Shown piece by piece: positions 1 to 64,000 of a stretch of DNA of 64,000 nucleotides. Below the pieces are notes generated by a model. It was given only the letters and a program-made list of their open reading frames with translations, was not told the origin of the DNA and did not search any database. Both the position numbers and the translations under genes were made by a program. The DNA is from Gulosibacter molinativorax. GTDB lineage: Bacteria; Actinomycetota; Actinomycetes; Actinomycetales; Microbacteriaceae. How positions within the stretch are numbered: the first letter of the stretch is position 1; each line of letters opens with the position of its first letter. The stretch is from contig NZ_CP028426.1 in assembly GCF_003010915.2 (NCBI RefSeq), forward strand, positions 1,364,001 through 1,428,000, read 5' to 3'.

Positions 1-720
1 CAGAATCTGCGCTGCCTCGCTCAGTGCCTGCGCCGAGTCAAAGGCTCCCTCGTAGGCCTGATCGAGGACATCGAAATACTGTTGCGCCAGCTGTGCCGCG
101 CCGCCCCACAGCATGCGGTGCCGGGTGCCGGCCGCCGGCTCGCTCTCGGGTGACAGCGCAAGGGCGGCGAGCTCAACCGGCGAGATACCATCCTCGACCA
201 TGCCGGTGAGCAGTGCCCGCATCTCGTCCCGGAAACCGCGCAGCTCGAGCGTCTCGGGCCTGAACCAGTCCGGCCACTGTGACTGTGCCCGGAACGCCGC
301 GCCCGGGGCTTCCGGGTCGAGCAGGCCGGCAATGAGATCGGCCAGGATGTCGTCCTGCTGCGAGCCCGTGAGTAGTTTGGGCGCTGGCTGCCCGAGCCGC
401 GCGTGCTCGGCCGCGATGATCTCAATTGCGATCGATGCTGCGGTGCGGCCGAGCGTGCCGCCCGAGGCCGCAACCCGGACGCGTTTTTCGAGCCGGTCGC
501 GTAAGTCGGCGGCGAGCTTACGATTCGCCGCGATCGCGAGGATCTGTTCGGGCCGGTAGCCGTCGGCGATTCGCTGCGCCACGAGTTCGATCAGCGTCGA
601 AGTTCGCCCAGACCCTGGGGCACCGATGACCGCCAGAGACTTTCCGGGGGCCGCCTCGACGATTCCCTGTTGGCTCTCATCAAGGTCAAAATCGCGGCCG
701 GTCCTACTCTGTTCGCTCAT
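1..720 (-). CDS. AdnA/UvrD-like ATP-dependent DNA helicase, N-terminal 240 residues
   Basis: The reading frame is open from an ATG at 720 to the window edge, so the C-terminal part is missing. The visible part has the start of a superfamily 1 helicase: a Q-like segment (DLDESQQGIVEA) and then a P-loop (GAPGSGRTST, about residues 33-42) followed by the 'AANRKLAADLRDRL' motif-Ia-type region. Actinobacterial AdnA/UvrD-type helicases of this kind act in double-strand-break end resection and commonly sit near the DUF3107 and RhlE genes, as here. Odd point: the invariant P-loop lysine is arginine (codon CGA on the minus strand). Family assignment is fairly sure; AdnA rather than another UvrD paralogue is inferred from gene order. 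Confidence 0.75.
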   Translation of the reverse strand, partial: MSEQSRTGRDFDLDESQQGIVEAAPGKSLAVIGAPGSGRTSTLIELVAQRIADGYRPEQILAIAANRKLAADLRDRLEKRVRVAASGGTLGRTAASIAIEIIAAEHARLGQPAPKLLTGSQQDDILADLIAGLLDPEAPGAAFRAQSQWPDWFRPETLELRGFRDEMRALLTGMVEDGISPVELAALALSPESEPAAGTRHRMLWGGAAQLAQQYFDVLDQAYEGAFDSAQALSEAAQIL

Positions 721-813
721 GGCCCAAATCTATCGGCAGCCTCCGACATGATTCTCGAATCGCGGTCGGTAGGCTGGTGCTCTACCGCCCAAGACCTAGT
801 GAAAGGTGCGCCT

Positions 814-1032
814 GTGGAAATTCGTATTGGCGTTGAAAACTCGCCCCGCGAGATCAGCTTTGAGTCCAACCAGTCTGCCGCTGAAGTTGAGAAGATCGTG
901 ACCGACTCGCTCGAGTCCGGTGTCGCCCGCTTCGTCGATGACCGGGAGCGCGTCATTCTCGTAAACTCCGCCAAGATCACCTTCGTCGAGATCGGCGAAG
1001 AGTCGCAGCGCCGCATCGGGTTCGTCGCGTAG
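814..1032 (+). CDS. DUF3107 family protein (72 aa)
   Basis: A small acidic protein starting VEIRIGVENSPREISFES, matching the actinobacterial DUF3107 family in length and sequence. The function is unknown. I chose the GTG at 814 because a GAAAGG ribosome site lies 7 bases upstream and the protein then has the usual family length; the longer open frame upstream overlaps the divergent helicase start. It is divergent from the helicase and followed two bases later by a small membrane-protein gene, so the two are probably co-transcribed. Confidence 0.85.
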   Translation: MEIRIGVENSPREISFESNQSAAEVEKIVTDSLESGVARFVDDRERVILVNSAKITFVEIGEESQRRIGFVA

Positions 1033-1034
1033 CG

Positions 1035-1361
1035 ATGGAGTTGCTTTTCGTCGGGCTGTACAGCCTCGCGATCGCGCTCGCTGCCTCGGCCCTCGCGAAG
1101 CCTCGCGAGATGGTCGGCCCGGCGTTCATCCCCGCGATCGGAACCGCCAGCGGCCTCGCATTCTGGGCGATCGCGACGTGGCTGCTGAAGGTACCCGCGT
1201 TCTCGTGGCTTTCCTATGACCGCGGCGTCATCTGGGTGCTGCTCGTCTTCGTCGTGGCGGCCGTGTCGGTTTCGCTCGCCCTGACGCTTCCGCGCAAGCG
1301 CAAGGCGGAGGACGACGAGTTACTCGATCGCCTCAGCCACGCCGGGGCCTCGGTGCTCTAG
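1035..1361 (+). CDS. Small three-helix membrane protein, unknown function
   Basis: 108 residues with three hydrophobic segments (about 2-20, 31-50 and 64-86) and a charged C-terminus containing RKRKAEDDELLDRL. The ATG lies two bases after the stop of the DUF3107 gene, which indicates translational coupling. I do not recognise a named family. The organisation suggests a small integral membrane protein with the tail in the cytoplasm. Confidence 0.65.
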   Translation: MELLFVGLYSLAIALAASALAKPREMVGPAFIPAIGTASGLAFWAIATWLLKVPAFSWLSYDRGVIWVLLVFVVAAVSVSLALTLPRKRKAEDDELLDRLSHAGASVL

Positions 1362-1408
1362 CTCGCGCTCACGTAAAGTCGCACGTAGCGACCACCCGCA
1401 AAGCGGGG

Positions 1409-2035
1409 CTACGCCGCGAGCGCGAGTGCGTTCATCCGCCGCGAATGCTGCGCGAACAGTTCGGTGACCATCGCCTCGACGATCTGATCGGCTCCGTCGA
1501 TCACGTCGTCGGGGCTTTGTCCTGCCTCCACACCGACAATACGGCGCGACCATAGGACGGCGGCTCCGGCGATGCGCCGACCCCACATGGCGATGCGATC
1601 GTCCAGGGTGGTGTCCAGATCGAAGAGCGTCTTGAATACCGCAACGAGCGATTCCTGGCCTTCATCCCAGCCGAGCAAGTCGTCCAGCTCGCTGCCGCCC
1701 CAGTGCCGCAGCGCATCCTCAATAAATCCCGCGTTGAGGTACACGCTGAACAGCTGTTCGTGCTGGTCTCGGCCGCGGGTCTCGCGCCAGAGGTCGGCGA
1801 GCAGCGCATCGAACTTCGCATGGGGCTCTACGCCCTCGCTCTCCCGAGCGCGATCTGCCAGACCCGTATAGAGGTCTGCGGCATTCCCCACCTCGAGCGC
1901 GACCGACAGCGACGCGTATTCCTCGCGAAGCGCATCCAGTTCTCGTTGGATGCTGATGAGCGCTCGGGCGGCGAAGATACGGAGCTCGCTCGTGGCGGGA
2001 ACGAGCGCGGCATAAATCTCTGTTTCGCGGGTCAC
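1409..2035 (-). CDS. Ferritin-like fold protein, MiaE_2-like
   Basis: 208 mostly helical residues with carboxylate and histidine positions spaced as in ferritin-like diiron proteins: ELDALREEY near 35-43, HAKFDALLADLW and HEQLFSVYL in the middle, and ELFAQHSRRM near the end. The actinobacterial family resembles tRNA-(ms2io6A) hydroxylase (MiaE) but its substrate is not established. It is divergent from rhlE with 177 bases between the starts, the same pairing known in mycobacteria. Fold assignment is by pattern; metal binding is inferred. Confidence 0.7.
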   Translation of the reverse strand: MTRETEIYAALVPATSELRIFAARALISIQRELDALREEYASLSVALEVGNAADLYTGLADRARESEGVEPHAKFDALLADLWRETRGRDQHEQLFSVYLNAGFIEDALRHWGGSELDDLLGWDEGQESLVAVFKTLFDLDTTLDDRIAMWGRRIAGAAVLWSRRIVGVEAGQSPDDVIDGADQIVEAMVTELFAQHSRRMNALALAA

Positions 2036-2212
2036 AGGCCCATCCTACGCAGTTTGCACAGGCAGTTATCGGCTACCCATTGCCGGGTCAAAAGGAGCCC
2101 ACAGGGTACGCTGATTACTTATTGCCGCAGATGGCACTTGCGCGCCCACGGTAAACGGGCGCCACTTCCAACACATTTCATTTGGCATTCCCGTAATTGT
2201 TAGGCGTATTTT

Positions 2213-3697
2213 TTGGTTACTTTCTCCGAACTCGGAATTGATTCCGACATCGTCGAGGTCCTGTCGGAAAACGGCATCACCGAAGCATTCCCCATCCAGG
2301 CCGAGACCATTCCGATCGCCCTGCGCGGCCAGGACATCATTGGCCAGGCGAAGACCGGTACCGGTAAGACCCTCGGTTTCGGCCTCCCCCTGTTGCAGCG
2401 GCTTGGTGCGAACCCCGAGCCGGGCGTGCAGGCGCTCGTCGTGACGCCCACCCGCGAGCTCGCGGTGCAGGTGCACGAGGACCTCAAGCTCGCGGCCTCG
2501 AAGCGCGGCACAACCGTCGTGCCGATCTACGGCGGCAAGGCGTATGAGGAGCAGATCGACCGGATCAAGGACGGCGCGCAAGTCATCGTCGGCACCCCCG
2601 GCCGGCTGCTCGACCTGATGAACCAGCGCATCCTGACCCTCAAGAACGTCAAGGAAATCGTCCTCGACGAGGCCGACCGGATGCTCGACCTCGGCTTCCT
2701 GCCCGACATCGAGCGCATCTTCCAGGCGGTTCCCGCCGTGCGCCACACGATGCTCTTCTCGGCGACGATGCCCGGCCCCATCCTGAATCTTGCGCGCCGG
2801 TTCATGTCGAACCCCGTGCACATCCGCATCACCGACCCGAATGAGGGCGTGCTGCAGTCGAACATCAAGCACCTCGTCTACCGCGCGCACCCGCTCGACA
2901 AGGATGAGATGATCGCGCGCATCCTGCAGGCCGAGGGGCGCGAGAAGGTCGTCATCTTCATGCGCACGAAGCGCGCCGCCGCGAAGCTCCTCGAAGAACT
3001 CAAGGACCGTGGCTTCAAGGCCGCCGCCGTCCACGGCGACATGGATCAGAGCCAGCGCGAGCGGTCGATGACCCAGTTCCGCGAGGGCAAGAAGGATGTG
3101 CTCATCGCCACCGACGTCGCCGCACGCGGCATCGACGTCGATGATGTCTCGCACGTGATTAACCACTCGATTCCCGAGGACGAGAAGACGTACCTCCACC
3201 GCGTAGGCCGCACCGGTCGTGCCGGGCGCACGGGCATTGCGGTGACGTTCATGGACTGGGAGGACCAGACCCGCTGGACGCTCATCGCGAAGGCTCTCGA
3301 GCTGCCCGACTCCGAACCGGTCGAGACCTACTCGTCCTCGCCGCACCTCTTCGCGGACCTCGGCATCCCCGAGGGTACGAAGGGTCGCCTCCCCGGCGCG
3401 ACCACTCGCGGTAAGGATGCGCCGCCCAAGGAAGCCGGCGAGGGTTCCGGCGAGCGCTCGAACGGCAGCAGGTCGCGGTCCCGCTCGCGCAGCCGTCGCC
3501 GCAGTGAATCGGCGCAGCCCGCCTCGCCGGAAACGCAGGACGGAAATGAGTCGACGGCGAATGGCGACTCGGCCGAGGCCGCGGACGCCGAGCGCGCACC
3601 CCGCAAGCGTCGCCGCCGTCGCCGTGTCTCGGGGTCGTCGCAGGGTTCCGCTCAGCGAGATTCGGCGGCTTCGGAGGCTTCCGCTTCCGAAGAGTAG
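2213..3697 (+). CDS. rhlE: DEAD-box ATP-dependent RNA helicase, RhlE type
   Basis: 494 residues with the full DEAD-box set in order: Q motif (FPIQAETIPIAL), Walker A (AKTGTGKT), PTRELA, TPGRLLDL, DEADRMLDLGF, SAT, then the helicase C domain with ATDVAARGIDV and HRVGRTGRAG. From about residue 395 the tail is low-complexity and rich in Arg, Ser and Lys (SRSRSRSRSRRR, RKRRRRRR), a likely RNA-binding extension. The start is a TTG at 2213 behind a T-rich stretch; MVTFSELGIDSD matches the usual N-terminus, so I keep this start although the ribosome site is weak. It unwinds RNA duplexes in ribosome assembly or mRNA turnover. Confidence 0.92.
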   Translation: MVTFSELGIDSDIVEVLSENGITEAFPIQAETIPIALRGQDIIGQAKTGTGKTLGFGLPLLQRLGANPEPGVQALVVTPTRELAVQVHEDLKLAASKRGTTVVPIYGGKAYEEQIDRIKDGAQVIVGTPGRLLDLMNQRILTLKNVKEIVLDEADRMLDLGFLPDIERIFQAVPAVRHTMLFSATMPGPILNLARRFMSNPVHIRITDPNEGVLQSNIKHLVYRAHPLDKDEMIARILQAEGREKVVIFMRTKRAAAKLLEELKDRGFKAAAVHGDMDQSQRERSMTQFREGKKDVLIATDVAARGIDVDDVSHVINHSIPEDEKTYLHRVGRTGRAGRTGIAVTFMDWEDQTRWTLIAKALELPDSEPVETYSSSPHLFADLGIPEGTKGRLPGATTRGKDAPPKEAGEGSGERSNGSRSRSRSRSRRRSESAQPASPETQDGNESTANGDSAEAADAERAPRKRRRRRRVSGSSQGSAQRDSAASEASASEE

Positions 3698-3706
3698 GCG
3701 GAAGCC

Positions 3707-3739
3707 GGCTTCGATACGGCGCTTCGCGCCTACTCAGCC
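3707..3739. repeat. Dispersed REP-like element, copy 1
   Basis: GGCTTCGATACG, then a small inverted repeat (GGCGCTTCGCGCC), then TACTCAGCC. A related unit lies at 29751-29784 with a different hairpin. It sits just after the rhlE stop and next to the perfect 12-bp palindrome GAAGCCGGCTTC (3701-3712). I infer an intergenic repetitive element; genome-wide copy number is not known from this window. Confidence 0.5.
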
Positions 3740-3788
3740 ATCGCTGCGGCGCAATCGCTCAGCTACCGTCGCGGTGCTGGGCGCCTAC

Positions 3789-3829
3789 TCGGGCATCGCC
3801 AGGGCGCTAGTCGGGCATCGCCAGGGCGC
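3789..3829. repeat. 19-bp direct repeat, two copies 22 bp apart
   Basis: TCGGGCATCGCCAGGGCGC occurs at 3789-3807 and again, unchanged, at 3811-3829 between the convergent rhlE and PHP genes. The rest of the 153-base gap is occupied by the REP-like copy next to it. Confidence 0.6.
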
Positions 3830-3850
3830 CAGCACACAGCATTCGCGCGC

Positions 3851-4708
3851 TTAGCGCGCCTGCGTGTCCGTCGCGCGATCGAGGATGCGCTGCAACTGTT
3901 CCGGCTCGGTGGAGTTCTCCCCGAGCCGGTTCGGTTTTCCGTCACCGTGATAGTCGCTCGAACCGGTGATGATCAGGTCGTACTTCCGCGCATACCTGTG
4001 CAGCAGCGCGCGGTTCTCCTCGTCATTCTCGCGGTGGTAGATCTCCACTCCGTCGAGCCCGGCCTCGACGAGCTGGGGGAACATTCCATCTCGGAGACCG
4101 CCGCGGCCTCGGCTACCGGGATGCGCGAGCACCGCGACGCCCCCCGCATCCTTAATCAGTCGGATCGCCTGCACCGGATGCGGGGCGTGGTGTGGCTGGT
4201 AGTAGCCGCCCTGCCAGTGCAGAATTCCCGCGAAGGCTTCGTTGCGGTCGGAGACGATGCCCCGGCGCACGAGCGCGTCGGCGATGTGCGGACGCCCGAT
4301 CGTCGCTCCGGCCTCCGATTCGTCCAGCACGTCCTCCCAGGAGATCGGGAAATCCATCCCGATGCGCTCGACCATTCGCTCCGCTCTCGTGAGCCGGCTC
4401 TCGCGAACCCTGGTCATGGTGTCGCACAGCGGCCGGTTCTCCGGGTCGACGAGGTAGCCGAGCATGTGCACCGATGCTCGCTCCACCTGGGTCGAAAATT
4501 CCAGGCCCGGGATGAACGTCAGCCCGAGATCCACTGCGGCCGACGCCGCCTCGTCCCAGCCGTCGAGGGTGTCGTGGTCGGTCAGCGCGATCGTGCCGAG
4601 GCCCGCATCCGCCGCCGCCCGCATCACGGTCGCCGGTGGCTCAGTCCCGTCCGACACATTCGAGTGCGTGTGCAGATCGATCGGCAGATCCGCGGGAAAA
4701 CCAGTCAT
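3851..4708 (-). CDS. PHP-domain phosphoesterase (YciV/RNase AM-like)
   Basis: 285 residues with the complete PHP metal-site pattern: DLHTHSNVSDG (11-21), LTDHDTLDGW, GLEFS, GRPHIADAL, AHPGSRG and SSDYHGDGK near the C-terminus. Proteins of this group hydrolyse phosphoesters of nucleoside 3',5'-bisphosphates or trim RNA 5' ends; which substrate applies here is not visible. Start ATG at 4708, only 69 bases from the divergent EEP-family gene, so the two promoters share a short region. The ribosome site is weak (TGAGG directly before the ATG). Confidence 0.85.
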   Translation of the reverse strand: MTGFPADLPIDLHTHSNVSDGTEPPATVMRAAADAGLGTIALTDHDTLDGWDEAASAAVDLGLTFIPGLEFSTQVERASVHMLGYLVDPENRPLCDTMTRVRESRLTRAERMVERIGMDFPISWEDVLDESEAGATIGRPHIADALVRRGIVSDRNEAFAGILHWQGGYYQPHHAPHPVQAIRLIKDAGGVAVLAHPGSRGRGGLRDGMFPQLVEAGLDGVEIYHRENDEENRALLHRYARKYDLIITGSSDYHGDGKPNRLGENSTEPEQLQRILDRATDTQAR

Positions 4709-4777
4709 ACCTCAGCATCCTAGGCCCGCGGCGATTGTTCAGGGTTTTTCAATCGATGCGGTTAAGGTGGGGCGGTC

Positions 4778-5818
4778 ATGCCATCACGAAAAAAGATCTC
4801 ACCCGCCTGGGCAATTTTCGGCACCATCTTCGGGCTCGCCGTGTTCATCGCAGGGGCGGTGTTCATCTGGCCGCAGTGGTTCGGTCTCCAGCGCGAGCTG
4901 CTGATCAGCCAGGCGATCTCTTTCCGACTCGTGATCCTCATCGGCATTGCCGCAGCGCTCGTGGTTGTGTTGCTCATCCTGCTGACCTCGCGCCGCATCC
5001 GGGCACTGTTTGCTGGCACCGCGATTGCCCTCAGCATCCTGCTCTTGGCGGGCGGCTTCAACTACCTCAGCCGTGGCATCTCTCCCGCGACGCCCGCGAC
5101 CGGCGCGGAGGAGGCGATCCGTGTGCTCGCTTGGAACACGCTCGGCAACGAGCCCGGCTCCCCCACGATCGCGCAGCTCGCGCTCGATTACGACGCGGAT
5201 GTGATCATGCTGCCCGAGACGACGCAGGACATGGGCCTGGAGATCGCGGGTCTCCTCAAGGAGCAGGGCAAGCCCATGTGGGTCATCTCGAACACGGGCG
5301 CACCCGGTTATCGCGCTGCGGAGACGACGCTCCTGATTTCCGCCGACCTCGGCGAATATCAGATCAATATGGAGTACGGCGACACCTCGGCCCTCGCCAC
5401 CGTCATCGCCGAGCCGGTGGACGGCGACGGCCCCCGCTTCGTCGCGGCCCATCCCATCGCACCGACGCAGGAATACATGGAGCAATGGCGCAGTGACCTC
5501 GAGTGGCTGTCCACCATTTGCGAGGGCAACACGATCATGGGCGGCGACTTCAACGCGACGCTCGACCACATGTCGGGCCTCGAGAACCCGGATGCGCCTG
5601 GCGCCGACTTCGGCGCGTGCCGCGACGCCGCGCAGGATCTCGGTGGGGCGTCGATGGGCACCTGGACAAGCGGTCGCCCGCCGCAGTTTGTGCCCGCGAT
5701 CGATCACGTGATGTCGACCGAGCAGTGGGAGACCACCGGTTTCGAGGTCATCCAGCGCGAAGACCGCGCGGGTTCCGACCACCGCCCGGTGTTCGCGGAG
5801 CTCACCCCGGTGTCGTAG
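4778..5818 (+). CDS. Membrane-anchored endonuclease/exonuclease/phosphatase-family protein
   Basis: 346 residues. Three hydrophobic segments lie in the first 100 residues, followed by an EEP domain predicted outside the membrane: LAWNTLGNEPG, LPETTQDMG, GGDFNATLDHM, AIDHVMS and GSDHRPVFAEL are the family's catalytic and metal-binding motifs. Related actinobacterial proteins are annotated as exported EEP-family hydrolases; substrate unknown (DNA, phospholipid or phosphoinositide-like esters are all possible). An AAGGTGGGG stretch precedes the ATG. Confidence 0.82.
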   Translation: MPSRKKISPAWAIFGTIFGLAVFIAGAVFIWPQWFGLQRELLISQAISFRLVILIGIAAALVVVLLILLTSRRIRALFAGTAIALSILLLAGGFNYLSRGISPATPATGAEEAIRVLAWNTLGNEPGSPTIAQLALDYDADVIMLPETTQDMGLEIAGLLKEQGKPMWVISNTGAPGYRAAETTLLISADLGEYQINMEYGDTSALATVIAEPVDGDGPRFVAAHPIAPTQEYMEQWRSDLEWLSTICEGNTIMGGDFNATLDHMSGLENPDAPGADFGACRDAAQDLGGASMGTWTSGRPPQFVPAIDHVMSTEQWETTGFEVIQREDRAGSDHRPVFAELTPVS

Positions 5819-5854
5819 CACCCGCCTCCCAACGACCTCTGGGACAATGGTGGG

Positions 5855-7216
5855 ATGAGTGACAGCAACCGTTCGACCACGCCCGCATCCGACACGTTCC
5901 GTGAGTTCATCACGCAGGGATGGGCGCCGCGCGAAGATGCTCCGGCCCTCGAGGCCGAGGTGGCCCCGTTCGCAGCCGCGCGTCGGGCAAAGGTGTCGGC
6001 GGCGCATCCCGGCGAGCGAATCGTCATCGCCGCCGGCGAACCAAAGCCGCGTTCGAACGACGTCGACTACCCATACCGGGCGCACACCTCGTTCACGTAC
6101 CTCACGGGCTGGGGCTCCGACACCGTCCCCGGCGCGAAGCTGGTGCTCGACCCCGTGGTTGGCGGGCACGAGGCCACCCTCTACTTCCGCGAGGGTGCGG
6201 GCCGCGACACCGACGAGTTCTACGCGAACTCCGCGATCGGCGAGTTCTGGACCGGTCCGCGTCCTTCCCTCGCCCACGTGAGCGCGCAGCTCGACATCCC
6301 GACGAAACACATCGACGAGTTCGAGCACCGCCGTGGTGACTTCGAGCTTGACACCCCGCAGCTCGCGCAGGAGCTGAGCGAGCTGCGACTCGTCAAGGAC
6401 GAATGGGAGATCCAGCAGATTCGTGAGGCCGTCGCCGCCACCGCGCGCGGATTCGACGACATCATCCAATACCTCGACCGCGCGAGCGAACATCCTCGCG
6501 GCGAGCGCATCGTCGAGGGTGCCTTCCACGCGCGCGCCCGTCTCGACGGCAACGCGGTCGGCTACGACACGATCGCCGCCTCGGGTGCCCACGCGTGCAT
6601 CCTGCACTGGGTCGACAACGATGGTCCCGTGACGCGGGGCGACCTCATCCTCGTGGATGCGGGCGTCGAGGTCGACTCCCTCTACACCGCCGATATCACC
6701 CGCACGATGCCGATCGATGGCGCGTTCACCGAGGTCCAGCGCCGCGTCTACGAGGCGGTGCGGAAGGCCGCCGATGTCGCGTTCTCGATCGTGCGGCCAG
6801 GCATCACGTTCCGTGCGGTGCACGACACGGCGCTGCGCTCGATCGCGGTGTCGCTCGACGAGTGGGGCTTGTTACCGATGTCGCTCGAGGATGCGCTGCA
6901 GCCCGGCAACCAGCCCCATCGCCGCTACATGGTGCACGGCACGAGCCACCACCTCGGTCTGGACGTGCACGACTGCGCCCAGGCCCGTCGCGAGATGTAC
7001 CTCGACGGCATCGTGGAGCCCGGCATGGTGTTCACGATCGAGCCGGGGCTGTACTTCCAGCCCGACGACCTCACCGTGCCCGAGGAGTATCGCGGCATTG
7101 GCGTGCGGATCGAGGACGACATCCTCGTCACGCAGGACGGTGCGGAGAACCTCTCGATCGAGATCCCCCGCACCGCGGATGACGTTGAGGCGTGGATGCG
7201 CCGGGTGCGCGGCTAG
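5855..7216 (+). CDS. pepP: Aminopeptidase P family protein (M24B Xaa-Pro aminopeptidase)
   Basis: 453 residues, N-terminal AMP_N domain (about 35-170) and C-terminal pita-bread peptidase. The dinuclear metal ligands are recognisable: two aspartates in LVDAGVEVDSLYTADITRT, His in HGTSHHLGLDVHD, Glu in FTIEPGLYF and Glu in GVRIEDDILV. It removes N-terminal residues ahead of proline in the cytoplasm. The 3' end overlaps the convergent HAAS gene by four bases. Confidence 0.92.
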   Translation: MSDSNRSTTPASDTFREFITQGWAPREDAPALEAEVAPFAAARRAKVSAAHPGERIVIAAGEPKPRSNDVDYPYRAHTSFTYLTGWGSDTVPGAKLVLDPVVGGHEATLYFREGAGRDTDEFYANSAIGEFWTGPRPSLAHVSAQLDIPTKHIDEFEHRRGDFELDTPQLAQELSELRLVKDEWEIQQIREAVAATARGFDDIIQYLDRASEHPRGERIVEGAFHARARLDGNAVGYDTIAASGAHACILHWVDNDGPVTRGDLILVDAGVEVDSLYTADITRTMPIDGAFTEVQRRVYEAVRKAADVAFSIVRPGITFRAVHDTALRSIAVSLDEWGLLPMSLEDALQPGNQPHRRYMVHGTSHHLGLDVHDCAQARREMYLDGIVEPGMVFTIEPGLYFQPDDLTVPEEYRGIGVRIEDDILVTQDGAENLSIEIPRTADDVEAWMRRVRG

Positions 7217-8208
7217 CGCCGCACGGCCTTCCGGCCGTCGCCAGAGCCGAACCAGGACCCAACGCTCACCGCAATCAGCGCGAAGAGTACACCGGAGATC
7301 GGCCATACGATCCAGCTGCGATCCCAGGCGTCGCCGATGAAGCCCCACGCGAGAAAGACCACCAGGACAAGCATCCAGTACGGCCCCGCAAGGCGGCCGA
7401 TGAGGTCGTTCTCCTTGCGCTTTTCGGGGTCGTAGTCGCCTTCCGAGGTCAATCGATCGAGCGAGCCGCGGCGCATCCCGCCGACTACGAGCACGCCGAC
7501 GCCGATGCTGATGATCAGCGGCATGACGCTCGCCCAGGCTTCCGCGGCATTCCCGTCGCCCCATTGGTTGAACACGAGTCCGGTGACTGCACCGACCCCG
7601 AATCCAATAATGATGAGGGTGACGCCGGTCACGATCGACGCGACGTAACGCCCCTGTTCTGACTCGCGAACTTCGCGATAGTGGTGAAGCGTGCTCTCAT
7701 CGAGCCGGAGCGAGTGTTTTTCAAATCGGTCGTAGCGGTTCAGCGACATTCCTCCGACGATGAAAAGTGCTACCGCGATGATGATGCCGATGAAGAACAA
7801 CACCAGCGAAATCGCATTCGGATTTCCGGATTCCGCGCCAGCATTGAACCAAATCATCTGGGTCACGCCGAGCAGAATCACGAAGATTCCGAGGGCGATC
7901 AACCGCGCTCCGCGGCCCCGCACTCGCAGGAATCGCTCGGCCTCTTCGCGTGACAGGTCGATTGCATCGTCGCTGGAATCCACACCGTCGAGTTCGCGGC
8001 GAATGCCGAGATCATCTGCAAGTTCGTCAAGATTGCCGAACTGGGTGATGACTCGGCCGACGGCCTCGTTGTCACTCATACCCTCGGCGCGCAGCTCGTT
8101 GTAACGGTCCTCACACATTTGTTGCAGTTCGCGTTGGGCCCGTGAGACTTCGTCGGTTTTGGGCAATCCCCGGAACATGTGGTCGATGTAACTGTTGATG
8201 GCGTCCAT
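7213..8208 (-). CDS. HAAS-domain (permease prefix domain 1) membrane protein
   Basis: 331 residues. The first ~75 form the helical HAAS signalling domain typical of DUF1700-like proteins (YIDHMFRGLP, LQQMCEDRYNELRAEGMSDNEAV, ITQFGNLDELADDLGI). After a linker come about eight hydrophobic segments (roughly 100-320). Such genes are usually paired with a PadR regulator, as here: padR ends 32 bases upstream on the same strand, and a good AAGGAG site precedes the ATG. Probable role is a membrane-stress or envelope sensor; no enzyme motif is visible. Confidence 0.8.
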   Translation of the reverse strand: MDAINSYIDHMFRGLPKTDEVSRAQRELQQMCEDRYNELRAEGMSDNEAVGRVITQFGNLDELADDLGIRRELDGVDSSDDAIDLSREEAERFLRVRGRGARLIALGIFVILLGVTQMIWFNAGAESGNPNAISLVLFFIGIIIAVALFIVGGMSLNRYDRFEKHSLRLDESTLHHYREVRESEQGRYVASIVTGVTLIIIGFGVGAVTGLVFNQWGDGNAAEAWASVMPLIISIGVGVLVVGGMRRGSLDRLTSEGDYDPEKRKENDLIGRLAGPYWMLVLVVFLAWGFIGDAWDRSWIVWPISGVLFALIAVSVGSWFGSGDGRKAVRR

Positions 8209-8240
8209 GGGATCTCACTCCTTGAGTTGGACTTGCGCCG

Positions 8241-8567
8241 CTATGGCAGTCGGACGAATCGTCGCACGAGGTCCACCGTCTCCTGCCACTCCAAGCAGCG
8301 TTCACGGTAGTGTGCGTGACCCAGCTGCGTGAGCTCGTAATAGGTACGTGCCCGTCCCTGGGACTGCGTGCCCTTGAACGAGGAGATCACTCCCTGCTTT
8401 TCGAGCCTGCGCAGCGCGGAATACAGCGTGGTTTCTTTGAGCTCGTACTTGCCCTCCGAGACCTCCTCGATGCGCTTGGAGATCGCGTAGCCGTACGACG
8501 GTTCGTCGAGCAAGGCTTCGAGCACGAGTAGATCAACATAGCCACGAATGACTTCCGCGCTGATCAT
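8241..8567 (-). CDS. PadR family transcriptional regulator
   Basis: 108 residues with the PadR winged helix: ILVLEALLDEPSYGYAI-type N-terminus, then KETTLYSALRRLEKQGVI (recognition helix) and GRARTYYELTQLG (wing). It is the first gene of a two-gene operon with the HAAS membrane protein and probably represses its own promoter through the palindromic site at 8586-8615. The ATG at 8567 has an AGGGAG ribosome site. Confidence 0.9.
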   Translation of the reverse strand: MISAEVIRGYVDLLVLEALLDEPSYGYAISKRIEEVSEGKYELKETTLYSALRRLEKQGVISSFKGTQSQGRARTYYELTQLGHAHYRERCLEWQETVDLVRRFVRLP

Positions 8568-8585
8568 GACGCACTCCCTTGCCTA

Positions 8586-8615
8586 ACGTAGTAATTACTA
8601 TACGTAACGTACTAC
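8586..8615. promoter_or_regulatory. Probable PadR operator in the padR promoter
   Basis: A 12-bp perfect palindrome, TAGTAATTACTA (8589-8600), is flanked by further TACGT/ACGTA and GTACTACG half-sites reaching 8615. It lies 19 bases upstream of the padR start, in an AT-rich island within GC-rich sequence. PadR proteins bind such dyads near their own promoters; the link is by position. Confidence 0.6.
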
Positions 8616-8678
8616 GTCAGATCAAGTAGTTGGTCTGGGCGATTCCTGACCGGTGCCGCGGCCCGCAGACGCAGTTAT

Positions 8679-9689
8679 TCAGGCCTTGCCCTCCGAGGAT
8701 TCGTCGCCCGGGCCAGGCTCCTGGGACTGCTGAGACTGTTGCGCCTGCTGAGACTGTTGGGCCTGTTGCGCTCGCTGCGCCTGTTGCTCACGTTCCAGCC
8801 GTCGCTGTTCATCCTGCATCTCGCCAAAGGTGCGAGGTGGATGCGCGGGCTGAGCTGGCTGCGCGGGCGGCTGACCCTGCCCTGCCACAGGCTGTCCGCC
8901 CTGCTCCGTACCCTGCCATTGGGGCGGTGCCTGCCACTGCCGGTCGGCGGGTGCGTACTGACCCTGCCCCGCAGCCTGGCCCTGCCCCGCATCCTGACCT
9001 TGCCCTGCATCCTGACCCTGCCCCGCATCCTGACCTTGCCCCGCATCCTGACCTTGCCCCGCATCCGGCCCTGCGGCCTGACCCGCCCCGGCCGACTGCC
9101 CAGCCGACTGCCCCGCTCCCGGCGCGTAGGCGGGGCCCTGCGCCTGACCGGGCTGCTGCCATTGACCCGGAGCCGGCGACTGCTGCGATTCCTGCGGCCG
9201 CGACCACGTGCCGCCACGCTGGAGCGTGTCTCGCACCTTGGCACTCATACTGTGCGGCACCACGATGTCGAACCGCGAGGCCGTCACCTGCATCATCGAG
9301 GTGAACTCGCGCTTCTGCGGCGAAAGCGCATAGGCGAGGATCCCCCAGATAACACCGAACGCGAGCGACATCACGAAGACGCCGATGATCGCGACAAAAT
9401 CCGTGGCCGGGAAAAAGATCAGCCACAGGAGCGACAGGAACATACCGATCATGACGCCGTTCCCAAGCCCGTTAAGCGCCGCGCGCCCGTAGTTCATCCG
9501 GCCGGTGATCCGCTCCACCGATTTGAGGTCGCTCCCGACCACCGAAATCGACGACACGTCGAAGCCTTCGTTGCGCACGAGGACGTCGACGGCGCTGCGC
9601 GCTGCTTCGTACGTCGGGTACGACGCAACCACGTCTCCCGTCGGAATAGTCGGAAGTCCAACTTGACCCATGTTTCTCGGCGAACTCAT
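8679..9689 (-). CDS. YflT-like general stress protein with Gln/Gly repeat tail
   Basis: 336 residues. N-terminal domain (TGDVVASYPTYEAARSAVD and SISVVGSDL) is the YflT/general-stress-17M type; then two hydrophobic segments (about 85-135) in a glycine-zipper-like stretch, then a long low-complexity Q/G/A/P tail containing about six copies of a DAGQGQ-type hexapeptide and ending in QQAQ/QQSQ runs. I chose the ATG at 9689 (MSSPRNMGQ) because the longer frame runs over the divergent neighbour's start. Function is unknown; general-stress or cell-envelope role is inferred from the family. Confidence 0.7.
   Translation of the reverse strand: MSSPRNMGQVGLPTIPTGDVVASYPTYEAARSAVDVLVRNEGFDVSSISVVGSDLKSVERITGRMNYGRAALNGLGNGVMIGMFLSLLWLIFFPATDFVAIIGVFVMSLAFGVIWGILAYALSPQKREFTSMMQVTASRFDIVVPHSMSAKVRDTLQRGGTWSRPQESQQSPAPGQWQQPGQAQGPAYAPGAGQSAGQSAGAGQAAGPDAGQGQDAGQGQDAGQGQDAGQGQDAGQGQAAGQGQYAPADRQWQAPPQWQGTEQGGQPVAGQGQPPAQPAQPAHPPRTFGEMQDEQRRLEREQQAQRAQQAQQSQQAQQSQQSQEPGPGDESSEGKA
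8961..9068. repeat. 18-bp in-frame tandem repeat, six units
   Basis: Six units of about 18 bp (consensus ACCCTGCCCCGCATCCTG) run head to tail and encode the repeated DAGQGQ hexapeptide of the stress protein on the minus strand. Units differ by one to three bases. An 18-bp unit keeps the reading frame if copies are gained or lost. Confidence 0.85.
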
Positions 9690-9747
9690 GCTCGTATTAT
9701 TGCCTCTGCACCAGGGGAGTTTGCTGGGGCACACGTAGGATGGTCGG

Positions 9748-11055
9748 GTGAGCGCTTCCAAAGTTTTCGTGGCCCGACTTGCGAACACACCCGTCTATGA
9801 CTTGGACGGCGACCGCGTCGGTCGGCTTCGCGACCTCATCGTCAACTATCGCTCCACTCATGCCCCACGCGTCAGCGGCATTCTGGTCGAACTCCTCGGT
9901 GCCACGCGCAAGCTCGTGTTCGTGCAGATGAAGGACGTCACGGCGATCGGTTCCTCGCAGCTCATCGTGAACTGGGACGAAAACGAGCAACGTCCGTTCG
10001 AGCAGCGCGGTGAGGAAGTCCGCGTCTTCTCGGAGCTCCTCGACCGCTCGGGCACTCTGCGCGAAACCGGGGTTCGCGGCGTCATCGAGGACATCTCGAT
10101 CGTCGAGGACGACGCTGGCGATTGGTCGGTCGGCCAACTCTATGTCCGGCTCCCCCGCACCTCGCTCAATCCATTCGGCAAGGCGCCCACGGAGTACGTC
10201 ACGTGGGATGAGATCGACCTCGATCTCGATCCCGAGGGCGATACCCCGGCGACGCAGTTCCTCACGGCTCACTCCGAGATCGGGCCAAGCGACCTCGCGG
10301 ATGCGCTGCTCGACCTCCCGATCGATCGGCGCCTCGACGTCGTCGAAGAGCTCCCGGATGCCCGACTCGCGGATGTGCTCGAGGAGATGTACGAGGACGA
10401 CCAGGTCGTCATCATCCAGCACCTCGACGAGAATCGCGCGGCGGGCGTCCTCGACCACATGCAGCCAGACGACGCGGCCGACCTCGTGGGCCGCCTCGAC
10501 GCGAACAAGTCCGAGTCCCTCCTCGCGCTCATGGAGCCGGAGGAGGCGGAGGACGTCCGCATGCTCCTCGAGTTCGAGCCGAACACCGCGGGTGGCCTCA
10601 TGACGACGGACCCGATCGTCGTGTCACCGGATGCGACGGTCGCCGAGGCGCTCGTACTCATCCGCCGCTCGGAGATTGCCCCGGCGCTCGCGACCGCGGT
10701 CTTCGTCACCGCATCCCCCTACGAGGTCCCCACTGGCCGCTACCTCGGACTCGTACACTTCCAGCGACTGTTGCGCTATCCCCCGCACGAGCGGGTCGGT
10801 TCGATCCTCGATAAACGCATCGAGCCCGCGCATACAACCACGAAGGATGTAGATGTCGTGCGTTCGCTAGCCCGATACGACCTCGTGGCGCTGCCAGTGG
10901 TGGACGACGAGGATCGCTTGGTCGGCGTCATCACGGTCGACGACGTGCTCGACCACATCCTGCCGGACGACTGGCGCTCGGTACCGACCGAGACCTATCC
11001 GGAAACCGGAATCATCACTCTGCCCACAACCGACTCGGGAGGTGCTCATGGCTGA
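9748..11055 (+). CDS. Soluble MgtE-N/CBS-domain protein with PRC-like N-terminus
   Basis: 435 residues: a PRC-barrel-like N-terminal part (VYDLDGDRVGRLRDLIVNYR and a second related unit around 90-150), the MgtE intracellular N domain (LADALLDLPIDRRLDVVEELPDARLADVLEEM..., about 180-280) and a CBS pair (TTDPIVVSPDATVAEAL and LVALPVVDDEDRLVGVITVDDVLDHILPDDW). The MgtE membrane domain is absent, so this is not itself a magnesium channel; it may sense Mg2+ or nucleotides. GTG start at 9748. It overlaps the DUF1003 gene by eight bases, and this order with DUF1003 and Mrp is conserved in actinobacteria. Confidence 0.85.
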   Translation: MSASKVFVARLANTPVYDLDGDRVGRLRDLIVNYRSTHAPRVSGILVELLGATRKLVFVQMKDVTAIGSSQLIVNWDENEQRPFEQRGEEVRVFSELLDRSGTLRETGVRGVIEDISIVEDDAGDWSVGQLYVRLPRTSLNPFGKAPTEYVTWDEIDLDLDPEGDTPATQFLTAHSEIGPSDLADALLDLPIDRRLDVVEELPDARLADVLEEMYEDDQVVIIQHLDENRAAGVLDHMQPDDAADLVGRLDANKSESLLALMEPEEAEDVRMLLEFEPNTAGGLMTTDPIVVSPDATVAEALVLIRRSEIAPALATAVFVTASPYEVPTGRYLGLVHFQRLLRYPPHERVGSILDKRIEPAHTTTKDVDVVRSLARYDLVALPVVDDEDRLVGVITVDDVLDHILPDDWRSVPTETYPETGIITLPTTDSGGAHG

Positions 11056-11707
11056 AATCAACGAAAACGACGACGTCCTGAGTGTGCCGAAGTCCGAGTC
11101 GCGTCGCCGGCCTCGCCGTGCCGACGGCGGGTCTGACGACAAGAAGCGTGGCCGTCGCCGCGACCGGAAGAAGGAGCAGCGCGAGGAGGATCGCGAAGAT
11201 CACGACGTGCTCGGCCGCGTCATGGAGGCCATCGCGCGCGCCATGGGGACGCCCGCGTTCCTCATCGGCCTGACGCTTTTCGTCGGCGGCTGGATCGCCT
11301 GGAACACGCTCGCGCCCGACGCGTGGCGCTTCGACTCCTCCGATCTCGGGTTCATCGCGCTGACCCTCGCGCTGTCGCTGCAGGCGTCGTACGCCGCGCC
11401 GATGCTGCTGCTCGCGCAGAACCGGCAGGATGACCGTGACCGCGTGCAGATCGAGCAGGACCGGCAGCGTTCCGAGCGAAACACCGCCGACCTCGAGTAT
11501 CTCAGCCGCGAGGTCGTTGCCCTGCGGATGCGCATGAACGACATGGCCTCGCAGGACTTCATTCGTGCCGAACTGCGCGCGCTCCTCGACGAGATGGACG
11601 AGCGCGCCGCCCTCTCGACGACCGCGGCGACGACTAAGCCCGCGGCGGGCGCCACTGCCGGTACCACAGCCAACCCCGAGAGCGAGACCGACGAACACCG
11701 TGCCTGA
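11048..11707 (+). CDS. DUF1003 membrane protein
   Basis: 219 residues. After a charged N-terminal 60 residues (RRRDRKKEQREEDREDHD) come two membrane helices (about 74-95 and 106-130) and a cytoplasmic coiled region (QNRQDDRDRVQIEQDRQRSERN), the usual DUF1003 layout. ATG at 11048 is chosen, five bases after GGGAGG; a GTG at 11042 is also possible. Its last eight bases overlap the Mrp start. Function unknown; probably linked to the CBS protein before it. Confidence 0.82.
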   Translation: MAEINENDDVLSVPKSESRRRPRRADGGSDDKKRGRRRDRKKEQREEDREDHDVLGRVMEAIARAMGTPAFLIGLTLFVGGWIAWNTLAPDAWRFDSSDLGFIALTLALSLQASYAAPMLLLAQNRQDDRDRVQIEQDRQRSERNTADLEYLSREVVALRMRMNDMASQDFIRAELRALLDEMDERAALSTTAATTKPAAGATAGTTANPESETDEHRA

Positions 11708-12812
11708 CCCCCGCATCCAGCGCATCCGCCAGGAACTCGGGCAGGTCATCGATCCCGAGCTGCGTCGCCCCATCACCGAGCTCGGGATGGTCGGCGAGAT
11801 TTCTGTGCCTGACAATGCGCCGATTCAGGTCGACATTAAGCTCACGATCGTGAGCTGCCCCCGAGCCGACGACATCGAGAAGGATGCGCGTGCCGCGGTT
11901 CGCCGCGCTGTCGGCGACGACCCTTACGTGGTTTCCGTGGGCGTGATGTCGCGCGAGGAGCGCCGCGCGCTCACCGAGCGACTGCGCGGCTCGAAGCCGA
12001 AGGAGCATCCGTTCGGCAAGGACTCCCTCACGCGCGTGATTGCAATCACGAGCGGCAAGGGTGGCGTCGGCAAGTCAACCGTGACCGCGAACCTCGCCGC
12101 GGCGATGGCCGCCGACGGGCTCGACGTCGGCGTCATCGACGCGGACGTGTTCGGTTTTTCGATCCCGTCGCTGCTCGGGATGGCGCCCGGCACGCAGCCG
12201 ACGCAGGTCGGCGAGATGATGCTGCCGCCGATCGCCCACGACGTGAAGGCCGTCTCGATCGGGATGTTTTTGCAGTCGCCAGATGAGATCGTCGCGTGGC
12301 GCGGGCCGATGCTGCATCGCACGCTCGAGCAGTTCCTCAAGGATGTGTACTTCGGCGAGCCGGACGTCCTCCTGCTCGATCTCCCACCTGGAACAGGCGA
12401 CGTCGCCCTGTCGCTTGGCCAGTTGTTGCCGCACAGCGAGGTGGTGGTGGTCACGACGCCGCAGCCCGCTGCCGCGGATGTCGCGTGGCGATCCGGGGCC
12501 GTCGCGAAGAAGACCGGTCAGCGCGTCGTGGGTGTGATTGAGACGATGTCGCCGGCGATCGGCCCAGACGGCACCGAGTTCGCGCTGTTCGGTTCGGGCG
12601 GTGGTGAGGAAGTGGCGCGCCGATTCGGCGTTCCGCTGCTCGGGAACGTGCCGCTCTCGGAACAACTGCGCAGCGACGGCGACGCCGGGACGCCGATCGT
12701 GCTCGCGCATCCTGACGACCCCGCCGCGGTCGCCCTTCGGGATGCAGCGCGCCGCCTGTACCAGCGCCCACGCGGGCTCGCGGGCAAGCCGCTCGGCGTC
12801 TCCGTGAACTAA
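11700..12812 (+). CDS. Mrp/NBP35-family P-loop ATPase, iron-sulfur carrier
   Basis: 370 residues: an N-terminal MIP18/DUF59 domain (about 5-90) and a MinD-like ATPase with the deviant Walker A SGKGGVGKST (about 118-127), DADVFGFSIPS and LLLDLPPGTGD. These proteins carry or transfer Fe-S clusters. The CxxC that bridges the cluster in many relatives is absent; around it the sequence reads GVIETMSPAIGPDGTEF, a pattern I associate with actinobacterial Mrp. GTG at 11700 overlaps the DUF1003 stop by eight bases; the longer upstream frame is a shadow of that gene. Confidence 0.88.
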   Translation: MPDPRIQRIRQELGQVIDPELRRPITELGMVGEISVPDNAPIQVDIKLTIVSCPRADDIEKDARAAVRRAVGDDPYVVSVGVMSREERRALTERLRGSKPKEHPFGKDSLTRVIAITSGKGGVGKSTVTANLAAAMAADGLDVGVIDADVFGFSIPSLLGMAPGTQPTQVGEMMLPPIAHDVKAVSIGMFLQSPDEIVAWRGPMLHRTLEQFLKDVYFGEPDVLLLDLPPGTGDVALSLGQLLPHSEVVVVTTPQPAAADVAWRSGAVAKKTGQRVVGVIETMSPAIGPDGTEFALFGSGGGEEVARRFGVPLLGNVPLSEQLRSDGDAGTPIVLAHPDDPAAVALRDAARRLYQRPRGLAGKPLGVSVN

Positions 12813-12847
12813 CCGCTTCTGCCGGGCTGGTGCCTTGGCGCCGTGGT

Positions 12848-12959
12848 GCCTTGGTGCCCGGGAGCCTTGGTGCCCTTGTGCCCTGACGCCCTGGACCCCT
12901 GGAGCCTTGGTGCCCGGGAGCCTTGGCGCCCTTGTGCCCTGACGCCCTGGACCCCTGGA
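12848..12959. repeat. 56-bp tandem repeat, two near-identical units
   Basis: Units 12848-12903 and 12904-12959 differ at one base (T at 12871, C at 12927). Each is built of shorter GCCTTGG/GTGCCC modules with a rough 9-10 base rhythm, and degenerate modules continue on both sides (about 12828-12990). It fills the first part of the 517-base gap after mrp. Read on the minus strand it gives a collagen-like open frame, which I do not regard as a gene. Confidence 0.8.
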
Positions 12960-13023
12960 GCACTTGTGCCCTAGCGCCCTGGCGCCCTAAAGCACCGCAA
13001 GGCTCAGCCGTGTCGCCCCGCCC

Positions 13024-13254
13024 GGCTTGAAATTTCAAGCCACCCACCCAGCCCGACTAGAAATTTCAAGCCACCCGCCCCGCCTGGCTTGAATTTTCAA
13101 GCCACGCAGAACCTGGTTTGAAACTTCCTGCCAGATAGTGTCCAGCGAGGTGATATCCCCTCGCTGGAGACTCCTCGGCCTGAAGTTTTAAGCCCTAGAA
13201 ATCACGGCTTGAAAATTCAAACCCGATCCAGGTCAGGGCTTAAACTTTCAAGCC
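13024..13254. repeat. Phased array of eight palindromes between mrp and tatB
   Basis: Seven 18-bp copies of GGCTTGAAATTTCAAGCC or close variants start at 13024, 13055, 13086, 13115, 13177, 13206 and 13237; the first is a perfect palindrome. An eighth, unrelated palindrome (TCCAGCGAGG and its complement, 13141-13168) sits where a copy would be expected. Centre-to-centre distances are 31, 31, 29, 31, 31, 29 and 31 bp. The 8-13 base spacers are not conserved. No ORF uses this stretch. It is not a CRISPR: repeats are too short, spacers too short and the repeats diverge. Role unknown. Confidence 0.9.
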
Positions 13255-13329
13255 GCGAAGGGTGGTTAAATGCGCGGCTCGGCGCCAGCCAAGTGCAACC
13301 GGGCGCTAGGAGAAATGTGTGGCCGGGCG

Positions 13330-13824
13330 CTAGGTGGCCTCGGAATCGAACGGAGCCTGGCCCGGGACCATCGGGGCCGTTTTCACCGTGCTTGTCGCCC
13401 ATGCTGGGGCCGATCCGCCAGCTACTGCGCCGGCGGCCATCGCAGCGCCGCCCACAGCCGTGCCTGCTATAGAAGCAGCCGAACCCACGCCCGCGCCAAC
13501 GCCACCAGCACCAGCACCAGCACCAGCACCAGCACCAGCGGCGACACTGCCACCCGGCCCAGCGTTTGGATCGGCATCGTTCCAGGCATCGCGGATGATG
13601 CGGCGCGGGTCGTACTGGCGTGGGTCGAGCTTGCGCCAGTCCTCGCTCGTGAAGTCGTCACCGAGTTCCTCCGACACGCGCGATTTTGCGTCTTCCGTCC
13701 AGGCACGGGCACGCTTGATCAGGTTCGCAAGTTGGGTTGCGAGCGTAGGGAGGCGCTCCGGTCCGAAAATGAAGACGGCAATGATTCCTATCAAAAGGAG
13801 TTTTTCGAAGGTAAGGCCGCCCAT
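13330..13824 (-). CDS. tatB: Twin-arginine translocase subunit TatB
   Basis: 164 residues: one N-terminal membrane helix with the TatA/B pattern (LTFEKLLLIGIIAVFIFGPERLP), an amphipathic helix (LATQLANLIKRARAWTEDAKSRVSEELG) and a flexible Ala/Gly tail with a GAGAGAGAG run encoded by a 6-bp repeat. TatB receives folded proteins with RR signal peptides at the membrane; one such substrate in the window is the Rieske protein at 37164-37643. ATG at 13824 is chosen so that MGGLTFEK follows the family. It is divergent from the O-methyltransferase, 22 bases apart. Confidence 0.88.
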   Translation of the reverse strand: MGGLTFEKLLLIGIIAVFIFGPERLPTLATQLANLIKRARAWTEDAKSRVSEELGDDFTSEDWRKLDPRQYDPRRIIRDAWNDADPNAGPGGSVAAGAGAGAGAGAGGVGAGVGSAASIAGTAVGGAAMAAGAVAGGSAPAWATSTVKTAPMVPGQAPFDSEAT

Positions 13825-13846
13825 GACTCCAGGGTAACCTGGTGGA

Positions 13847-14479
13847 ATGTCCGAATTCGAGTTGAGCATGCGCTTTACCGACGAACAAATCGTCGAGCAA
13901 CCCGCACAGCAGTCCGCTCGACGCTACGCTCTCGAGCTCGGTCTGCCAACAATCTCGCGGACCCTCGGGGCGCACCTCGCGTTCGTCGCCGCATCCACCC
14001 GTGCCGAGCGGATCATCGAGATCGGTTCAACCGGGGGCCTCACGACGACCTGGCTCCACCGCGGCGCGCCCAAGGCGACCATCACGTGCATCGACAACGA
14101 GCCCGAGCATCTCGCGCAGACTCGTCGCGCGCTGCTCGAGGCGGCGCATCCCGCGACCGCGATTCGCTGCATCTCTGGTGACCCGCACCGCGTGCTTCCC
14201 CGCATGAGCGAAGACACGTATGACCTCGTACTCATCACCGGTCCGCTGCAACACGTGTCGGCGCACTTGCAGCACGGGCTTCGCGTCGTGCGCCCGGGTG
14301 GAACGATCCTCGTACTCAATGCGCTGAACCAAGGTCGCGTCGCCGACCCTGCGCGTCGGGATGCGATCACCACGTCGCTTCGCCTCGTGATTCGCGAGTT
14401 TCAGCGGCAACCGGATCTCGTGACCTCCGTCATCCCGATCGACGGCGGGCTGCTGCAGGTCACCGCGCTACCGCAGTAG
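13847..14479 (+). CDS. SAM-dependent O-methyltransferase
   Basis: 210 residues with the class I methyltransferase site: IIEIGSTGGLTTTWL (motif I), TITCIDNEPEHL, SGDPHRVLP and DLVLITGPLQHVSAHL. It resembles the mycobacterial Rv1220c type that also neighbours tatB and mrp. The substrate is unknown. In many family members the motif after the metal aspartate reads D-x-x-K; here DLVLITG lacks the lysine, so dependence on a metal is uncertain. Confidence 0.8.
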   Translation: MSEFELSMRFTDEQIVEQPAQQSARRYALELGLPTISRTLGAHLAFVAASTRAERIIEIGSTGGLTTTWLHRGAPKATITCIDNEPEHLAQTRRALLEAAHPATAIRCISGDPHRVLPRMSEDTYDLVLITGPLQHVSAHLQHGLRVVRPGGTILVLNALNQGRVADPARRDAITTSLRLVIREFQRQPDLVTSVIPIDGGLLQVTALPQ

Positions 14480-14574
14480 CTGCGACAGCGCCGACCCGCG
14501 CGGTAACGCGGCGGCAGCACGGGCCCGTCGCGCAAAGCGCCAACATTGCGGGTAAGCAAATCGGGTTAAGCAAA

Positions 14575-14608
14575 CACTGCGGGCTCCCCGATAGGGGCAC
14601 CCGCAGTG
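14575..14608. terminator. Bidirectional terminator hairpin
   Basis: CACTGCGGG (14575-14583) pairs with CCCGCAGTG (14600-14608), and an inner CCCC/GGGG stem closes on a GATA loop. It lies between the convergent O-methyltransferase and DUF3117 genes and may serve both. No T-tract follows. Confidence 0.75.
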
Positions 14609-14624
14609 AACTCGAAGCAGTTAT

Positions 14625-14795
14625 CTACTTGCTGATTGCGCCGTTGAGCGCGTCCGCAAGCTCCTTCGCCTCATCGTCGTTGACCGACACGACAAGTCGG
14701 CCGCCGCCTTCAAGCGGAACTCGAACGATGATGAGACGTCCCTCGCGAACGGCCTCCATGGGGCCATCGCCGGTGCGGGGCTTCATTGCAGCCAT
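14625..14795 (-). CDS. DUF3117 small protein (56 aa)
   Basis: The minus strand encodes a 56-residue protein beginning MAAMKPRTGDGPMEAVREGR and ending DALNGAISK, matching the actinobacterial DUF3117 family. The ATG at 14795 is preceded by a near-perfect AGGAGG ribosome site. Function unknown; the family is short and widely conserved in actinobacteria. Confidence 0.88.
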   Translation of the reverse strand: MAAMKPRTGDGPMEAVREGRLIIVRVPLEGGGRLVVSVNDDEAKELADALNGAISK

Positions 14796-14863
14796 TTACT
14801 CTGCCTCCTGTGTAGTGCGAACCTTCCTATTATCTCACTCTTCACGCGCAGGGCTCGTAACAG

Positions 14864-14876
14864 CGGGTAATACCCG
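14864..14876. promoter_or_regulatory. Short palindrome upstream of sodA
   Basis: CGGGTAATACCCG, a perfect dyad of six-base arms around one base, lies between the divergent DUF3117 and sodA starts, about 105 bases before sodA. A second motif, TTGCCTAGGTTGCC, lies at 14911-14924. Either could be an operator; no regulator is identified. Confidence 0.35.
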
Positions 14877-14980
14877 ACTCGCGAATGACGCGTGGGGAAT
14901 ACCTGGATGGTTGCCTAGGTTGCCTTTCAGAGGTGCGGGTATCGTCAATCTCGCATCTCACACTTCACGAAAGGAACACC

Positions 14981-15577
14981 ATGGCAGAGTTCACACTCCC
15001 CGACCTTCCCTACGACTACTCGGCACTTGAGCCGCACATCTCGGCCAAGATCATGGAGCTTCACCACTCGAAGCACCACGCAACCTACGTGAAGGGCGCA
15101 AACACCGCGCTCGAGCAGCTCGCGGAGGCTCGCGACAAGGGCGACTTCGCGAACATCAACAAGCTCGAGAAGGACCTCGCGTTCAACGTCGGTGGTGTCA
15201 ACAACCACTCCATCTTCTGGACCAACCTCACCCCCGACTACGCAGAGCCCGCCGGCTCGGCGAAGGACCTCCTCGACAACGAGTTCGGTGGCCTCGACAA
15301 GTTCCAGGCACAGTTCACCGCTGCTGCCCTCGGCATCCAGGGCTCGGGCTGGGCGGTTCTCGGTCGCGACAACGCAACCGGCAACGTCTCGACCTTCCAG
15401 CTCTTCGACCAGCAGGGCAACGTGCCGTTCGGCGTCACCCCGCTGCTCATGCTCGACATGTGGGAGCACGCCTTCTACCTCGACTACGTCAACGTCAAGG
15501 CTGACTACGTCAAGGCGTTCTGGAACATCGTGAACTGGGCGAACGTCGCCGAGCGCATCGACTCCGCACAGGCGTAA
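14981..15577 (+). CDS. sodA: Superoxide dismutase, Mn/Fe family
   Basis: 198 residues; converts superoxide to hydrogen peroxide and oxygen. The four metal ligands sit in MELHHSKHHATYV, NNHSIFW, and the C-terminal DMWEHAFYLDY (Asp and His). The ATG at 14981 has a GAAAGGA site; the longer frame upstream does not resemble the family. Whether Mn, Fe or both is used cannot be told securely from these motifs. A strong terminator follows at 15606-15641. Confidence 0.95.
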   Translation: MAEFTLPDLPYDYSALEPHISAKIMELHHSKHHATYVKGANTALEQLAEARDKGDFANINKLEKDLAFNVGGVNNHSIFWTNLTPDYAEPAGSAKDLLDNEFGGLDKFQAQFTAAALGIQGSGWAVLGRDNATGNVSTFQLFDQQGNVPFGVTPLLMLDMWEHAFYLDYVNVKADYVKAFWNIVNWANVAERIDSAQA

Positions 15578-15605
15578 GTCTCAGGGTCGTAAATCTCAGC
15601 GTCAT

Positions 15606-15641
15606 AAAGAGGCCGCTTCCCTTCTGGGAGGCGGTCTCTTT
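15606..15641 (+). terminator. sodA terminator
   Basis: AAAGAGGCCGCTTCCC pairs with GGGAGGCGGTCTCTTT around a TTCT loop, 28 bases after the sodA stop, followed by a T-rich CATTTC stretch: a textbook intrinsic terminator with one or two mismatches. Confidence 0.88.
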
Positions 15642-15660
15642 CATTTCTGGGCGGCCGCCC

Positions 15661-15968
15661 TTGCCGGTAGCGCTCAACATGGCGGCAGGCGCATCGCATC
15701 ATTGCCGGTAACCCTCAGCATGTGCCGTACTCCGGCAGGGGTGAGCGCTACCGGCAAGGGCCGGCAAACGGCAGGTATCAGCGCAGCGGCAAGCTCATCC
15801 CATCAATGCCGGTAACGCCTAGCATGTGCGGTACTCCGGCAGGGGTGAACGCTACCGACAAGGGTTGTCAAGCGGCGCGCATCAGCGCAGCGGCAAGCTC
15901 ATCCCATCATTGCCAGTAACCCCCAGCATGTGCCGTACTCCGGCAGGGGTGAGCGCTACCGGCCAGGG
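15661..15968. repeat. 104-bp direct repeats, about 2.6 copies, each with an internal inverted repeat
   Basis: The segment TGCCGGTAAC...CTCATCC recurs with starts at 15703, 15807 and 15911, exactly 104 bases apart; the third is cut short near 15968. Within each unit TGCCGGTAACCCTCA pairs imperfectly with TGAGCGCTACCGGCA about 25 bases later, so each could fold into a long hairpin. A partial inverted copy lies at 15661-15680. This fills the 400-base gap between sodA and the convergent acyl-CoA synthetase gene. Confidence 0.85.
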
Positions 15969-15977
15969 CCCAGACAA

Positions 15978-17789
15978 CTACACCCGCGTCTTCAGCGCGG
16001 GGAAGTCCTCCTCGCGCCACTCGTTCGGGATGCGCTCGTTGCGGCGCGCGAACTGCTGCTCGCGATCGCGCAGCTCGACGCGACGAATCTTGCCCGAGAC
16101 GGTCTTCGGCAGGTCATAGAACTCAATGCGGCGCACGCGCATGTACGGCGGCAGCGACTTGCGGGCGTGCAGGAGCACCTCAAACGCGGTCTCGTCATTC
16201 GGTTCGAAGCCCGCCGCGAGCACGACGTACGCCTTCGTGATGTTCAGACGCGTCGCATCCGGTGCGCCGACGACCGCCGCCTCGACCACGGCCGGATGCT
16301 CGATCAGCGCCGACTCGACCTCGAACGGCGAGACCTTGTAGTCGCTCGATTTGAAGATATCGTCGGTGCGGCCGACGAATGTGTAGCGGCCAGCCGGGTC
16401 GCGCTGCGCCACGTCGCCAGTGTGGAAGACGCCACCCTCCTTACGCCGCTCGGTGGCCTCATCATCCCGGTAGTAGCCCGCCATGAGGTTCAGCGCGCGG
16501 CCAGCGCCGAGGTCGAGACAGAGTTCGCCCTCGGCCCGTTCGCGGTCGGCGGGGATGCGCTCCCCCGTGCGCTGATCGACGAGGCAGATGTTGACGCCAG
16601 GCAGTGGGCGGCCCATTGATCCTGGCTGGACGATCTCGCCAGGCGAGTTCGCGAGGATGGCCGTGGTCTCGGTCTGGCCATAGCCGTCGCGGATCTCGAG
16701 GCCCCACCACTCCCGGATGCGCCCGATGACCTCGGGGTTCAGCGGCTCGCCCGCAGACAACGCTTCGCGCAGGCCACGCGGCTTGGGCGAGTCGCCCTGC
16801 TGGATGAGCATGCGCCACACGGTGGGCGGGGCGCAGAACGTATTCACCTCGGCGCGGTCGAGCTGCTTGAAGAGTTTCGCGGCATCGAACTTCGCGTAGT
16901 TGTAGACGAATACCGTCGCGCCCACGTGCCACGGCGCGAAGAACGCGCTCCAGGCGTGCTTTCCCCAACCCGGCGTCGTGATCACCATGTGCGTGTCGCC
17001 GGGCCGCACACCGAGCCAGAACATCGTGGAGAGGTGCCCGACGGGGTAAGACACGTGCGTGTGCAGCACCATCTTCGGCTTCGAGGTCGTCCCCGACGTG
17101 AAGTAGATGATCGCCGGGTGGTCCCCACCCACCTGGCGCTCGATCGGCGCATCCGATCGCTCCTGGCCCGACGCATCCACGAAGGCGTCGGCGAACGGGA
17201 TGCGCGGGCGGTTGAGGTCCATCGTCTCGTTCCTGAGGCCGATCGCGACGCGCTCGGCGCCGCGGGCACCGCCAACGGCGATGAGCTGAAAGTCGCCCTC
17301 GAAGCCGTCGAACTTCTCCGCATCCGCCTCGTCGGTAATGACCCAGCGCACGCCCGCGCGGTCGACGCGATCCCCGAGCTCCTCCGCGCCGAGCACGATC
17401 GCGGTCGGCAGCATCACGGCGCCGACCTTCATAATGCCGAGCATCGCTTCCCAAAGTTCGACGCGGTTCGCGAGCATCAGCATGACGGTGTCGCCGCGCT
17501 TGATCCCAAGCTCGGTGAGCCAGTGCGCGACCTGGTTGGAGCGTCGCCGCAGCGTCTCGAAGGAGTACTTCGCCTCGGATTCATCATCCTCAACGATCCA
17601 GAGCCCGGTGTCCTCGTTGCCATCCGCGATGACGTCGAACCAGTCCTGCGCCCAGTTGAAGTCTTCGCCAACCTCGGGCCACTCGAATTCCGCGCGAGCT
17701 CGGTCGGCATTCCCCTGCAGCGATAGCAACCCGTCACGTGCCGCTTTGAACGCCGCTGCACCGTCTGTCAATGTTGTTGAACCACTCAT
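15978..17789 (-). CDS. AMP-forming acyl-CoA synthetase (acetyl/medium-chain type)
   Basis: 603 residues with adenylate-forming enzyme motifs: YFTSGTTSKPKMV (A3 phosphate loop), DGYGQTETT (A5), HTGD (A7), GRTDDIFKSSDYKVSPFEVES (A8 hinge) and PKTVSGKIRR (A10, catalytic Lys). It activates a carboxylic acid to acyl-AMP and then acyl-CoA. The long N-terminal part suggests the medium-chain/acetoacetyl-type branch, but substrate is unproven. Start ATG at 17789 (MSGSTTLTDG); a start at 17831 or 17825 cannot be excluded because ribosome sites are poor. Confidence 0.85.
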   Translation of the reverse strand: MSGSTTLTDGAAAFKAARDGLLSLQGNADRARAEFEWPEVGEDFNWAQDWFDVIADGNEDTGLWIVEDDESEAKYSFETLRRRSNQVAHWLTELGIKRGDTVMLMLANRVELWEAMLGIMKVGAVMLPTAIVLGAEELGDRVDRAGVRWVITDEADAEKFDGFEGDFQLIAVGGARGAERVAIGLRNETMDLNRPRIPFADAFVDASGQERSDAPIERQVGGDHPAIIYFTSGTTSKPKMVLHTHVSYPVGHLSTMFWLGVRPGDTHMVITTPGWGKHAWSAFFAPWHVGATVFVYNYAKFDAAKLFKQLDRAEVNTFCAPPTVWRMLIQQGDSPKPRGLREALSAGEPLNPEVIGRIREWWGLEIRDGYGQTETTAILANSPGEIVQPGSMGRPLPGVNICLVDQRTGERIPADRERAEGELCLDLGAGRALNLMAGYYRDDEATERRKEGGVFHTGDVAQRDPAGRYTFVGRTDDIFKSSDYKVSPFEVESALIEHPAVVEAAVVGAPDATRLNITKAYVVLAAGFEPNDETAFEVLLHARKSLPPYMRVRRIEFYDLPKTVSGKIRRVELRDREQQFARRNERIPNEWREEDFPALKTRV

Positions 17790-17857
17790 TCGGCAATTCA
17801 AGCACTCATTGAAGAGCCGAACCATCGGCACACGCGTTCATTCAGGCGGTTTTGCGA

Positions 17858-19147
17858 CTACGGCGGCGTCCAGTCGTGGCCGATGACGAACCACATCCAG
17901 TGCAGCCACGCGACCTGGGCGGCAACGGCCGCCAGCGAAATGCCGACACGGTACACCGGCGACTGCGGCAGTGCGAGCGGCGCGGTAGCCGGGAACAGCG
18001 GGAAGAGGATGCGGAAGAACGAGGACTGTGGGTAAAACACGGCGAAGATGTAGGCCGTGTAGGCGATGCCCCACAGGCGGATCTCGATGCCGAAGCGGCG
18101 CATCACGGGCGCCGCGAACCAGCACACGAACAACACGATGACCGCGATCACGGTGATCGCACCCTCGGGCTGACCGAGCCAGAAGCCCCCCGCCCAGAAC
18201 CAGCCGGTAAACGGCGGCGTGTGTTCCCCAGCGGTGTACGCGCGGCGCCACGCGAACTCGGTCTCGAGGTACGCATCCCACTGCCCCGTGATGAGCCCCG
18301 CGATGATGAGCCACGCGAGCCCCATCACGCCGGAGAACACGGCCACCGACCACACCTGCTGCTGCTCCTCGCGGTCGAAGCGCTCGAGCCGGGCAGCGAA
18401 CCGGTTCCAGTAGCGATACAGGATGTAGAGCAGGAGCGTGAAGGCGAACGCGAGCCCTGTGGGTCTCGTGAAGGACGCGATCACGATCAGCGGCAGCATC
18501 GCCAACCAATTCCGGTCGACCATGAGGTTCAGCAGGAGTGCGATCAACCAGAAGTGGAGTGCCTCGGCGTAACCGACCTGGAACATGGGCGAGATCGGGC
18601 CGATGCAGAGCAGAAACACCGCGAACATCGCCACGTTACCGCCGACGAAATTGCGCAGGAGTCGGTGCAGCGCGAACATCGTGCCGAGGCTGGCGATGAG
18701 CGAAATCAGCACGGTCGCCATCTCGAAGGTCACGAACGGGATGAGCGACACGAAGCGGGCGAGCATCGGGTACACCGGCATAAACGCCCACGCGTTCTCG
18801 GCGACCTGACCCTGATCGGTATACGGGAGCTCCGTCGGATAGCCCGCGTTCGCAATCCACGCGTACCACTTCGCATCCCAAATGTTCGCGAAGGAGAAGT
18901 AGTCGGGATTCGCGTCGGTCTGCCAGGTCGCTTCCTGCCTGGAGGCGTAGAAGAGCATCAGCGCGGTGGTGAACGCGCGCGTCAACACGTACAGCAGCAC
19001 GAGCTGCGCCCAAGTCGGCAGCGCCCGCCAGGCGCGGCCGAGCGCTGACCGGCTCTGCTCCCGAGCCACGCGCACGTCGCGGTTATCAATCGCGGGGTCG
19101 CGATACCGCGTTGGGAGCGTCGGGACTTCGGCGCGTACTGCAGGCAT
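17858..19147 (-). CDS. PIG-V-like mannosyltransferase family membrane protein
   Basis: 429 residues, about ten membrane segments. The first loop carries FANIWDAKWYAWIANAGYP, the acidic luminal/extracytoplasmic motif (W-D-x-x-W/H-Y) of PIG-V/GT-C-like enzymes. Such proteins may move a mannose or other sugar from a lipid carrier, but no substrate is known here. ATG at 19147 is chosen because the longer open frame runs through the divergent dapD start, 58 bases away. Confidence 0.72.
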   Translation of the reverse strand: MPAVRAEVPTLPTRYRDPAIDNRDVRVAREQSRSALGRAWRALPTWAQLVLLYVLTRAFTTALMLFYASRQEATWQTDANPDYFSFANIWDAKWYAWIANAGYPTELPYTDQGQVAENAWAFMPVYPMLARFVSLIPFVTFEMATVLISLIASLGTMFALHRLLRNFVGGNVAMFAVFLLCIGPISPMFQVGYAEALHFWLIALLLNLMVDRNWLAMLPLIVIASFTRPTGLAFAFTLLLYILYRYWNRFAARLERFDREEQQQVWSVAVFSGVMGLAWLIIAGLITGQWDAYLETEFAWRRAYTAGEHTPPFTGWFWAGGFWLGQPEGAITVIAVIVLFVCWFAAPVMRRFGIEIRLWGIAYTAYIFAVFYPQSSFFRILFPLFPATAPLALPQSPVYRVGISLAAVAAQVAWLHWMWFVIGHDWTPP

Positions 19148-19205
19148 GCGCTCCAGTGTACGGATACCGCAGAAACCGCTCGCGCCGAGCGCTAGGGTTG
19201 AGGGC

Positions 19206-20114
19206 ATGAGCGCGCAAGACAGCCTGTGGGCGTGGGGCGACGGCCTCGCCACGATCACCGACTCCGGCAAGATTCTCGACTGCTGGTTCCCAGAGCCGAA
19301 GCTCGGGCGCGTCCCCGCAGACCGCGACTGGTACGTCGCGCCGAAGGCCCTCGCTGATGAGGCCCACGAGGATCCTCGACGCGGTGTGCGACTCCATCCG
19401 CTGGTCGTCGAGAGCGACTTGAGCGCGCCGGTGCAATCCACCCAGGATGCGTATCTCCGGCTCCACCTGTTGTCCCACCTCCTCGTGAAGCCACACGGGC
19501 AGAACCTCACCGGCCTGTGGGATCACCTCCCCGCGAACGCCTGGACCGACCTCGGCCCGATGGATGCGGAAGAGATCTCGACGCGGCTGCCGGCGCTTCG
19601 TCGCGGCGGCGTGCAGGTCTACGCGATCGACAAGCTGCCGCGGCTTCTCGACTACCTCGTGCCAAAGGGCGTGCGGATCGCCGACGGCGGCCGCGTCCGT
19701 CTCGGTGCTTACCTCTCCCCCGGCACGATCGTGATGCACGAGGGGTTCGTGAACTGCAACGCGGGCACCCTCGGTCCGAGCATCATCGAGGGTCGCCTCT
19801 CGCAGGGAATCGTCATCGGCGCGCACACGGACATTGGTGGCGGCGCATCCGTCATGGGCATGGTGGCCACCGACAGCCCGCAGCGGGTCTTGATCGGCGA
19901 ACGGTCGCTCATCGGCGCGAACGCGGGTGTCGGCTTCGGCCTCGGCGATGATTGCGTGGTTGAGGCGGGGCTCTATGTCACCGCGGGCACGAAGGTCACC
20001 GTGGTCGCCGAGCAGCGCAACGTGAAGGCTGGCGAGCTCGCGGGCGTACCGAACCTGCTATTCCGCCGCAACTCCCTGACGGGCGCCGTCGAGGTGTTCT
20101 CGCGTAACGGCTAG
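19206..20114 (+). CDS. dapD: Tetrahydrodipicolinate N-succinyltransferase
   Basis: 302 residues, actinobacterial DapD type. The C-terminal half is a left-handed beta-helix of hexapeptides (VRIADGGRVRLGAYLSPG, TLGPSIIEGRLSQG, GAHTDIGGGASVMG). It adds a succinyl group to tetrahydrodipicolinate, the first step of the succinylase route to meso-DAP and lysine. ATG at 19206 sits just inside the divergent promoter region shared with the PIG-V-like gene. The same window also carries ddh (43568-44527), the alternative route. Confidence 0.93.
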   Translation: MSAQDSLWAWGDGLATITDSGKILDCWFPEPKLGRVPADRDWYVAPKALADEAHEDPRRGVRLHPLVVESDLSAPVQSTQDAYLRLHLLSHLLVKPHGQNLTGLWDHLPANAWTDLGPMDAEEISTRLPALRRGGVQVYAIDKLPRLLDYLVPKGVRIADGGRVRLGAYLSPGTIVMHEGFVNCNAGTLGPSIIEGRLSQGIVIGAHTDIGGGASVMGMVATDSPQRVLIGERSLIGANAGVGFGLGDDCVVEAGLYVTAGTKVTVVAEQRNVKAGELAGVPNLLFRRNSLTGAVEVFSRNG

Positions 20115-20138
20115 CGTCACCGTTGTAGAGAGGTAGGC

Positions 20139-20699
20139 ATGATGGAGAACTCCCCTGCAAACCCGAAATCCTCGCTGGCTGCGAGCGAGGATGCGCTTCG
20201 GCCGCTTGGCGACGGACGCTCGGCCGCTGTGATCGTTGCTTCGACAAGCGCCGCGGCCGGCCAGTCAGAGGACAAGACCGGGCCAATGCTTGTGTCCTGG
20301 TTCCGAGATCTCGGATACGCGTGCCCGGAACCGATCGTCGCCGCCGACGGCGCCCCGGTTGCGGATGCGCTCTCGCGGCTTCTCCAAGGCACCGCACCAC
20401 GATTCATTGTCACGACTGGCGGGACGGGCCTGAACCCGGACGACCGGACGCCGGAGGCCACCGCGAAGCTCGTCGACTTCGAGGTGCCCGGAATCATGCA
20501 TGCGCTGTGGTCACGTGGGCTCTCAAGCACACCATCCGCGGTCATGAGCCGGGGCGTCGCGGGCGTCACCGGCCAGACATTCATCGTGAATTTGCCGGGC
20601 TCGCGCGGCGGAGTGCGCGATGGCATCACCGTCCTCACACCGCTACTGTCACACATCCAGGAGCAAATCGAAGACGTGCACGGTCACGGCACCCGCTGA
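20139..20699 (+). CDS. MogA/MoaB-family molybdopterin adenylyltransferase-like protein
   Basis: 186 residues with the MPT-binding fold motifs: SAAVIVASTSAAAGQSEDKTGP, TTGGTGLNPDDRTPEAT (GGTG site) and VNLPGSRGGVRDGI. It probably adenylates molybdopterin before molybdenum insertion. It sits 24 bases after dapD but its job fits the nitrate reductase genes downstream. Two adjacent ATGs at 20139 and 20142; GAGAGG precedes the first. Confidence 0.88.
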   Translation: MMENSPANPKSSLAASEDALRPLGDGRSAAVIVASTSAAAGQSEDKTGPMLVSWFRDLGYACPEPIVAADGAPVADALSRLLQGTAPRFIVTTGGTGLNPDDRTPEATAKLVDFEVPGIMHALWSRGLSSTPSAVMSRGVAGVTGQTFIVNLPGSRGGVRDGITVLTPLLSHIQEQIEDVHGHGTR

Positions 20700-20742
20700 C
20701 CCGCGCCCGCCGCACTCACGGCTACGGCTACCACCGCCGCGC

Positions 20743-21345
20743 CTATCGAGACCGCTGCCACCGCTCAAGGTCTTCGGGCGTGTCAACATCCGCGATCAGC
20801 CGTTCGCCCAAGGTGACTTCCGCAAGCTCAACGCCTCGCAGTAAACGGCGCACCGGTTGATTCTCGACAGAATCGAGCGCCCCAAGCCGGGCCCGGAGTA
20901 GGCCTTCCGGCCAGGCGGCAAACAGCACCTGCGGGTACCCGGCAGCGTCGATCGGTACGGCCACCGTGCCCCGCCTCTCGCTCGACTCCACCAACTGGAG
21001 CAGCGAGTCCTCGGTCACGAACGGCAGATCACCCGCCAACACGAGCACCGTCGCGTCGGCATCAACCGGCAGATGCGCGACACCCGCAGCGATGCCGGCG
21101 AGCGGCCCGCTGAAGGGCGGCTCTTCGCGGACCACCGCGACTTCGGCTCCGGTCAGCTCGCTCACGCCGACACCCGATCCGGCGATGACGATCTCGGGCG
21201 ACACGCCGAGCGCAGCACCCGCACCCGCCACGGCTGAAACGATTCGCTGCAGGATTGATTCACCATCGATCTGCACTGCTGGCTTGTGGCGTCCACCGAA
21301 CCTGCTCGAGCGTCCACCGGTCAAGACAATTGCTCGCAACACCAT
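20743..21345 (-). CDS. mobA: Molybdenum cofactor guanylyltransferase MobA-like
   Basis: 200 residues with the nucleotidyltransferase signature LTGGRSSRFGGRHKP (9-23), LAGDLPFVTEDSL (metal-binding Asp) and the MobA-like fold. It attaches GMP to the molybdenum cofactor to give the bis-MGD form that NarG needs. Read convergently with the mog-like gene and divergently from narK, it is part of the nitrate-respiration module. Confidence 0.85.
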   Translation of the reverse strand: MVLRAIVLTGGRSSRFGGRHKPAVQIDGESILQRIVSAVAGAGAALGVSPEIVIAGSGVGVSELTGAEVAVVREEPPFSGPLAGIAAGVAHLPVDADATVLVLAGDLPFVTEDSLLQLVESSERRGTVAVPIDAAGYPQVLFAAWPEGLLRARLGALDSVENQPVRRLLRGVELAEVTLGERLIADVDTPEDLERWQRSR

Positions 21346-21429
21346 GACGCGAGCCTAACCGCACCCGATCTTTGCTACGCTGCATATCAGTGTTTCGGGA
21401 CGCGAAAAGAGCGCCCTGACCTGGGTAAA

Positions 21430-21448
21430 TTAGGTAAGGTTTACCTTA
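21430..21448. promoter_or_regulatory. DtxR/IdeR-like iron box upstream of narK
   Basis: TTAGGTAAGGTTTACCTTA matches the 19-bp DtxR/IdeR consensus (TTAGGTTAGGCTAACCTAA) at 15 positions and contains a perfect TAAGGT/ACCTTA dyad around TT. It lies about 100 bases upstream of the narK start, in the 204-base gap with mobA. An iron-dependent regulator could bind here. The match is visible; binding and direction of control are inferred. Confidence 0.6.
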
Positions 21449-21549
21449 TCTTCTGCTGCCCACGGTACCTGCTCCGCGGGCAACCTTAGCTCCGCGATGC
21501 AGGCGCCGCCGCCGAACTACTCGTGTGGATTCAAAGGTCTGGCATCACA

Positions 21550-22761
21550 ATGTCGAATCAGCCAACGTCGGTTTCGAAACGTCTACAGGTCACCGCCCTC
21601 ACTATGGCCATGCTGGGGTTCGCCCTGAACTTTTGGGCGTGGTCGCTGCTTAGCCCACTCGGTCCGATCTTCGTGAGCGAGGGACTGACGGACGATTCCT
21701 CGCTGTTGGTCGCCATCCCCGTCCTCGTCGGATCGCTCGGTCGCATCCTCGCCGGCGCCTACACCGACCGATTCGGCGGCAGGTTCATGATGACGCTGAT
21801 CTCGCTGCTCACCGTGATTCCGGTGCTCTTCATCGGGCTGGTCGGCCAGTACCAGCTCTGGACGCTTCTCCTCGGCGGCTTTTTCCTTGGCTTCGGCGGC
21901 ACGTCATTCGCAATCGGCGTCCCCTACGTCAACTCGTGGTTCGCCAAGGAGCAACGCGGAACCGCGATCGGCATCTACGGCATGGGTATGGGTGGAACCG
22001 CGATCGCGGCGTTTACGACTGTGCCGCTGTACAACATCAATGAACGCTTGCCATTCCTCATCGTCGCGGCCGTGCTAGTCGTATACGCCATTGCCGCCTG
22101 GACGTGGATGCGCAACTCCCCCGACTGGACGCCGTCGAAGCGAAGCCTCGGCACGCAGCTTGCCGACACGGCGAAAATCCCGTTGACCTGGCAGGCCTGC
22201 TATCTCTACGCCCTGTCGTTCGGCGGTTACGTCGCGTTTTCGGTCTACCTCCCCACGATTCTGCACCTGGCATACGGCCTCGAGACCTCGGACGCCTCGC
22301 TGCGCACCGCGGGATTCGTCATCGCGGCGGTGCTCATGCGCCCGCTCGGCGGCATCCTCTCCGACCGCATCGGCGCCGTGCCGACCCTCACCGTCGCCTA
22401 CTCGATCGTGATCGTCTGTGCCATCGTGCTCGCCTTCGACCCACCGCTCATGCCCATCGGGACGATCGCATTCATCGTCATGTCGGTGGGTCTGGGGCTC
22501 GGCTCCGGGGCAACGTTCGCGCTCATTGCGCAGGTGAGCGATCCGAGCAAGGTCGGTTCGATCACCGGCTTCGTAGGCGCAGCCGGTGGCCTCGGCGGCT
22601 TCGTGCCACCGCTACTGCTCGGCGTGCTCTGGAAATCCTTCCAGAACTACACGCTCGGCATCGTCCTCCTCGCGGTCTTCACCGTGGTCGCGCTCCTCAT
22701 CACCCTCCGGATCGGTGCCGCGCAGAAGCGCGCGAGCGCCGCCGCCACCGTTAATTCGTAA
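21550..22761 (+). CDS. narK: Nitrate/nitrite transporter, NarK family
   Basis: 403 residues, 12 membrane segments, MFS fold. NarK-type features: FWAWSLLSPLGP in TM1, GRILAGAYTDRFGGR in loop 2-3, and the nitrate signature GLGGTSFAIGVPYVNSWF-like region in TM5 with GIYGMGMGGTAIAAF. It imports nitrate and/or exports nitrite. ATG at 21550 is chosen over upstream starts because MSNQPTSVSKRLQV follows; an AAAGG lies 14 bases before. It is followed 15 bases later by narG. Confidence 0.92.
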   Translation: MSNQPTSVSKRLQVTALTMAMLGFALNFWAWSLLSPLGPIFVSEGLTDDSSLLVAIPVLVGSLGRILAGAYTDRFGGRFMMTLISLLTVIPVLFIGLVGQYQLWTLLLGGFFLGFGGTSFAIGVPYVNSWFAKEQRGTAIGIYGMGMGGTAIAAFTTVPLYNINERLPFLIVAAVLVVYAIAAWTWMRNSPDWTPSKRSLGTQLADTAKIPLTWQACYLYALSFGGYVAFSVYLPTILHLAYGLETSDASLRTAGFVIAAVLMRPLGGILSDRIGAVPTLTVAYSIVIVCAIVLAFDPPLMPIGTIAFIVMSVGLGLGSGATFALIAQVSDPSKVGSITGFVGAAGGLGGFVPPLLLGVLWKSFQNYTLGIVLLAVFTVVALLITLRIGAAQKRASAAATVNS

Positions 22762-22776
22762 GCGAAAGGCCTCATC

Positions 22777-25700
22777 GTGACGCTGCAAAATACCGGTCAG
22801 ACCGAAGCACCCGGCATCGACAACGCCTTCATGGACGGACTCGTCGGGGTACGCAAGTTCTTCGGGTCACGCCGGAATATCACCGAGGACAATCGCGAGC
22901 TCCACCTGCGTGGCGGCCGTCAGGGCGATGCTTTCTATCGCAATCGGTGGGCACACGACAAGGTCGTGCGCTCGACGCACGGGGTGAACTGCACCGGCTC
23001 CTGCTCCTGGCAGGTCTACGTCAAGGATGGCCTGATCACGTGGGAATCCCAGGCCACAGACTACCCGAGTGCGGGCCCCGACATGCCCGAATACGAGCCC
23101 CGCGGCTGCCCCCGCGGGGCGTCGTTTTCCTGGTACACGTATTCGCCGACGCGGGTGCGCTACCCCTACGTGCGCGGCGCGCTCATGCAGCTCTTTCGCG
23201 AAGCCAAAAAGCAGCACGGCGACGACCCGGTACTTGCGTGGAAGTCGATCGTGGAAGACCCGGAGAAATCCCGCCGCTATAAGTCGGTACGAGGCAAGGG
23301 CGGCCTCGTGCGCGCCACGTGGGACGAGGCGGTCGAGATCGTCGCTGCGGCCTATGTCTACACCGTGAAATACATCGGCCCCGACCGTGCGACCGGCTTC
23401 TCGCCCATCCCCGCGATGAGCCCCGTATCGTTCTCTTCGGGCGCGCGCTTCCACCAGCTCATCGGTGGGTCGATGCTGTCGTTCTACGACTGGTACGCCG
23501 ACCTGCCGCCCGCATCCCCGCAGGTATTTGGCGACCAGACCGACGTTCCCGAGTCGGGCGACTGGTGGAACTCGAGCTACCTGATGATGTGGGGTTCGAA
23601 CGTCCCGCTGACTCGCACGCCGGATGCACACTGGATGGCCGAGGCGAGGTACCACGGCCAGAAGGTGATCTCAATTGCGCCCGACTACGCGGAGAACGTC
23701 AAGTTCGCCGACGAGTGGCTAGCCCCCGCGACAGGCACGGATGGTGCCCTCGCGATGGCGATGGGCCACGTCATCCTCAAGGAATTTTTCGTCGACCAGA
23801 CCACGGAGCAGTTCGATCGCTACGTGAAGCGCTACTCCGATCTCCCGTTCCTGGTGGAACTCGACCAACAGCCAGACGGGAAATACTCCCCCGGCAAGTT
23901 CGTGGTCGCATCCGACCTCGGCGAGGCTGAGACGCCGGAGGCCGCCACTGAGCACGCCGATTTCAAGCCCGTGATGTGGGATGCGGCGATCGACCGCCCA
24001 GCGGTACCAAATGGCACGCTCGGGCACCGCTATGCAAAGGATGCGGAAGGCCGGTGGAATCTCGACCTCGGCGACCTCGATCCCCGGCTGACACTCATCG
24101 ACGGCGCGGATGCGTCGGTCGAGATTGAGCTGCCCCGGTTTGACACCGCTGCCCAGGGCGAGATCGACACGGTCACGCGCGGGGTACCGGCGCGTCGGCT
24201 CGGCGACCGACTCGTCACCACGGTGTTCGATCTGCTCCTGGCCGAGTACGGCGTCGGTCGCGACGGCCTCCCCGGACAGTGGCCGACCGGCTACGACGAC
24301 GCGACGAGCCCGAACACCCCGGCCTGGCAGGAGCGGATCACGACCGTCCCGGGGCAGGCCGCGGCACGCATCGCGCGCGAGTTCGCCGAGAATGCGCGCG
24401 ACTCCGGCGGCCGATCGATGATCCTGATGGGCGCAGGCACGAACCACTGGTTCCACTCCGATCAGACCTACCGCACCTTCCTCACGCTCACGACCCTGTG
24501 CGGCACTCAGGGCGTGAACGGCGGCGGCTGGGCGCACTACGTCGGGCAGGAAAAGATTCGCCCGTTTACCGGCTGGATCAACATGGCGAACGCCCTCGAC
24601 TGGTCCCGCCCGCCGCGCCAAATGACGCAGACGACGTATTGGTACATCCACACGAATCAGTGGCGCTACGACCAGTTCGGCGCCGACACCCTCGCCGCCC
24701 GCGCGGGCAAGGGCAAGTTTGCTGGGATGTCGACGGCGGATGCGGTGGCCCAGGCCACGCGGCTCGGCTGGCAGCCGTTCTATCCTTCCTTCGACCGCAA
24801 CCCGCTCGACATCACGGACGACGCAGCGGCAGCTGGCAAGTCGAGCGTGGACTACCTCGTCGATTCGCTCAAGGACGGCTCGATCAACTTCGCCGTCGAG
24901 GATCCGGATGCCGAGAACAACTACCCGCGGATCTGGTCGATGTGGCGGGCAAACACCCTCGGCTCCTCGGCGAAGGGCGACCAGTACTTCCTCAAGCACC
25001 TCCTCGGCGTCGACAACACCGTCTCGGCGCACGAGACCCCCGAGCACGCCCGCCCGCGCGACGTGAAGTGGCGAGAAGACGCCCCGATCGGCAAGATCGA
25101 TCTGCTCCTCACACTCGACTTCCGCATGACCACGACGACGCTTCACAGCGACGTGATCTTGCCAGCGGCAACGTGGTACGAAAAGCACGACCTCTCGACG
25201 ACCGACATGCATCCCTTCGTCAATGTCTTCACCCCCGCGATCTCGACGCCGTGGCAGTCGCGCACCGACTGGCAGACCTGGGCAACGATCGCGAAAAAAT
25301 TCTCGGAACTTGCGCGCACACACCTCGGCACGCGCAAGGACATCGTCGCGTTCCCGCTGCAGCACGACACCCCCGATGAGGTGAACACCCCGCACGGGCG
25401 GGTCAAGGACTGGAAGTTCGGCGAATGCGAGCCGATCCCGGGGGTCACCCTCCCCTCGCTCGTCGAAGTCGAGCGCGACTACACCGCGATCTACGAGAAA
25501 TACACGTCGATCGGCCCGCTCCTCGAGTCGAAGGGCATGACCACCCGCGGCATCACCTACGACGTGAAGCACCACGTCGAGCGGCTGCGACGCCTCAATG
25601 GCACCGTCAAACGCGGCGTCGGCAAGGGCCAGCCACGGCTCGACGAGGATCGTCACGCCGCCGACTACATCCTGGGCCTCTCGGGCACGACGAACGGGCT

Positions 25701-26511
25701 CATGGCGACCGAGGGGTTCAAGCACCTCGAGAAGCGCACGGGTCAGCAGCTTCACGATCTCTCGGCGGAGCACGAGGGCAAGCAGGTCTCGTTCGAGGAT
25801 GCGAAGGCCGCGCCCGTGCCCGTGATCACCTCCCCGGAGTGGTCGGGCTCGGAGTCAGGCGGCCGCCGCTACTCGCCGTTCACGATCAACGTCGAGCGGC
25901 TGAAGCCCTGGCACACGCTCACCGGCCGCTTTCAGTTCTATGTCGACCACGACTGGTTCCAGGAGATGGGCGACGCGCTACCGACGTTCCGCCCGCCCCT
26001 CGACATGAACGCGCTGTTCGGGGAGCGCAAGGTCGGCGACACCGACGGGCACTCCATCTCGCTGCGGTATCTCACCCCGCACAACAAGTGGGCCATCCAC
26101 TCGATGTATCAGGAGAACTTCTTCATGATGAGCCTCGGGCGCGGTGGGCAGACGATATGGATGAGTGTCGAGGATGCGGAGGCAGTCGGGATCCAGGACA
26201 ACGACTGGATCGAGGCGGTCAACCGCAACGGCGCCGTCGCGGCGCGCGCGATCGTGTCGCACCGGATGCCGAAGGGCACCGCGTACATGCACCACGCGCA
26301 GGAGCGCACCGTGAACGTACCGATCTCGGAGACAACCGGTCAACGCGGCGGCATCCACAACTCCCTCACGCGAATCATGATCAAGCCCACCCACCTCGTC
26401 GGGGGCTACGGGCAGTTGTCGTACGGCTTCAACTACTACGGGCCGACCGGCAATCAGCGTGACGAGGTCACCGTGATCCGCAAGCGCACCAATCAAGACG
26501 TCGAGTACTAG
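22777..26511 (+). CDS. narG: Respiratory nitrate reductase alpha subunit
   Basis: 1244 residues, full NarG length. Catalytic subunit of the membrane-bound quinol:nitrate oxidoreductase with Mo-bisMGD and one [4Fe-4S] cluster. HGVNCTGSCSWQVYVKDG near residues 68-85 holds the FS0 cluster ligands; downstream are the molybdopterin oxidoreductase and dinucleotide-binding domains (MMWGSNVPLTRTPDAHW, GGGWAHYVGQEKIRP). GTG start at 22777 has GAAAGG eight bases upstream. Second gene of narKGHJI. Confidence 0.97.
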   Translation: MTLQNTGQTEAPGIDNAFMDGLVGVRKFFGSRRNITEDNRELHLRGGRQGDAFYRNRWAHDKVVRSTHGVNCTGSCSWQVYVKDGLITWESQATDYPSAGPDMPEYEPRGCPRGASFSWYTYSPTRVRYPYVRGALMQLFREAKKQHGDDPVLAWKSIVEDPEKSRRYKSVRGKGGLVRATWDEAVEIVAAAYVYTVKYIGPDRATGFSPIPAMSPVSFSSGARFHQLIGGSMLSFYDWYADLPPASPQVFGDQTDVPESGDWWNSSYLMMWGSNVPLTRTPDAHWMAEARYHGQKVISIAPDYAENVKFADEWLAPATGTDGALAMAMGHVILKEFFVDQTTEQFDRYVKRYSDLPFLVELDQQPDGKYSPGKFVVASDLGEAETPEAATEHADFKPVMWDAAIDRPAVPNGTLGHRYAKDAEGRWNLDLGDLDPRLTLIDGADASVEIELPRFDTAAQGEIDTVTRGVPARRLGDRLVTTVFDLLLAEYGVGRDGLPGQWPTGYDDATSPNTPAWQERITTVPGQAAARIAREFAENARDSGGRSMILMGAGTNHWFHSDQTYRTFLTLTTLCGTQGVNGGGWAHYVGQEKIRPFTGWINMANALDWSRPPRQMTQTTYWYIHTNQWRYDQFGADTLAARAGKGKFAGMSTADAVAQATRLGWQPFYPSFDRNPLDITDDAAAAGKSSVDYLVDSLKDGSINFAVEDPDAENNYPRIWSMWRANTLGSSAKGDQYFLKHLLGVDNTVSAHETPEHARPRDVKWREDAPIGKIDLLLTLDFRMTTTTLHSDVILPAATWYEKHDLSTTDMHPFVNVFTPAISTPWQSRTDWQTWATIAKKFSELARTHLGTRKDIVAFPLQHDTPDEVNTPHGRVKDWKFGECEPIPGVTLPSLVEVERDYTAIYEKYTSIGPLLESKGMTTRGITYDVKHHVERLRRLNGTVKRGVGKGQPRLDEDRHAADYILGLSGTTNGLMATEGFKHLEKRTGQQLHDLSAEHEGKQVSFEDAKAAPVPVITSPEWSGSESGGRRYSPFTINVERLKPWHTLTGRFQFYVDHDWFQEMGDALPTFRPPLDMNALFGERKVGDTDGHSISLRYLTPHNKWAIHSMYQENFFMMSLGRGGQTIWMSVEDAEAVGIQDNDWIEAVNRNGAVAARAIVSHRMPKGTAYMHHAQERTVNVPISETTGQRGGIHNSLTRIMIKPTHLVGGYGQLSYGFNYYGPTGNQRDEVTVIRKRTNQDVEY

Positions 26512-26539
26512 AGACCGCGGGAAGACAGAGGAGCGAATC

Positions 26540-28150
26540 ATGCGAGTCATGGCACAAATGGCAATGGTGATGAACCTCGACAAGTGCATCGGCTGTCACA
26601 CGTGTTCGGTCACGTGTAAGCAGGCCTGGACAAACCGCAAGGGCACCGAGCAGGTCTGGTTCAACAACGTCGAGACCCGCCCAGGACAGGGCTACCCGCG
26701 CGGCTACGAGGACCAGGAGAAGTGGCAGGGCGGCTGGGCGCTGAGCCGCTCGGGACGGCTCAAGCTCAAGGCCGGCGGGAAGTGGAAGAAGCTCGCCCAG
26801 ATCTTCTCCAACCCGAAACTCCCCGAGCTCGACGACTACTACGAACCGTGGAGCTACGAGTACGAGAACCTGCTGAACGCCCCCGAGCAGAAGCAGATCC
26901 CCACCGCCCCGCCAAGATCGCTCCTCACCGGCGAGCGCATGCAGATCAAGTGGTCGGGCAACTGGGATGACGACCTCGGCGGCACGTACGCGGTGGCTGA
27001 CAAGGACCCGATGCTCAAGGGCCTCGAGGACAAGGTCAAGCTGGAATTCGAGCAGACCTTCATGTTCTACCTGCCGCGCATCTGCGAGCACTGCCTCAAC
27101 CCGTCCTGTGCCGCATCCTGCCCGTCGGGCGCGATCTACAAGCGCGAAGAGGACGGTATCGTCCTCGTCGACCAGGACACGTGCCGAGGCTGGCGGATGT
27201 GCGTGACCGGCTGCCCCTACAAGAAGATCTACTTCAACCACCGCACCGGCAAGGCCGAAAAGTGTACTTTTTGCTATCCCCGCATCGAGAACGGTGAGCC
27301 GACGGTGTGTGCCGAGACCTGCGTTGGCCGACTCCGCTACATCGGGCTCGTGCTTTACGACGCCGATCGCGTGACCGAGGCCGCATCCACCCCCAACGAG
27401 AAGGATCTCTACGCGGCGCAGCGCGATCTCATCCTCGATCCCTCAGACCCCGAGGTGATGAACGCCGCCGAGCGCTCGGGTATCCCGCACGACTGGATCG
27501 AGGGCGCCCAGAAGTCGCCAATCTACAAGCTCATCAAGGAGTACGAGGTCGCGCTGCCGCTGCACCCCGAGTACCGCACGATGCCGATGGTCTGGTATAT
27601 CCCGCCGCTTTCACCCGTGGTGGATGTGGTCAAGGATGCGGGGTACGACGCCGAGGACTCGATCAACCTCTTCGCCGCAATCGAGGACCTGCGCATCCCC
27701 ATCGAGTACCTCGCGAACCTCTTTACCGCTGGCGACGTCGATATCGTGGCGGACGTGCTCCGCCGCATGGCCGCGATGCGCTCGTACATGCGCGACATCA
27801 ACCTCGGCGGCGAGGGAGATGCGTCGATCCCCCACTCGGTGGGTATGGACCCCGACTCAATGGAGGAAATGTATCGGCTGCTCGCGATCGCGAAGTACAA
27901 CGAGCGTTACGTGATCCCCGCCGGCCACGCCGAGACCGCGCATAACCTCGAGGGCATCAATACCGACTGCCCGCTCAATGACGATGGCGGGCCCGGCATG
28001 GGCGGCATGTGGGATATGCCGAGCGAGACCGGGGTGCGTGAGACCGGTTCTGCGCGCGCCGACCTCGCGGGACGGGTAAACCTCCTGAACTGGGATGGCA
28101 ACGGCACGCCGAAGGGCCTCTTCCCGACCGCACGACCGAGCGAGGCATAG
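26540..28150 (+). CDS. narH: Respiratory nitrate reductase beta subunit
   Basis: 536 residues. Electron-transfer subunit with four cysteine groups: KCIGCHTCSVTCKQAW, CEHCLNPSCAASCP, TCRGWRMCVTGCPYKK and KCTFCYPRIENG/CAETC. The Trp in CRGWRMC replaces a ligand and marks the [3Fe-4S] centre, as usual in NarH. Electrons pass from NarI to NarG. ATG at 26540 with AGAGGAGCG before it; 28 bases after narG. Confidence 0.97.
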   Translation: MRVMAQMAMVMNLDKCIGCHTCSVTCKQAWTNRKGTEQVWFNNVETRPGQGYPRGYEDQEKWQGGWALSRSGRLKLKAGGKWKKLAQIFSNPKLPELDDYYEPWSYEYENLLNAPEQKQIPTAPPRSLLTGERMQIKWSGNWDDDLGGTYAVADKDPMLKGLEDKVKLEFEQTFMFYLPRICEHCLNPSCAASCPSGAIYKREEDGIVLVDQDTCRGWRMCVTGCPYKKIYFNHRTGKAEKCTFCYPRIENGEPTVCAETCVGRLRYIGLVLYDADRVTEAASTPNEKDLYAAQRDLILDPSDPEVMNAAERSGIPHDWIEGAQKSPIYKLIKEYEVALPLHPEYRTMPMVWYIPPLSPVVDVVKDAGYDAEDSINLFAAIEDLRIPIEYLANLFTAGDVDIVADVLRRMAAMRSYMRDINLGGEGDASIPHSVGMDPDSMEEMYRLLAIAKYNERYVIPAGHAETAHNLEGINTDCPLNDDGGPGMGGMWDMPSETGVRETGSARADLAGRVNLLNWDGNGTPKGLFPTARPSEA

Positions 28151-28151
28151 C

Positions 28152-28940
28152 ATGCTCGTCCCGCTCAAGTTCCTCAAGAAATGGCGCGAACGCGCGGACC
28201 GCGCAGGTACCGACGCACTCGAGACCGCGGTGCCGCTCACCGAACCGGAGATGCGCGCGGTCTGGCTCATCGCATCCTGGCTCATCGGCTACCCGAGTGA
28301 CGCGCTCTATGAGCGGCTCGGCCGGATGCGGGGGCTCGCAGGCACGCTCCCGGTCGGCGTCGGCGGCCCGCTCGTCGAGGTCATCCGCGCGCTCGAGGAA
28401 GACGACCAGTTCGAGGTGCGGGCTGACTACGTCGAGACCTTTGACACCCGCCGGCGCGGCTGCCTCTACCTGACCTACTTTATGAACGGCGACACGCGAA
28501 AGCGTGGGATGGCACTCCTCGAGATCAAGGAGACCTACCAGCAGGCGGGGCTCGATGTCTCCGACGACGAGCTCCCCGATCACCTCTCGTACGTCCTAGA
28601 GTTCGGTGCCGCACACGATCTCCGGGCGGCCCTCTCGATTCTGCTGAAGAACCGCGCCGGAATCGAGCTGCTGCGCATCCACCTCGTCGAGACGGGATCG
28701 CGGTGGGCCGGGGCCCTCACGGCCCTGTGCGCGACACTGCCGCCGCTTGATACGAGCGATATCTCAGAGGTGCAGCGACTCGCCGCCGAGGGACCGGCCG
28801 AAGAGCGCGTCGGCCTCGCTGGCTACGGCGACGACGGCTCGCTCGACATGCCGCCCGCCGACATGACGCCATACCGCGTGCCGTCCTCCTCGACCTCCGC
28901 ATTCATCCCGCTCGAAGACGTGAAAGGCCCACTGCAATGA
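28152..28940 (+). CDS. narJ: Nitrate reductase molybdenum cofactor assembly chaperone
   Basis: 262 residues, TorD/NarJ family. It holds NarG until the cofactor and clusters are in place and is not part of the final enzyme. The mostly helical core (WLIASWLIGYPSDALYERL, RRRGCLYLTYFMNGDTRKRG, DHLSYVLEFGA) is typical. ATG at 28152 lies two bases after the narH stop; the longer frame overlaps narH. The 3' end overlaps narI by the four bases ATGA. Confidence 0.92.
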   Translation: MLVPLKFLKKWRERADRAGTDALETAVPLTEPEMRAVWLIASWLIGYPSDALYERLGRMRGLAGTLPVGVGGPLVEVIRALEEDDQFEVRADYVETFDTRRRGCLYLTYFMNGDTRKRGMALLEIKETYQQAGLDVSDDELPDHLSYVLEFGAAHDLRAALSILLKNRAGIELLRIHLVETGSRWAGALTALCATLPPLDTSDISEVQRLAAEGPAEERVGLAGYGDDGSLDMPPADMTPYRVPSSSTSAFIPLEDVKGPLQ

Positions 28941-29662
28941 ACGACACCCTCGGCCTCATCATGTGGGTCATCATCCCCTACATGGCGCTCGTGAGCTTCA
29001 TTCTCGGACACGTGTGGCGCTACCGCTACGACGGCTTCGGCTGGACGACGCGCTCGAGCCAGATGTACGAGTCGAAGCTGTTGCGGATCGGCTCGCCACT
29101 TTTCCATTACGGCATCATCTTCGTGTTTCTCGGCCACGTTGTCGGCCTCGCGATTCCGAAATCATGGACAGCCGCGGTCGGTATCTCCAACGAGGTCTAC
29201 CACTTCATGGCCGTGACGATCGGCCTCGGTGCGGCCGCCGCGACCGTCGGCGGCCTCGCGCTGCTCATCTACCGCCGCCGCACGAACAATCGAGTGTTCG
29301 GCGCCACCACCAAGATGGACAAGCTGATGTACCTCATGCTCGCGATCACGATCCTGGCGGGCGTCTACTCGACGATCTTCGAGTCGCTCATCGGCCACTA
29401 CGACTACCGTGAGGGCATCTCGGTGTGGTTCCGCCAGTTCTGGATCTTCCAGCCGGATGTTGGGCTCATGACGAGCGCGCCGGTCGGGTTCCAGGTCCAC
29501 GTGATGTCGGCCATCCTGCTCTTCGCGCTGTGGCCCTTCACACGTCTCGTACACGTGTTCACGGTGCCGCTCGGGTACCTCACGCGTCCGTACATCGTCT
29601 ACCGGTCGAAGGATGCGGTGCGCCAGCCCGAGCGTCGCGGGTGGGAGAAGGTGGACTTCTAG
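28937..29662 (+). CDS. narI: Respiratory nitrate reductase gamma subunit (cytochrome b)
   Basis: 241 residues, five membrane helices (near 5-25, 50-70, 85-110, 128-150 and 190-210). It binds two b-type hemes through histidines such as FILGHVWRYR, FHYGIIFVFLGHVVG and the C-terminal FTRLVHVFTVPLGYL, and oxidises quinol at the membrane. Last gene of narKGHJI; a perfect terminator follows 34 bases after the stop. Confidence 0.95.
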   Translation: MNDTLGLIMWVIIPYMALVSFILGHVWRYRYDGFGWTTRSSQMYESKLLRIGSPLFHYGIIFVFLGHVVGLAIPKSWTAAVGISNEVYHFMAVTIGLGAAAATVGGLALLIYRRRTNNRVFGATTKMDKLMYLMLAITILAGVYSTIFESLIGHYDYREGISVWFRQFWIFQPDVGLMTSAPVGFQVHVMSAILLFALWPFTRLVHVFTVPLGYLTRPYIVYRSKDAVRQPERRGWEKVDF

Positions 29663-29696
29663 CGTTGGCGTCTCGCTGGAAATGCCAGAAGCTCCG

Positions 29697-29738
29697 AAAC
29701 GCAAGCTGCCCGGTCGAATGACCGGGCAGCTTGCGTTT
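29697..29738 (+). terminator. nar operon terminator, 19-bp perfect stem
   Basis: AAACGCAAGCTGCCCGGTC (29697-29715) is perfectly complementary to 29720-29738 around a GAAT loop, with flanking A and T runs. It separates narI from the convergent citrate synthase gene and can work in both directions. Confidence 0.95.
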
Positions 29739-29750
29739 CTCCGTGCCGCC

Positions 29751-29784
29751 GCTTCGATACGAATCGCTGCGCGATTCACTCAGC
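29751..29784. repeat. Dispersed REP-like element, copy 2
   Basis: GCTTCGATAC, then the hairpin GAATCGCTGCGCGATTC (29761-29777), then ACTCAGCGG: the same frame as the element at 3707-3739, with a different stem sequence. It follows the nar terminator. Confidence 0.5.
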
Positions 29785-29804
29785 GGGCGGGGCCATGAGG
29801 CTTA

Positions 29805-31124
29805 TTAGCTGAAGCTGCGGCCCTCAGGGTAGTCACGGGCGGCTGCACCCGTGTACAGCTGCTGCGTGCGGCCGATCTTCGACTTCGGGTCGCGGCTCTG
29901 CTCGCGCCACTGAGCGATCCACCCGGGAAGGCGACCAATCGCGAACAGCGGGGTGAACATCCGGGTCGGGAAGCCCATCGCCTTGTAGATAATGCCGGTG
30001 TAGAAGTCGACATTCGGGTACAGGCGGCGGTCCTGGAAATACGAGTCGTTGAGTGCGTACTGCTCGAGCTCAAGGGCGATCTCGAGCAGCGGGTCGTCAA
30101 CGCCGAGCGCGTCGAGGACCTCGTCCGCCGACTCCTTCACGAGCTTCGCGCGCGGGTCGTAGCTCTTGTAGACACGGTGTCCGAAGCCCATGAGCTTCAC
30201 GCCGTCTTCCTTGTTCTTCACGCGCTCGACGAAGCGGGCCACGCCCTCGCCGGACTCCTTGATCTCCGAGAGCATGTTGAGGACGGCCTCGTTCGCACCA
30301 CCGTGCAGCGGCCCGTACAGCGCCGAGATGCCGGCCGAGATCGAGGCGTAAATATTCGCCTCGGTCGAGCCGACGAGGCGAACTGTCGAGGTCGACGCAT
30401 TCTGCTCGTGGTCGGCGTGCAGGATCAGCAGGCGCTCGAGCGCCTTCGAAAGGACTGGGTTCGGTTCGTACTCCTCCGCGTACGTCGCGAAGTTGAGCAT
30501 GAGGAAATTGTCAACGAACCCGAGCGAGTTGTCCGGGTACATGAACGCCTGGCCGATGGACTTCTTGTGCGCGTACGCAGCGAGCACCGGCAGCTTCGCG
30601 AGGAGGCGAATCGTGTTGATTTCAACGGCCTCGTCGTCGTGCACGTCGAGGCTGTCCTCGTAGTACGTGGCGAGCGCGGCAACGGCGCTCGAGAGCACCG
30701 ACATCGGGTGTGCGGAGTCGGGCAGTGCCTGGAACAGTGGCTTGAGGCCCTCACGCAGGAGCGTGTGCCGACGAATCTTCTCGGTGAAGTCCGAGTACTC
30801 GGTCTCAGTCGGGAGCTCCCCGTGGATCAGCAGGTAGGCGACCTCAAGGAAGGTCGACTTTTCAGCCAGCTGTTCGATTGGGTACCCGCGGTACCGCAGG
30901 ATGCCTTCATCGCCGTCGATGTAGGTGATCTCCGACTTGGTCGAAGCGGTGTTGACGAAGCCGTAGTCGAGGCCCGTGTAGCCAGTCTGCTTCGTGAACG
31001 TGGACAGGTCGATCGATCCACGTCCTTCCGTAGCCGGCAGGATGGGGAACTCGGCAGTGCCGCCGGGGAAGGTCAGGGATGCGACCTGTGGCGCGTCATT
31101 CGTTTGGTCGAGCTGCTCGCTCAC
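29805..31124 (-). CDS. gltA: Citrate synthase
   Basis: 439 residues, type II citrate synthase: GLDYGFVNTASTKSEITYIDGDEGILRYRGYPI at the N-terminus, catalytic His regions HADHEQNAST and GPLHGGANEAVL, MGFGHRVYKSYDPRAK and the C-terminal catalytic Asp region near ALNDSYFQDRRLYPNVDFY. It condenses oxaloacetate and acetyl-CoA at the entry of the TCA cycle. GTG at 31124 is chosen because an ideal AGGAGG stands five bases upstream; an ATG-like start further out at 31163 lacks this. Confidence 0.95.
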   Translation of the reverse strand: MSEQLDQTNDAPQVASLTFPGGTAEFPILPATEGRGSIDLSTFTKQTGYTGLDYGFVNTASTKSEITYIDGDEGILRYRGYPIEQLAEKSTFLEVAYLLIHGELPTETEYSDFTEKIRRHTLLREGLKPLFQALPDSAHPMSVLSSAVAALATYYEDSLDVHDDEAVEINTIRLLAKLPVLAAYAHKKSIGQAFMYPDNSLGFVDNFLMLNFATYAEEYEPNPVLSKALERLLILHADHEQNASTSTVRLVGSTEANIYASISAGISALYGPLHGGANEAVLNMLSEIKESGEGVARFVERVKNKEDGVKLMGFGHRVYKSYDPRAKLVKESADEVLDALGVDDPLLEIALELEQYALNDSYFQDRRLYPNVDFYTGIIYKAMGFPTRMFTPLFAIGRLPGWIAQWREQSRDPKSKIGRTQQLYTGAAARDYPEGRSFS

Positions 31125-31260
31125 GGAACCTCCTGGAACGCTTTTGTCAGTTGCGCCGCGCACTTCGTGATGGCGACACCAAGGACTAGCCTAAACGGTG
31201 GTGGACTGTCTTCATGACAACCACAACAAATCAGGCTTTGGGTTGCTCTTAGCTACAAGC

Positions 31261-31584
31261 TTACTCATGGGACTGCGGCGGGAGCGCCGCAATCAACGGG
31301 TGATCGAAGTCGTACGGACCAACCTTCGCAGCGCCGCCGGGCGAACCAATTTCCTCGAAGAAATCGACGTTGGCCTGGTAGTAGTCGCTCCACTCATCCG
31401 GGACATCGTCCTCGTAGTAAATGGCCTCCACCGGGCAAACCGGCTCACACGCACCGCAGTCGACGCATTCATCGGGGTGGATGTAGAGCATCCGTTCACC
31501 CTCGTAAATGCAGTCCACTGGGCATTCATCAACACATGCGCGGTCCTTGAGATCAACGCAAGGTAGTGCGATCACGTAGGTCAC
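31261..31584 (-). CDS. fdxA: 7Fe ferredoxin FdxA
   Basis: 107 residues with the actinobacterial [3Fe-4S][4Fe-4S] pattern: [19 protein letters not shown], then [19 protein letters not shown], and the usual acidic C-terminal extension. It carries low-potential electrons in the cytoplasm. GTG start at 31584. Citrate synthase follows on the same strand after 136 bases. Confidence 0.95.
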
Positions 31585-31651
31585 GACCGAACCACTCCCT
31601 CTCTCCCGACAAACGTCCCTCTAGTCTAGTGCTGTTTGGAGGTGAGGCCGG

Positions 31652-32071
31652 TCAGCCCCGCGTGGCGCGAGAATCCGCGGATTGGCGCTTTTCGGGCGTC
31701 CGGATGCGCGGCCAGAGCACCGGCACGAAGACCAGTATGGCCGAGCCATACATCCAGATCTCGCTCACGCCGAAGCCATTCTGGGATGCCGGGAGGACGA
31801 CCGAGGCACCCGCGCCCGAGGTCGTAAACATCGCAACAACCCCGGCGACGCCGATCGCGAAGGCAAGCCCGGGCATCCGCTCATCGAGGTAATACCGAAG
31901 GCCAAACGCGACGCAGCCGATCGCGATGAGCGCGAGCGGCAGGCCGATCCACCACGCAGTATCGAAGAGGGCGATGCGCCCCCGGTGCGCGAACGTCCCC
32001 ACCGTTCCCGCGAGTACCCCGAAGACGAGGTACGCGAGGAAGGTGAGGACGGATTCGACGTTGCGAGCCAA
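31652..32071 (-). CDS. DUF6113-like membrane protein
   Basis: 139 residues with four hydrophobic segments (about 7-30, 38-60, 68-90 and 104-122) and a charged tail. It starts with TTG nine bases after the typA stop; there is no better start, so it is probably translated by coupling to typA. Its place between typA and fdxA fits the actinobacterial DUF6113 family; no function is known. Confidence 0.62.
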   Translation of the reverse strand: MARNVESVLTFLAYLVFGVLAGTVGTFAHRGRIALFDTAWWIGLPLALIAIGCVAFGLRYYLDERMPGLAFAIGVAGVVAMFTTSGAGASVVLPASQNGFGVSEIWMYGSAILVFVPVLWPRIRTPEKRQSADSRATRG

Positions 32072-32080
32072 CGGGATCGA

Positions 32081-33997
32081 TTAGCCTTCGCGCTTGCGGC
32101 GGGAAGCCTCGCGGCCACGCGTCGTGGCATCGAGCTGCAGCTTTCGGATGCGGACAACCTCGGGGGTGACCTCGACGCACTCGTCGTCGCGAGCAAACTC
32201 GAGGGCCTCTTCGAGGGTGAGCAGGCGCGGCGGGGTGAGCTTCTCGAACTCATCCGACGAAGCCGCACGCATGTTCGTGAGCTTCTTCTCCTTGGTGACG
32301 TTCACATCCATGTCGTCGGCACGCGTGTTCTCGCCGATGACCATGCCCTCATACACCTCGTCGCCGGGCGAGACGAAGAAGGACATGCGCTCCTGCAGAC
32401 CAATCATCGCGAACGGCGTCGCGGTGCCCGAGCGGTCGGCCACAATCGAGCCGTTCACGCGGGTCGTGATCTGGCCAGCCCAAGGCTCGTAGCCAGCGGC
32501 CAGCGAGTTGACGATGCCAGTACCGCGAGTCAGCGTCATGAACTCGCTGCGGAAACCGATGAGGCCACGCGATGGAACGGTGTACTCCATGCGCACCCAG
32601 CCCGAGCCGTGGTTCTCCATGCCGTCGAGGCGTGCCTTGCGGGCCGCCATGAGCTGCGTGATCGCGCCCAGGAATTCCTCCGGGACGTCGATCGTGGTGT
32701 TCTCGTACGGCTCGTGCTTCTGGCCGTCGATCATCTTCGTGACCACCTGCGGCTTGCCCGCGGTGAGTTCGAAGCCCTCGCGGCGCATGTTCTCAATGAG
32801 CACCGAGAGCTGCAGCTCGCCACGGCCCTGGACTTCCCACGCATCCGGGCGACCAATGTCGTTCACGCGGATCGAGACGTTACCGATGAGCTCGCGGTCA
32901 AGGCGGTCCTTCACCATGCGCGCGGTGAGCTTGTGTCCCTTGACCTTGCCGACCAGGGGCGAGGAGTTCGGGCCGAGCGTCATCGAGATCGCGGGCTCGT
33001 CGATCGTGATGGTCGGCAGCGGACGAATGTCGTTCGGGTCAGCGATCGTGTCACCGATGGTGATGTCCTCGATACCCGCGATCGCGACGATGTCACCCGG
33101 GCGAGCCTGGTCGGTCTGCACGCGCTCGAGGCCCTTGGTCTCGAGCAGCTCGGTGATGCGGAGGTTCGTGGTCTCGCCCTCGTGGACCCACGCGACGGTC
33201 TCGCCCTTCTTGAGCGTGCCGTTGTGCACGCGCAGGAGCGCGAGTCGGCCGAGGAACGGCGACGAGTCGAGGTTCGTGACGTGCGCCTGCAGCGGTGCCT
33301 CGGGGTCGTACTTCGGTGCCGGGATGTGGTCGAGGATCGCCTTGAAGAGCGGCTCGAGGTTGTCGTTGTCCGGCAGCTCGCCGTTGGCGGGCTTGTTGGT
33401 GGATGCGGCACCTGCACGGCCGGATGCGTACAGCACCGGCAGGTCGAGCAGCGAGTCGATGTCGAGGTCCGGGACGTCCTCTGCGAGGTCACCCGCGAGG
33501 CCGAGCAGGAGGTCCTGCGCCTCGCCAACGACCTCGTCGATTCGAGCGTCGGGACGGTCGGTCTTGTTCACGAGCAGCACGACGGGCATGAGCGCCTCGA
33601 GTGCCTTGCGAAGCACGAAGCGAGTCTGCGGCAGCGGACCCTCGGAGGAGTCCACGAGCAGCACAACGCCATCCACCATCGACAGCGCACGCTCGACCTC
33701 GCCACCGAAGTCGGCGTGGCCCGGGGTGTCGATCACGTTGATGGTGATCGGACCGTCGGTCGCGTGTTCGCCGTCATAGCGAATCGCCGTGTTCTTGGCA
33801 AGGATCGTGATGCCCTTTTCGCGCTCGAGGTCGTTGGAGTCCATGACTCGCTCTTCATCGGCGTGCTGGGAATGGTCGCCGAAGGTGCCAGTCTGCTTCA
33901 GCATGGCGTCCACGAGCGTGGTTTTGCCGTGGTCTACGTGAGCAACAATTGCTACGTTGCGGAGGTCGGAGCGACGGGCGAGCGAGGGGTTGGTCAT
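32081..33997 (-). CDS. typA: Ribosome-associated GTPase TypA/BipA
   Basis: 638 residues with translation-factor GTPase motifs in order: AHVDHGKTT (G1), EREKGITI (G2), DTPGHADF (G3), NKTDRPDA (G4), then the elongation factor domains II, III and V and a TypA-specific C-terminus with a basic end ([15 protein letters not shown]). It helps ribosome assembly and growth under stress or cold. ATG at 33997. Confidence 0.96.
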
Positions 33998-34063
33998 ACG
34001 GGGGTGACTTTCTTGTAGAAATGTCGGACGCTCCAGTCTACGCGCTTAGGGCAGAATTGGCGC

Positions 34064-34909
34064 GTGCCTCCTAGCAATCGGGCCCCGGGCGCCCAAGTTT
34101 TTGCCCACCGTTCCCCTCGTATTCACCTCGCGCGGGTGCGTTTGCGCTGGGAAATCTGGCTCGTGCTCGGGCTCTCACTCCTCCCTTCAGCGCTCACCGC
34201 AATCGTTCGACTCCTCGAACTTGCCGCCCAGCCGACGCCGCTCGGCGATTCTTCCTCTGCGCTGAACCCGAGCGCATCCGAATTCCCCGTGTTCGATGTG
34301 GCATACCGCCTCATCAGCATCGGCAGTACGCTCGTACCCGTCGCGCTCGTGATCTGGCTGCTGTGGTCGCGACACGAGTCCGGCTTCCGCCGCATCGGGT
34401 TGGATGCGCACTGGCCGGGCGACCGGTTCGGCCCGCTTCGCGATTTCGGCGGCGGCCTGCTGCTCGCAGCCGGGATCGGCATTCCAGGGCTCGCGCTCTA
34501 CGCAGTCTCCCGCGCGATGGGCCTTACCGTGCAGGTAGTCGCGGGCGATACGTCGATGGCGTGGTGGACGGTCGGGCTGCTCGTGCTGTCGGCGCTGCGG
34601 GCCGCGCTCCTCGAGGAGGTCGTGGTCGTGGGCTACCTCGCCACGCGGCTACACACTCTGGGCTGGGGCCGGTGGTCGATCATCCTCGCCTCGGCAGTAC
34701 TGCGCGGCTCGTATCACCTATACCAGGGCGTGCCAATGGCGTTCGGCAACGTCGTGATGGGCATCGTCTACGCGTACGTCTTCACGCGCAAGCGGCGCGA
34801 CGGCAAGCGCCCTCGCGTCATGCCGCTCGTGATCGCGCACTTCCTGCTCGACGTCGTGTCTTTCCTTGGGTACCCCCTGGCCGCCCAGTGGTGGCCAGGG
34901 TTGTTCTAG
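34064..34909 (+). CDS. CPBP-family intramembrane metalloprotease
   Basis: 281 residues, about eight membrane segments. The CPBP (Abi) motifs are clear: LLEEVVVVGYL (EExxxR-like, with GY in place of the usual R region), RGSYHLYQG (motif 2, His) and AHFLLDVVSFLG (motif 3, His/Asp). Members cleave or process membrane peptides or prenylated proteins; the substrate is unknown. GTG start at 34064, divergent from typA by 66 bases. The 3' end overlaps the convergent malQ stop by four bases. Confidence 0.8.
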   Translation: MPPSNRAPGAQVFAHRSPRIHLARVRLRWEIWLVLGLSLLPSALTAIVRLLELAAQPTPLGDSSSALNPSASEFPVFDVAYRLISIGSTLVPVALVIWLLWSRHESGFRRIGLDAHWPGDRFGPLRDFGGGLLLAAGIGIPGLALYAVSRAMGLTVQVVAGDTSMAWWTVGLLVLSALRAALLEEVVVVGYLATRLHTLGWGRWSIILASAVLRGSYHLYQGVPMAFGNVVMGIVYAYVFTRKRRDGKRPRVMPLVIAHFLLDVVSFLGYPLAAQWWPGLF

Positions 34910-37131
34910 CGGACGGAGGCCTTCGCGAGGGTTTCGGCGTACGGGTCCGCGAGGACATCCTCGAGGAGGCGCACCTCGCCGGTCGGCCCCGCGAGCGGCA
35001 GGCTCCAGTTGGGGTACTCCCGGTAGGTTCCCGGCTGATTGATCGGGCGCCGGTCCCCCGCGAGATCGGCTAGGGCCACCTGAAAGAGCTGCGAGGCGCC
35101 GCCCGCAATGTACTCGTGCAGCGCAGTGACGACCTCCTCGGTCGTCGGCTCATCGCCGATGAGACCTTGCTCGCGCAGGAGCGCGCGGTAGGCATCGATC
35201 GTCGCGACTTCGTCCGCTCGCTCATCCTCGACCGGTCGGGTGAGCAGCCCGAGCCGCTCACGCAGGTCGACGTGCGCGAGCTCGAGGTACCCAGCCGTCG
35301 GTGGGAGGTCGTGCGTCGTCACCGAGGCCAGGCATTCGACGCGGTAATCCTCGGGACGCTTGGGCGAGCCATCTTCCGCGCGCTCGAACCACATGATCTG
35401 CGTGCCGTAGACGTGCCGCTCTGCCATGACCTCGCGGGTCAGGTCAGACACCGTGCCGAGGTCCTCGCCGATTACGAGCGCGCCAGCGCGCTCGGCCTCG
35501 AGCAGCAGCACCCCGATCATGGCCTCGTGATCGAACGTGACGTAGGTACCCTGCGTCGCGGGCATCCCCGCCGGCACCCACCACTGTCGGAACATGCCGA
35601 GGATGTGGTCAATGCGAAGCGCACCGGCTCCCACAAAGGCCTTGCGGAGCATGTCGCGCAACGGAGTGTAGCCGGTGGCCTCGAGCGCATCCGGGCGCAG
35701 CGGCGGCTGCGACCAATCCTGTCCAAGCTGGTTATATGCGTCCGGCGGCGCGCCGACCGAGACGCCGCGCGCGAGCGAATGATTCAGCGACCACGCGTCA
35801 GCGCCCGAGGGATGCACGCCGACCGCGAGGTCGTTCATGACGCCGATCGACATGCCCGCGGTCCGCAGCGCATCCTGCGTGCGAACCTTCTGCTCCTGGA
35901 GTGCAAACTGCACCCAACAGTAAAACTCGATGCGGTTGGCGTGCTGTTGACGGAACTCGTCGACTGCGGGCCCGCTCGGGTCCTGGAATTCGACCGGCCA
36001 GTCGCGCCAATTGCCGCCGAGCTGCTCGCACATCGCGCTCCACGTCGCGAAATCGATGAGGCTCTCCCCCTCGGTCTCGCAGAACTCCCCGAAGACTCGC
36101 CAGCGCTCGTGATCGCCGCGACGGGCGGCCTCAAAGCAAATGCCGAGCGCCTCGCGCTTGGCCAGCCAACTCGCGTCACGGTCGATCGAATCCACGAGAT
36201 TCATGGCCTGGCCGTATGACGCGAGCTCGCGCATCCGCTGCTCTTCAGGCTCCTGCAGGTCGAGTTCCTCGACGAGGTCTTCGATGTGGATGAGGCTCGG
36301 GTCGCCGAAGCGACGGCTCGTCGGGAGGTACGGCGAGGGCTCGATCGGGGTCGTGACCGACGGCGCGTGGAACGGGTTGACCAGTACGAAGTCGGCGTCT
36401 TGCTCCGCGCCCCACTCGCCGAGCGCGCGGAGATTGTGGAGGTCGCCGATGCCCCAAGAGTCGGCGCTGCGAGCCTGGTAGAGCTGCGCCATGATTCCCC
36501 ACGCCCTGCGGTCGAGGTTTGAGCTCGCCGAGTCGGGCGCGACGATCAGCGTCGCGGTGTGCTCGTTCTCGCGGCGGCGCGAGCGGCGCGCGGGGCGCGC
36601 GGGGCGGTGTGAGGATGCGCGTTCTGCGGTGTCTTCGCCGGCCGTTTCGGCGCCTTCGCCCGCTGACTCGGGGGTCTGCGCCGAACCGACAACCGCGACA
36701 ATCTCATGCCAGCCGATCGGGAGACTAGCTGGGAGTCGGAACTTCGCCTCACCCACACTCGCACCGTCAACCTCCCGCGGGGCCACGTTGTGCTCGACCT
36801 GCTCTGCGTCGACGACGGCGCCGTCTTCAAGCCGGACGGTCACTGTGACTGGCGATCCCGCCGGGACGTGCACCAGGAATTCCTGCGCTCGACTCGGCCG
36901 GGTCACGGTGGTCGGTGGCAAGGTCTCGCGCCACGGGCGATCCTCGACCGCGGCGAGCGCGGCTTCGGCCGCCTCATCGGTCGAAGCATCCACATCGAGC
37001 GCCGCAAGCACGGCAACGAGTGTCTCGGGGGCTACGTCAACGTAGTTCCCGAGCCAGTCGTGGTAGGACGCGGAGATGCCGTAGCGCTCCGCGAGCTGAG
37101 CAAGAACCTGGGTGGCCGACAATGCACTCAC
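34906..37131 (-). CDS. malQ: 4-alpha-glucanotransferase
   Basis: 741 residues, GH77. The catalytic aspartate is in ALRIDHILGMF, the acid/base glutamate in VIGEDLGTV and the third carboxylate in VTTHDLPPTAG. It disproportionates maltodextrins. The N-terminal domain before about residue 150 carries an Ala/Glu/Arg-rich insert (RPARPARRSRRREN, DNA 36559-36684) that looks like a flexible linker. I take the GTG at 37131 as the start; it overlaps the stop of a seven-codon upstream ORF (37128-37151). The start is therefore less certain than the enzyme. Confidence 0.9.
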   Translation of the reverse strand: MSALSATQVLAQLAERYGISASYHDWLGNYVDVAPETLVAVLAALDVDASTDEAAEAALAAVEDRPWRETLPPTTVTRPSRAQEFLVHVPAGSPVTVTVRLEDGAVVDAEQVEHNVAPREVDGASVGEAKFRLPASLPIGWHEIVAVVGSAQTPESAGEGAETAGEDTAERASSHRPARPARRSRRRENEHTATLIVAPDSASSNLDRRAWGIMAQLYQARSADSWGIGDLHNLRALGEWGAEQDADFVLVNPFHAPSVTTPIEPSPYLPTSRRFGDPSLIHIEDLVEELDLQEPEEQRMRELASYGQAMNLVDSIDRDASWLAKREALGICFEAARRGDHERWRVFGEFCETEGESLIDFATWSAMCEQLGGNWRDWPVEFQDPSGPAVDEFRQQHANRIEFYCWVQFALQEQKVRTQDALRTAGMSIGVMNDLAVGVHPSGADAWSLNHSLARGVSVGAPPDAYNQLGQDWSQPPLRPDALEATGYTPLRDMLRKAFVGAGALRIDHILGMFRQWWVPAGMPATQGTYVTFDHEAMIGVLLLEAERAGALVIGEDLGTVSDLTREVMAERHVYGTQIMWFERAEDGSPKRPEDYRVECLASVTTHDLPPTAGYLELAHVDLRERLGLLTRPVEDERADEVATIDAYRALLREQGLIGDEPTTEEVVTALHEYIAGGASQLFQVALADLAGDRRPINQPGTYREYPNWSLPLAGPTGEVRLLEDVLADPYAETLAKASVR

Positions 37132-37151
37132 AATGTTGAGTGTATGTGCAT
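37128..37151 (-). other. Seven-codon upstream ORF coupled to malQ
   Basis: On the minus strand an ATG at 37151 encodes MHIHSTL and stops with TGA at 37130-37128, overlapping the malQ GTG (37131-37129) in a GTGA arrangement. An AAGAAAG ribosome site lies four to ten bases before this ATG, while malQ has none of its own. It may be a leader that couples ribosomes into malQ; this is inference from geometry. Confidence 0.4.
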
Positions 37152-37163
37152 GATCTTTCTTGT

Positions 37164-37643
37164 CTAGCCGATCGTGAGTGTGTCGCCGGAAACCGCGACC
37201 GGAATACTCGTGAGGGGTTCCTGCGCCGGTCCCGCAACCGGCTCTCCCGTCGAAATGTCGTAGTAGCTTCCGTGGCAGCCGCAGTGCGCGCCACGATCCT
37301 GCACGTCGGTGAGCACGCATCCTTGGTGCGTGCAGATCGCGGTGAAGGCGAGGAACTGCCCTTCCGTCGGTTGTGTCACAACGACCTCGCTCGCCTTGAT
37401 CACGACTCCCCCACCAACGGGAACCTCGGCCGCGGGCAACGTCACCGGCTCGGCGACCGGTGCTGCGGTCTCGCCCGCGTCCTGGCTACCGCTGCTGCAC
37501 GCGCTCAGCAGGAACGCGGCGGCGGTACCGCCTCCGATCAGTGCCGCACTGCGGATGAATACGCGCCGGCTCGGGCCCGTGGGGTCCTCTCGGCTACCTG
37601 CCGAAGTGGATGGCACCGTGTCCGAAGGCAATTGCTCAATCAT
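37164..37643 (-). CDS. Tat-exported Rieske [2Fe-2S] lipoprotein
   Basis: 159 residues. N-terminal SRRVFIRSAALIGGG is a twin-arginine signal, and the hydrophobic stretch ends in LLSACSSG, a lipobox with Cys as the lipid anchor. After a linker the Rieske domain holds CTHQGC and CGCHGS (two Cys/His pairs). It would carry electrons outside the membrane. Not the large bc1 Rieske subunit: too short and without three TM helices. ATG at 37643 has GGGAGCGGGGA upstream; an ATG at 37685 gives a longer N-terminus. Confidence 0.82.
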   Translation of the reverse strand: MIEQLPSDTVPSTSAGSREDPTGPSRRVFIRSAALIGGGTAAAFLLSACSSGSQDAGETAAPVAEPVTLPAAEVPVGGGVVIKASEVVVTQPTEGQFLAFTAICTHQGCVLTDVQDRGAHCGCHGSYYDISTGEPVAGPAQEPLTSIPVAVSGDTLTIG

Positions 37644-37769
37644 GTCCGATCCCCGCTCCCGACCCGCCGTTACTGACCCGCTCATGCATACGACCCGGTT
37701 ATGGCAACCGAGATGGCAATAGTTTAGGACTCGGAGGGCGCCGAGACTTATTAATCGGCGAGTGCCTTG

Positions 37770-39116
37770 CTAATCCGCGAGAGCTTTGCCCTTTTGTTCG
37801 GGCAGGAGGAACGCGGCACCGGCAGCGATTGCGAACGCGATCGCGAAGACGGTAAACACGAGCACCGTTCCGCCACCGCCCGCGGTGATGAGCACCGGCA
37901 CGAGCAGCGGCGCGATAATCGACGCGATCCGACCGAAGCCTGCTGCGGCTCCGGCACCCGTGCCGCGAATGTTCGTCGGGTAAAGCTCCGGACCGATCGC
38001 GTAGAGCGCGCCCCAGGCCCCGAGGTTGAAGAACGAAAGCAGGCAGCCCGCGAGGATAATGAGCCACTCCTGCCCCGCGATCCCGGAGTAGCCATAGAGT
38101 GCGGCCGCAAACGCCGAACCGATGAGGAAGACCGCGAGTGTGCCACGGCGTCCCCAAACCTCGATGAGCCACGCGGCGGCGGCGTATCCGGGCAGCTGCG
38201 CGAGCGTGATGATGAGCGTGAATTGGAACGACTTCACGAGCGGGAATCCGGCCTCGACGAGCAGGCTCGGAATCCAAATGAACGCGCCGTAGTAGCTGAG
38301 GTTGATGCAGAACCACACGATCCACAGGCCGGTCGTGCGCCTCCGCATCCCCTTCGACCAGATCGATGGCGCATCCTCGCTCGCATCGTGCGTGGTTGCT
38401 GGCTGCACCGTAAGATCGATCGGCCCCGCGGCCTCGAACTTGCGTACCGCGGCCTCGGCCTCGTCCTCGCGCCCCTTCGATTCAAGGAAACGCACGGACT
38501 CGGGAAGGCCGAGGCGCACGACCAGGGCGTATACCGCCGGCACCGTACCGAGCGCGAGGGCCCAGCGCCAGCCGTCCTCGCTCACGGGAACGACGAACGT
38601 GCCGATCAGCGCGGCAAGAATCCAGCCGACCGCCCAGAACGCCTCAAGCCACACGACCATGCGTCCGCGAATCTTGCGCGGCGCGAATTCACTCACCAGC
38701 GTCGAGGCAACTGGGAGCTCGGCACCGAGGCCGAGGCCGACGATGAACCGGAAGGCCATGAGCATCGCGACCGACGTCGACAGCGCCGATGCGCCGGTCG
38801 CCAGCCCGTAGATGAGTAGGGTCAGCGCAAAGACCTGGCGGCGGCCGATCTTGTCGGCGATGAGGCCGCCGAAGGTCGCGCCGAGCGCCATTCCCACGAA
38901 GCCAATGGATGCGATCCAGCTCGCTTCGGTCGCGGTGACGAGCTGCTGGGCGCTGAGTGCCGCGATGACGAACGAGATGAGCCCGACGTCCATCGCGTCA
39001 AGGGCCCAGCCGACTCCGGAACCCCACAGCAATTTGCTGTGCTCTCGGTTGGGCTTGAGCCGATCGAGTCGTTCGGATCGGGTGAGGACCGGGGTCTGTT
39101 CAGCCGCTGAAGTCAC
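37770..39116 (-). CDS. MFS transporter, aromatic/organic acid:H+ symporter-like
   Basis: 448 residues, 12 membrane segments. MFS markers: DAMDVGLISFVIAAL in TM1 (the DxxD-type N-terminus of the AAHS group), GGLIADKIGRRQVF in loop 2-3 and PESVRFLESKGREDEAEAAVRKF in the central loop. It likely imports an organic acid or a similar small anion; sugar porters are the alternative. GTG at 39116 is supported by CAGGAG. Confidence 0.75.
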   Translation of the reverse strand: MTSAAEQTPVLTRSERLDRLKPNREHSKLLWGSGVGWALDAMDVGLISFVIAALSAQQLVTATEASWIASIGFVGMALGATFGGLIADKIGRRQVFALTLLIYGLATGASALSTSVAMLMAFRFIVGLGLGAELPVASTLVSEFAPRKIRGRMVVWLEAFWAVGWILAALIGTFVVPVSEDGWRWALALGTVPAVYALVVRLGLPESVRFLESKGREDEAEAAVRKFEAAGPIDLTVQPATTHDASEDAPSIWSKGMRRRTTGLWIVWFCINLSYYGAFIWIPSLLVEAGFPLVKSFQFTLIITLAQLPGYAAAAWLIEVWGRRGTLAVFLIGSAFAAALYGYSGIAGQEWLIILAGCLLSFFNLGAWGALYAIGPELYPTNIRGTGAGAAAGFGRIASIIAPLLVPVLITAGGGGTVLVFTVFAIAFAIAAGAAFLLPEQKGKALAD

Positions 39117-39182
39117 GTGACGCTCCTGGCTCAGGCGGAGTACCGCGCTGGTTTGCTATCGGCTGATTACGATACTCGCTTG

Positions 39183-39737
39183 CTACTCGGTATCGAGCGC
39201 CTCGATGAGCTTTCCTGCCGATTTGCCACCGATGAGGCCAACGTGCAGGGCGAGGACCGAGTGGTCCTTGAAGGCAATGACGACGCGGCCGGGCTCGAGG
39301 AATCGGGAGCGCTTCCAGATGCGCACGATGTCACTACGCTCCGCCGACCACTCGGGTTCGATCTCGTCCACGCCATTAACGTCGACGACCATGAGTCGCT
39401 GGTTGGTGACGAGAATCTCGCTCGTGGGGACGTCGAGCGCCTTGCGGAGCCCGGCCGCCTTGCAGCCGGTGCAGCCGAGGTAGGAGCCGCCATCGAGCTG
39501 CTCCTGGACGATCCGCTCAAATTCCTTGTCGTACGGGTTAAGCTCGGCAAGTTCGATGCGCGATTGCGCGTCGAGGTTCTCCGTCTCGGGTTCCTCATCA
39601 TTTTCAAAGCGGTCGTCCTCGAGATCAATCTCGGACTCGATACAGCGAGCGGGCTGCATCCACTTTGGCTCTTCTCCTTCGCGCATCAGATGCGCGACTT
39701 GGCGAGCAATCACATCGGTCGTAGTAGGCACGGCCAT
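39183..39737 (-). CDS. Unknown protein with PH-like C-terminal domain
   Basis: 184 residues. The acidic N-terminal half (SEIDLEDDRFENDEEPETEN) has a CTGCKA pair near residue 98. The C-terminal half (EILVTNQRLMVVDVNGVDEIEPEWSAER, VVIAFKDHSVLALHVG) looks like a bacterial PH-type beta domain, which in other proteins acts as an intracellular adaptor. ATG at 39737 is chosen because the longer frame runs into the upstream gene. I do not recognise a named family with certainty. Confidence 0.5.
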   Translation of the reverse strand: MAVPTTTDVIARQVAHLMREGEEPKWMQPARCIESEIDLEDDRFENDEEPETENLDAQSRIELAELNPYDKEFERIVQEQLDGGSYLGCTGCKAAGLRKALDVPTSEILVTNQRLMVVDVNGVDEIEPEWSAERSDIVRIWKRSRFLEPGRVVIAFKDHSVLALHVGLIGGKSAGKLIEALDTE

Positions 39738-39790
39738 ATATGTTGGCACGAATTCCGAGGATTCGCACTCTGTTTTCTGATAGCGATCGA

Positions 39791-40306
39791 CTATGTGGCA
39801 CCTTGCGGTGGATGCATGAGCAGGTCGACTCGTTCGCTGAGATACCTGGCCAAAGGAATTGCGCTGATCAGCGGCGTGTTCGTGTGCCACCTCACGACGA
39901 GTTCACCGTCCCGTAACGAAACGGGACCCGTTTCGTTAATTACAACGCTCTCATCGATTAGCGCCGTGTCGAAGTGGACTGTCTCACCTTCAGCGAAGCC
40001 GCCGCGGATGGCAGCGTGCCGCATGGCGTCGCGCCGGCGCGCCGATTCCGATGCGTACCCCAGAATCGGTGGGGGTTCGTGCGCACGCAACGTGGCGCCC
40101 GCCGCGCGCACATTCCCATCCTCGTCAATGAGAAGAACACCCAGGCGCCAGGCGCGAGTGAGCGGCGCAATCCGCTCGGGCCGGAGGATCAGAAATCGCC
40201 GCCGCGGCGCCTCGTACTCTCCGACCGCCTCGGTGGCGATGCCTGCGGCGAGCAGCGCATCCCGGTGAAGGGTCGCCAGGGAACGGAGACGTTCGCCAAC
40301 ACTCAT
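39791..40306 (-). CDS. Conserved hypothetical protein (171 aa)
   Basis: A compact protein starting MSVGERLRSLATLHRDALL. It carries the basic stretch APRRRFLILRPERI and ends SERVDLLMHPPQGAT; no transmembrane segment or catalytic motif stands out. ATG at 40306. The following gene on the same strand begins 53 bases downstream, so they may be co-transcribed. The longer open frame upstream is a shadow of the divergent repeat region. Confidence 0.5.
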   Translation of the reverse strand: MSVGERLRSLATLHRDALLAAGIATEAVGEYEAPRRRFLILRPERIAPLTRAWRLGVLLIDEDGNVRAAGATLRAHEPPPILGYASESARRRDAMRHAAIRGGFAEGETVHFDTALIDESVVINETGPVSLRDGELVVRWHTNTPLISAIPLARYLSERVDLLMHPPQGAT

Positions 40307-40396
40307 GCTCACGAAGATACTCCGGGCATGTATTCGCGGGCGCTTTGAGCACTGAACGTCCAAATCTTGTGCGGGCCAGCCCTGACCCCGCGAGCT

Positions 40397-40452
40397 TGTC
40401 CGGGCAATCTGGTCGGGCCATCTTGGTCGGGCCATCTTGGTCGGACCATACA
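40397..40452. repeat. 14-bp tandem repeat, about four units
   Basis: GGTCGGGCCATCTT occurs at 40411 and 40425, followed by a diverged copy at 40439 and preceded by a diverged copy at 40397. It lies in the 187-base gap between two divergent genes, directly before the patatin start. Confidence 0.7.
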
Positions 40453-40493
40453 AGATCCCTGGGCGATTCAGACTCGGGTGCCAAAATGATCGG

Positions 40494-41402
40494 GTGACCG
40501 CCCAAGATTCTGCCCTCCCGGCCCTCGAGCCGAATATCACTGACACCGCGCTCATCTTCGAAGGTGGCGGGATGCGCGCGAGCTACACGTCGGCGGTAGT
40601 CTCGTTGCTCCTCGAGCAGGGCATCTATTTCGACTGGGTTGGGGGCATTTCGGCTGGCGCGAGCAACACTGCCAATTATCTTTCCCGCGACGTCAAGCGC
40701 AGCTACGAGTCGTTCGTAGAGTTCGCGGCGGACCCGAACTTTGGCAGTATGCGAACGTGGGTCGAGGGCAACGGCCTGTTCAACGCGCCCTATATCTATG
40801 AGCAGGCCGGGGTAGCCGGTGCCGCCCTCCCCTACGACTGGGACACGTTTCGCGCGAATCCCGCCCAATTCGCAGTCGGTGCGTTCGAAATGGAAACCGG
40901 GAAGATGCAGTACTGGGGGCGCGAGAGCATAGACGAGCTGCACGATTTCATGCTGCGGGTCCGCGCATCCTCGAGCCTGCCGGTGCTCATGCCTCCGGTC
41001 GAGCTCGACGGCAAAACCTATGTGGACGGCGCGCTCGGCCCAACCGGCGGATTCGCACTCGATGCGGCGCGTGCCGCCGGATACACGAAGTTCTTTGTCG
41101 TGATGACTCGGAGCCGGGAGTACATCAAACCTCCCCAACGCGTCAGCGGTTTGTACAGACGCCTCTTCCGGAAGTATCCCGCCGTGATCAACGGCATCCT
41201 GCACCGACCACACCGGTACAACGAGAGCCGCGCCGAACTCTTCGAGCTCGAGCGCAAGGGCGAGGCCTATTTGTTCACGCCGGAGCACCTCAGCGTGTCG
41301 AATTCCGAGCGGGATGTGCGAAAGCTTCGCCGCTCATACGAGCTCGGCGAGCAGCAGGCGAGGCGCGAGCTCCCCGTCATGCGCGAGTTCCTCGGCATCT
41401 GA
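40494..41402 (+). CDS. Patatin-like phospholipase
   Basis: 302 residues, RssA/YjjU-like patatin: oxyanion loop FEGGGMRASYTSAV (about 22-35), nucleophile elbow GGISAGASNT (GxSxG) and the catalytic aspartate in YVDGALGPTGGF. It probably hydrolyses acyl chains from phospholipids. GTG at 40494 is preceded by ATGATCGG; a longer frame from 40437 extends into the repeat region and is less likely. Confidence 0.88.
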   Translation: MTAQDSALPALEPNITDTALIFEGGGMRASYTSAVVSLLLEQGIYFDWVGGISAGASNTANYLSRDVKRSYESFVEFAADPNFGSMRTWVEGNGLFNAPYIYEQAGVAGAALPYDWDTFRANPAQFAVGAFEMETGKMQYWGRESIDELHDFMLRVRASSSLPVLMPPVELDGKTYVDGALGPTGGFALDAARAAGYTKFFVVMTRSREYIKPPQRVSGLYRRLFRKYPAVINGILHRPHRYNESRAELFELERKGEAYLFTPEHLSVSNSERDVRKLRRSYELGEQQARRELPVMREFLGI

Positions 41403-41414
41403 GCTCCAGACGCG

Positions 41415-41451
41415 CGAACGCGCCGGGGGCTTCTGCCACCCGGCGCGTTCG
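41415..41451. terminator. Hairpin between patatin and dodecin genes
   Basis: CGAACGCGCCGGG (41415-41427) pairs with CCCGGCGCGTTCG (41439-41451) around an 11-base loop. It separates two convergent genes and can end transcription in both directions. No T-run follows. Confidence 0.8.
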
Positions 41452-41474
41452 TAGCGCCGTTGTCTTCGGGCGAA

Positions 41475-41693
41475 CTAGCTCGCGTCTTCGACCTTGAAGC
41501 CGACCCGCAGCGTGACCTGGAAGTGCTCGACTTGGCCGGAGTCATCGATGACGCCGCGAGTCGAGACCATCTCGAACCATTCCAGGTTGCGAACAGTCTG
41601 CGCGACTCGTTCGAGTGCGTTCTTGATCGCTTGGTCGGTGCCATCCGAGGAGGAACCGACGACCTCTGTAATTTGATATGTGTGGTTGGACAT
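41475..41693 (-). CDS. Dodecin flavin-storage protein
   Basis: 72 residues, MSNHTYQITEVVGSSSDGTD at the start and a beta-alpha-beta-beta fold with ALERVAQTVRNLEWFEMV and HFQVTLRVGFKVED: the dodecin pattern. Dodecamers bind riboflavin or FMN/FAD and buffer flavins. Trp near residue 39 is the aromatic that stacks on the flavin. ATG at 41693. Confidence 0.92.
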   Translation of the reverse strand: MSNHTYQITEVVGSSSDGTDQAIKNALERVAQTVRNLEWFEMVSTRGVIDDSGQVEHFQVTLRVGFKVEDAS

Positions 41694-41740
41694 GGCCTCA
41701 CGCTATGCGCGAACGCTCCAGGACTGCTGTGCGTCGGAGA

Positions 41741-42259
41741 CTAGGAACGCGCCTCTTCGAGGTCGTTCAATGCGTCAAGCGCGGCCTCGTAGTTCGGCTC
41801 CTGACCGGTCACGGGAACCTGCTCCGTGTACAGAACCTTCCCGTCCTCGTCGATTACGACGACGCTTCGTGCCAGGAGTCCCGCGAGCGGACCATCCTGC
41901 TGAATCACGCCGTAGTCCTCGCCGAAGCTCGAGCGAAAGGCCGAGGTCGTGACCACGTTCTCAATGCCTTCGGCGCCGCAGAAGCGTCCGAGCGCGAACG
42001 GGAGGTCCTTCGAGACGCCGACGACGACGGTGTTGTCGAGGTCCGCGGCGAGTTCGTTGAACTGGCGCACCGAAGTCGCGCAGACGCCGGTGTCGATCGA
42101 CGGGAAAATGTTGAGGACAACTCGCTTACCTCGGTAATTCTCGAGGGAGACGTCGCCCAAGTTGTTATCCACGTTGGTGAAGTTCGGTGCGTCGCTGCCA
42201 ACTTCGGGGAGCTCGCCGGAGGTCGTAACTGAAATGCCACTGGTGATGATGTTTGCCAT
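41741..42259 (-). CDS. tpx: Thiol peroxidase
   Basis: 172 residues, Tpx family. The peroxidatic cysteine is C60 in [12 protein letters not shown] and the resolving cysteine C94 in [12 protein letters not shown]. It reduces hydrogen peroxide and alkyl peroxides using thioredoxin. GAGGA precedes the ATG. Downstream of it on the same strand is the dodecin gene, 47 bases away; both belong to redox or flavin protection. Confidence 0.95.
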
Positions 42260-42401
42260 GGCGTCATCCTCGCATCCATTCGTGAGCGGGGAGCTGAGCG
42301 ACGAGCCGAGCCGCCCGCGATTCCCATTCGATCGTCGCTGAGATTGCGCTGTCGTTTGCTGCCACTATTCTTATTCCGACTTTTCGGAAGGGACCACACT
42401 C

Positions 42402-43451
42402 ATGGCCGGTGGCTTCGTAGCACTCCTCGATGACATTGCTGCCCTCGCGCGTGCCGCGGCCGCGACGCTCGACGATGTCGGGGTAGCCGCGGCGAAAGCA
42501 TCGAGCAAGGCCGCTGGCGTCGTGATCGACGACGCCGCTGTGACTCCGCAATACGTGGATGGCTTGAAGCCCGAACGGGAGCTCCCGATCATCTGGAAGA
42601 TCGCGCGTGGCTCGCTCTTCAACAAGATCGTGATCATCCTGCCGCTCGCGCTCCTGTTGAGCGCGTTCGTTCCGTGGCTCCTGCAACCGATCCTCATGTT
42701 GGGCGGCGCGTTCCTCTGTTTCGAGGGTGCGGAGAAGATCTGGGAGAAGATCCACGGCCGCAACGTCGAGCAGGAGGCTCCTGCGGTTGCCAAGGAAGGC
42801 GAGAAGGACGAGAAGCAGATCACGAGCGGGGCGATTCGCACCGACCTCATCCTGAGTGCCGAGATCATGGTGATCTCGCTCAACGAGGTCATCAACGAGC
42901 CGTTCTGGAACCGAGTGATCATCCTGATCGTCGTCGCGATCGGCATCACGGCCCTGGTCTATGGCGCGGTGGCACTCCTCGTGAAAGTCGACGACTTCGG
43001 CCTCAGCCTGATGCAGCGCGATTCGAAATTCTCGCAACGCTTCGGCAAGGGGCTCGTCAACGCGATGCCGCACGTGATGGATGTCATCTCAATCGTCGGC
43101 ACCTTCGCCATGCTGTGGGTAGGTGGTCACCTCATCCTCGTCGGCGCGGATTCCCTCGGCTGGCATGCACCGTACGAACTCGTGCACACGCTTTCCGCGC
43201 CCGCCGCGGGGATTGCCGGAATTGGCGGCTTCCTCGCGTGGCTCATCGACACGCTCTGTTCGATGATCCTCGGCTTCATCGTCGGCTCGATCATCGTGCT
43301 CGTCGCGCATTACCTGCCATTCGGCCACGGCAAGGATGGGCACGGCAAAGACGGCCGCACCGAGCACGAGAAGGCGGCGGATGCACCGGCCACGGGCGGC
43401 GACTCGGCCGATCCTGACGCCAGTGAGGCCTCCCAGTCGAGCGCAAACTGA
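42402..43451 (+). CDS. DUF808 (MutK-like) membrane protein
   Basis: 349 residues, DUF808 family. N-terminus GGFVALLDDIAALARAAAATLDDVGVAA, then several membrane segments between about 70 and 310 (VIIILPLALLLSAFVPWLL, VIILIVVAIGITALVYG, MLWVGGHLILVGADSLGW) and a His/Lys/Asp-rich tail. Function is unknown. It is divergent from tpx with 142 bases between. Confidence 0.85.
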   Translation: MAGGFVALLDDIAALARAAAATLDDVGVAAAKASSKAAGVVIDDAAVTPQYVDGLKPERELPIIWKIARGSLFNKIVIILPLALLLSAFVPWLLQPILMLGGAFLCFEGAEKIWEKIHGRNVEQEAPAVAKEGEKDEKQITSGAIRTDLILSAEIMVISLNEVINEPFWNRVIILIVVAIGITALVYGAVALLVKVDDFGLSLMQRDSKFSQRFGKGLVNAMPHVMDVISIVGTFAMLWVGGHLILVGADSLGWHAPYELVHTLSAPAAGIAGIGGFLAWLIDTLCSMILGFIVGSIIVLVAHYLPFGHGKDGHGKDGRTEHEKAADAPATGGDSADPDASEASQSSAN

Positions 43452-43512
43452 CGGATTCCCCAGGCCACTCCTGTTGTACTCATGGCAACTGGTGGTAGCC
43501 TTCTTGCTTTGT

Positions 43513-43531
43513 GGGATCAGCGTGTGATCCC
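43513..43531. promoter_or_regulatory. Dyad upstream of ddh
   Basis: GGGATCA and TGATCCC form a seven-base inverted repeat with a five-base centre (GCGTG), 37 bases before the ddh start. The position suits an operator or a small RNA hairpin in the leader. No regulator is named. Confidence 0.4.
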
Positions 43532-43567
43532 AATGAGTAATCCCTAGTACGAGGTGGTCCCGACTCA

Positions 43568-44527
43568 ATGACAATCACTACCGCAATCGTCGGCTACGGC
43601 AACCTGGGCCGCAGCGCCGAAACCCTGATCAAGGCACAGCCTGACCTTGAACTCTTCGGCATCTTCTCGCGTCGTAGCGAGCTCGACACCAACACCCCGG
43701 TCTACCCCGTTGACTCGATCAACGATTACGCCGACAAGATCGATGTCCTCTACCTCTGCCTTGGCAGTGCGACCGATATCCCCGAGCAGGCACCAGCCTT
43801 TGCGAAGAACTTCACGACGGTCGACACCTACGACAACCACAAGCGGCTGCCCGCGCACTACGCGACGATGGATGCGGCGGCCAAGGAGTCGGGCAACGTT
43901 TCGATCATCGCGACCGGCTGGGACCCGGGCCTCTTCTCGCTCAACCGCGTGATCGGCGCATCCGTGTTCCCCGAACCGCAGCAGAACACGTTCTGGGGCC
44001 GCGGCCTCTCGCAGGGTCACTCAAACGCGATTCGAGGCGTCGAGGGCGTCAAGTATGGCGTGCAGTACACGATTCCCCGCGAGGATGCGATCGAGGCCGC
44101 AAAGGCCGGCAACGGTGCCGACATCGACAGCAAGGATGCGCACCTGCGCCAGTGCTGGATCGTCGCGGACGAGGCGGACCACGACCGCATCACCGAGACG
44201 ATCGTGAACATGCCCGACTACTTCGTTGGCTACAAGACTGAAGTGCACTTCATCGGCGAGGAGGAGTTCCTCCGCGACCACCAGGGTCTCCCCCACGGTG
44301 GTCGCGTGATCACCTCCGGCCAGCTGGGCGACACGAAGAGCACCGTTGAGTTCGTACTCGACCTCGAGTCGAACCCCGACTTCACCGCATCGGTGCTCGT
44401 CGCGTACGGCCGCGCCGCAGCGCGCCTCAAGGCCGACGGCCAGACTGGCGCGTTCACCGTCCTCGAGGTGCCCCCGTACCTGCTGTCGACCAAGTCCCTC
44501 GACGAGCTCATCGCGCAGGACCTCTAG
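43568..44527 (+). CDS. ddh: meso-Diaminopimelate D-dehydrogenase
   Basis: 319 residues. NADPH-binding site AIVGYGNLGRSA at the N-terminus, then YPVDSINDY and the substrate part ATGWDPGLFSLNRVIG and GLSQGHSNAIRGVEGVKYG, all characteristic of Ddh. It makes meso-DAP directly from tetrahydrodipicolinate, ammonia and NADPH, bypassing the succinylase route. ATG at 43568. A terminator follows at 44540-44579. Confidence 0.95.
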   Translation: MTITTAIVGYGNLGRSAETLIKAQPDLELFGIFSRRSELDTNTPVYPVDSINDYADKIDVLYLCLGSATDIPEQAPAFAKNFTTVDTYDNHKRLPAHYATMDAAAKESGNVSIIATGWDPGLFSLNRVIGASVFPEPQQNTFWGRGLSQGHSNAIRGVEGVKYGVQYTIPREDAIEAAKAGNGADIDSKDAHLRQCWIVADEADHDRITETIVNMPDYFVGYKTEVHFIGEEEFLRDHQGLPHGGRVITSGQLGDTKSTVEFVLDLESNPDFTASVLVAYGRAAARLKADGQTGAFTVLEVPPYLLSTKSLDELIAQDL

Positions 44528-44539
44528 ACCCGCTCAATG

Positions 44540-44579
44540 GCCTGCGGCCTGGCTCCAGGATTGGAACCAGGCCGCAGGC
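44540..44579 (+). terminator. ddh terminator
   Basis: GCCTGCGGCCTGG (44540-44552) pairs with CCAGGCCGCAGGC (44567-44579), with an additional TCCA/TGGA inner pair and an ATTTTCG stretch after it. It also faces the convergent hemolysin-family gene. Confidence 0.9.
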
Positions 44580-44586
44580 ATTTTCG

Positions 44587-45966
44587 TTAGGGGGTTTCGG
44601 ACTCGGTCTCCGGTTCGAGCCCCTCACGGTCATCGGCATCCGCTACCGTCTTGCGCAGCTTCACCTCGGCGATGCGGTTCCCATTGAGCTGCGCAACCTC
44701 GAGCTGATACCGCACGCCATTCGACGTGAGGTCGTCCTCGTAGTCTTCGGTCTGGTCCGGTTCAATCGGCACAATGTCGTCGGCGCGAGCGAGGCGCCCG
44801 AGCTGGTCGAGCATCCACCCGGCAATGGTTTCGTAGGAGCCTTCCGGCAGGTGGATGCCGGTCGCCTCGGCAAAGTCTTCGAGGTTCATAGAGCCGTCAA
44901 ACGACCGGCTCTCGTGGAGGCGCAAGATGGCCCGCCGCTCGACCGAGTCGTACTCGTCCCAGATCTCCCCGACGAGCTCCTCGAGAAGGTCTTCGAGCGT
45001 GACAATGCCGTCCGTGCCGCCGTACTCGTCGATGACCACCCCGATGTGCGTCGCCGTCGCACGCAACTGTCGCATCGCATCCGGCACCCGAACCGTCGAC
45101 GGGAAATAGGCGATCTTGCGCATGAGCGAGCTAATCACCGAATCGCCATGCCCCGACGCCGCGTGCTGCAGAATATCGCGCACGTGAACGAAACCGATGA
45201 TGTTGTCGATGTCGCCATCGAACACCGGATAGCGCGAGTACGGCTGGTCGACGAGGCCTTCGGCGACCTCGGTGACGGTACTCGAGGCCTCGAACGCGAC
45301 AATATCGCTGCGGTGCCGCATCACCTCGACCACGAGCATGTCGTTGGCGTCGAAGACGTCCGCCAGGAGCTTGCGCTCGTCGTCGCCGAGGCCCTCGTGC
45401 GTCGTGACGATCTCGCGCACCTCTTCGTTCGACATTTCCTCGGTGCGGGCATTCGGGTCGAAACCAAGGATGCGCAAGAGCAGGTTCGAGGAGGAGTTTA
45501 CGATCCAGATCAGCGGCGTCATGAGCTTCGCGAAAATGTTGAGCGGTGGGGCGACCGCGAGGCTCACGGTGGCCGCCTTCTGCATAGCGATTCGTTTCGG
45601 CACGAGTTCGCCCAGGACGAGGCTGAAGTAGGACACGAGCAGGGTGATGGCCACGAGCGCGATCGCATCCGCCGCTCCCGGCGCCATGCCCCAGCCGACG
45701 AGCACTGGGCTCACCTGCGGCGCGATCGTGGAGGCACCGAATGCTGAGGATAGGAATCCGGCGAAGGTCACACCGATCTGCACCGCCGAGAGGAATCGGC
45801 CCGAGTCCCGGGCGAGACTCGCGACGGTGCGTGCCGCCTTGTTACCCCGTTCGAATTGCTTGATTTGTGACTCGCGCAGCGAGACAAGTGCCATCTCGGT
45901 CGCCGCAAAGATCCCACCAATCAAAACGAATAGCAGCACCAAAAGCAGATCGAGAAGTATACTCAC
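44587..45966 (-). CDS. Hemolysin-family/CNNM membrane protein with CBS domains
   Basis: 459 residues. DUF21 membrane part with four helices (1-180: LFVLIGGIFAATEMALVSLRESQI, GVTFAGFLSSAFGASTIAP, LVLGELVPKRIAMQ), a CBS pair (DANDMLVVEVMRHRSDIVAF, VFDGDIDNIIGFVHVRDIL, THIGVVIDEYGGTDGIVTLEDLLEELVGEIWDE) and a CorC/HlyC-type transporter-associated domain near 360-440. Relatives export or sense Mg2+ or Co2+. GTG start at 45966. Confidence 0.9.
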   Translation of the reverse strand: MSILLDLLLVLLFVLIGGIFAATEMALVSLRESQIKQFERGNKAARTVASLARDSGRFLSAVQIGVTFAGFLSSAFGASTIAPQVSPVLVGWGMAPGAADAIALVAITLLVSYFSLVLGELVPKRIAMQKAATVSLAVAPPLNIFAKLMTPLIWIVNSSSNLLLRILGFDPNARTEEMSNEEVREIVTTHEGLGDDERKLLADVFDANDMLVVEVMRHRSDIVAFEASSTVTEVAEGLVDQPYSRYPVFDGDIDNIIGFVHVRDILQHAASGHGDSVISSLMRKIAYFPSTVRVPDAMRQLRATATHIGVVIDEYGGTDGIVTLEDLLEELVGEIWDEYDSVERRAILRLHESRSFDGSMNLEDFAEATGIHLPEGSYETIAGWMLDQLGRLARADDIVPIEPDQTEDYEDDLTSNGVRYQLEVAQLNGNRIAEVKLRKTVADADDREGLEPETESETP

Positions 45967-46000
45967 GCTGTCATTCTGTCAGGTTCGAAAACTCCGCACC

Positions 46001-46624
46001 TTAGTGGGCGTTCGAGCCGGTGCGCGGCTCTCGACCGACCACGCTGAGGTACCAGCTGTAGAACGCGATCCAAAAACCAAGGTGGATGCGGGGTGCCAAC
46101 TTCTCGGTTTGCCCGTCCGGCAGTATCTTCCGGGCCCCGGCGATCAGCCCCATCGAGAGGGCGACGACGAGCAGGAACCTCGGGATGCGCGCCGGGACCG
46201 ACCAAGCGAGGAATCCGAGGAACGACTGCCGCTGGGTGCCCGCAGCCCGAGCGTAGATCTTGTACGGAACGCCTCGGAGCGGGCCCCAGAGCATCCCGCG
46301 GTTGCCAACCCGGGCGACCTCCGCATCCGCCTTGTCGATCATGTCGCCGGAGATCGCGGGAAGCTTCCGCAGCAGTCGCTTCGACTCGCGCGGAGTGGTG
46401 TTTTGACTCCAGAAGAACGTCGCGACGCCTCCGGCGAGCGCTCCCCCGAGCGCGGCGAATGCCGCGGCGACCCCGCGCTTTGGGGAGTGAATCGTCGCTC
46501 GGGTGATCCACACATCCGGCACGATGAAGAAGCAGGTGGCCTCGGCCGCGCCCCAGGCGGCGGCGATGATACTGCTCGCCACCGGGCCGCCTCGGCGCTG
46601 AGGTCGTTTCGTTGCACGCGTCAT
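46001..46624 (-). CDS. DedA/YqaA-like membrane protein
   Basis: 207 residues with a basic N-terminus and three or four hydrophobic segments: SSIIAAAWGAAEATCFFIVPDVWI, AAAFAALGGALAGGVATFFW and FLGFLAWSVPARIPRFLLVVALSM. The WGAAEATxFFIxPD pattern followed by an amphipathic part and a G-R-x-P-x-K segment resembles small DedA/VTT-like proteins. It is divergent from the CDP-alcohol phosphotransferase gene, 82 bases apart. ATG at 46624; the longer frame runs into that neighbour. Confidence 0.55.
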   Translation of the reverse strand: MTRATKRPQRRGGPVASSIIAAAWGAAEATCFFIVPDVWITRATIHSPKRGVAAAFAALGGALAGGVATFFWSQNTTPRESKRLLRKLPAISGDMIDKADAEVARVGNRGMLWGPLRGVPYKIYARAAGTQRQSFLGFLAWSVPARIPRFLLVVALSMGLIAGARKILPDGQTEKLAPRIHLGFWIAFYSWYLSVVGREPRTGSNAH

Positions 46625-46706
46625 GGTTCGCAAGCGTAGAGGAGGATGCGCAGATGAGCGTGAGGGCTGATGCCGTCGTGTGCCCCGGGATTCTAAACTC
46701 ACGGTC

Positions 46707-47510
46707 ATGGCCGGGGAGTATGTAGACGAGGGCGATGCTGGAACGAGTGGTGCGGGGCGCGAAGCCGCGGCCCATGGTCTCGAGCGGCGCAATATTCCGC
46801 AGCGCTCGACCGGATGGGCGAAGCGAGCCGCCGACCTGCTCTACGCCGCAAGACTCACGCCGAACAGCATCTCGGTGTTGTCGGTAGTGATTGCGTTCAT
46901 CGGCGCGGTTGCGCTCGGGCTTTCTGGTTTCGTCCCCGCGCTCGATATCCCCCGGTGGGTGCTGCTCGTCATCGCCGCCGTGTGCATCCCACTGCGCCTG
47001 CTGTGCAACATGTTCGACGGCATGCTCGCCGTCGAGAAGAGGATGCACTCGCCGACCGGTGACCTCTTCAACGAGCTACCCGACCGCATTGCTGATGTGG
47101 CGCTGCTCGTTGGTGCTGGCTTCGCGACAATCGGTCTGTGGCGCTCGGATGGCGCGGCCTGGGGCACCGGTGTCGACTGGGGGCTCGCCCTCGGCTGGCT
47201 CGCCGCGGTGCTCGCGATACTTACCGCGTACGTGCGGACGCTCGGTGCCGCGAACGGCGTCGGCAACTTCTTCGGTGGTCCGATGGCGAAGCCGCCACGG
47301 ATGTGGCTGCTCGTCATCGGTTCTCTGCTGTCTATCGCCGAGCCCGGCCTTGGCCTGCCGCGCGGCATCGTGCTCGCGATCACGCTCGGAGTCATCGCTC
47401 TCGGATCGCTGATGACGGTGATCGTTCGATTGCGCAAGATCACGCTCGCGCTGCGGGCGGCGTCGCAGGCGGATGCGGCTGATGCGGCTGATGCGGCTGG
47501 CCGACCATGA
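46707..47510 (+). CDS. CDP-alcohol phosphatidyltransferase family protein, YnbA-like variant
   Basis: 267 residues, about six membrane helices. The family motif D-x2-D-G-x2-A-R-x8-G-x3-D-x3-D is present in altered form, NMFDGMLAVEKRMHSPTGDLFNELPD: the first Asp is Asn, Arg is Val and the third Asp is Asn. These changes resemble the YnbA-like subfamily, whose product is unknown. It would swap CMP of CDP-diacylglycerol for an alcohol. ATG at 46707 is chosen by position; an ATG at 46680 gives nine more residues. The 3' end has a GATGCGGCT triplet repeat (ADAADAADAA). It overlaps the next gene by four bases. Confidence 0.8.
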   Translation: MAGEYVDEGDAGTSGAGREAAAHGLERRNIPQRSTGWAKRAADLLYAARLTPNSISVLSVVIAFIGAVALGLSGFVPALDIPRWVLLVIAAVCIPLRLLCNMFDGMLAVEKRMHSPTGDLFNELPDRIADVALLVGAGFATIGLWRSDGAAWGTGVDWGLALGWLAAVLAILTAYVRTLGAANGVGNFFGGPMAKPPRMWLLVIGSLLSIAEPGLGLPRGIVLAITLGVIALGSLMTVIVRLRKITLALRAASQADAADAADAAGRP

Positions 47511-48178
47511 CACGAATCATTCGCGAACTCCTCGCGGGGCTCGTCCGCCTGATCACCGGCGCGCGTCCGGTCGTGGACGAAGGGCTGTCGCCACGCGCCA
47601 GTGTCCTGGACCTACCCCCGCAGATGGTGCTGTATGCGAATCACTCGAGCCACCTCGACTTCGTGACGGTCTGGGCGGTCGTGCCGCGGCGCATACGAGA
47701 CCGCTTACGCCCCGTCGCCGCGGGTGACTACTGGGGCTCCGGCCTGAAGCGCTGGCTGGCCACGAATATCTTCAATGCTTACCTCGTTGATCGAGGCGGT
47801 GGGAGGGGCGGGAGCAACAGCAACGGGAACAGCAATAGTCCCGGCACCGACCAGATTGCCGATATGCTCGCGATTCTCGACGACGGTGACTCCCTCCTCA
47901 TCTTCCCGGAGGGCACGCGCGGGGACGGTACCGACGTTGCCCGTTTTCGCTCGGGCCTTTACCGCCTCGCCCAGGCACGGCCCGACGTACCCGTCATTCC
48001 CGTCGCGCTATCAAACCTTGGCAGGATGCTGCCCAAGGGCGCGGTCGTGCCCGTGCCGCACCTCGTCACGGCGACGTTCCTCACGCCCGTTCGCCTCGAA
48101 CCGGGCGAGGATCGGGCGGAATTTCTCGAGCGGGCGCGGCTTTGCCTTGCTGAGGTTGTCCGGGAGGCCCAGACATGA
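47507..48178 (+). CDS. 1-acyl-glycerol-3-phosphate acyltransferase-like (PlsC)
   Basis: 223 residues. Acyltransferase box I NHSSHLD (H-x4-D; about 44-50) and box III FPEGTRGDGT are clear; box IV PVIPVAL is present. A low-complexity insertion GGGRGGSNSNGNSNSPG (about 101-117) lies between the catalytic boxes. It acylates a lysophosphatidate or similar. The ATG overlaps the upstream stop, so the two are translated together. Confidence 0.85.
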   Translation: MTRIIRELLAGLVRLITGARPVVDEGLSPRASVLDLPPQMVLYANHSSHLDFVTVWAVVPRRIRDRLRPVAAGDYWGSGLKRWLATNIFNAYLVDRGGGRGGSNSNGNSNSPGTDQIADMLAILDDGDSLLIFPEGTRGDGTDVARFRSGLYRLAQARPDVPVIPVALSNLGRMLPKGAVVPVPHLVTATFLTPVRLEPGEDRAEFLERARLCLAEVVREAQT

Positions 48179-48191
48179 TCGGGGACACAGA

Positions 48192-49202
48192 ATGATGGCC
48201 GGTTGGCAGTTCGGTTTGCTCGATGAGACCGGGTTAAGGCTCTTCGCCGGTGTCGGAGCGGTGCTCATACTCGCGACAGCCATCACCTTCGTACTATCGA
48301 TCACCTTGCGCGCCGAGCGGCACGCAGGCCTCATCTCCAACTTGAGGCTGCGGGTCGGGGCCTGGTGGGTCATGGTGATCATGCTCTACGCGGTGCTCGC
48401 GGGCGGCGAGACGGTCACCATCCTCTTCTTCTTCGTGCTGTCCTTCTTGGCGCTGCGCGAGTTCATCACCATCTCTCGGACGACGCAGCGCGATCACAGT
48501 GCGCTCGTGTGGATGTTTTGGATCATCCTACCGATCCAATATTTCGCCGTATGGCAGCACTGGTACGGGTTCTTCGCCGTGTTCATCCCGGTGTACGCGT
48601 TCCTCTTCCTGCCAGCACGGAACGCTCTCGCCGGCGACACGAAGGATTTCTTGCGCCGCACGGCGACGACGCAGTGGGCGCTCATGGTGTGCGTCTACTG
48701 CGTGAGCTATGCGCCCGCGATCCTGCAGCTGCCGGTCGCGTTAGAACTTGGCAAGGTCGCGGCGGATGGCTCACCGATCGGCTCGGGCGGCCCGGCGGGC
48801 GCGAACCTTCTCATGTTCCTGCTGATCGTGGTGCAGGGAAGCGACGTCTTCCAGTACATCTGGGGAAAGACACTCGGCCGGCATAAGATCGCGCCCAACG
48901 TGAGCCCGAACAAGACCGTCGAGGGCTTCGTCGGCGGCATCCTCACGGCGACCGCGCTCGGTGCCGCCCTGTGGTGGATTACGCCGTTCGAGTGGTGGCA
49001 GGCCGCAGCGCTTGCGTTCGTGTCCTGTCTGCTCGGTTTCGCGGGCGGGCTCGTGATGAGTGCGATTAAGCGCGACCGCGGCATCAAGGACTTCGGTGCG
49101 CTCATCCCCGGCCACGGCGGCATCATGGATCGCATCGACTCGCTGTGTTTCGCCGCGCCCGTGTTCTTTCACCTCGTGCGCTTCTTCTTCGCGGCCGCGT
49201 AA
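48192..49202 (+). CDS. Phosphatidate cytidylyltransferase-like protein (CdsA family)
   Basis: 336 residues, about nine membrane segments. The CdsA signature is complete: SAIKRDRGIKDFGALIPGHG then GIMDRID near the C-terminus, with the metal aspartates. It would make CDP-diacylglycerol, the substrate of the CDP-alcohol transferase two genes upstream. Two ATGs at 48192 and 48195; the longer upstream frame overlaps the acyltransferase. Because a housekeeping cdsA normally sits near tsf/frr, this may be a second, specialised copy. Confidence 0.85.
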   Translation: MMAGWQFGLLDETGLRLFAGVGAVLILATAITFVLSITLRAERHAGLISNLRLRVGAWWVMVIMLYAVLAGGETVTILFFFVLSFLALREFITISRTTQRDHSALVWMFWIILPIQYFAVWQHWYGFFAVFIPVYAFLFLPARNALAGDTKDFLRRTATTQWALMVCVYCVSYAPAILQLPVALELGKVAADGSPIGSGGPAGANLLMFLLIVVQGSDVFQYIWGKTLGRHKIAPNVSPNKTVEGFVGGILTATALGAALWWITPFEWWQAAALAFVSCLLGFAGGLVMSAIKRDRGIKDFGALIPGHGGIMDRIDSLCFAAPVFFHLVRFFFAAA

Positions 49203-49207
49203 GCGCG

Positions 49208-50038
49208 TTACCCCGCGAACGTCTGCCCCAAGAACGTTTTCAGCACGTGCAGGAAGGATGCTGGCTGTTCCGAGTGCACCCAATGCCCCGCATCCTTGAT
49301 CGTGATGCGGTTGGTGCGCGGGAACAGTCGCTTCATGAGCGGGAGCTGGTCGGTGCTGACATAGTTCGACTTCGCGCCACCCATCCACAGCACGGGGCCG
49401 TCGAAGTGCCCTTCGCCGTAGTCGGGCTCGCCGCCGATGACATCGAGCGACGCATACAGGAGGTCGAGGTTCGGCTCCCACTCGAAACCATCGCGGCCGC
49501 GCTTCAGATTCTGCAGCAAGAAACCCCGCACGGTGCGGCTCGGAATGTGTTCGGCGAGGGCCTCACCCGCCTCACCACGGCTGTTGATCGTGGAAAGGTC
49601 GAGGGCCTTCAGGCTCCCGAGCAGGTGAGTAAAGTCCGTGTTCTGGCCTCGATCCGGCCCAGGCGTCGCGCCCGGCCCCATGTCGACGATGACGACGCGT
49701 TCGAACAGCTCGGGATGCCGGGTCGCAAGCACCATTGCCATCTTGGCACCCATCGAATGACCGACGAGATTGACCGGCACATCCTTGGCATAGCCGCCCG
49801 CAAGCACGGCTGCGAGGAGGTCGGCCTGCTCCGCATAGTCGAACCGCTCGGTCCAGCCCGACTCGCCGTGGTTGGGCAGATCGACTAGCAGGCTCGTGTG
49901 CGTCTCAGCCAGGCCCTTAGCCGCGGTCATAAAGTTCTTGCCGCGCCCCATCAGACCGTGGAAGAAGACGACCCGCCCGCTTCCCGTTCCAACCTCTTGC
50001 GTCTTGATGTGAAAAGACTCGGGCAGCAGTTCAGTCAT
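49208..50038 (-). CDS. Alpha/beta hydrolase, YbfF-like
   Basis: 276 residues. HGLMGRGKNF (oxyanion loop), LPNHGES, GHSMGAKMA (nucleophile elbow, Ser) and the catalytic His in KDAGHWVHSEQP. Fold is certain; the ester substrate is not known. ATG at 50038 (MTELLPESF) rather than 50071. It faces the cdsA-like gene with five bases between the stops; in ynb-type cassettes a hydrolase is also linked to the phospholipid genes. Confidence 0.85.
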   Translation of the reverse strand: MTELLPESFHIKTQEVGTGSGRVVFFHGLMGRGKNFMTAAKGLAETHTSLLVDLPNHGESGWTERFDYAEQADLLAAVLAGGYAKDVPVNLVGHSMGAKMAMVLATRHPELFERVVIVDMGPGATPGPDRGQNTDFTHLLGSLKALDLSTINSRGEAGEALAEHIPSRTVRGFLLQNLKRGRDGFEWEPNLDLLYASLDVIGGEPDYGEGHFDGPVLWMGGAKSNYVSTDQLPLMKRLFPRTNRITIKDAGHWVHSEQPASFLHVLKTFLGQTFAG

Positions 50039-50135
50039 GAGGGTGTTGGCCTTTCGTGCGGGTGCTTTCACGGTAGACGAAAGGCATGCGGTTCGCGCTA
50101 TTGCCGTCTACTCCCCTTCCCCCCCCCCGCCCCCG

Positions 50136-50903
50136 CTATTTCGCCTCGGTTTGGCACGCTTCCGCTTCGAGGATCCCCGCGAGGTCGTATGCGCGGAAGA
50201 GGACACTTCGGTCGACATTGGCGGCCGCGCCCATGTCTCGCAGCATCGGTGGGATGAAGTCCGCCGGCTTCGGATGCGCCGGCAAGTCGGCGAGATACTC
50301 GCGATGGCAGGCGAGCGAGGCGACGGCCGCGGCCTCGTCGTCCGCATCGACCGACACAAAGTGAGTCGGCTGGGGTGGTTGTGCCGTGAGCAGGAGGCTC
50401 ACCGACCACGGTTCCAGCCCCTGCTCGATCTGGTCGCGGAATACCCAGCGGTTGGATGCATCCCGCGCACCGTCGAGCGTCGCGAGACCGGCGGCGCGAT
50501 GGTCGGCCTGGTCGAGTCCCCACAGCGCCTCGAGTTCGTGGCTGCTGCCGATCACCACGGTTGGGCGGAACTCGCGAACTCGGCGCGCGATATCCCGCCG
50601 CAGATCGAGTCCGTACACGAGATGCCCGTCGGGGTGACTTAGGATCGTGAGGTCATCGACGTTGACGGCGCGACAAGCGTTGCGTTGCTCAACGCCACGT
50701 ATCGGGCCGGCCTCCTCCGGCGAGCACTGCATCCCCGCCTCGCCTCCCGTGAGCAGCAGGTACGCGACCTCAATACCGCGTTTCGTCCACGAGTTCACGG
50801 CTGCCGAAAGCCCGTACTCGGCGTCGTCCGGATGCGCGACGACAACGAGCACGCGCTCCCACCGGCATACGTCCAATTCTTTGAGGCTCGTTGACCCGCT
50901 CAC
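50136..50903 (-). CDS. PIG-L family deacetylase
   Basis: 255 residues. Zinc site VVVAHPDDAEYG near the N-terminus and the second histidine in LDQADHRAAGLATL; these are LmbE/MshB-type N-acetyl-sugar deacetylases. It may act on a GlcNAc-inositol or related conjugate; the substrate is not visible. GTG at 50903 (VSGSTSLKELD) is chosen because AAGGAG lies six bases upstream; the GTG at 50927 would leave that site inside the gene. Confidence 0.85.
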   Translation of the reverse strand: MSGSTSLKELDVCRWERVLVVVAHPDDAEYGLSAAVNSWTKRGIEVAYLLLTGGEAGMQCSPEEAGPIRGVEQRNACRAVNVDDLTILSHPDGHLVYGLDLRRDIARRVREFRPTVVIGSSHELEALWGLDQADHRAAGLATLDGARDASNRWVFRDQIEQGLEPWSVSLLLTAQPPQPTHFVSVDADDEAAAVASLACHREYLADLPAHPKPADFIPPMLRDMGAAANVDRSVLFRAYDLAGILEAEACQTEAK

Positions 50904-50996
50904 TTCTTGCTCCTTCTTTACAAGCACCCGCTCACCGCAAGTTTGTAAGGCAAGTGTGCCGTCTCGTCATCCGAGCCCGCCCAGTGCCGCGGCTAT

Positions 50997-51371
50997 TTAG
51001 AACGCACCGAGCACCGCACTTGAGATGAGGTGGTCCAGCTTCCGAATGTCAACTCCCTTATTAAGTTTCAGCTTGAGATGGCCAGCCTTCGTCCACAGCT
51101 CGAGCTCGGCATTGAAATCGAGAGTGCCAGCGTTCTCCGATGACCACATCACCACGGACGAGTATGGAATCGAATACATCTCGACCTTCTTCCCAGTAAT
51201 ACCTTGCGCATCTCGAATCACGATTCGCTTGTTCGTGAACACTGCGCTGTCGCGCATGGTCGCGAAGGCCATAATTGGCTGTTCGCCAGCGACGAGTACG
51301 TTCCCAATATCGTTGGGTATCGGAACTTCACGAACCAGTGTCCATGCGGTGATCGCCGAAACTTCGTTCAC
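50997..51371 (-). CDS. Bacterial PH-domain (bPH_1) protein
   Basis: 124 residues forming one bacterial PH domain: FATMRDSAVFTNKRIVIRDAQ, KKVEMYSIPYSSVVMWSSENAGTLDFNAELELWTK and KLKLNKGVDIRKLDHLIS. Such proteins are thought to be adaptors. GTG at 51371 with AAGAG before it; the longer open frame upstream has no resemblance to the family. It faces away from the amidohydrolase gene. Confidence 0.8.
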   Translation of the reverse strand: MNEVSAITAWTLVREVPIPNDIGNVLVAGEQPIMAFATMRDSAVFTNKRIVIRDAQGITGKKVEMYSIPYSSVVMWSSENAGTLDFNAELELWTKAGHLKLKLNKGVDIRKLDHLISSAVLGAF

Positions 51372-51715
51372 AATTGCTCTTTTCTTCTTTGTCTCGCGGC
51401 GTCGCACTGCAAACCGCGAATATAGTCGGGGCACCGAGAACCTTGACCTCGGTTGCCAAGTCACACTTCAGCACTGGCCTCCGACATCCAGTCGTCGACA
51501 AGGCGTGTGCTGGCAAAGCGCGCGCTCCAAGCAAACTCGAACCCTCTGAAACTTCGCCTTGCCGCCGGTACCGAACAATTTGCCCTTCGATGCAGAGCCG
51601 TTGCTGGGCGATGCAGTATTGGGGAGTCTGGTTGAACCGACTGCGGCGCGCTGAAAGGCTAGCGAGACAGGCCGCCGCTAAGCGAGTGCGGCCGTCGATC
51701 TACAAGGGAGTATCA
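51372..51715. other. 344-base gap between PH-domain gene and amidohydrolase
   Basis: Divergent promoter region. An open frame crosses it on the plus strand but its translation (Arg/Ala-rich, no family) looks random and the real amidohydrolase start is at 51716. I see no tRNA, hairpin terminator or clear operator. Upstream-start annotations for the next gene would be wrong. Confidence 0.6.
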
Positions 51716-53362
51716 ATGACGAACTCGACCACGATCTACACCGGCAAAATCTGGACCGGCGCTACCGACGACAGCTTGATCGAGGCGTTCGCGGTGCGGG
51801 ACGGCAAGATTCTCGCGACCGGAAGCGTCTCAGAGGTCACCGAATCGGCCGGGGCAGATCACGAGGTGGTCGAGATCCAGGACGGGATCGTCATGCCCGG
51901 TCTCATCGATGGTCACCTCCACCTAAGCCTCGGCGGCACGCAGCTCGCGCACGAGCTGCCTCTCGACCCGGTCGATGACGCCGACGCCATCCTCGCCAAG
52001 GTCTCGGCGTGGGCTGAACGGCTCCAGCCCGGCGAGTGGGTCATCGGCGGCATCATAGGTAGCGGCACGCTCCCAAGCCTGAACAACGTGGGATTCCTCG
52101 AGAAGCTGGATACCGCATCCGCCGGCCACCCCGTGCTGCTGCGCGACGACACGATGCACAACCGCCAGATCAACTCGGCGGCGTTCGAGGCGATGGGCGT
52201 TACCGCCGACACGCCCAATCCCGAGGGCGGCACCTACGTCCGTGATGAGCGGGGGCGCCTGACCGGCGCGTTGTGGGAGCTCGCTGGCTCGGTCGCCGAG
52301 GGCGTCGCCGCCGCCTCGCACCAGGATCCGAAGGGCCGCCAGATGGTTGCGCTGCAGACGGCGCTCGACCGACTCGCGTCGCTCGGCATCACCACGGTGC
52401 AGGATGCGGCGACCATGCTCCCGCATTTCGAGGGGCTCGCGGCGCTCGACGCGGCCGGAGAGCTGCGGATGCGTGTGATCGCGTCGATGCCGATCCGTCC
52501 CTTCATCGAAGCGGGCACGGTCGGCGAGGATTTGTTTGCTGCGGGCAAGGCATTCGAGAGCGTGCACGTCAAGCCGCGCTTTGCGAAGTTCGTGCTCGAC
52601 GGCGTGCCGACCACGCTCACCACGGCGCTCCTCCAGCCCTACAAGTGCGTGCACGGCAACACCGACCCGGAGTTCCGCGGCGAGCTCTACTGGACGCTCG
52701 ACGATCTCGTCGCGTCGCTCCGCCGCTGCGCCGAGCTCGGACTCGGTGCGAAGCTGCACGCGACCGGTGATGCTTCGGTCCGACAGGCGCTGGATGCGGC
52801 GGAGATCGTCCGCGCGGATGCAAACGGCGGCCCTGCGATGCAGATCGCGCACATGTCGTTCATCTCGCCCGAAGACCTCGGCCGCTTTGCCGAACTGAAT
52901 GTCGCCGCGGACGCGTGCCCGTTCATGTGGTTCCCGAGCCCGCTAACGGATGGCGTCGGCGAATTCGTGTCCGACGACACGATGGCAAGCATTTGGCCGT
53001 TTAAGGATCTGCTTGAGACCGGCGCGGTCGTCGCGGGCGGCTCGGACTGGCCGGTTGGTCTCCCCGTCCTCAACCCTTGGCTCGGCATCGAGGGCATGGT
53101 GACGCGTAAGGGCGCGGTCGAGGACGGCGACGACCGCAGCGTAAACATCGACCAGGCAATCACACTCCCCCAGGCCCTCGCCGCGTTCACCCGCGAGTCG
53201 GCGAAGGCCCTGGGCATTTCGGCGGAAACCGGCACGATCGAGCCGGGCAAGTCTGCCGACTTCATTGCGCTCGAACAAAACGTGTTCGAGGTACCGATCG
53301 AGGATGTTCACCACACTACGGTCGCAAAGCGCTGGGTCGCGGGAGTATCCACGAACGACTAG
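51716..53362 (+). CDS. YtcJ-like amidohydrolase family 3 protein
   Basis: 548 residues. GKIWTGATDDSLIEAFAVRDGKILATG (N-terminal beta domain), then GLIDGHLHLSLGG with the HxH metal site, MQIAHMSFISPED and the C-terminal GGSDWPVG aspartate. The group includes N-substituted formamide deformylases; substrates are mostly unknown. ATG at 51716 has AAGGGAG. TetR and IclR regulators follow on the other strand, suggesting a regulated catabolic function. Confidence 0.85.
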   Translation: MTNSTTIYTGKIWTGATDDSLIEAFAVRDGKILATGSVSEVTESAGADHEVVEIQDGIVMPGLIDGHLHLSLGGTQLAHELPLDPVDDADAILAKVSAWAERLQPGEWVIGGIIGSGTLPSLNNVGFLEKLDTASAGHPVLLRDDTMHNRQINSAAFEAMGVTADTPNPEGGTYVRDERGRLTGALWELAGSVAEGVAAASHQDPKGRQMVALQTALDRLASLGITTVQDAATMLPHFEGLAALDAAGELRMRVIASMPIRPFIEAGTVGEDLFAAGKAFESVHVKPRFAKFVLDGVPTTLTTALLQPYKCVHGNTDPEFRGELYWTLDDLVASLRRCAELGLGAKLHATGDASVRQALDAAEIVRADANGGPAMQIAHMSFISPEDLGRFAELNVAADACPFMWFPSPLTDGVGEFVSDDTMASIWPFKDLLETGAVVAGGSDWPVGLPVLNPWLGIEGMVTRKGAVEDGDDRSVNIDQAITLPQALAAFTRESAKALGISAETGTIEPGKSADFIALEQNVFEVPIEDVHHTTVAKRWVAGVSTND

Positions 53363-53469
53363 CCCGTTTGGTGGCCCGGTGCGCGAGTTTACTCTCCTGT
53401 ACCGGACCAGATGCCGCGATCGTCGAGCCATCGATACCTCGACCGCGCATGCGTGGTTGACTGGGTGGC

Positions 53470-53931
53470 ATGGGCGATGCGGTGATGCTGGTGGTGCTTG
53501 GTGGCGCGGTACTGATTGCCGTCGTCGTCAAGGGATTCTCCGCGCTGCAGCGCAAGCTCGCGCCCGTCACCGAGGTCTGGGAAGGCGACATTGTCGCGGC
53601 GGTCATTCGGTTTGAGCAGGATCCGCGAAAGCCGGGCAGCGTGACCCCGCAGAGTGCCGACGTCGTGATTCGGCGGCGGTCGGATGGGATCGAGCAGTCG
53701 AGTTTCGTCGGGGGTGTCGAGAGCTTGCCCGAGTCCGTGCGCGAGCAGGTAGCCGTCGCGGTCCGCACAAACGCGGCAGGGCAGTCCGATTCGCCGCGCT
53801 CCGAAACATTGCGCTTCGACGCGGCCATGTTCGCCGGACACGGTGGCGTTCGCGTGAACATTCCCACGCGGGTCGCAGTGCAGGTTGAGGAAGACGACCG
53901 CGGCGCGCTCCACTGGACCCCGCTCTGGTGA
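53470..53931 (+). CDS. Membrane-anchored hypothetical protein (153 aa)
   Basis: One N-terminal membrane helix (VMLVVLGGAVLIAVVV, about 5-20), then a beta-rich domain outside or at the membrane face (VTEVWEGDIVAAVIRFEQD, VVIRRRSDGIEQSSFVGG, RFDAAMFAGHGGVRVNIPT). ATG at 53470. No family recognised. Confidence 0.5.
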   Translation: MGDAVMLVVLGGAVLIAVVVKGFSALQRKLAPVTEVWEGDIVAAVIRFEQDPRKPGSVTPQSADVVIRRRSDGIEQSSFVGGVESLPESVREQVAVAVRTNAAGQSDSPRSETLRFDAAMFAGHGGVRVNIPTRVAVQVEEDDRGALHWTPLW

Positions 53932-53966
53932 CGGCAGAGTTCGGGCGCCCGAAGTGCGCATTGTAC

Positions 53967-54545
53967 CTAGCCAGCCACGAAGACGCTGAGTTCCGCCTTG
54001 AGCTGCGCTTCGAGCGACTCTCGGCTGCCGTTCACCGAAGGCATCAGTACTGCCGAAACCTGCGCGCCCGTCACGAAGGTGAGCAGCGCATCCACCTCGG
54101 ACTCCCACGATCGACTGGGATCAATCTCGGCACATACGCCGAGCATCGACTCTTTCCACTTCACCATCGATCGCTCATGCACGCGCTTCGCTGTCTCATC
54201 CGTGATCGCCTCGCCCCAGAATGCAATTACGACGCGGGCCTCGTCGAACCGATTATCGTCGAGCGGCAGGATCTCGCGGCACACCGCGTTGAGCGCGTCA
54301 TATCCTCGCAGCTGCCCGACCAACGCGTCCGTGCGCTCATTCGTGCGCTGGAACACGTATTCATAGGTTGCGAGGAGCAAGTCAGCCTTCGTTGGAAAAT
54401 AGGGTTTGAGCGCCCCGTTCGCGTACCCCGCCTCACTCGCGATCTGGCGCATCGTCGCACCAGCCATCCCCCGACGCGCGATGATCTGCCACGTCGCTCG
54501 CACGATTTCTGCGCGACGCTCATCATGATCGACCGTCTTCCGCAC
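53967..54545 (-). CDS. TetR/AcrR family regulator
   Basis: 192 residues. The N-terminal helix-turn-helix is plain: IVRATWQIIARRGMAGATMRQIASEAGYANGALKPYFPTKADLL (about 15-57). The C-terminal part is the ligand domain, with a BetI-like look. Usually represses a neighbour; the nearest candidates are the amidohydrolase or the membrane protein upstream. ATG at 54545. Confidence 0.88.
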   Translation of the reverse strand: MRKTVDHDERRAEIVRATWQIIARRGMAGATMRQIASEAGYANGALKPYFPTKADLLLATYEYVFQRTNERTDALVGQLRGYDALNAVCREILPLDDNRFDEARVVIAFWGEAITDETAKRVHERSMVKWKESMLGVCAEIDPSRSWESEVDALLTFVTGAQVSAVLMPSVNGSRESLEAQLKAELSVFVAG

Positions 54546-54568
54546 TGCCTTACTCCACTCCCGAGGCG

Positions 54569-55318
54569 TTAATTCGAAACCTGCGCGAGGTTACCAAGTC
54601 GCGCCGCCGCATCCTGCAACACCTCGAGGATCGCGTCTTCGCGACCGGCGAAGTGCTCGTCCAGCCCCGAGACGGTGAGCGAACCTGCGATTTTGCCTTT
54701 CGAGCCCCGAACCGGAACGGCGATCGCCGTAATCCCGTCGGTAATATCGCCCTCCGAGATTGCATAGCCGCGCTGCCTGGTCAGCTCGACGTCGGCGCGA
54801 AGCTCGTCGTCGGTGAGCAGCGTGCGGTCATTGAAGCGCTGTCGTTTCGGGTTGCTTTCGAGGTAGCCCTCGAGGTCTGTGCCGTACGCGAGCACGACGC
54901 GCCCCGCGGCCCCCGCGTGCATCGACAAGCTCCGCCCCGGTTTTGTCTCCACCACGCCGATCGTGTTTCCCTGTTCCCACGCGACGCACACGGCCTCGCC
55001 ATCGCGCGGCACCGTGATGTAGGCGGTCTGCCCGGTCCGCTCGACGAGATCGGTCAGCACCTGATCCGCGCCGCGCCACTCCCGCATCGCCTCGCGGGCC
55101 GCATCCGCCATACGCAGCCAGCGCAGGCTCAGCCGCGTCTTCGAATCGCGTACCGGCTCGGTGAAGTCGATCGAGCTCAGCCCATCAAGAAGCCGGTAGA
55201 CGGTCGGCCTCGGAAGGTCGAGTTGTTCCGCGATTTGGGCCGGCGAGAGGTCCCCCTCGTGTGCGAGCAACGCGATGATGTCGTCGGAGTTCGCGAGCGT
55301 GCGAATCGGCTGTTTCAC
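54569..55318 (-). CDS. IclR family regulator, downstream copy
   Basis: 249 residues. Winged helix LSPAQIAEQLDLPRPTVYRLLDGL (about 24-47) and the IclR effector domain (QTAYITVPRDGEAVCVAWEQG, MHAGAAGRVVLAYG, AIAVPVRGSKGKIAGSLTVSGL). It overlaps the upstream iclR gene by four bases, so both are made from one mRNA. Such regulators sense organic acids or aromatic compounds. Confidence 0.88.
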   Translation of the reverse strand: MKQPIRTLANSDDIIALLAHEGDLSPAQIAEQLDLPRPTVYRLLDGLSSIDFTEPVRDSKTRLSLRWLRMADAAREAMREWRGADQVLTDLVERTGQTAYITVPRDGEAVCVAWEQGNTIGVVETKPGRSLSMHAGAAGRVVLAYGTDLEGYLESNPKRQRFNDRTLLTDDELRADVELTRQRGYAISEGDITDGITAIAVPVRGSKGKIAGSLTVSGLDEHFAGREDAILEVLQDAAARLGNLAQVSN

Positions 55319-56103
55319 GCCACGGCCTCCTTCGCGGCCGGGTAGCCCAGTGCTTCGCTGGAGCGGCGGGCCGCTTCGAGCACCTCGTCGGCGGTATTGC
55401 TCTCAGGGGCGAGGATGCGCTCACGCAGCCCGCTGAGGGAAATCGCCCCTGCAAGATCCCCACGATGGTTGTAAATCGGGGCGCCGAAGGCCATGATTCC
55501 CGGGGTGACGTCCGCATCCGACACGGTGAAGCCTGCCTCGCGGGCCATGCCGATCTGATCGCGCATGATGCCGGGGTCAGGCACCCGCTCCCCTTGCTTA
55601 CGAAGCTCCGTAGCCCGAGCGAGCAGCTCCTCTCGATCAGCCTCCGGCAGGAACGAAAGGATCGCGCGCGGTGCAGCACCGCGGTACAGCGGATAGGAAT
55701 CGCCGACTCGCATCGCGAGGTCCTGCACATCCCGACCGCCGAGACGCTCGACGCACACCGCGTTGTCGCCGCGTCGGAAACACAGGAATGCGGTATTCCG
55801 GGTGCGATCTCGTACCGACTCGAGGACAGGCAGGATCGCACGGCGCACGTCGAGTCGGTCTTCGAGCAGTGCGCCGATACGCAGGATGTGCAACCCGAGT
55901 CGGTATCGACCTCGCGTCGCGGTCTGGTCAACCCAGCCCAGCGCGGAAAGCGAACCGAGCAGCCGATACGTTGAACTCACCGGTTCGTGAACGGCCGCCG
56001 CGATCTCCGTCGCGCTTGCCTCACCAACCTTTTCGAGCAGGGTCATCACGGACTCCGCCTTGCGGAGAATCGTGATTCCTGACGCATCGTTCTCAACGGT
56101 CAT
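55315..56103 (-). CDS. IclR family regulator, upstream copy
   Basis: 262 residues. Winged helix ASATEIAAAVHEPVSSTYRLLGSLSALG and effector domain (NTAFLCFRRGDNAVCVERL, LYRGAAPRAILSFL, MAFGAPIYNHRGDLAGAISLSGL). Only moderately similar to the next gene, so the pair is an old duplication or an acquired partner. Its ATG at 56103 is divergent from the persulfide module. Confidence 0.88.
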   Translation of the reverse strand: MTVENDASGITILRKAESVMTLLEKVGEASATEIAAAVHEPVSSTYRLLGSLSALGWVDQTATRGRYRLGLHILRIGALLEDRLDVRRAILPVLESVRDRTRNTAFLCFRRGDNAVCVERLGGRDVQDLAMRVGDSYPLYRGAAPRAILSFLPEADREELLARATELRKQGERVPDPGIMRDQIGMAREAGFTVSDADVTPGIMAFGAPIYNHRGDLAGAISLSGLRERILAPESNTADEVLEAARRSSEALGYPAAKEAVA

Positions 56104-56235
56104 CCCTGGATTGTCTCACGTGCAGGCCAAATGTCCGCGTCACGGAAACAAGCAATCACGGTCGCAGGCTCACTGCTGCATCCCATGCGCATCGGTCAAG
56201 CTCTGCAGTGACATGTAGTTTGATTCCACCATTGC

Positions 56236-56251
56236 ATACCCCCTGGGGTAT
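56236..56251. promoter_or_regulatory. CstR/CsoR-type operator
   Basis: ATACCCCCTGGGGTAT, ATACCCC and GGGGTAT around a CT centre, lies 57 bases upstream of the MBL-rhodanese gene. It fits the ATACCCnnGGGTAT-type sites bound by CsoR/CstR repressors, one of which is encoded two genes away (57861). The palindrome is seen; binding is inferred. Confidence 0.75.
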
Positions 56252-56307
56252 ATGGCAAGCTAACTTCATCAGCCACAGCACACGCAAATCGACACGGAGG
56301 ATCTGCA

Positions 56308-57714
56308 ATGCTCTTCGAACGTATCTATGACGAAGACCTGGCCCAGGCTGGCTATTTCATCGGCTGCCAGGCAAACGGCGAGGCCGTCGTGATCGACGCG
56401 CGCCGCGACATCACCGACTACCTCGAGCTCGCCAAGAAGAACGGCATGAAGATCGTGGCCGTCACTGAGACCCACATCCACGCCGACTATCTCTCGGGTA
56501 CTCGGGAACTCGCGAACGCCACCGGCGCCGAGATCTATGTCTCGGGCGAAGGCGAAGACGACTGGCAGTACGGCTTCGACGCCACCCGCCTCTACGACGG
56601 CGACGCGATCACGATCGGCAACATCACCGTCCAGGCTCGCCACACCCCCGGCCACACGCCCGAGCACCTCGCGTTCCTCGTGACCGATGGCGCGTTCGCC
56701 GACCAGCCCGGCTACATGGTCTCCGGTGACTTCGTGTTCGCTGGCGACCTCGGCCGCCCGGACCTCCTCGACGAGGCCGCCGGTGGCGTCGACACCCGTT
56801 TCGGCGGCGCACACCAGCTCTTTGCGAGCCTGCGCGATGTCTTCCTGAAGCTCCCCGACCACGTGCAGGTGCACCCCGGCCACGGTTCGGGCAGTGCGTG
56901 CGGTAAGGCACTCGGCTCAGTACCGTCGACCACTGTCGGCTACGAGCGGATGTTCTCGTGGTGGGCCAAGTACCTCGCGAACAACGACGAGCAGGGCTTC
57001 GTTGACGAGCTGCTCGAGGGCCAGCCGGATGCGCACGCCTACTTTGGACGCATGAAGCGTCAGAACAAGGAAGGCCCGGCCGTCCTCGGCCAGGTCACCC
57101 CCATCGCTGAGCTGCCGCAGGATGAGGTCATTCGTCTCGTCGAGTCGGGCGACGCCATCATCGTCGACACCCGAAACAACCGCGAGGTTCACGAGGGTAC
57201 GGTCGAAGGTTCGCTCAACATCCCGGGGCCTGCCAAGGCCGCGACCTACGGTGGCTGGGCCGTAGACCCCGAGCGGAATATCAACTCGCTCATCCTCTAC
57301 GTGAAGGATGCGGAGAAGGCGCAGGAGATCCGCGATCACCTGATGCGAGTCGGTATCGACAATGTCATTGGCTACACCACCTCGATCGAGGGCCTCCCCA
57401 CGATGAAGCCGAAGACGATTGCACCGGCCGAACTCGAGGCCTTCGACGCCGCACTCCTGCTCGATGTTCGGAACAAGACCGAATACGCCGACGGGCACAT
57501 CCCGGGCGCAAAGCAGCTCAGTGGCGGGCGTGTCCTGTGGCATCAGGACGAGCTGCCGCGCGAGGGCACGATCGTCTCCTACTGCCAGTCCGGAGTCCGG
57601 AACTCCGTTGCCGCGAGCGCACTGCGCCGCGAGGGGTTCGACGTCGTCGAGCTCGAGGGCAGCTACAACGGCTGGACGGCCTTCGAGAACGAGCGCGAGA
57701 CGGTCGCTTCGTAG
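56308..57714 (+). CDS. MBL-fold/rhodanese persulfide-handling enzyme (CstB-like)
   Basis: 468 residues. Metallo-beta-lactamase domain (1-250) with THIHADYLSG, HTPGHTPEHL, SGDFVFAGDLGRPDL and VQVHPGHGSGSACG: the persulfide dioxygenase/CstB layout, with Tyr where many relatives have the last His of HxHxDH. Two rhodanese domains follow: the first (VDTRNNREVHEG) lacks an active cysteine, the second has VSYCQSGVRNSVAA with the catalytic Cys. It probably oxidises persulfides or transfers sulfane sulfur. GGAGG precedes the ATG. Confidence 0.88.
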   Translation: MLFERIYDEDLAQAGYFIGCQANGEAVVIDARRDITDYLELAKKNGMKIVAVTETHIHADYLSGTRELANATGAEIYVSGEGEDDWQYGFDATRLYDGDAITIGNITVQARHTPGHTPEHLAFLVTDGAFADQPGYMVSGDFVFAGDLGRPDLLDEAAGGVDTRFGGAHQLFASLRDVFLKLPDHVQVHPGHGSGSACGKALGSVPSTTVGYERMFSWWAKYLANNDEQGFVDELLEGQPDAHAYFGRMKRQNKEGPAVLGQVTPIAELPQDEVIRLVESGDAIIVDTRNNREVHEGTVEGSLNIPGPAKAATYGGWAVDPERNINSLILYVKDAEKAQEIRDHLMRVGIDNVIGYTTSIEGLPTMKPKTIAPAELEAFDAALLLDVRNKTEYADGHIPGAKQLSGGRVLWHQDELPREGTIVSYCQSGVRNSVAASALRREGFDVVELEGSYNGWTAFENERETVAS

Positions 57715-57860
57715 CGAGGGCTCAAGTCCCGAGACCAACCTGCCAGCGGATGCGGCGCGCGAAACGAGGCGCCGCATCCGATGGCGAGTGACGCACCACC
57801 ACGTCCAACTGGCCAACTCTCCAAACGCATCCCCAACGCATCCCCAAGAAAGAACAACTC

Positions 57861-58139
57861 ATGAGAACTGCCGATGCCGCAACCCAGCGCAAGATCCTCA
57901 ACCGCCTCAAGCGAGCGCGCGGCCAGCTCGACGCCGTGATCAACGCCGTCGAGGATGGCGGCAGCTGCCGCGACGTCGTCACGCAGCTCTCCGCGGTCTC
58001 GACCGCGCTCGACCGCGCCGGCTTCGCCATCGTGGCGAACGCGATGCAGTACTGCGTCACCGAGCCTGAGGCGACCGCCGAGGCCGAGGACGGCCTCACG
58101 ACCGAAGAACTCGAGAAGCTCTTCCTCTCGCTCGCGTAG
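57861..58139 (+). CDS. CsoR/FrmR-family repressor, persulfide-sensing (CstR) type
   Basis: 92 residues, four-helix fold. Cys36 (GGSCRD) and Cys65 (MQYCV) match the two cysteines of CsoR, but the copper-binding histidine at 61 is alanine, as expected for a persulfide sensor that forms a disulfide or trisulfide link. It would be released from the ATACCCCCTGGGGTAT site when persulfide appears. AAGAAAG precedes the ATG; 146 bases separate it from the enzyme gene. Confidence 0.88.
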   Translation: MRTADAATQRKILNRLKRARGQLDAVINAVEDGGSCRDVVTQLSAVSTALDRAGFAIVANAMQYCVTEPEATAEAEDGLTTEELEKLFLSLA

Positions 58140-58213
58140 CCGCGCGTCCTTTCCCTCCCCAAAACCCCAACACCCTCCCTTTAAAAGAACCCTCAACCCG
58201 AAGGAAAATTCAT

Positions 58214-58375
58214 ATGTGTCAAGCAGTCGCCTGCCGGAAATGCGGAAAGACGACCTGGGCCGGTTGCGGCCAGCACGTCGACCAGGTCATGCGCGGCGTG
58301 CCCAAGAGCGAACGCTGCGAGGGTCACGAGAACGAGCCGAGCACCGGCTTCCTCTCGAAGATCTTCGGCCGCTAG
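58214..58375 (+). CDS. Cys-rich 53-aa protein of the persulfide module
   Basis: A small ORF starting MCQAVACRKCGKTTWAGCGQ, with cysteines in C-x4-C-x2-C, GCG and RC positions that suggest a zinc- or sulfur-binding knuckle; C-terminus ends FLSKIFGR. GAAGGAA precedes the ATG. It follows the CstR gene by 74 bases. Homologues occur in many actinobacteria, without assigned function. Confidence 0.8.
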   Translation: MCQAVACRKCGKTTWAGCGQHVDQVMRGVPKSERCEGHENEPSTGFLSKIFGR

Positions 58376-58385
58376 AACCAAAACG

Positions 58386-58417
58386 ACCGGTGCGACACCC
58401 TCCTCAGTGTCACCGGT
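58386..58417 (+). terminator. Hairpin after the persulfide module
   Basis: ACCGGTG and CACCGGT enclose an inner GACAC/GTGT pairing, ten bases after the last small gene. No T-run. A second, stronger candidate follows at 58462. Confidence 0.5.
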
Positions 58418-58461
58418 AGCTCGCACAGCGCACAGCCCAACCGCACAGCCGCACCGCACGG

Positions 58462-58500
58462 ACCCCCGTCGCGTCACCGATTCAGGTGGCCGGCGGGGGT
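58462..58500. terminator. Nested hairpin before the DHA2 pump
   Basis: ACCCCCG (58462-58468) pairs with CGGGGGT (58494-58500), and an inner GTCACC/GGTGGC stem is nested inside; TCTTTGG follows. Probable end of the persulfide operon, 47 bases before the next start. Confidence 0.6.
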
Positions 58501-58546
58501 TCTTTGGTTGCGCCCAGGTGTTTGAATCAGGCCTAGGGTTGACGCG

Positions 58547-59941
58547 ATGATTACGAGCGCCGTACCCGAGATCCCGAAGCAACAAGCGTGGCGCGCGCTC
58601 ACCGCCTTGTGCATCGGCCTCTTCACCACGATGGTCGATCAGTCCCTCGTCGCCGTCGCGATTCCCCATATCCGGGAGGACCTCGGGGCGAGCGTGAACC
58701 AGGTTGTGTGGGTCTCGTCGATCTACCTGCTCATGTTCGCCGCTCCCCTACTCGTGACCGGCAGGCTCGGCGATCGCTTCGGACAGCGCAACGTGTACGC
58801 CGTGGGGCTCGCGCTATTCGTGGGCTCCGCGCTCGGCTGCTTTTTCGCGCCGAACGTCGAATCACTCATCGTGATCCGCGCGGTGCAGGGGCTGGGTGCC
58901 TCACTCATGAATCCGCAGCCATTCAGCGTGATCAATCAGATCTTCCCGCGGGAACGCCGAGGCGCGCCGATGGGCGTCTGGAGCGCAGTCGCGGGTTCCT
59001 CGGGCCTCGTCGGCCCGGTGCTTGGCGGACTCATCGTCGGTGCGGCCGGATGGCGTTGGGTGTTTCTTCTCTACGTGCCGCTCGGGCTGCTCGCGCTCGT
59101 GATGACGCTTCGTTGGGTGCCTAAGCTGCCGACCAGCGTCGCGCGGATCGACCTCGTCAGTGTGATCGTGTCGATCGTGTCGGTGTTCGCCGTGGTGTTC
59201 ACGCTGCAGCAGGGCCCGGACACCGGCTGGCCAGGTTGGCTGTGGTTGGTCCTCGCGGCCGGGGTGATAGCTGGAATTGTTTTCGTCTGGCTGCAGCGTC
59301 GCGCTTCGAGACGCGGTGCGGATGCGCTCATGCCACTCGAGCTGTTCTCGATCCGCAATTTCGCACTGGGCGTGGTGTCCGTGACGACCCTCGGGTTCAC
59401 CGTGTACGCCATTCAGCTGCCCATCATGCTGCATCTGCAGTCAGGCGCGGGCCTGTCCGCCGAAGTCGCTGGCCTCCTCATCATGCCGATGGCCATAATC
59501 TCCATCACGCTCGCGCCCGTGGTCGGCCGTCTCGCTGACCGCCTCCGCCCGGGCGTCATATCGACGATCGGATTCTCGACGCTCATCTCCGCGATGGCAC
59601 TCTTTGCGCTATTGATGCGCCCCGGCGTCCCGGTTGGCTGGATGCTCATACCGATCGTGCTGCTCGGCGCGTCGAACGCGCTGTGTTGGTCATCGAACTC
59701 CACTATTTCAATGCGCGGACTACCCCGGGAACTCATCGGCGCCGGTTCGGGCGTCTACAACACCGCGCGCCAGGTCGGTGCCGCCGTGGGTTCCGCTTCG
59801 CTCGGCGCGGTCATGCAGATCGGGGTGCAGGTCACCGACATCTCCTCCGCGATGGGTAACGCGATGCTCTTGCCGATCGGCGTGCTGCTCATCGGACTCA
59901 TCGCGGTCTCGCAGTTCCGCTCGGATCTCAGCGCCAGGTAG
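58547..59941 (+). CDS. DHA2-family MFS efflux transporter (EmrB/QacA type)
   Basis: 464 residues with 14 predicted membrane segments. Motif A GRLGDRFGQRNVY, motif C-like GPVLGGLIVGAAGWRWVF (antiporter), TTMVDQSLVAVAIPHIREDL in TM1. Pumps drugs or other hydrophobic compounds out with protons. ATG at 58547. No regulator is adjacent except the persulfide repressor, which lies upstream on the same strand. Confidence 0.9.
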   Translation: MITSAVPEIPKQQAWRALTALCIGLFTTMVDQSLVAVAIPHIREDLGASVNQVVWVSSIYLLMFAAPLLVTGRLGDRFGQRNVYAVGLALFVGSALGCFFAPNVESLIVIRAVQGLGASLMNPQPFSVINQIFPRERRGAPMGVWSAVAGSSGLVGPVLGGLIVGAAGWRWVFLLYVPLGLLALVMTLRWVPKLPTSVARIDLVSVIVSIVSVFAVVFTLQQGPDTGWPGWLWLVLAAGVIAGIVFVWLQRRASRRGADALMPLELFSIRNFALGVVSVTTLGFTVYAIQLPIMLHLQSGAGLSAEVAGLLIMPMAIISITLAPVVGRLADRLRPGVISTIGFSTLISAMALFALLMRPGVPVGWMLIPIVLLGASNALCWSSNSTISMRGLPRELIGAGSGVYNTARQVGAAVGSASLGAVMQIGVQVTDISSAMGNAMLLPIGVLLIGLIAVSQFRSDLSAR

Positions 59942-59972
59942 CAGCGGCTCTGCGAGAGGAACGCAGCTAGCT

Positions 59973-60368
59973 CTACTCGACGGCCGATATCGGGTCGTAC
60001 GTTGCGAGTCCCAGCTGTTCAGCAACACGCCTGAGCGCGTCATCGTGACTCACCACGACTGTGTTTGCTCCCAAAGTGACGGCAGTGGCCAAATGAATGG
60101 CATCCAGGGTTTTGACGTGCTCGGTGATCGCCTCCGCCATCGTCAACACAGTCTCGTTCATTGGAACGATGGAAATCTTCCCAAGAATGTCCTCTCGTTC
60201 GAGGACGGGACGGCGCTCCCGCCGGAGCACCCGGGTGAGCTCTGTCTGTAACAAACGCGAAGAAATCACGTCATGATTCGCCGTGGCGTCATCAAACCAG
60301 TCAACAGCAGCGGCCACACCCTCAATAGCGAAGATTGCCGTGGAGGTCTCCAGATAGAAACGAGTCAC
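59973..60368 (-). CDS. PIN-domain protein, VapC-like toxin
   Basis: 131 residues. YLETSTAIFAIEG holds the first acidic residue of the PIN site as Glu rather than Asp; LQTELTRVLRRE and LKTLDAIHLATAVTLGANTVVVSHDDAL give the other acids. Known family: RNA endonuclease toxins. ATG at 60368 overlaps the antitoxin stop by four bases. The Glu at position 7 could still bind Mg2+. Confidence 0.85.
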   Translation of the reverse strand: MTRFYLETSTAIFAIEGVAAAVDWFDDATANHDVISSRLLQTELTRVLRRERRPVLEREDILGKISIVPMNETVLTMAEAITEHVKTLDAIHLATAVTLGANTVVVSHDDALRRVAEQLGLATYDPISAVE

Positions 60369-60619
60369 CGGTCAGACGCCATTTCCCGAATGAGCGCCTC
60401 GACTTCAGCCACAGACTTCCGCGGCAGGTCCTTCCGATCAGCCAGCTTTGGTGCGCGCGGGTTCCGCGGTGGGATGATCTGCACTGCGTCATCGTCGATG
60501 GGCGTAAGTCGGGCCACAGGATGCTTGTGTCGAGTCACCACGTAGGTTTCGCCGTTCGCCACGTCTTCAATCGCCGCCGTCGGATTCTGCCGGAGTTCAG
60601 CCACGCTGATTGTCTTCAT
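60365..60619 (-). CDS. Phd/YefM-like antitoxin
   Basis: 84 residues: MKTISVAELRQNPTAAIEDVANGETYVVTRHKHPVARLTPI is the Phd/YefM DNA-binding fold, and the second half (PRKSVAEVEALIREMASDR) is the toxin-binding tail. The gene comes first, as in normal antitoxin-toxin operons, and overlaps the PIN gene. It represses its own promoter and neutralises the toxin. Confidence 0.88.
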   Translation of the reverse strand: MKTISVAELRQNPTAAIEDVANGETYVVTRHKHPVARLTPIDDDAVQIIPPRNPRAPKLADRKDLPRKSVAEVEALIREMASDR

Positions 60620-60656
60620 GCGGAAATTCTAGACACTTAATCTACTCAAATCTACC

Positions 60657-60672
60657 TTTTTTTTGGGGGGGG
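60657..60672. repeat. T8-G8 homopolymer junction
   Basis: Eight T's (60657-60664) run directly into eight G's (60665-60672), in the 98-base gap between the antitoxin and VOC genes. It is far from random in this genome and prone to slippage. The antitoxin's promoter region begins just beside it. Confidence 0.7.
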
Positions 60673-60717
60673 AACCGAACACTTATCGTTTGGGCGCAGT
60701 GATCCGCCCCGTTCTTA

Positions 60718-61149
60718 TCACCGGAGGTCCTCGGCGAGCATCACGATGATGCCGCTCGGCCCGCGCACGTAGGTGAGCTTGTAGACGTCCTCGTAGTTCG
60801 CGACGCCGCGCAGCGGGTAGCAGCCGTGTTTGGCTGCCGTCGCCAGCGCCTGCTCGATGTCGTCTACTTGGAACGCGACCCGGTGCATCCCAATTTCGTT
60901 GGGTTGGGTCGGCGTCGTCTCGATTGCTTCGGGATGGATGTACTCGAACAGTTCGAGGCGACCGTGACCGTCGGGGGTGCGAAGCATCGCGATCTTCGCG
61001 TGATTGCCGTCGAGTCCGACGGCGGTGTCTGCCCACTCACCGCTAACCGTCTGACGCCCCTCGAGCTCGAGGCCGAGGTCGGTGAAAAACGCAATCGCGG
61101 CCTCGATGTCGCGCACGGCGATGCCCACGTTGTCGAGCTTGATAGTCAT
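60718..61149 (-). CDS. VOC-family (glyoxalase/dioxygenase-fold) protein
   Basis: 143 residues: DNVGIAVRDIEAAIAFFTDLG, GRLELFEYIHPEAI, GMHRVAFQVDDIEQAL and YKLTYVRGPSGIIVMLAEDL are paired beta-alpha-beta-beta-beta modules with metal-site acids and His. Substrate unknown. ATG at 61149; the upstream in-frame extension is not conserved-looking. Confidence 0.85.
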   Translation of the reverse strand: MTIKLDNVGIAVRDIEAAIAFFTDLGLELEGRQTVSGEWADTAVGLDGNHAKIAMLRTPDGHGRLELFEYIHPEAIETTPTQPNEIGMHRVAFQVDDIEQALATAAKHGCYPLRGVANYEDVYKLTYVRGPSGIIVMLAEDLR

Positions 61150-61302
61150 ACGAATCACGCTAAATGGTCTGCCCGCGAACGACATGCGAACGCGCGGCTC
61201 CGACTCGCCCGCAGCGACCCTCGACATCCTCGCAGGAACCGCGACAGTTATCCCCTGGTGCGCGATCTAGCCTGATGGACCAAGCCGCTTTCGGAGGTCA
61301 TC

Positions 61303-61680
61303 ATGTCTGATCCCACCGTGTCGAATCCGAACTTCTATCGAGTCGTGTTCGAGAATGACCGCGTGCGGGTGCTCGAGTATCTCGACCATCCGGGAGACGC
61401 AACCACGCCGCACGATCATCCCGACTCGGTCATGATTACGCTCAGTTCATTTTCTCGTCGGCTCAAGAGCGGCGACCGGCAAGTCGAGCTTGAGATTCCA
61501 GCCGAGCAGGTTCGCTGGTTGGATGCACAGGAGCACTCGGGTGAGAACACCGGCTCAACAGATACGCGGGTCATTTTTGTCGAGCTGAAAGAGCCAAAAG
61601 GTGACAGTGCTGTGTCTGCCGGTGCGGATGCTCCCGCTGATGCTGGGCCATCGGGTGCACCCCTCGGTCCGAGCCAGTGA
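61303..61680 (+). CDS. Small cupin-like cytoplasmic protein
   Basis: 125 residues. NFYRVVFENDRVRVLEYLDHPGDATTPHDHPDSVMITLSSF has the spaced His/Asp residues of a metal-binding cupin, and QEHSGENTGSTDTRVIFVELKEP the second strand set. C-terminal 25 residues are Ala/Pro/Gly-rich. ATG at 61303 follows GGAGG (CGGAGGTCATC). Function unknown. Confidence 0.7.
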   Translation: MSDPTVSNPNFYRVVFENDRVRVLEYLDHPGDATTPHDHPDSVMITLSSFSRRLKSGDRQVELEIPAEQVRWLDAQEHSGENTGSTDTRVIFVELKEPKGDSAVSAGADAPADAGPSGAPLGPSQ

Positions 61681-61710
61681 CGCTGTAGGAACGTTGAACC
61701 GGGACAGATC

Positions 61711-62010
61711 ATGGAAATCGACGTCCGCGAAATAGCGCTCGCCTTTGACGGCGCCGTTGAACAACCTCACCACGGTTTTCCATCATTTCGGGTCAAGAAT
61801 CGAATCTTCGCTACGCTGCCCGAGCCCGACACACTGCGGATCATGCTCGACGAATTCGGCATCCGCACGGCGGTGCTCGAGTACCCCGAGTTCTGCAGCG
61901 AGCTTTATTGGGGCCGCCGCCTCGCCTGCGTGGAGATCGACGTCTCCGTAGCTGAAGAGATAGTCGTTCGTGGTTTGCTCGAGGATGCTTGGGCGTTGAA
62001 GGCGGCTTGA
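61711..62010 (+). CDS. MmcQ/YjbR-like protein
   Basis: 99 residues: EIDVREIALAFDGAVEQPHHGFPSFRVKNRIFATL and VEIDVSVAEEIVVRGLLEDAWALKAA resemble the CyaY-like YjbR fold. It may be a DNA- or protein-binding accessory. It starts 31 bases after the cupin-like gene, so they may be co-transcribed. Confidence 0.8.
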   Translation: MEIDVREIALAFDGAVEQPHHGFPSFRVKNRIFATLPEPDTLRIMLDEFGIRTAVLEYPEFCSELYWGRRLACVEIDVSVAEEIVVRGLLEDAWALKAA

Positions 62011-62123
62011 GCCGGTTTCGAGACACTCAAGGAACGAAAGGCGATGCGCTCCAAGCGCGCATAGTGACGCCGCCAGGGACCCAAGAATCCGCGGCCAAAA
62101 GGCTGTCGTGAGCCGCAGTGCAG

Positions 62124-62490
62124 TCAATCCGTCACGACGCCGGCTCGCACCAAGTATTTCCGGAGGTTATGCGTCAGCGGCACCGAATCGACCTCATCGC
62201 CACGAAACCAGCGTGCATCCGCAGCATCGTCGCCCGCGCGCAGACTCCCGCCAACCACCCGCGCCACAAAATCATGCACCTCAACCACGCGCCCGTCGTC
62301 CGTCGGGATGTCAACGACCCAAAGTTCGCGCCCGAGCTCGATGACGAGCCCGGTCTCCTCGCGCGCCTCGCGGACCGCGGCCTGAGCGGGCGACTCGCCG
62401 GGTTCCGCCTTGCCGCCCGGGAACCGAAAGTCGCCATTGCTCGGGAAGCACTATCCCAATGGCAACTGCTGGCGGATTCCCCGCCTTCAT
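62124..62490 (-). pseudogene. Nudix hydrolase with broken N-terminus
   Basis: On the minus strand an intact Nudix box is read as GGKAEPGESPAQAAVREARE followed by ETGL, then a normal Nudix C-terminus up to TGA at 62124. Upstream in that frame a stop codon comes within fifteen codons and there is no ATG/GTG start. The adjacent frame begins MKAGNPPAVAIGIVLPEQ, like a Nudix N-terminus, but the frames do not join. A small deletion or a frameshift near 62440-62455 would explain both; a sequencing error is possible. Confidence 0.55.
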
Positions 62491-62510
62491 TCGATTGCTA
62501 GCCTGGCCGG

Positions 62511-63641
62511 GTGCCAACGTCCACCTGTACCCACCGTGTTGCTCCGTCGCGGTTATCCACGCATGCGGTGATAGTGGGCGCCCTCATCGGCGCGCTGCCG
62601 CTCGCCCTCGTGGGTTGTGCATCCGCCCCGGGGGAACTGCGATGGGAAGACGTCATCGAGGATCGACCGTTCGTCGAGCTGACCACCCCGCTCGCCGGCT
62701 TCGAGAGCACGCCGGTCGACAAATCAGCCGCGAACCGAGTGGACACGGTGAGTCACGTGTATCGGGTCGAATCGGTGCACGTCAGCGATCTCGTGACGGC
62801 TGAAGTGCTCGCCGACTACGGTTTTGGGAACACGCGTTATGAGCGCGAGATCCCCACTGAAGGGCTCGTCGCGCCCGACGGCTACGACTTTGCCGCGGCG
62901 AGGGTCACCGTCGATTCGAAACCGTACGCCCCGGTGACGACGCACCTGGCCGAAGGCACCGTTCAGCTCGTAGTCGCCAATGAGAATGGCAGCGAGACGT
63001 ATTCGATCAGTCAGCCTCGCCTCGACAACACGTTCCTCTTCCTTGTTCCCGAAGACGCCGAACCGAACGACGTTGTCTTGGAAGTGACGTCCCGTGGGTC
63101 GAGTCAACAACTGAGTCTGCTCGACGGTTCACGCGTCCGCTCCGACAATGAAGAAATGTACGGCTGCATCAATGTCGTCGGGTTCGTGGCTGGCCAGGAC
63201 GCCTACGCCAGCGCGACTGACGAGTACGGCAATGTGGACGAGCTCTACGCCTACGTCCAGTCAGCAGATCTCTACCCTGCATCGGATGCGTACGGCATTC
63301 CGGAATCGGGACAGGTGTTCCTCCGAGTTCAAGTCGTCGTAGGTCAATCGTTCTACACGGCTACTAGCCCGTCGGGGTCGTTCAGCAACATCCCTCCTTC
63401 GCCCGCGAGCACCGCGTCCCTCCGCCTCGACGACGGCGCCTCGATCGAGGCCTTCGCGGTGAAACCAATCGGAGGCGCCGGGGAAGTCGAGATCTGGTTC
63501 GAGATCCCAAACACCCTCGAGTCAGGCGAATTCGTGGCCGATCTGTCCCCCTATCCGCGACGAGACGGACTCGACGAGGCGTTCGGTGACATCGCCCTGG
63601 AGGCATCCTTATCGTTCACCTATGACGAGGGGACGCACTAA
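62511..63641 (+). CDS. Secreted lipoprotein (376 aa), unknown family
   Basis: GTG at 62511. Signal peptide with a hydrophobic stretch (VIVGALIGALPLAL) and lipobox LVGC (Cys about 36). The mature part is beta-rich (VTVDSKPYAPVTTHLAEGTVQLVVANENGS, QVFLRVQVVVGQSFYTATS, EIWFEIPNTLESGEF). No catalytic motif is seen. It overlaps the following lipoprotein gene (TAATG), so both are from one mRNA. Confidence 0.75.
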   Translation: MPTSTCTHRVAPSRLSTHAVIVGALIGALPLALVGCASAPGELRWEDVIEDRPFVELTTPLAGFESTPVDKSAANRVDTVSHVYRVESVHVSDLVTAEVLADYGFGNTRYEREIPTEGLVAPDGYDFAAARVTVDSKPYAPVTTHLAEGTVQLVVANENGSETYSISQPRLDNTFLFLVPEDAEPNDVVLEVTSRGSSQQLSLLDGSRVRSDNEEMYGCINVVGFVAGQDAYASATDEYGNVDELYAYVQSADLYPASDAYGIPESGQVFLRVQVVVGQSFYTATSPSGSFSNIPPSPASTASLRLDDGASIEAFAVKPIGGAGEVEIWFEIPNTLESGEFVADLSPYPRRDGLDEAFGDIALEASLSFTYDEGTH

Positions 63642-64000
63642 TGGCACACGTCGCGATGCACCCTCGGCGCTCGACTCGGATCGCCGCTGCAATAGCGCTC
63701 GCTTCGGGACTGTGGCTTTCCGGGTGTTCTGCCGACTCGGCCACCGAGGCAGCGCCACTGTCCGGCACCACCATCTCGGCAACGGGAGCTCTGCCGCGAA
63801 CCACCTACGATGCGCATCCTCACGACCGCGAACACGTGCTCGAGGTTCCGGGTGCCGCATTCTGGGTCAACCAGACGGCCCTCACCGATTCGGTGCCGTG
63901 GGATGTGGGAGCGGATCTTGTCGAATCGTTGCCCGAGGATGCGGAGCCGACATTCGACTCCATTCATTCCTCCGCGGGCGAGGAGTTTCTCATCGTGCAG
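63641..64000 (+). CDS. Second lipoprotein gene, 5' part
   Basis: ATG at 63641 shares a base with the stop of the upstream gene. The first ~33 residues are a lipoprotein signal (RRSTRIAAAIALASGLWLSGCS, lipobox LSGC). The rest of the visible 120 residues is an exported beta-type domain (DREHVLEVPGAAFWVNQTALTDSVPW). It runs off the right edge. Its relation to the upstream lipoprotein is unknown. Confidence 0.75.
   Translation, partial: MAHVAMHPRRSTRIAAAIALASGLWLSGCSADSATEAAPLSGTTISATGALPRTTYDAHPHDREHVLEVPGAAFWVNQTALTDSVPWDVGADLVESLPEDAEPTFDSIHSSAGEEFLIVQ

Follow-up and report, generated by a model that had tools for sequence, protein, structure and literature searches.

A seven-copy intergenic composite element of Gulosibacter molinativorax with palindromes ordered symmetrically around a central stem: a possible dimer-binding platform

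The DNA analysed here (the window, 64,000 nucleotides) corresponds to positions 1364001-1428000 of the first contig of the Gulosibacter molinativorax genome. This genome totals 3,502,671 bases, of which 3,465,658 belong to the first of its two contigs. For strain ON4T, the available extract of the published record gives contigs of 3,465,658 and 37,013 bp under CP028426 and CP028427, and strand-specific RNA-seq of the strain is described there as well (PMC9477822). Between an mrp-type ATPase gene, which has orthologues in all ten congeners, and a tatB-like gene lies an array of palindromes whose features are collected in Table 1. A preliminary description of this region had placed the array at 13024-13254 between convergent genes, and open reading frames and Pfam matches agree that both neighbours are transcribed towards it. 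The eight palindrome centres that it had listed, with spacings of 31, 31, 29, 31, 31, 29 and 31 bp, are all present in the sequence. It had further attributed a common core to seven of the sites; six of them match GGCTTGAAATTTCAAGCC at up to three mismatches, but the exact core occurs only at 13024-13041. The dyad centred on 13154.5 has another sequence and is the innermost part of a stem that comprises about 22 pairs. At the same threshold of three mismatches, none of 100 dinucleotide shuffles of the 64-kb window gave any match to GGCTTGAAATTTCAAGCC. Elsewhere in the window, a 104-bp tandem repeat in 2.8 copies (15682-15970) is located to the right of a gene that reads from its sequence as superoxide dismutase-like.

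Table 1. Features of array A3 and its neighbours in the window, and short-period repeats at three other arrays
Feature	Coordinates	Strand	Remarks
mrp-type P-loop ATPase gene, left neighbour	11565..12812	+	reads towards array; Pfam PF10609 (NUBPL, named ParA), FeS_assembly_P
8-bp tandem repeat (CTGGTGCC), left flank of array A3; short-period repeat of A3	12827..12988	.	tandem-repeat scan
Dyad site -4	13024..13041	.	exact GGCTTGAAATTTCAAGCC
Dyad site -3	13055..13072	.	2 mismatches to core
Dyad site -2	13086..13103	.	1 mismatch to core
Dyad site -1	13115..13132	.	4 mismatches to core, degenerate
Central stem around 13154.5	13131..13178	.	pairing conserved, compensatory changes over seven arrays
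Innermost dyad of central stem, CGAGGTGATATCCCCTCG	13146-13163	.
Dyad site +1	13177..13194	.	3 mismatches to core
Dyad site +2	13206..13223	.	2 mismatches to core
Dyad site +3	13237..13254	.	2 mismatches to core
tatB-like gene, right neighbour	13330..13869	-	reads towards array; Pfam TatA_B_E
Short-period repeat of A2	L080:8255-8335
Short-period repeat of A4	L079:8928-9031
Short-period repeat of A6	L078:11661-11717

At the genome level, seven intergenic arrays of one design are found in G. molinativorax, the array in the window being A3. The whole-genome core scan proposed in the preliminary description returned 34 matches at up to three mismatches, and all 34 lie inside arrays (A1b 4, A2 5, A3 6, A4 8, A5 2, A6 9, A1a 0), so that the dyad does not occur singly elsewhere in the genome; at this threshold no match was obtained on the 37-kb plasmid contig. 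This outcome fits the information content of the dyad, about 22 bits summed over both halves, which is enough for near-uniqueness in 3.5 Mb. A covariance model (R1), trained on the -2 to +2 portion of every array, recovered the same seven loci and none else (29 rows; 150 of 334 first-look candidates scored), the remaining rows being opposite-strand or shifted matches within these arrays; since the seven arrays are the training sequences of the model, only the absence of an eighth locus is informative. The arrays follow a common blueprint in which a central stem is flanked by 18-bp dyads at about ±31, ±60 and ±91 bp and then by further 31-bp steps. They differ in length, extending in site numbers from -4 to +3 in A3 and A5, -6 to +8 in A6, -11 to +6 in A4, -4 to +5 in A2, and -3 to +3 in both A1b and A1a.

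The spacing of the sites was determined with a finder that looked for the next site 31 or 29 bp away, allowing deviations of up to 4 bp, a prior that affects only weak sites because most sites score 10 to 34 bits over a background mean of -27. The first sites are found at ±31 bp in nine of the eleven arms where they were detected independently and at 32 bp in both arms of A5, while three of the fourteen ±1 sites (A4 -1, A1b +1 and A1a +1) had below-threshold scores and were put at 31 bp by script. The step from ±1 to ±2 measures 29 bp in ten of the eleven independently found arms and 28 bp in the other one; counted from the three script-placed sites it is 28, 28 and 27 bp. Independently of the ±1 sites, all 14 arms have their ±2 site at a distance of 58-61 bp from the centre. 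The two 29-bp steps of A3 are thus not noise, as the ±2 sites are at this distance, and not at 62 bp, in all seven arrays. Outer steps are of 31 bp in 33 of 38 cases, of 30 bp in four and of 33 bp in one. Besides the three placed sites, scores below 10 bits were given by A5 -1 and -3, A4 -11, -9, -7, +4 and +6, and A1a -2, and A1a is weak at all its sites. In A4, decayed units continue in exact 31-bp register to about +14. The idea that about three helical turns between centres would bring all sites to the same face of the helix needs modification, as the shorter steps near the centre break a perfect arrangement.

The location of the arrays with respect to genes is varied. Four of the seven are found between convergent genes, namely A1b (rRNA methylase/treZ), A3 (mrp/tatB), A5 (glycerate kinase/HepT-like) and A6 (citrate synthase/TerC). 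A1a and A4 lie between co-directional genes, and A2 appears to lie between divergent genes if its right-hand open reading frame, with a phosphopantetheinyl-transferase match below the Pfam cut-off, is real. Ten neighbouring genes were assigned through Pfam, dinB, treZ, glycerate kinase and citrate synthase being names read from the sequence. A role as strict convergent-gene terminators was dropped given the three arrays in other settings. A reading in terms of origin and terminus, based on a large array very close to the midpoint of the contig and another near its end, was also abandoned, as dnaA is at 2.610 Mb; the nearest array is about 0.20 Mb away from it and the array positions have no plain tie to this locus. 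Between A1a and A1b there is a gene of the rRNA adenine dimethylase family (PF00398, L016:1287-2060), with relatives at 59-69% identity in five of ten congeners, beside treZ in one of these five. A5 is adjoined by a HepT-like RNase gene (PF01934, L081:9112-9576); HepT-like RNases are usually half of a toxin-antitoxin pair. In the congeners, long inverted repeats, each of different sequence, were seen by eye at the citrate synthase-TerC junction (L106, L107, L108 and L110) and at the mrp-tatB junction (L029). These inverted repeats between convergent genes are probably bidirectional terminators.

Conservation within the sites was evaluated in a set of 67 sites, which covers the three script-placed ones and a stray low-scoring A1b match (index -6). 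Conservation of half-sites is highest at ±2, with 0.64-0.71 mismatches of 8, followed by ±3 (0.93-1.07), and sites -1 and +1 are the weakest over all arrays. An A occupies position 7 in 64 and position 8 in 59 of the 67 sites, and a T occupies position 11 in 53 and position 12 in 66. This pattern, together with A-rich inner spacers, which are common, and a period near three turns, would be expected if AAATTT-like centres in a genome of 64% G+C acted by bending DNA or by loading a nucleoid protein as AT islands, Lsr2, HU and IHF being candidate general nucleoid proteins for such a role. The G+C ends of the sites (G 0.95, G 0.91 and C 0.84 per half-site), however, are kept about as strongly as the inner positions, beyond what curvature or AT content requires, and we regard this explanation as very improbable.

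The spacers are conserved differently from the sites that they separate. Identity across arrays is 0.56 for the -2/-1 spacer, 0.50 for -1/0, 0.42 for 0/+1 and 0.45 for +1/+2, whereas the outer spacers are only 0.37 and 0.28 identical, close to random 13-mers (0.26) and to spacers of other index (0.33). Sites ±3 are nonetheless 0.72 and 0.75 identical across arrays. The inner module thus retains the marks of common descent from one element, and the outer dyads and their distances have outlived their spacers. Selection on the dyads and their phasing, which the preliminary description had suspected and which seems to hold, is argued mainly from this retention of outer dyads and distances between near-random outer spacers. 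Its companion claim, that spacers vary freely, is true of the outer spacers across arrays but not quite accurate for A3, whose left arm begins with three units in 31-bp tandem repetition (84% matches, 13016-13105) that have related spacers. Parts of A2, A4 and A6 are likewise 31-bp tandem duplications with related spacers, and because of this visible duplication the argument for selection is weaker in these three arrays and in the left arm of A3.

A further question is whether the dyads are maintained through sequence or through pairing. Over the 67 flanking sites, 399 Watson-Crick pairs are formed between halves compared with 404.7 (sd 6.0) in 2000 half shuffles, with 14 compensated pairs compared with 14.5 in shuffled halves, and the 42 sites within ±3 give 251 Watson-Crick pairs compared with 261.0 (sd 4.7). 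Covariation of stem and dyads was evaluated in an alignment of positions -3 to +3 with A5 turned. In dyads ±2 and ±3, both sides change in one of 28 pairs (1.6 in shuffles) and the covariation score is below the shuffled mean. In the central stem, both sides change in 13 of 22 pairs compared with 8.7 in shuffles (7 of 500 as high), and 75.2% of cells are paired compared with 66.6 (sd 2.4). Its covariation of 0.340, compared with 0.221 (sd 0.035), was equalled by one of 500 shuffles, slid versions of the stem reaching at most 0.147, and stem offsets 9-22, one of eight bins, gave p 0.0032 in a separate permutation test. These covariation statistics come from seven related paralogues, a small set of the kind about which the tool warns, yet centre and flanks clearly differ when compared in one alignment. 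The proposal of a chain of RNA hairpins is consequently at odds with the flanking dyads, whose halves change independently, but it captures the central dyad, which behaves like a hairpin or cruciform stem. Since the flanking dyads lack covariation and keep a spacing near 31 bp, binding as double-stranded DNA is favoured for them over RNA hairpins, while the hairpin-like behaviour of the central stem makes an RNA or cruciform role conceivable for part of the element. A single giant hairpin over both arms was rejected, as the mirror spacers ±1/±2 are unpaired (own pairing 0.26 against 0.30 for cross pairing). Left and right ±2 sites are more alike within an array than across arrays (0.68 vs 0.51, p 0.029 uncorrected), a likeness that might count weakly against full independence of the arms.

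These data also bear on the possibility that the whole element works as RNA, either as transcribed hairpin chains or as an element between genes that would terminate or attenuate transcription in both directions, chiefly at the central stem. The covariation of this stem, a folding far better than that of shuffles on both strands (z -9.5 and -10.8), the four convergent settings and the inverted repeats seen by eye at the same junctions in several congeners would all be in line with such a role. It would leave unexplained the lack of covariation in the flanking dyads and the three arrays outside convergent settings, A2 apparently between divergent genes, and the 6 to 17 extra dyads would be needless for a terminator. 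Moreover, no Rfam match above the gathering score was obtained for window positions 12500-13700, two miRNA rows being far below it, and no promoter-like site was detected, next to three terminator-like matches against 0.8 (sd 1.0) expected. Taken as an account of the entire element, this explanation is improbable.

Among the genomes searched, the element is present in this species only. The core at up to two mismatches is absent from all ten congeners, and a core search over 60 genomes, the own genome included, gave matches only in the latter and, as a lone site, in the family genome G020. This match and lone ones in three viral contigs were taken as chance, being single sites without array neighbours. 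With R1, nothing was found in 298 other genomes of the family and 395 other genomes of the order (overlapping draws), using stricter filters and scoring the best 10 or 7 first-look candidates per genome, limits under which the model still recovers the seven arrays of its own genome. No blastn match to window positions 12990-13290 was obtained among 50,697 phage records or 72,556 plasmid records. A two-site pattern retrieved 20 stretches from the contig collection, none of which is an array; only stretch L101 has two core-like sites (up to six mismatches) 27-34 bp apart, and it was set aside as the pattern match itself. In these stretches R1 gave one weak match, in L099 (16.3 bits, E 0.0093), which was attributed to chance. 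Neither a version with scrambled spacing nor any other version of the element was seen in the relatives searched. The existence of a genome-wide class of phased palindromes was also considered, and dropped after 27 sources (about 0.55 Mb), comprising the window together with control stretches and flanking DNA, had been scanned. The strict setting produced 27 rows, which lie in A3, A4, A6 and three other places (L134, L136 and L078:4327), compared with 4 in triplet-shuffled sequence, and it is not a sensitive one, since it misses A1, A2 and A5. A loose setting was uninformative (260 rows compared with 104 in shuffled sequence), and a still stricter one returned nothing, known arrays included.

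Other tandem repeats are present in the genome. CTGG-rich short-period repeats with units of 5-15 bp lie to the left of A3, A2, A4 and A6, four of the seven arrays (Table 1). A control of 400 kb, searched for periods of 4, 5, 7, 8, 10 and 11 in at least four copies, contained three 5-bp repeats and one overlapping 10-bp row. At L146:8188-8432 (chromosome about 3158187-3158431), an unrelated array of 31-bp direct repeats (GGTCACGTTTCGGGG) ends on an inverted repeat and is followed by repeats of about 71 bp with an inverted repeat of their own. At L147:12939-13233, a short tandem repeat of CGCTG type precedes three 32-bp repeats (GGTGGTACTCAAGCGGAATCAGCTG), a layout that resembles the one at the arrays.

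The main rival of a protein-binding function is a selfish or passive repeat, that is, a minisatellite-like or miniature mobile element without host function, which would have been dispersed and then enlarged through tandem duplication in 31-bp units, its spacing being a relic of duplication. Its presence in this species only looks like insertion: the mrp-tatB gap measures 517 bp here vs 7-93 bp in ten congeners, the citrate synthase-TerC gap 657 bp vs 38-252 bp in seven, and the methylase-treZ gap 406 bp vs 70 bp in one. The genes that flank A4 and A5 are not conserved together at the congeners' loci. A repeat of this kind would fit with the kinship of adjacent units in A2, A4, A6 and the left half of A3, with the short tandem repeats next to four of the seven arrays, with the polarity shared by six arrays, to which A5 is inverted (leave-one-out scoring), and with the presence in the same genome of direct repeats that have a period of 31-32 bp but an unrelated sequence. 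Simple duplication accounts poorly, however, for ±3 sites and distances that are kept between outer spacers near random across arrays, and for the mirror-symmetric place of the ±2 sites, which recurs in every arm. No Y1 transposase gene was found in the genome, in a search limited to the Y1 family, which also counts against this rival. On balance, a selfish repeat is a serious but somewhat unlikely explanation.

Altogether, the region is considered one copy of a seven-copy intergenic composite element that would most likely serve as a dimer-binding platform around a stem, a tentative reading to which we assign a probability of roughly 0.47 from the sequence comparisons. A platform around a hairpin or cruciform centre is the best single account because it accommodates both the operator-type conservation of the half-sites and the stem-type conservation of the centre. 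In the proposed mechanism, the central stem would be maintained as an inverted repeat between symmetric arms of 18-bp dyads with the half-site GGCTTGAA, and a DNA-binding protein with sequence specificity would most likely occupy each flanking dyad as a symmetric dimer. At a repeat length of 31 bp, or about three helical turns, neighbouring dimers could touch and bind cooperatively, and a C2-symmetric nucleoprotein assembly would grow outward from the centre at seven loci only. Its service might be insulation or termination between genes, silencing, or anchoring of the chromosome. The decayed tail of A4 in 31-bp register counts against the platform, as it implies that exact spacing can outlast intact dyads. 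The 31-bp tandem duplications, the poor ±1 sites, the weakness of A1a and the restriction to a single species also speak against it. A bolder version, unlikely as it stands, would see a mirror-symmetric scaffold of a new category, in which a pairing-conserved hairpin or cruciform centre would nucleate a dedicated protein whose dimers line both arms at 31-bp intervals. With essentially only these seven targets, this protein would anchor, insulate or silence the chromosome at a handful of points in one species. The interest of the element lies in a strictly ordered, symmetric multi-site design at seven loci that joins a centre conserved as a stem with arms conserved as operators. Should one protein bind the arrays, they would offer a compact natural model for nucleating and limiting an oligomer on DNA; if they are a selfish repeat, such order would have arisen in one species without a Y1 transposase in its genome.

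No description of such a symmetric multi-site element was retrieved in a literature search, and several known systems share part of its features. CRISPR arrays consist of near-identical repeats separated by spacers of about 25-40 bp. The element likewise alternates short palindromes with spacers that differ, but the 18-bp sites are not identical, the spacers measure about 10-14 bp, and no cas gene was found among the ten neighbouring genes checked. BOX/RUP-type repeats of streptococci are intergenic and composite, with a variable number of inner modules, and lack mirror symmetry about a stem. The element resembles them in being intergenic and composite with a variable inner module, and differs in sequence and phylum. 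Plasmid iteron arrays and partition centromeres place helically spaced sites around a centre, as here, but use direct repeats instead of palindromes; none of the ten neighbouring genes checked is a rep or partition gene, although the Pfam family of the Mrp ATPase bears the name ParA. Chromosomal parS/ParB or Noc-type sites are palindromes at few dispersed loci, bound by a dimer that can spread. The arrays are also found at few dispersed loci and their palindromes are of similar length, whereas they form ordered series of fixed spacing with a central stem and do not cluster at the origin. We take the dyad sequence to be neither a parS nor a Noc site.

The closest known kind are BIMEs made of REP/PU palindromes. 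In the available extract of a study of these repeats, BIMEs or REPs are stated to bind IHF, gyrase and Pol I (PMC2817692). Like the element, they are described there as intergenic, dispersed and regularly spaced palindromes with a variable number of units (PMC2817692). Unlike usual REPs, which amount to more than 100 copies and also occur singly and in pairs, the units of G. molinativorax are confined to seven loci, where one central stem of other sequence is placed between mirror-symmetric arms and the flanking dyads are kept by sequence, not by pairing. A gene of the Y1/RAYT family (PF01797) had no match in the own genome, compared with matches in 5 of 14 control genomes. Because neither REP-like copies outside the arrays nor a Y1-type transposase gene was detected, the element is not classed as a BIME; by analogy, it may nevertheless work like one as a protein-binding repeat.
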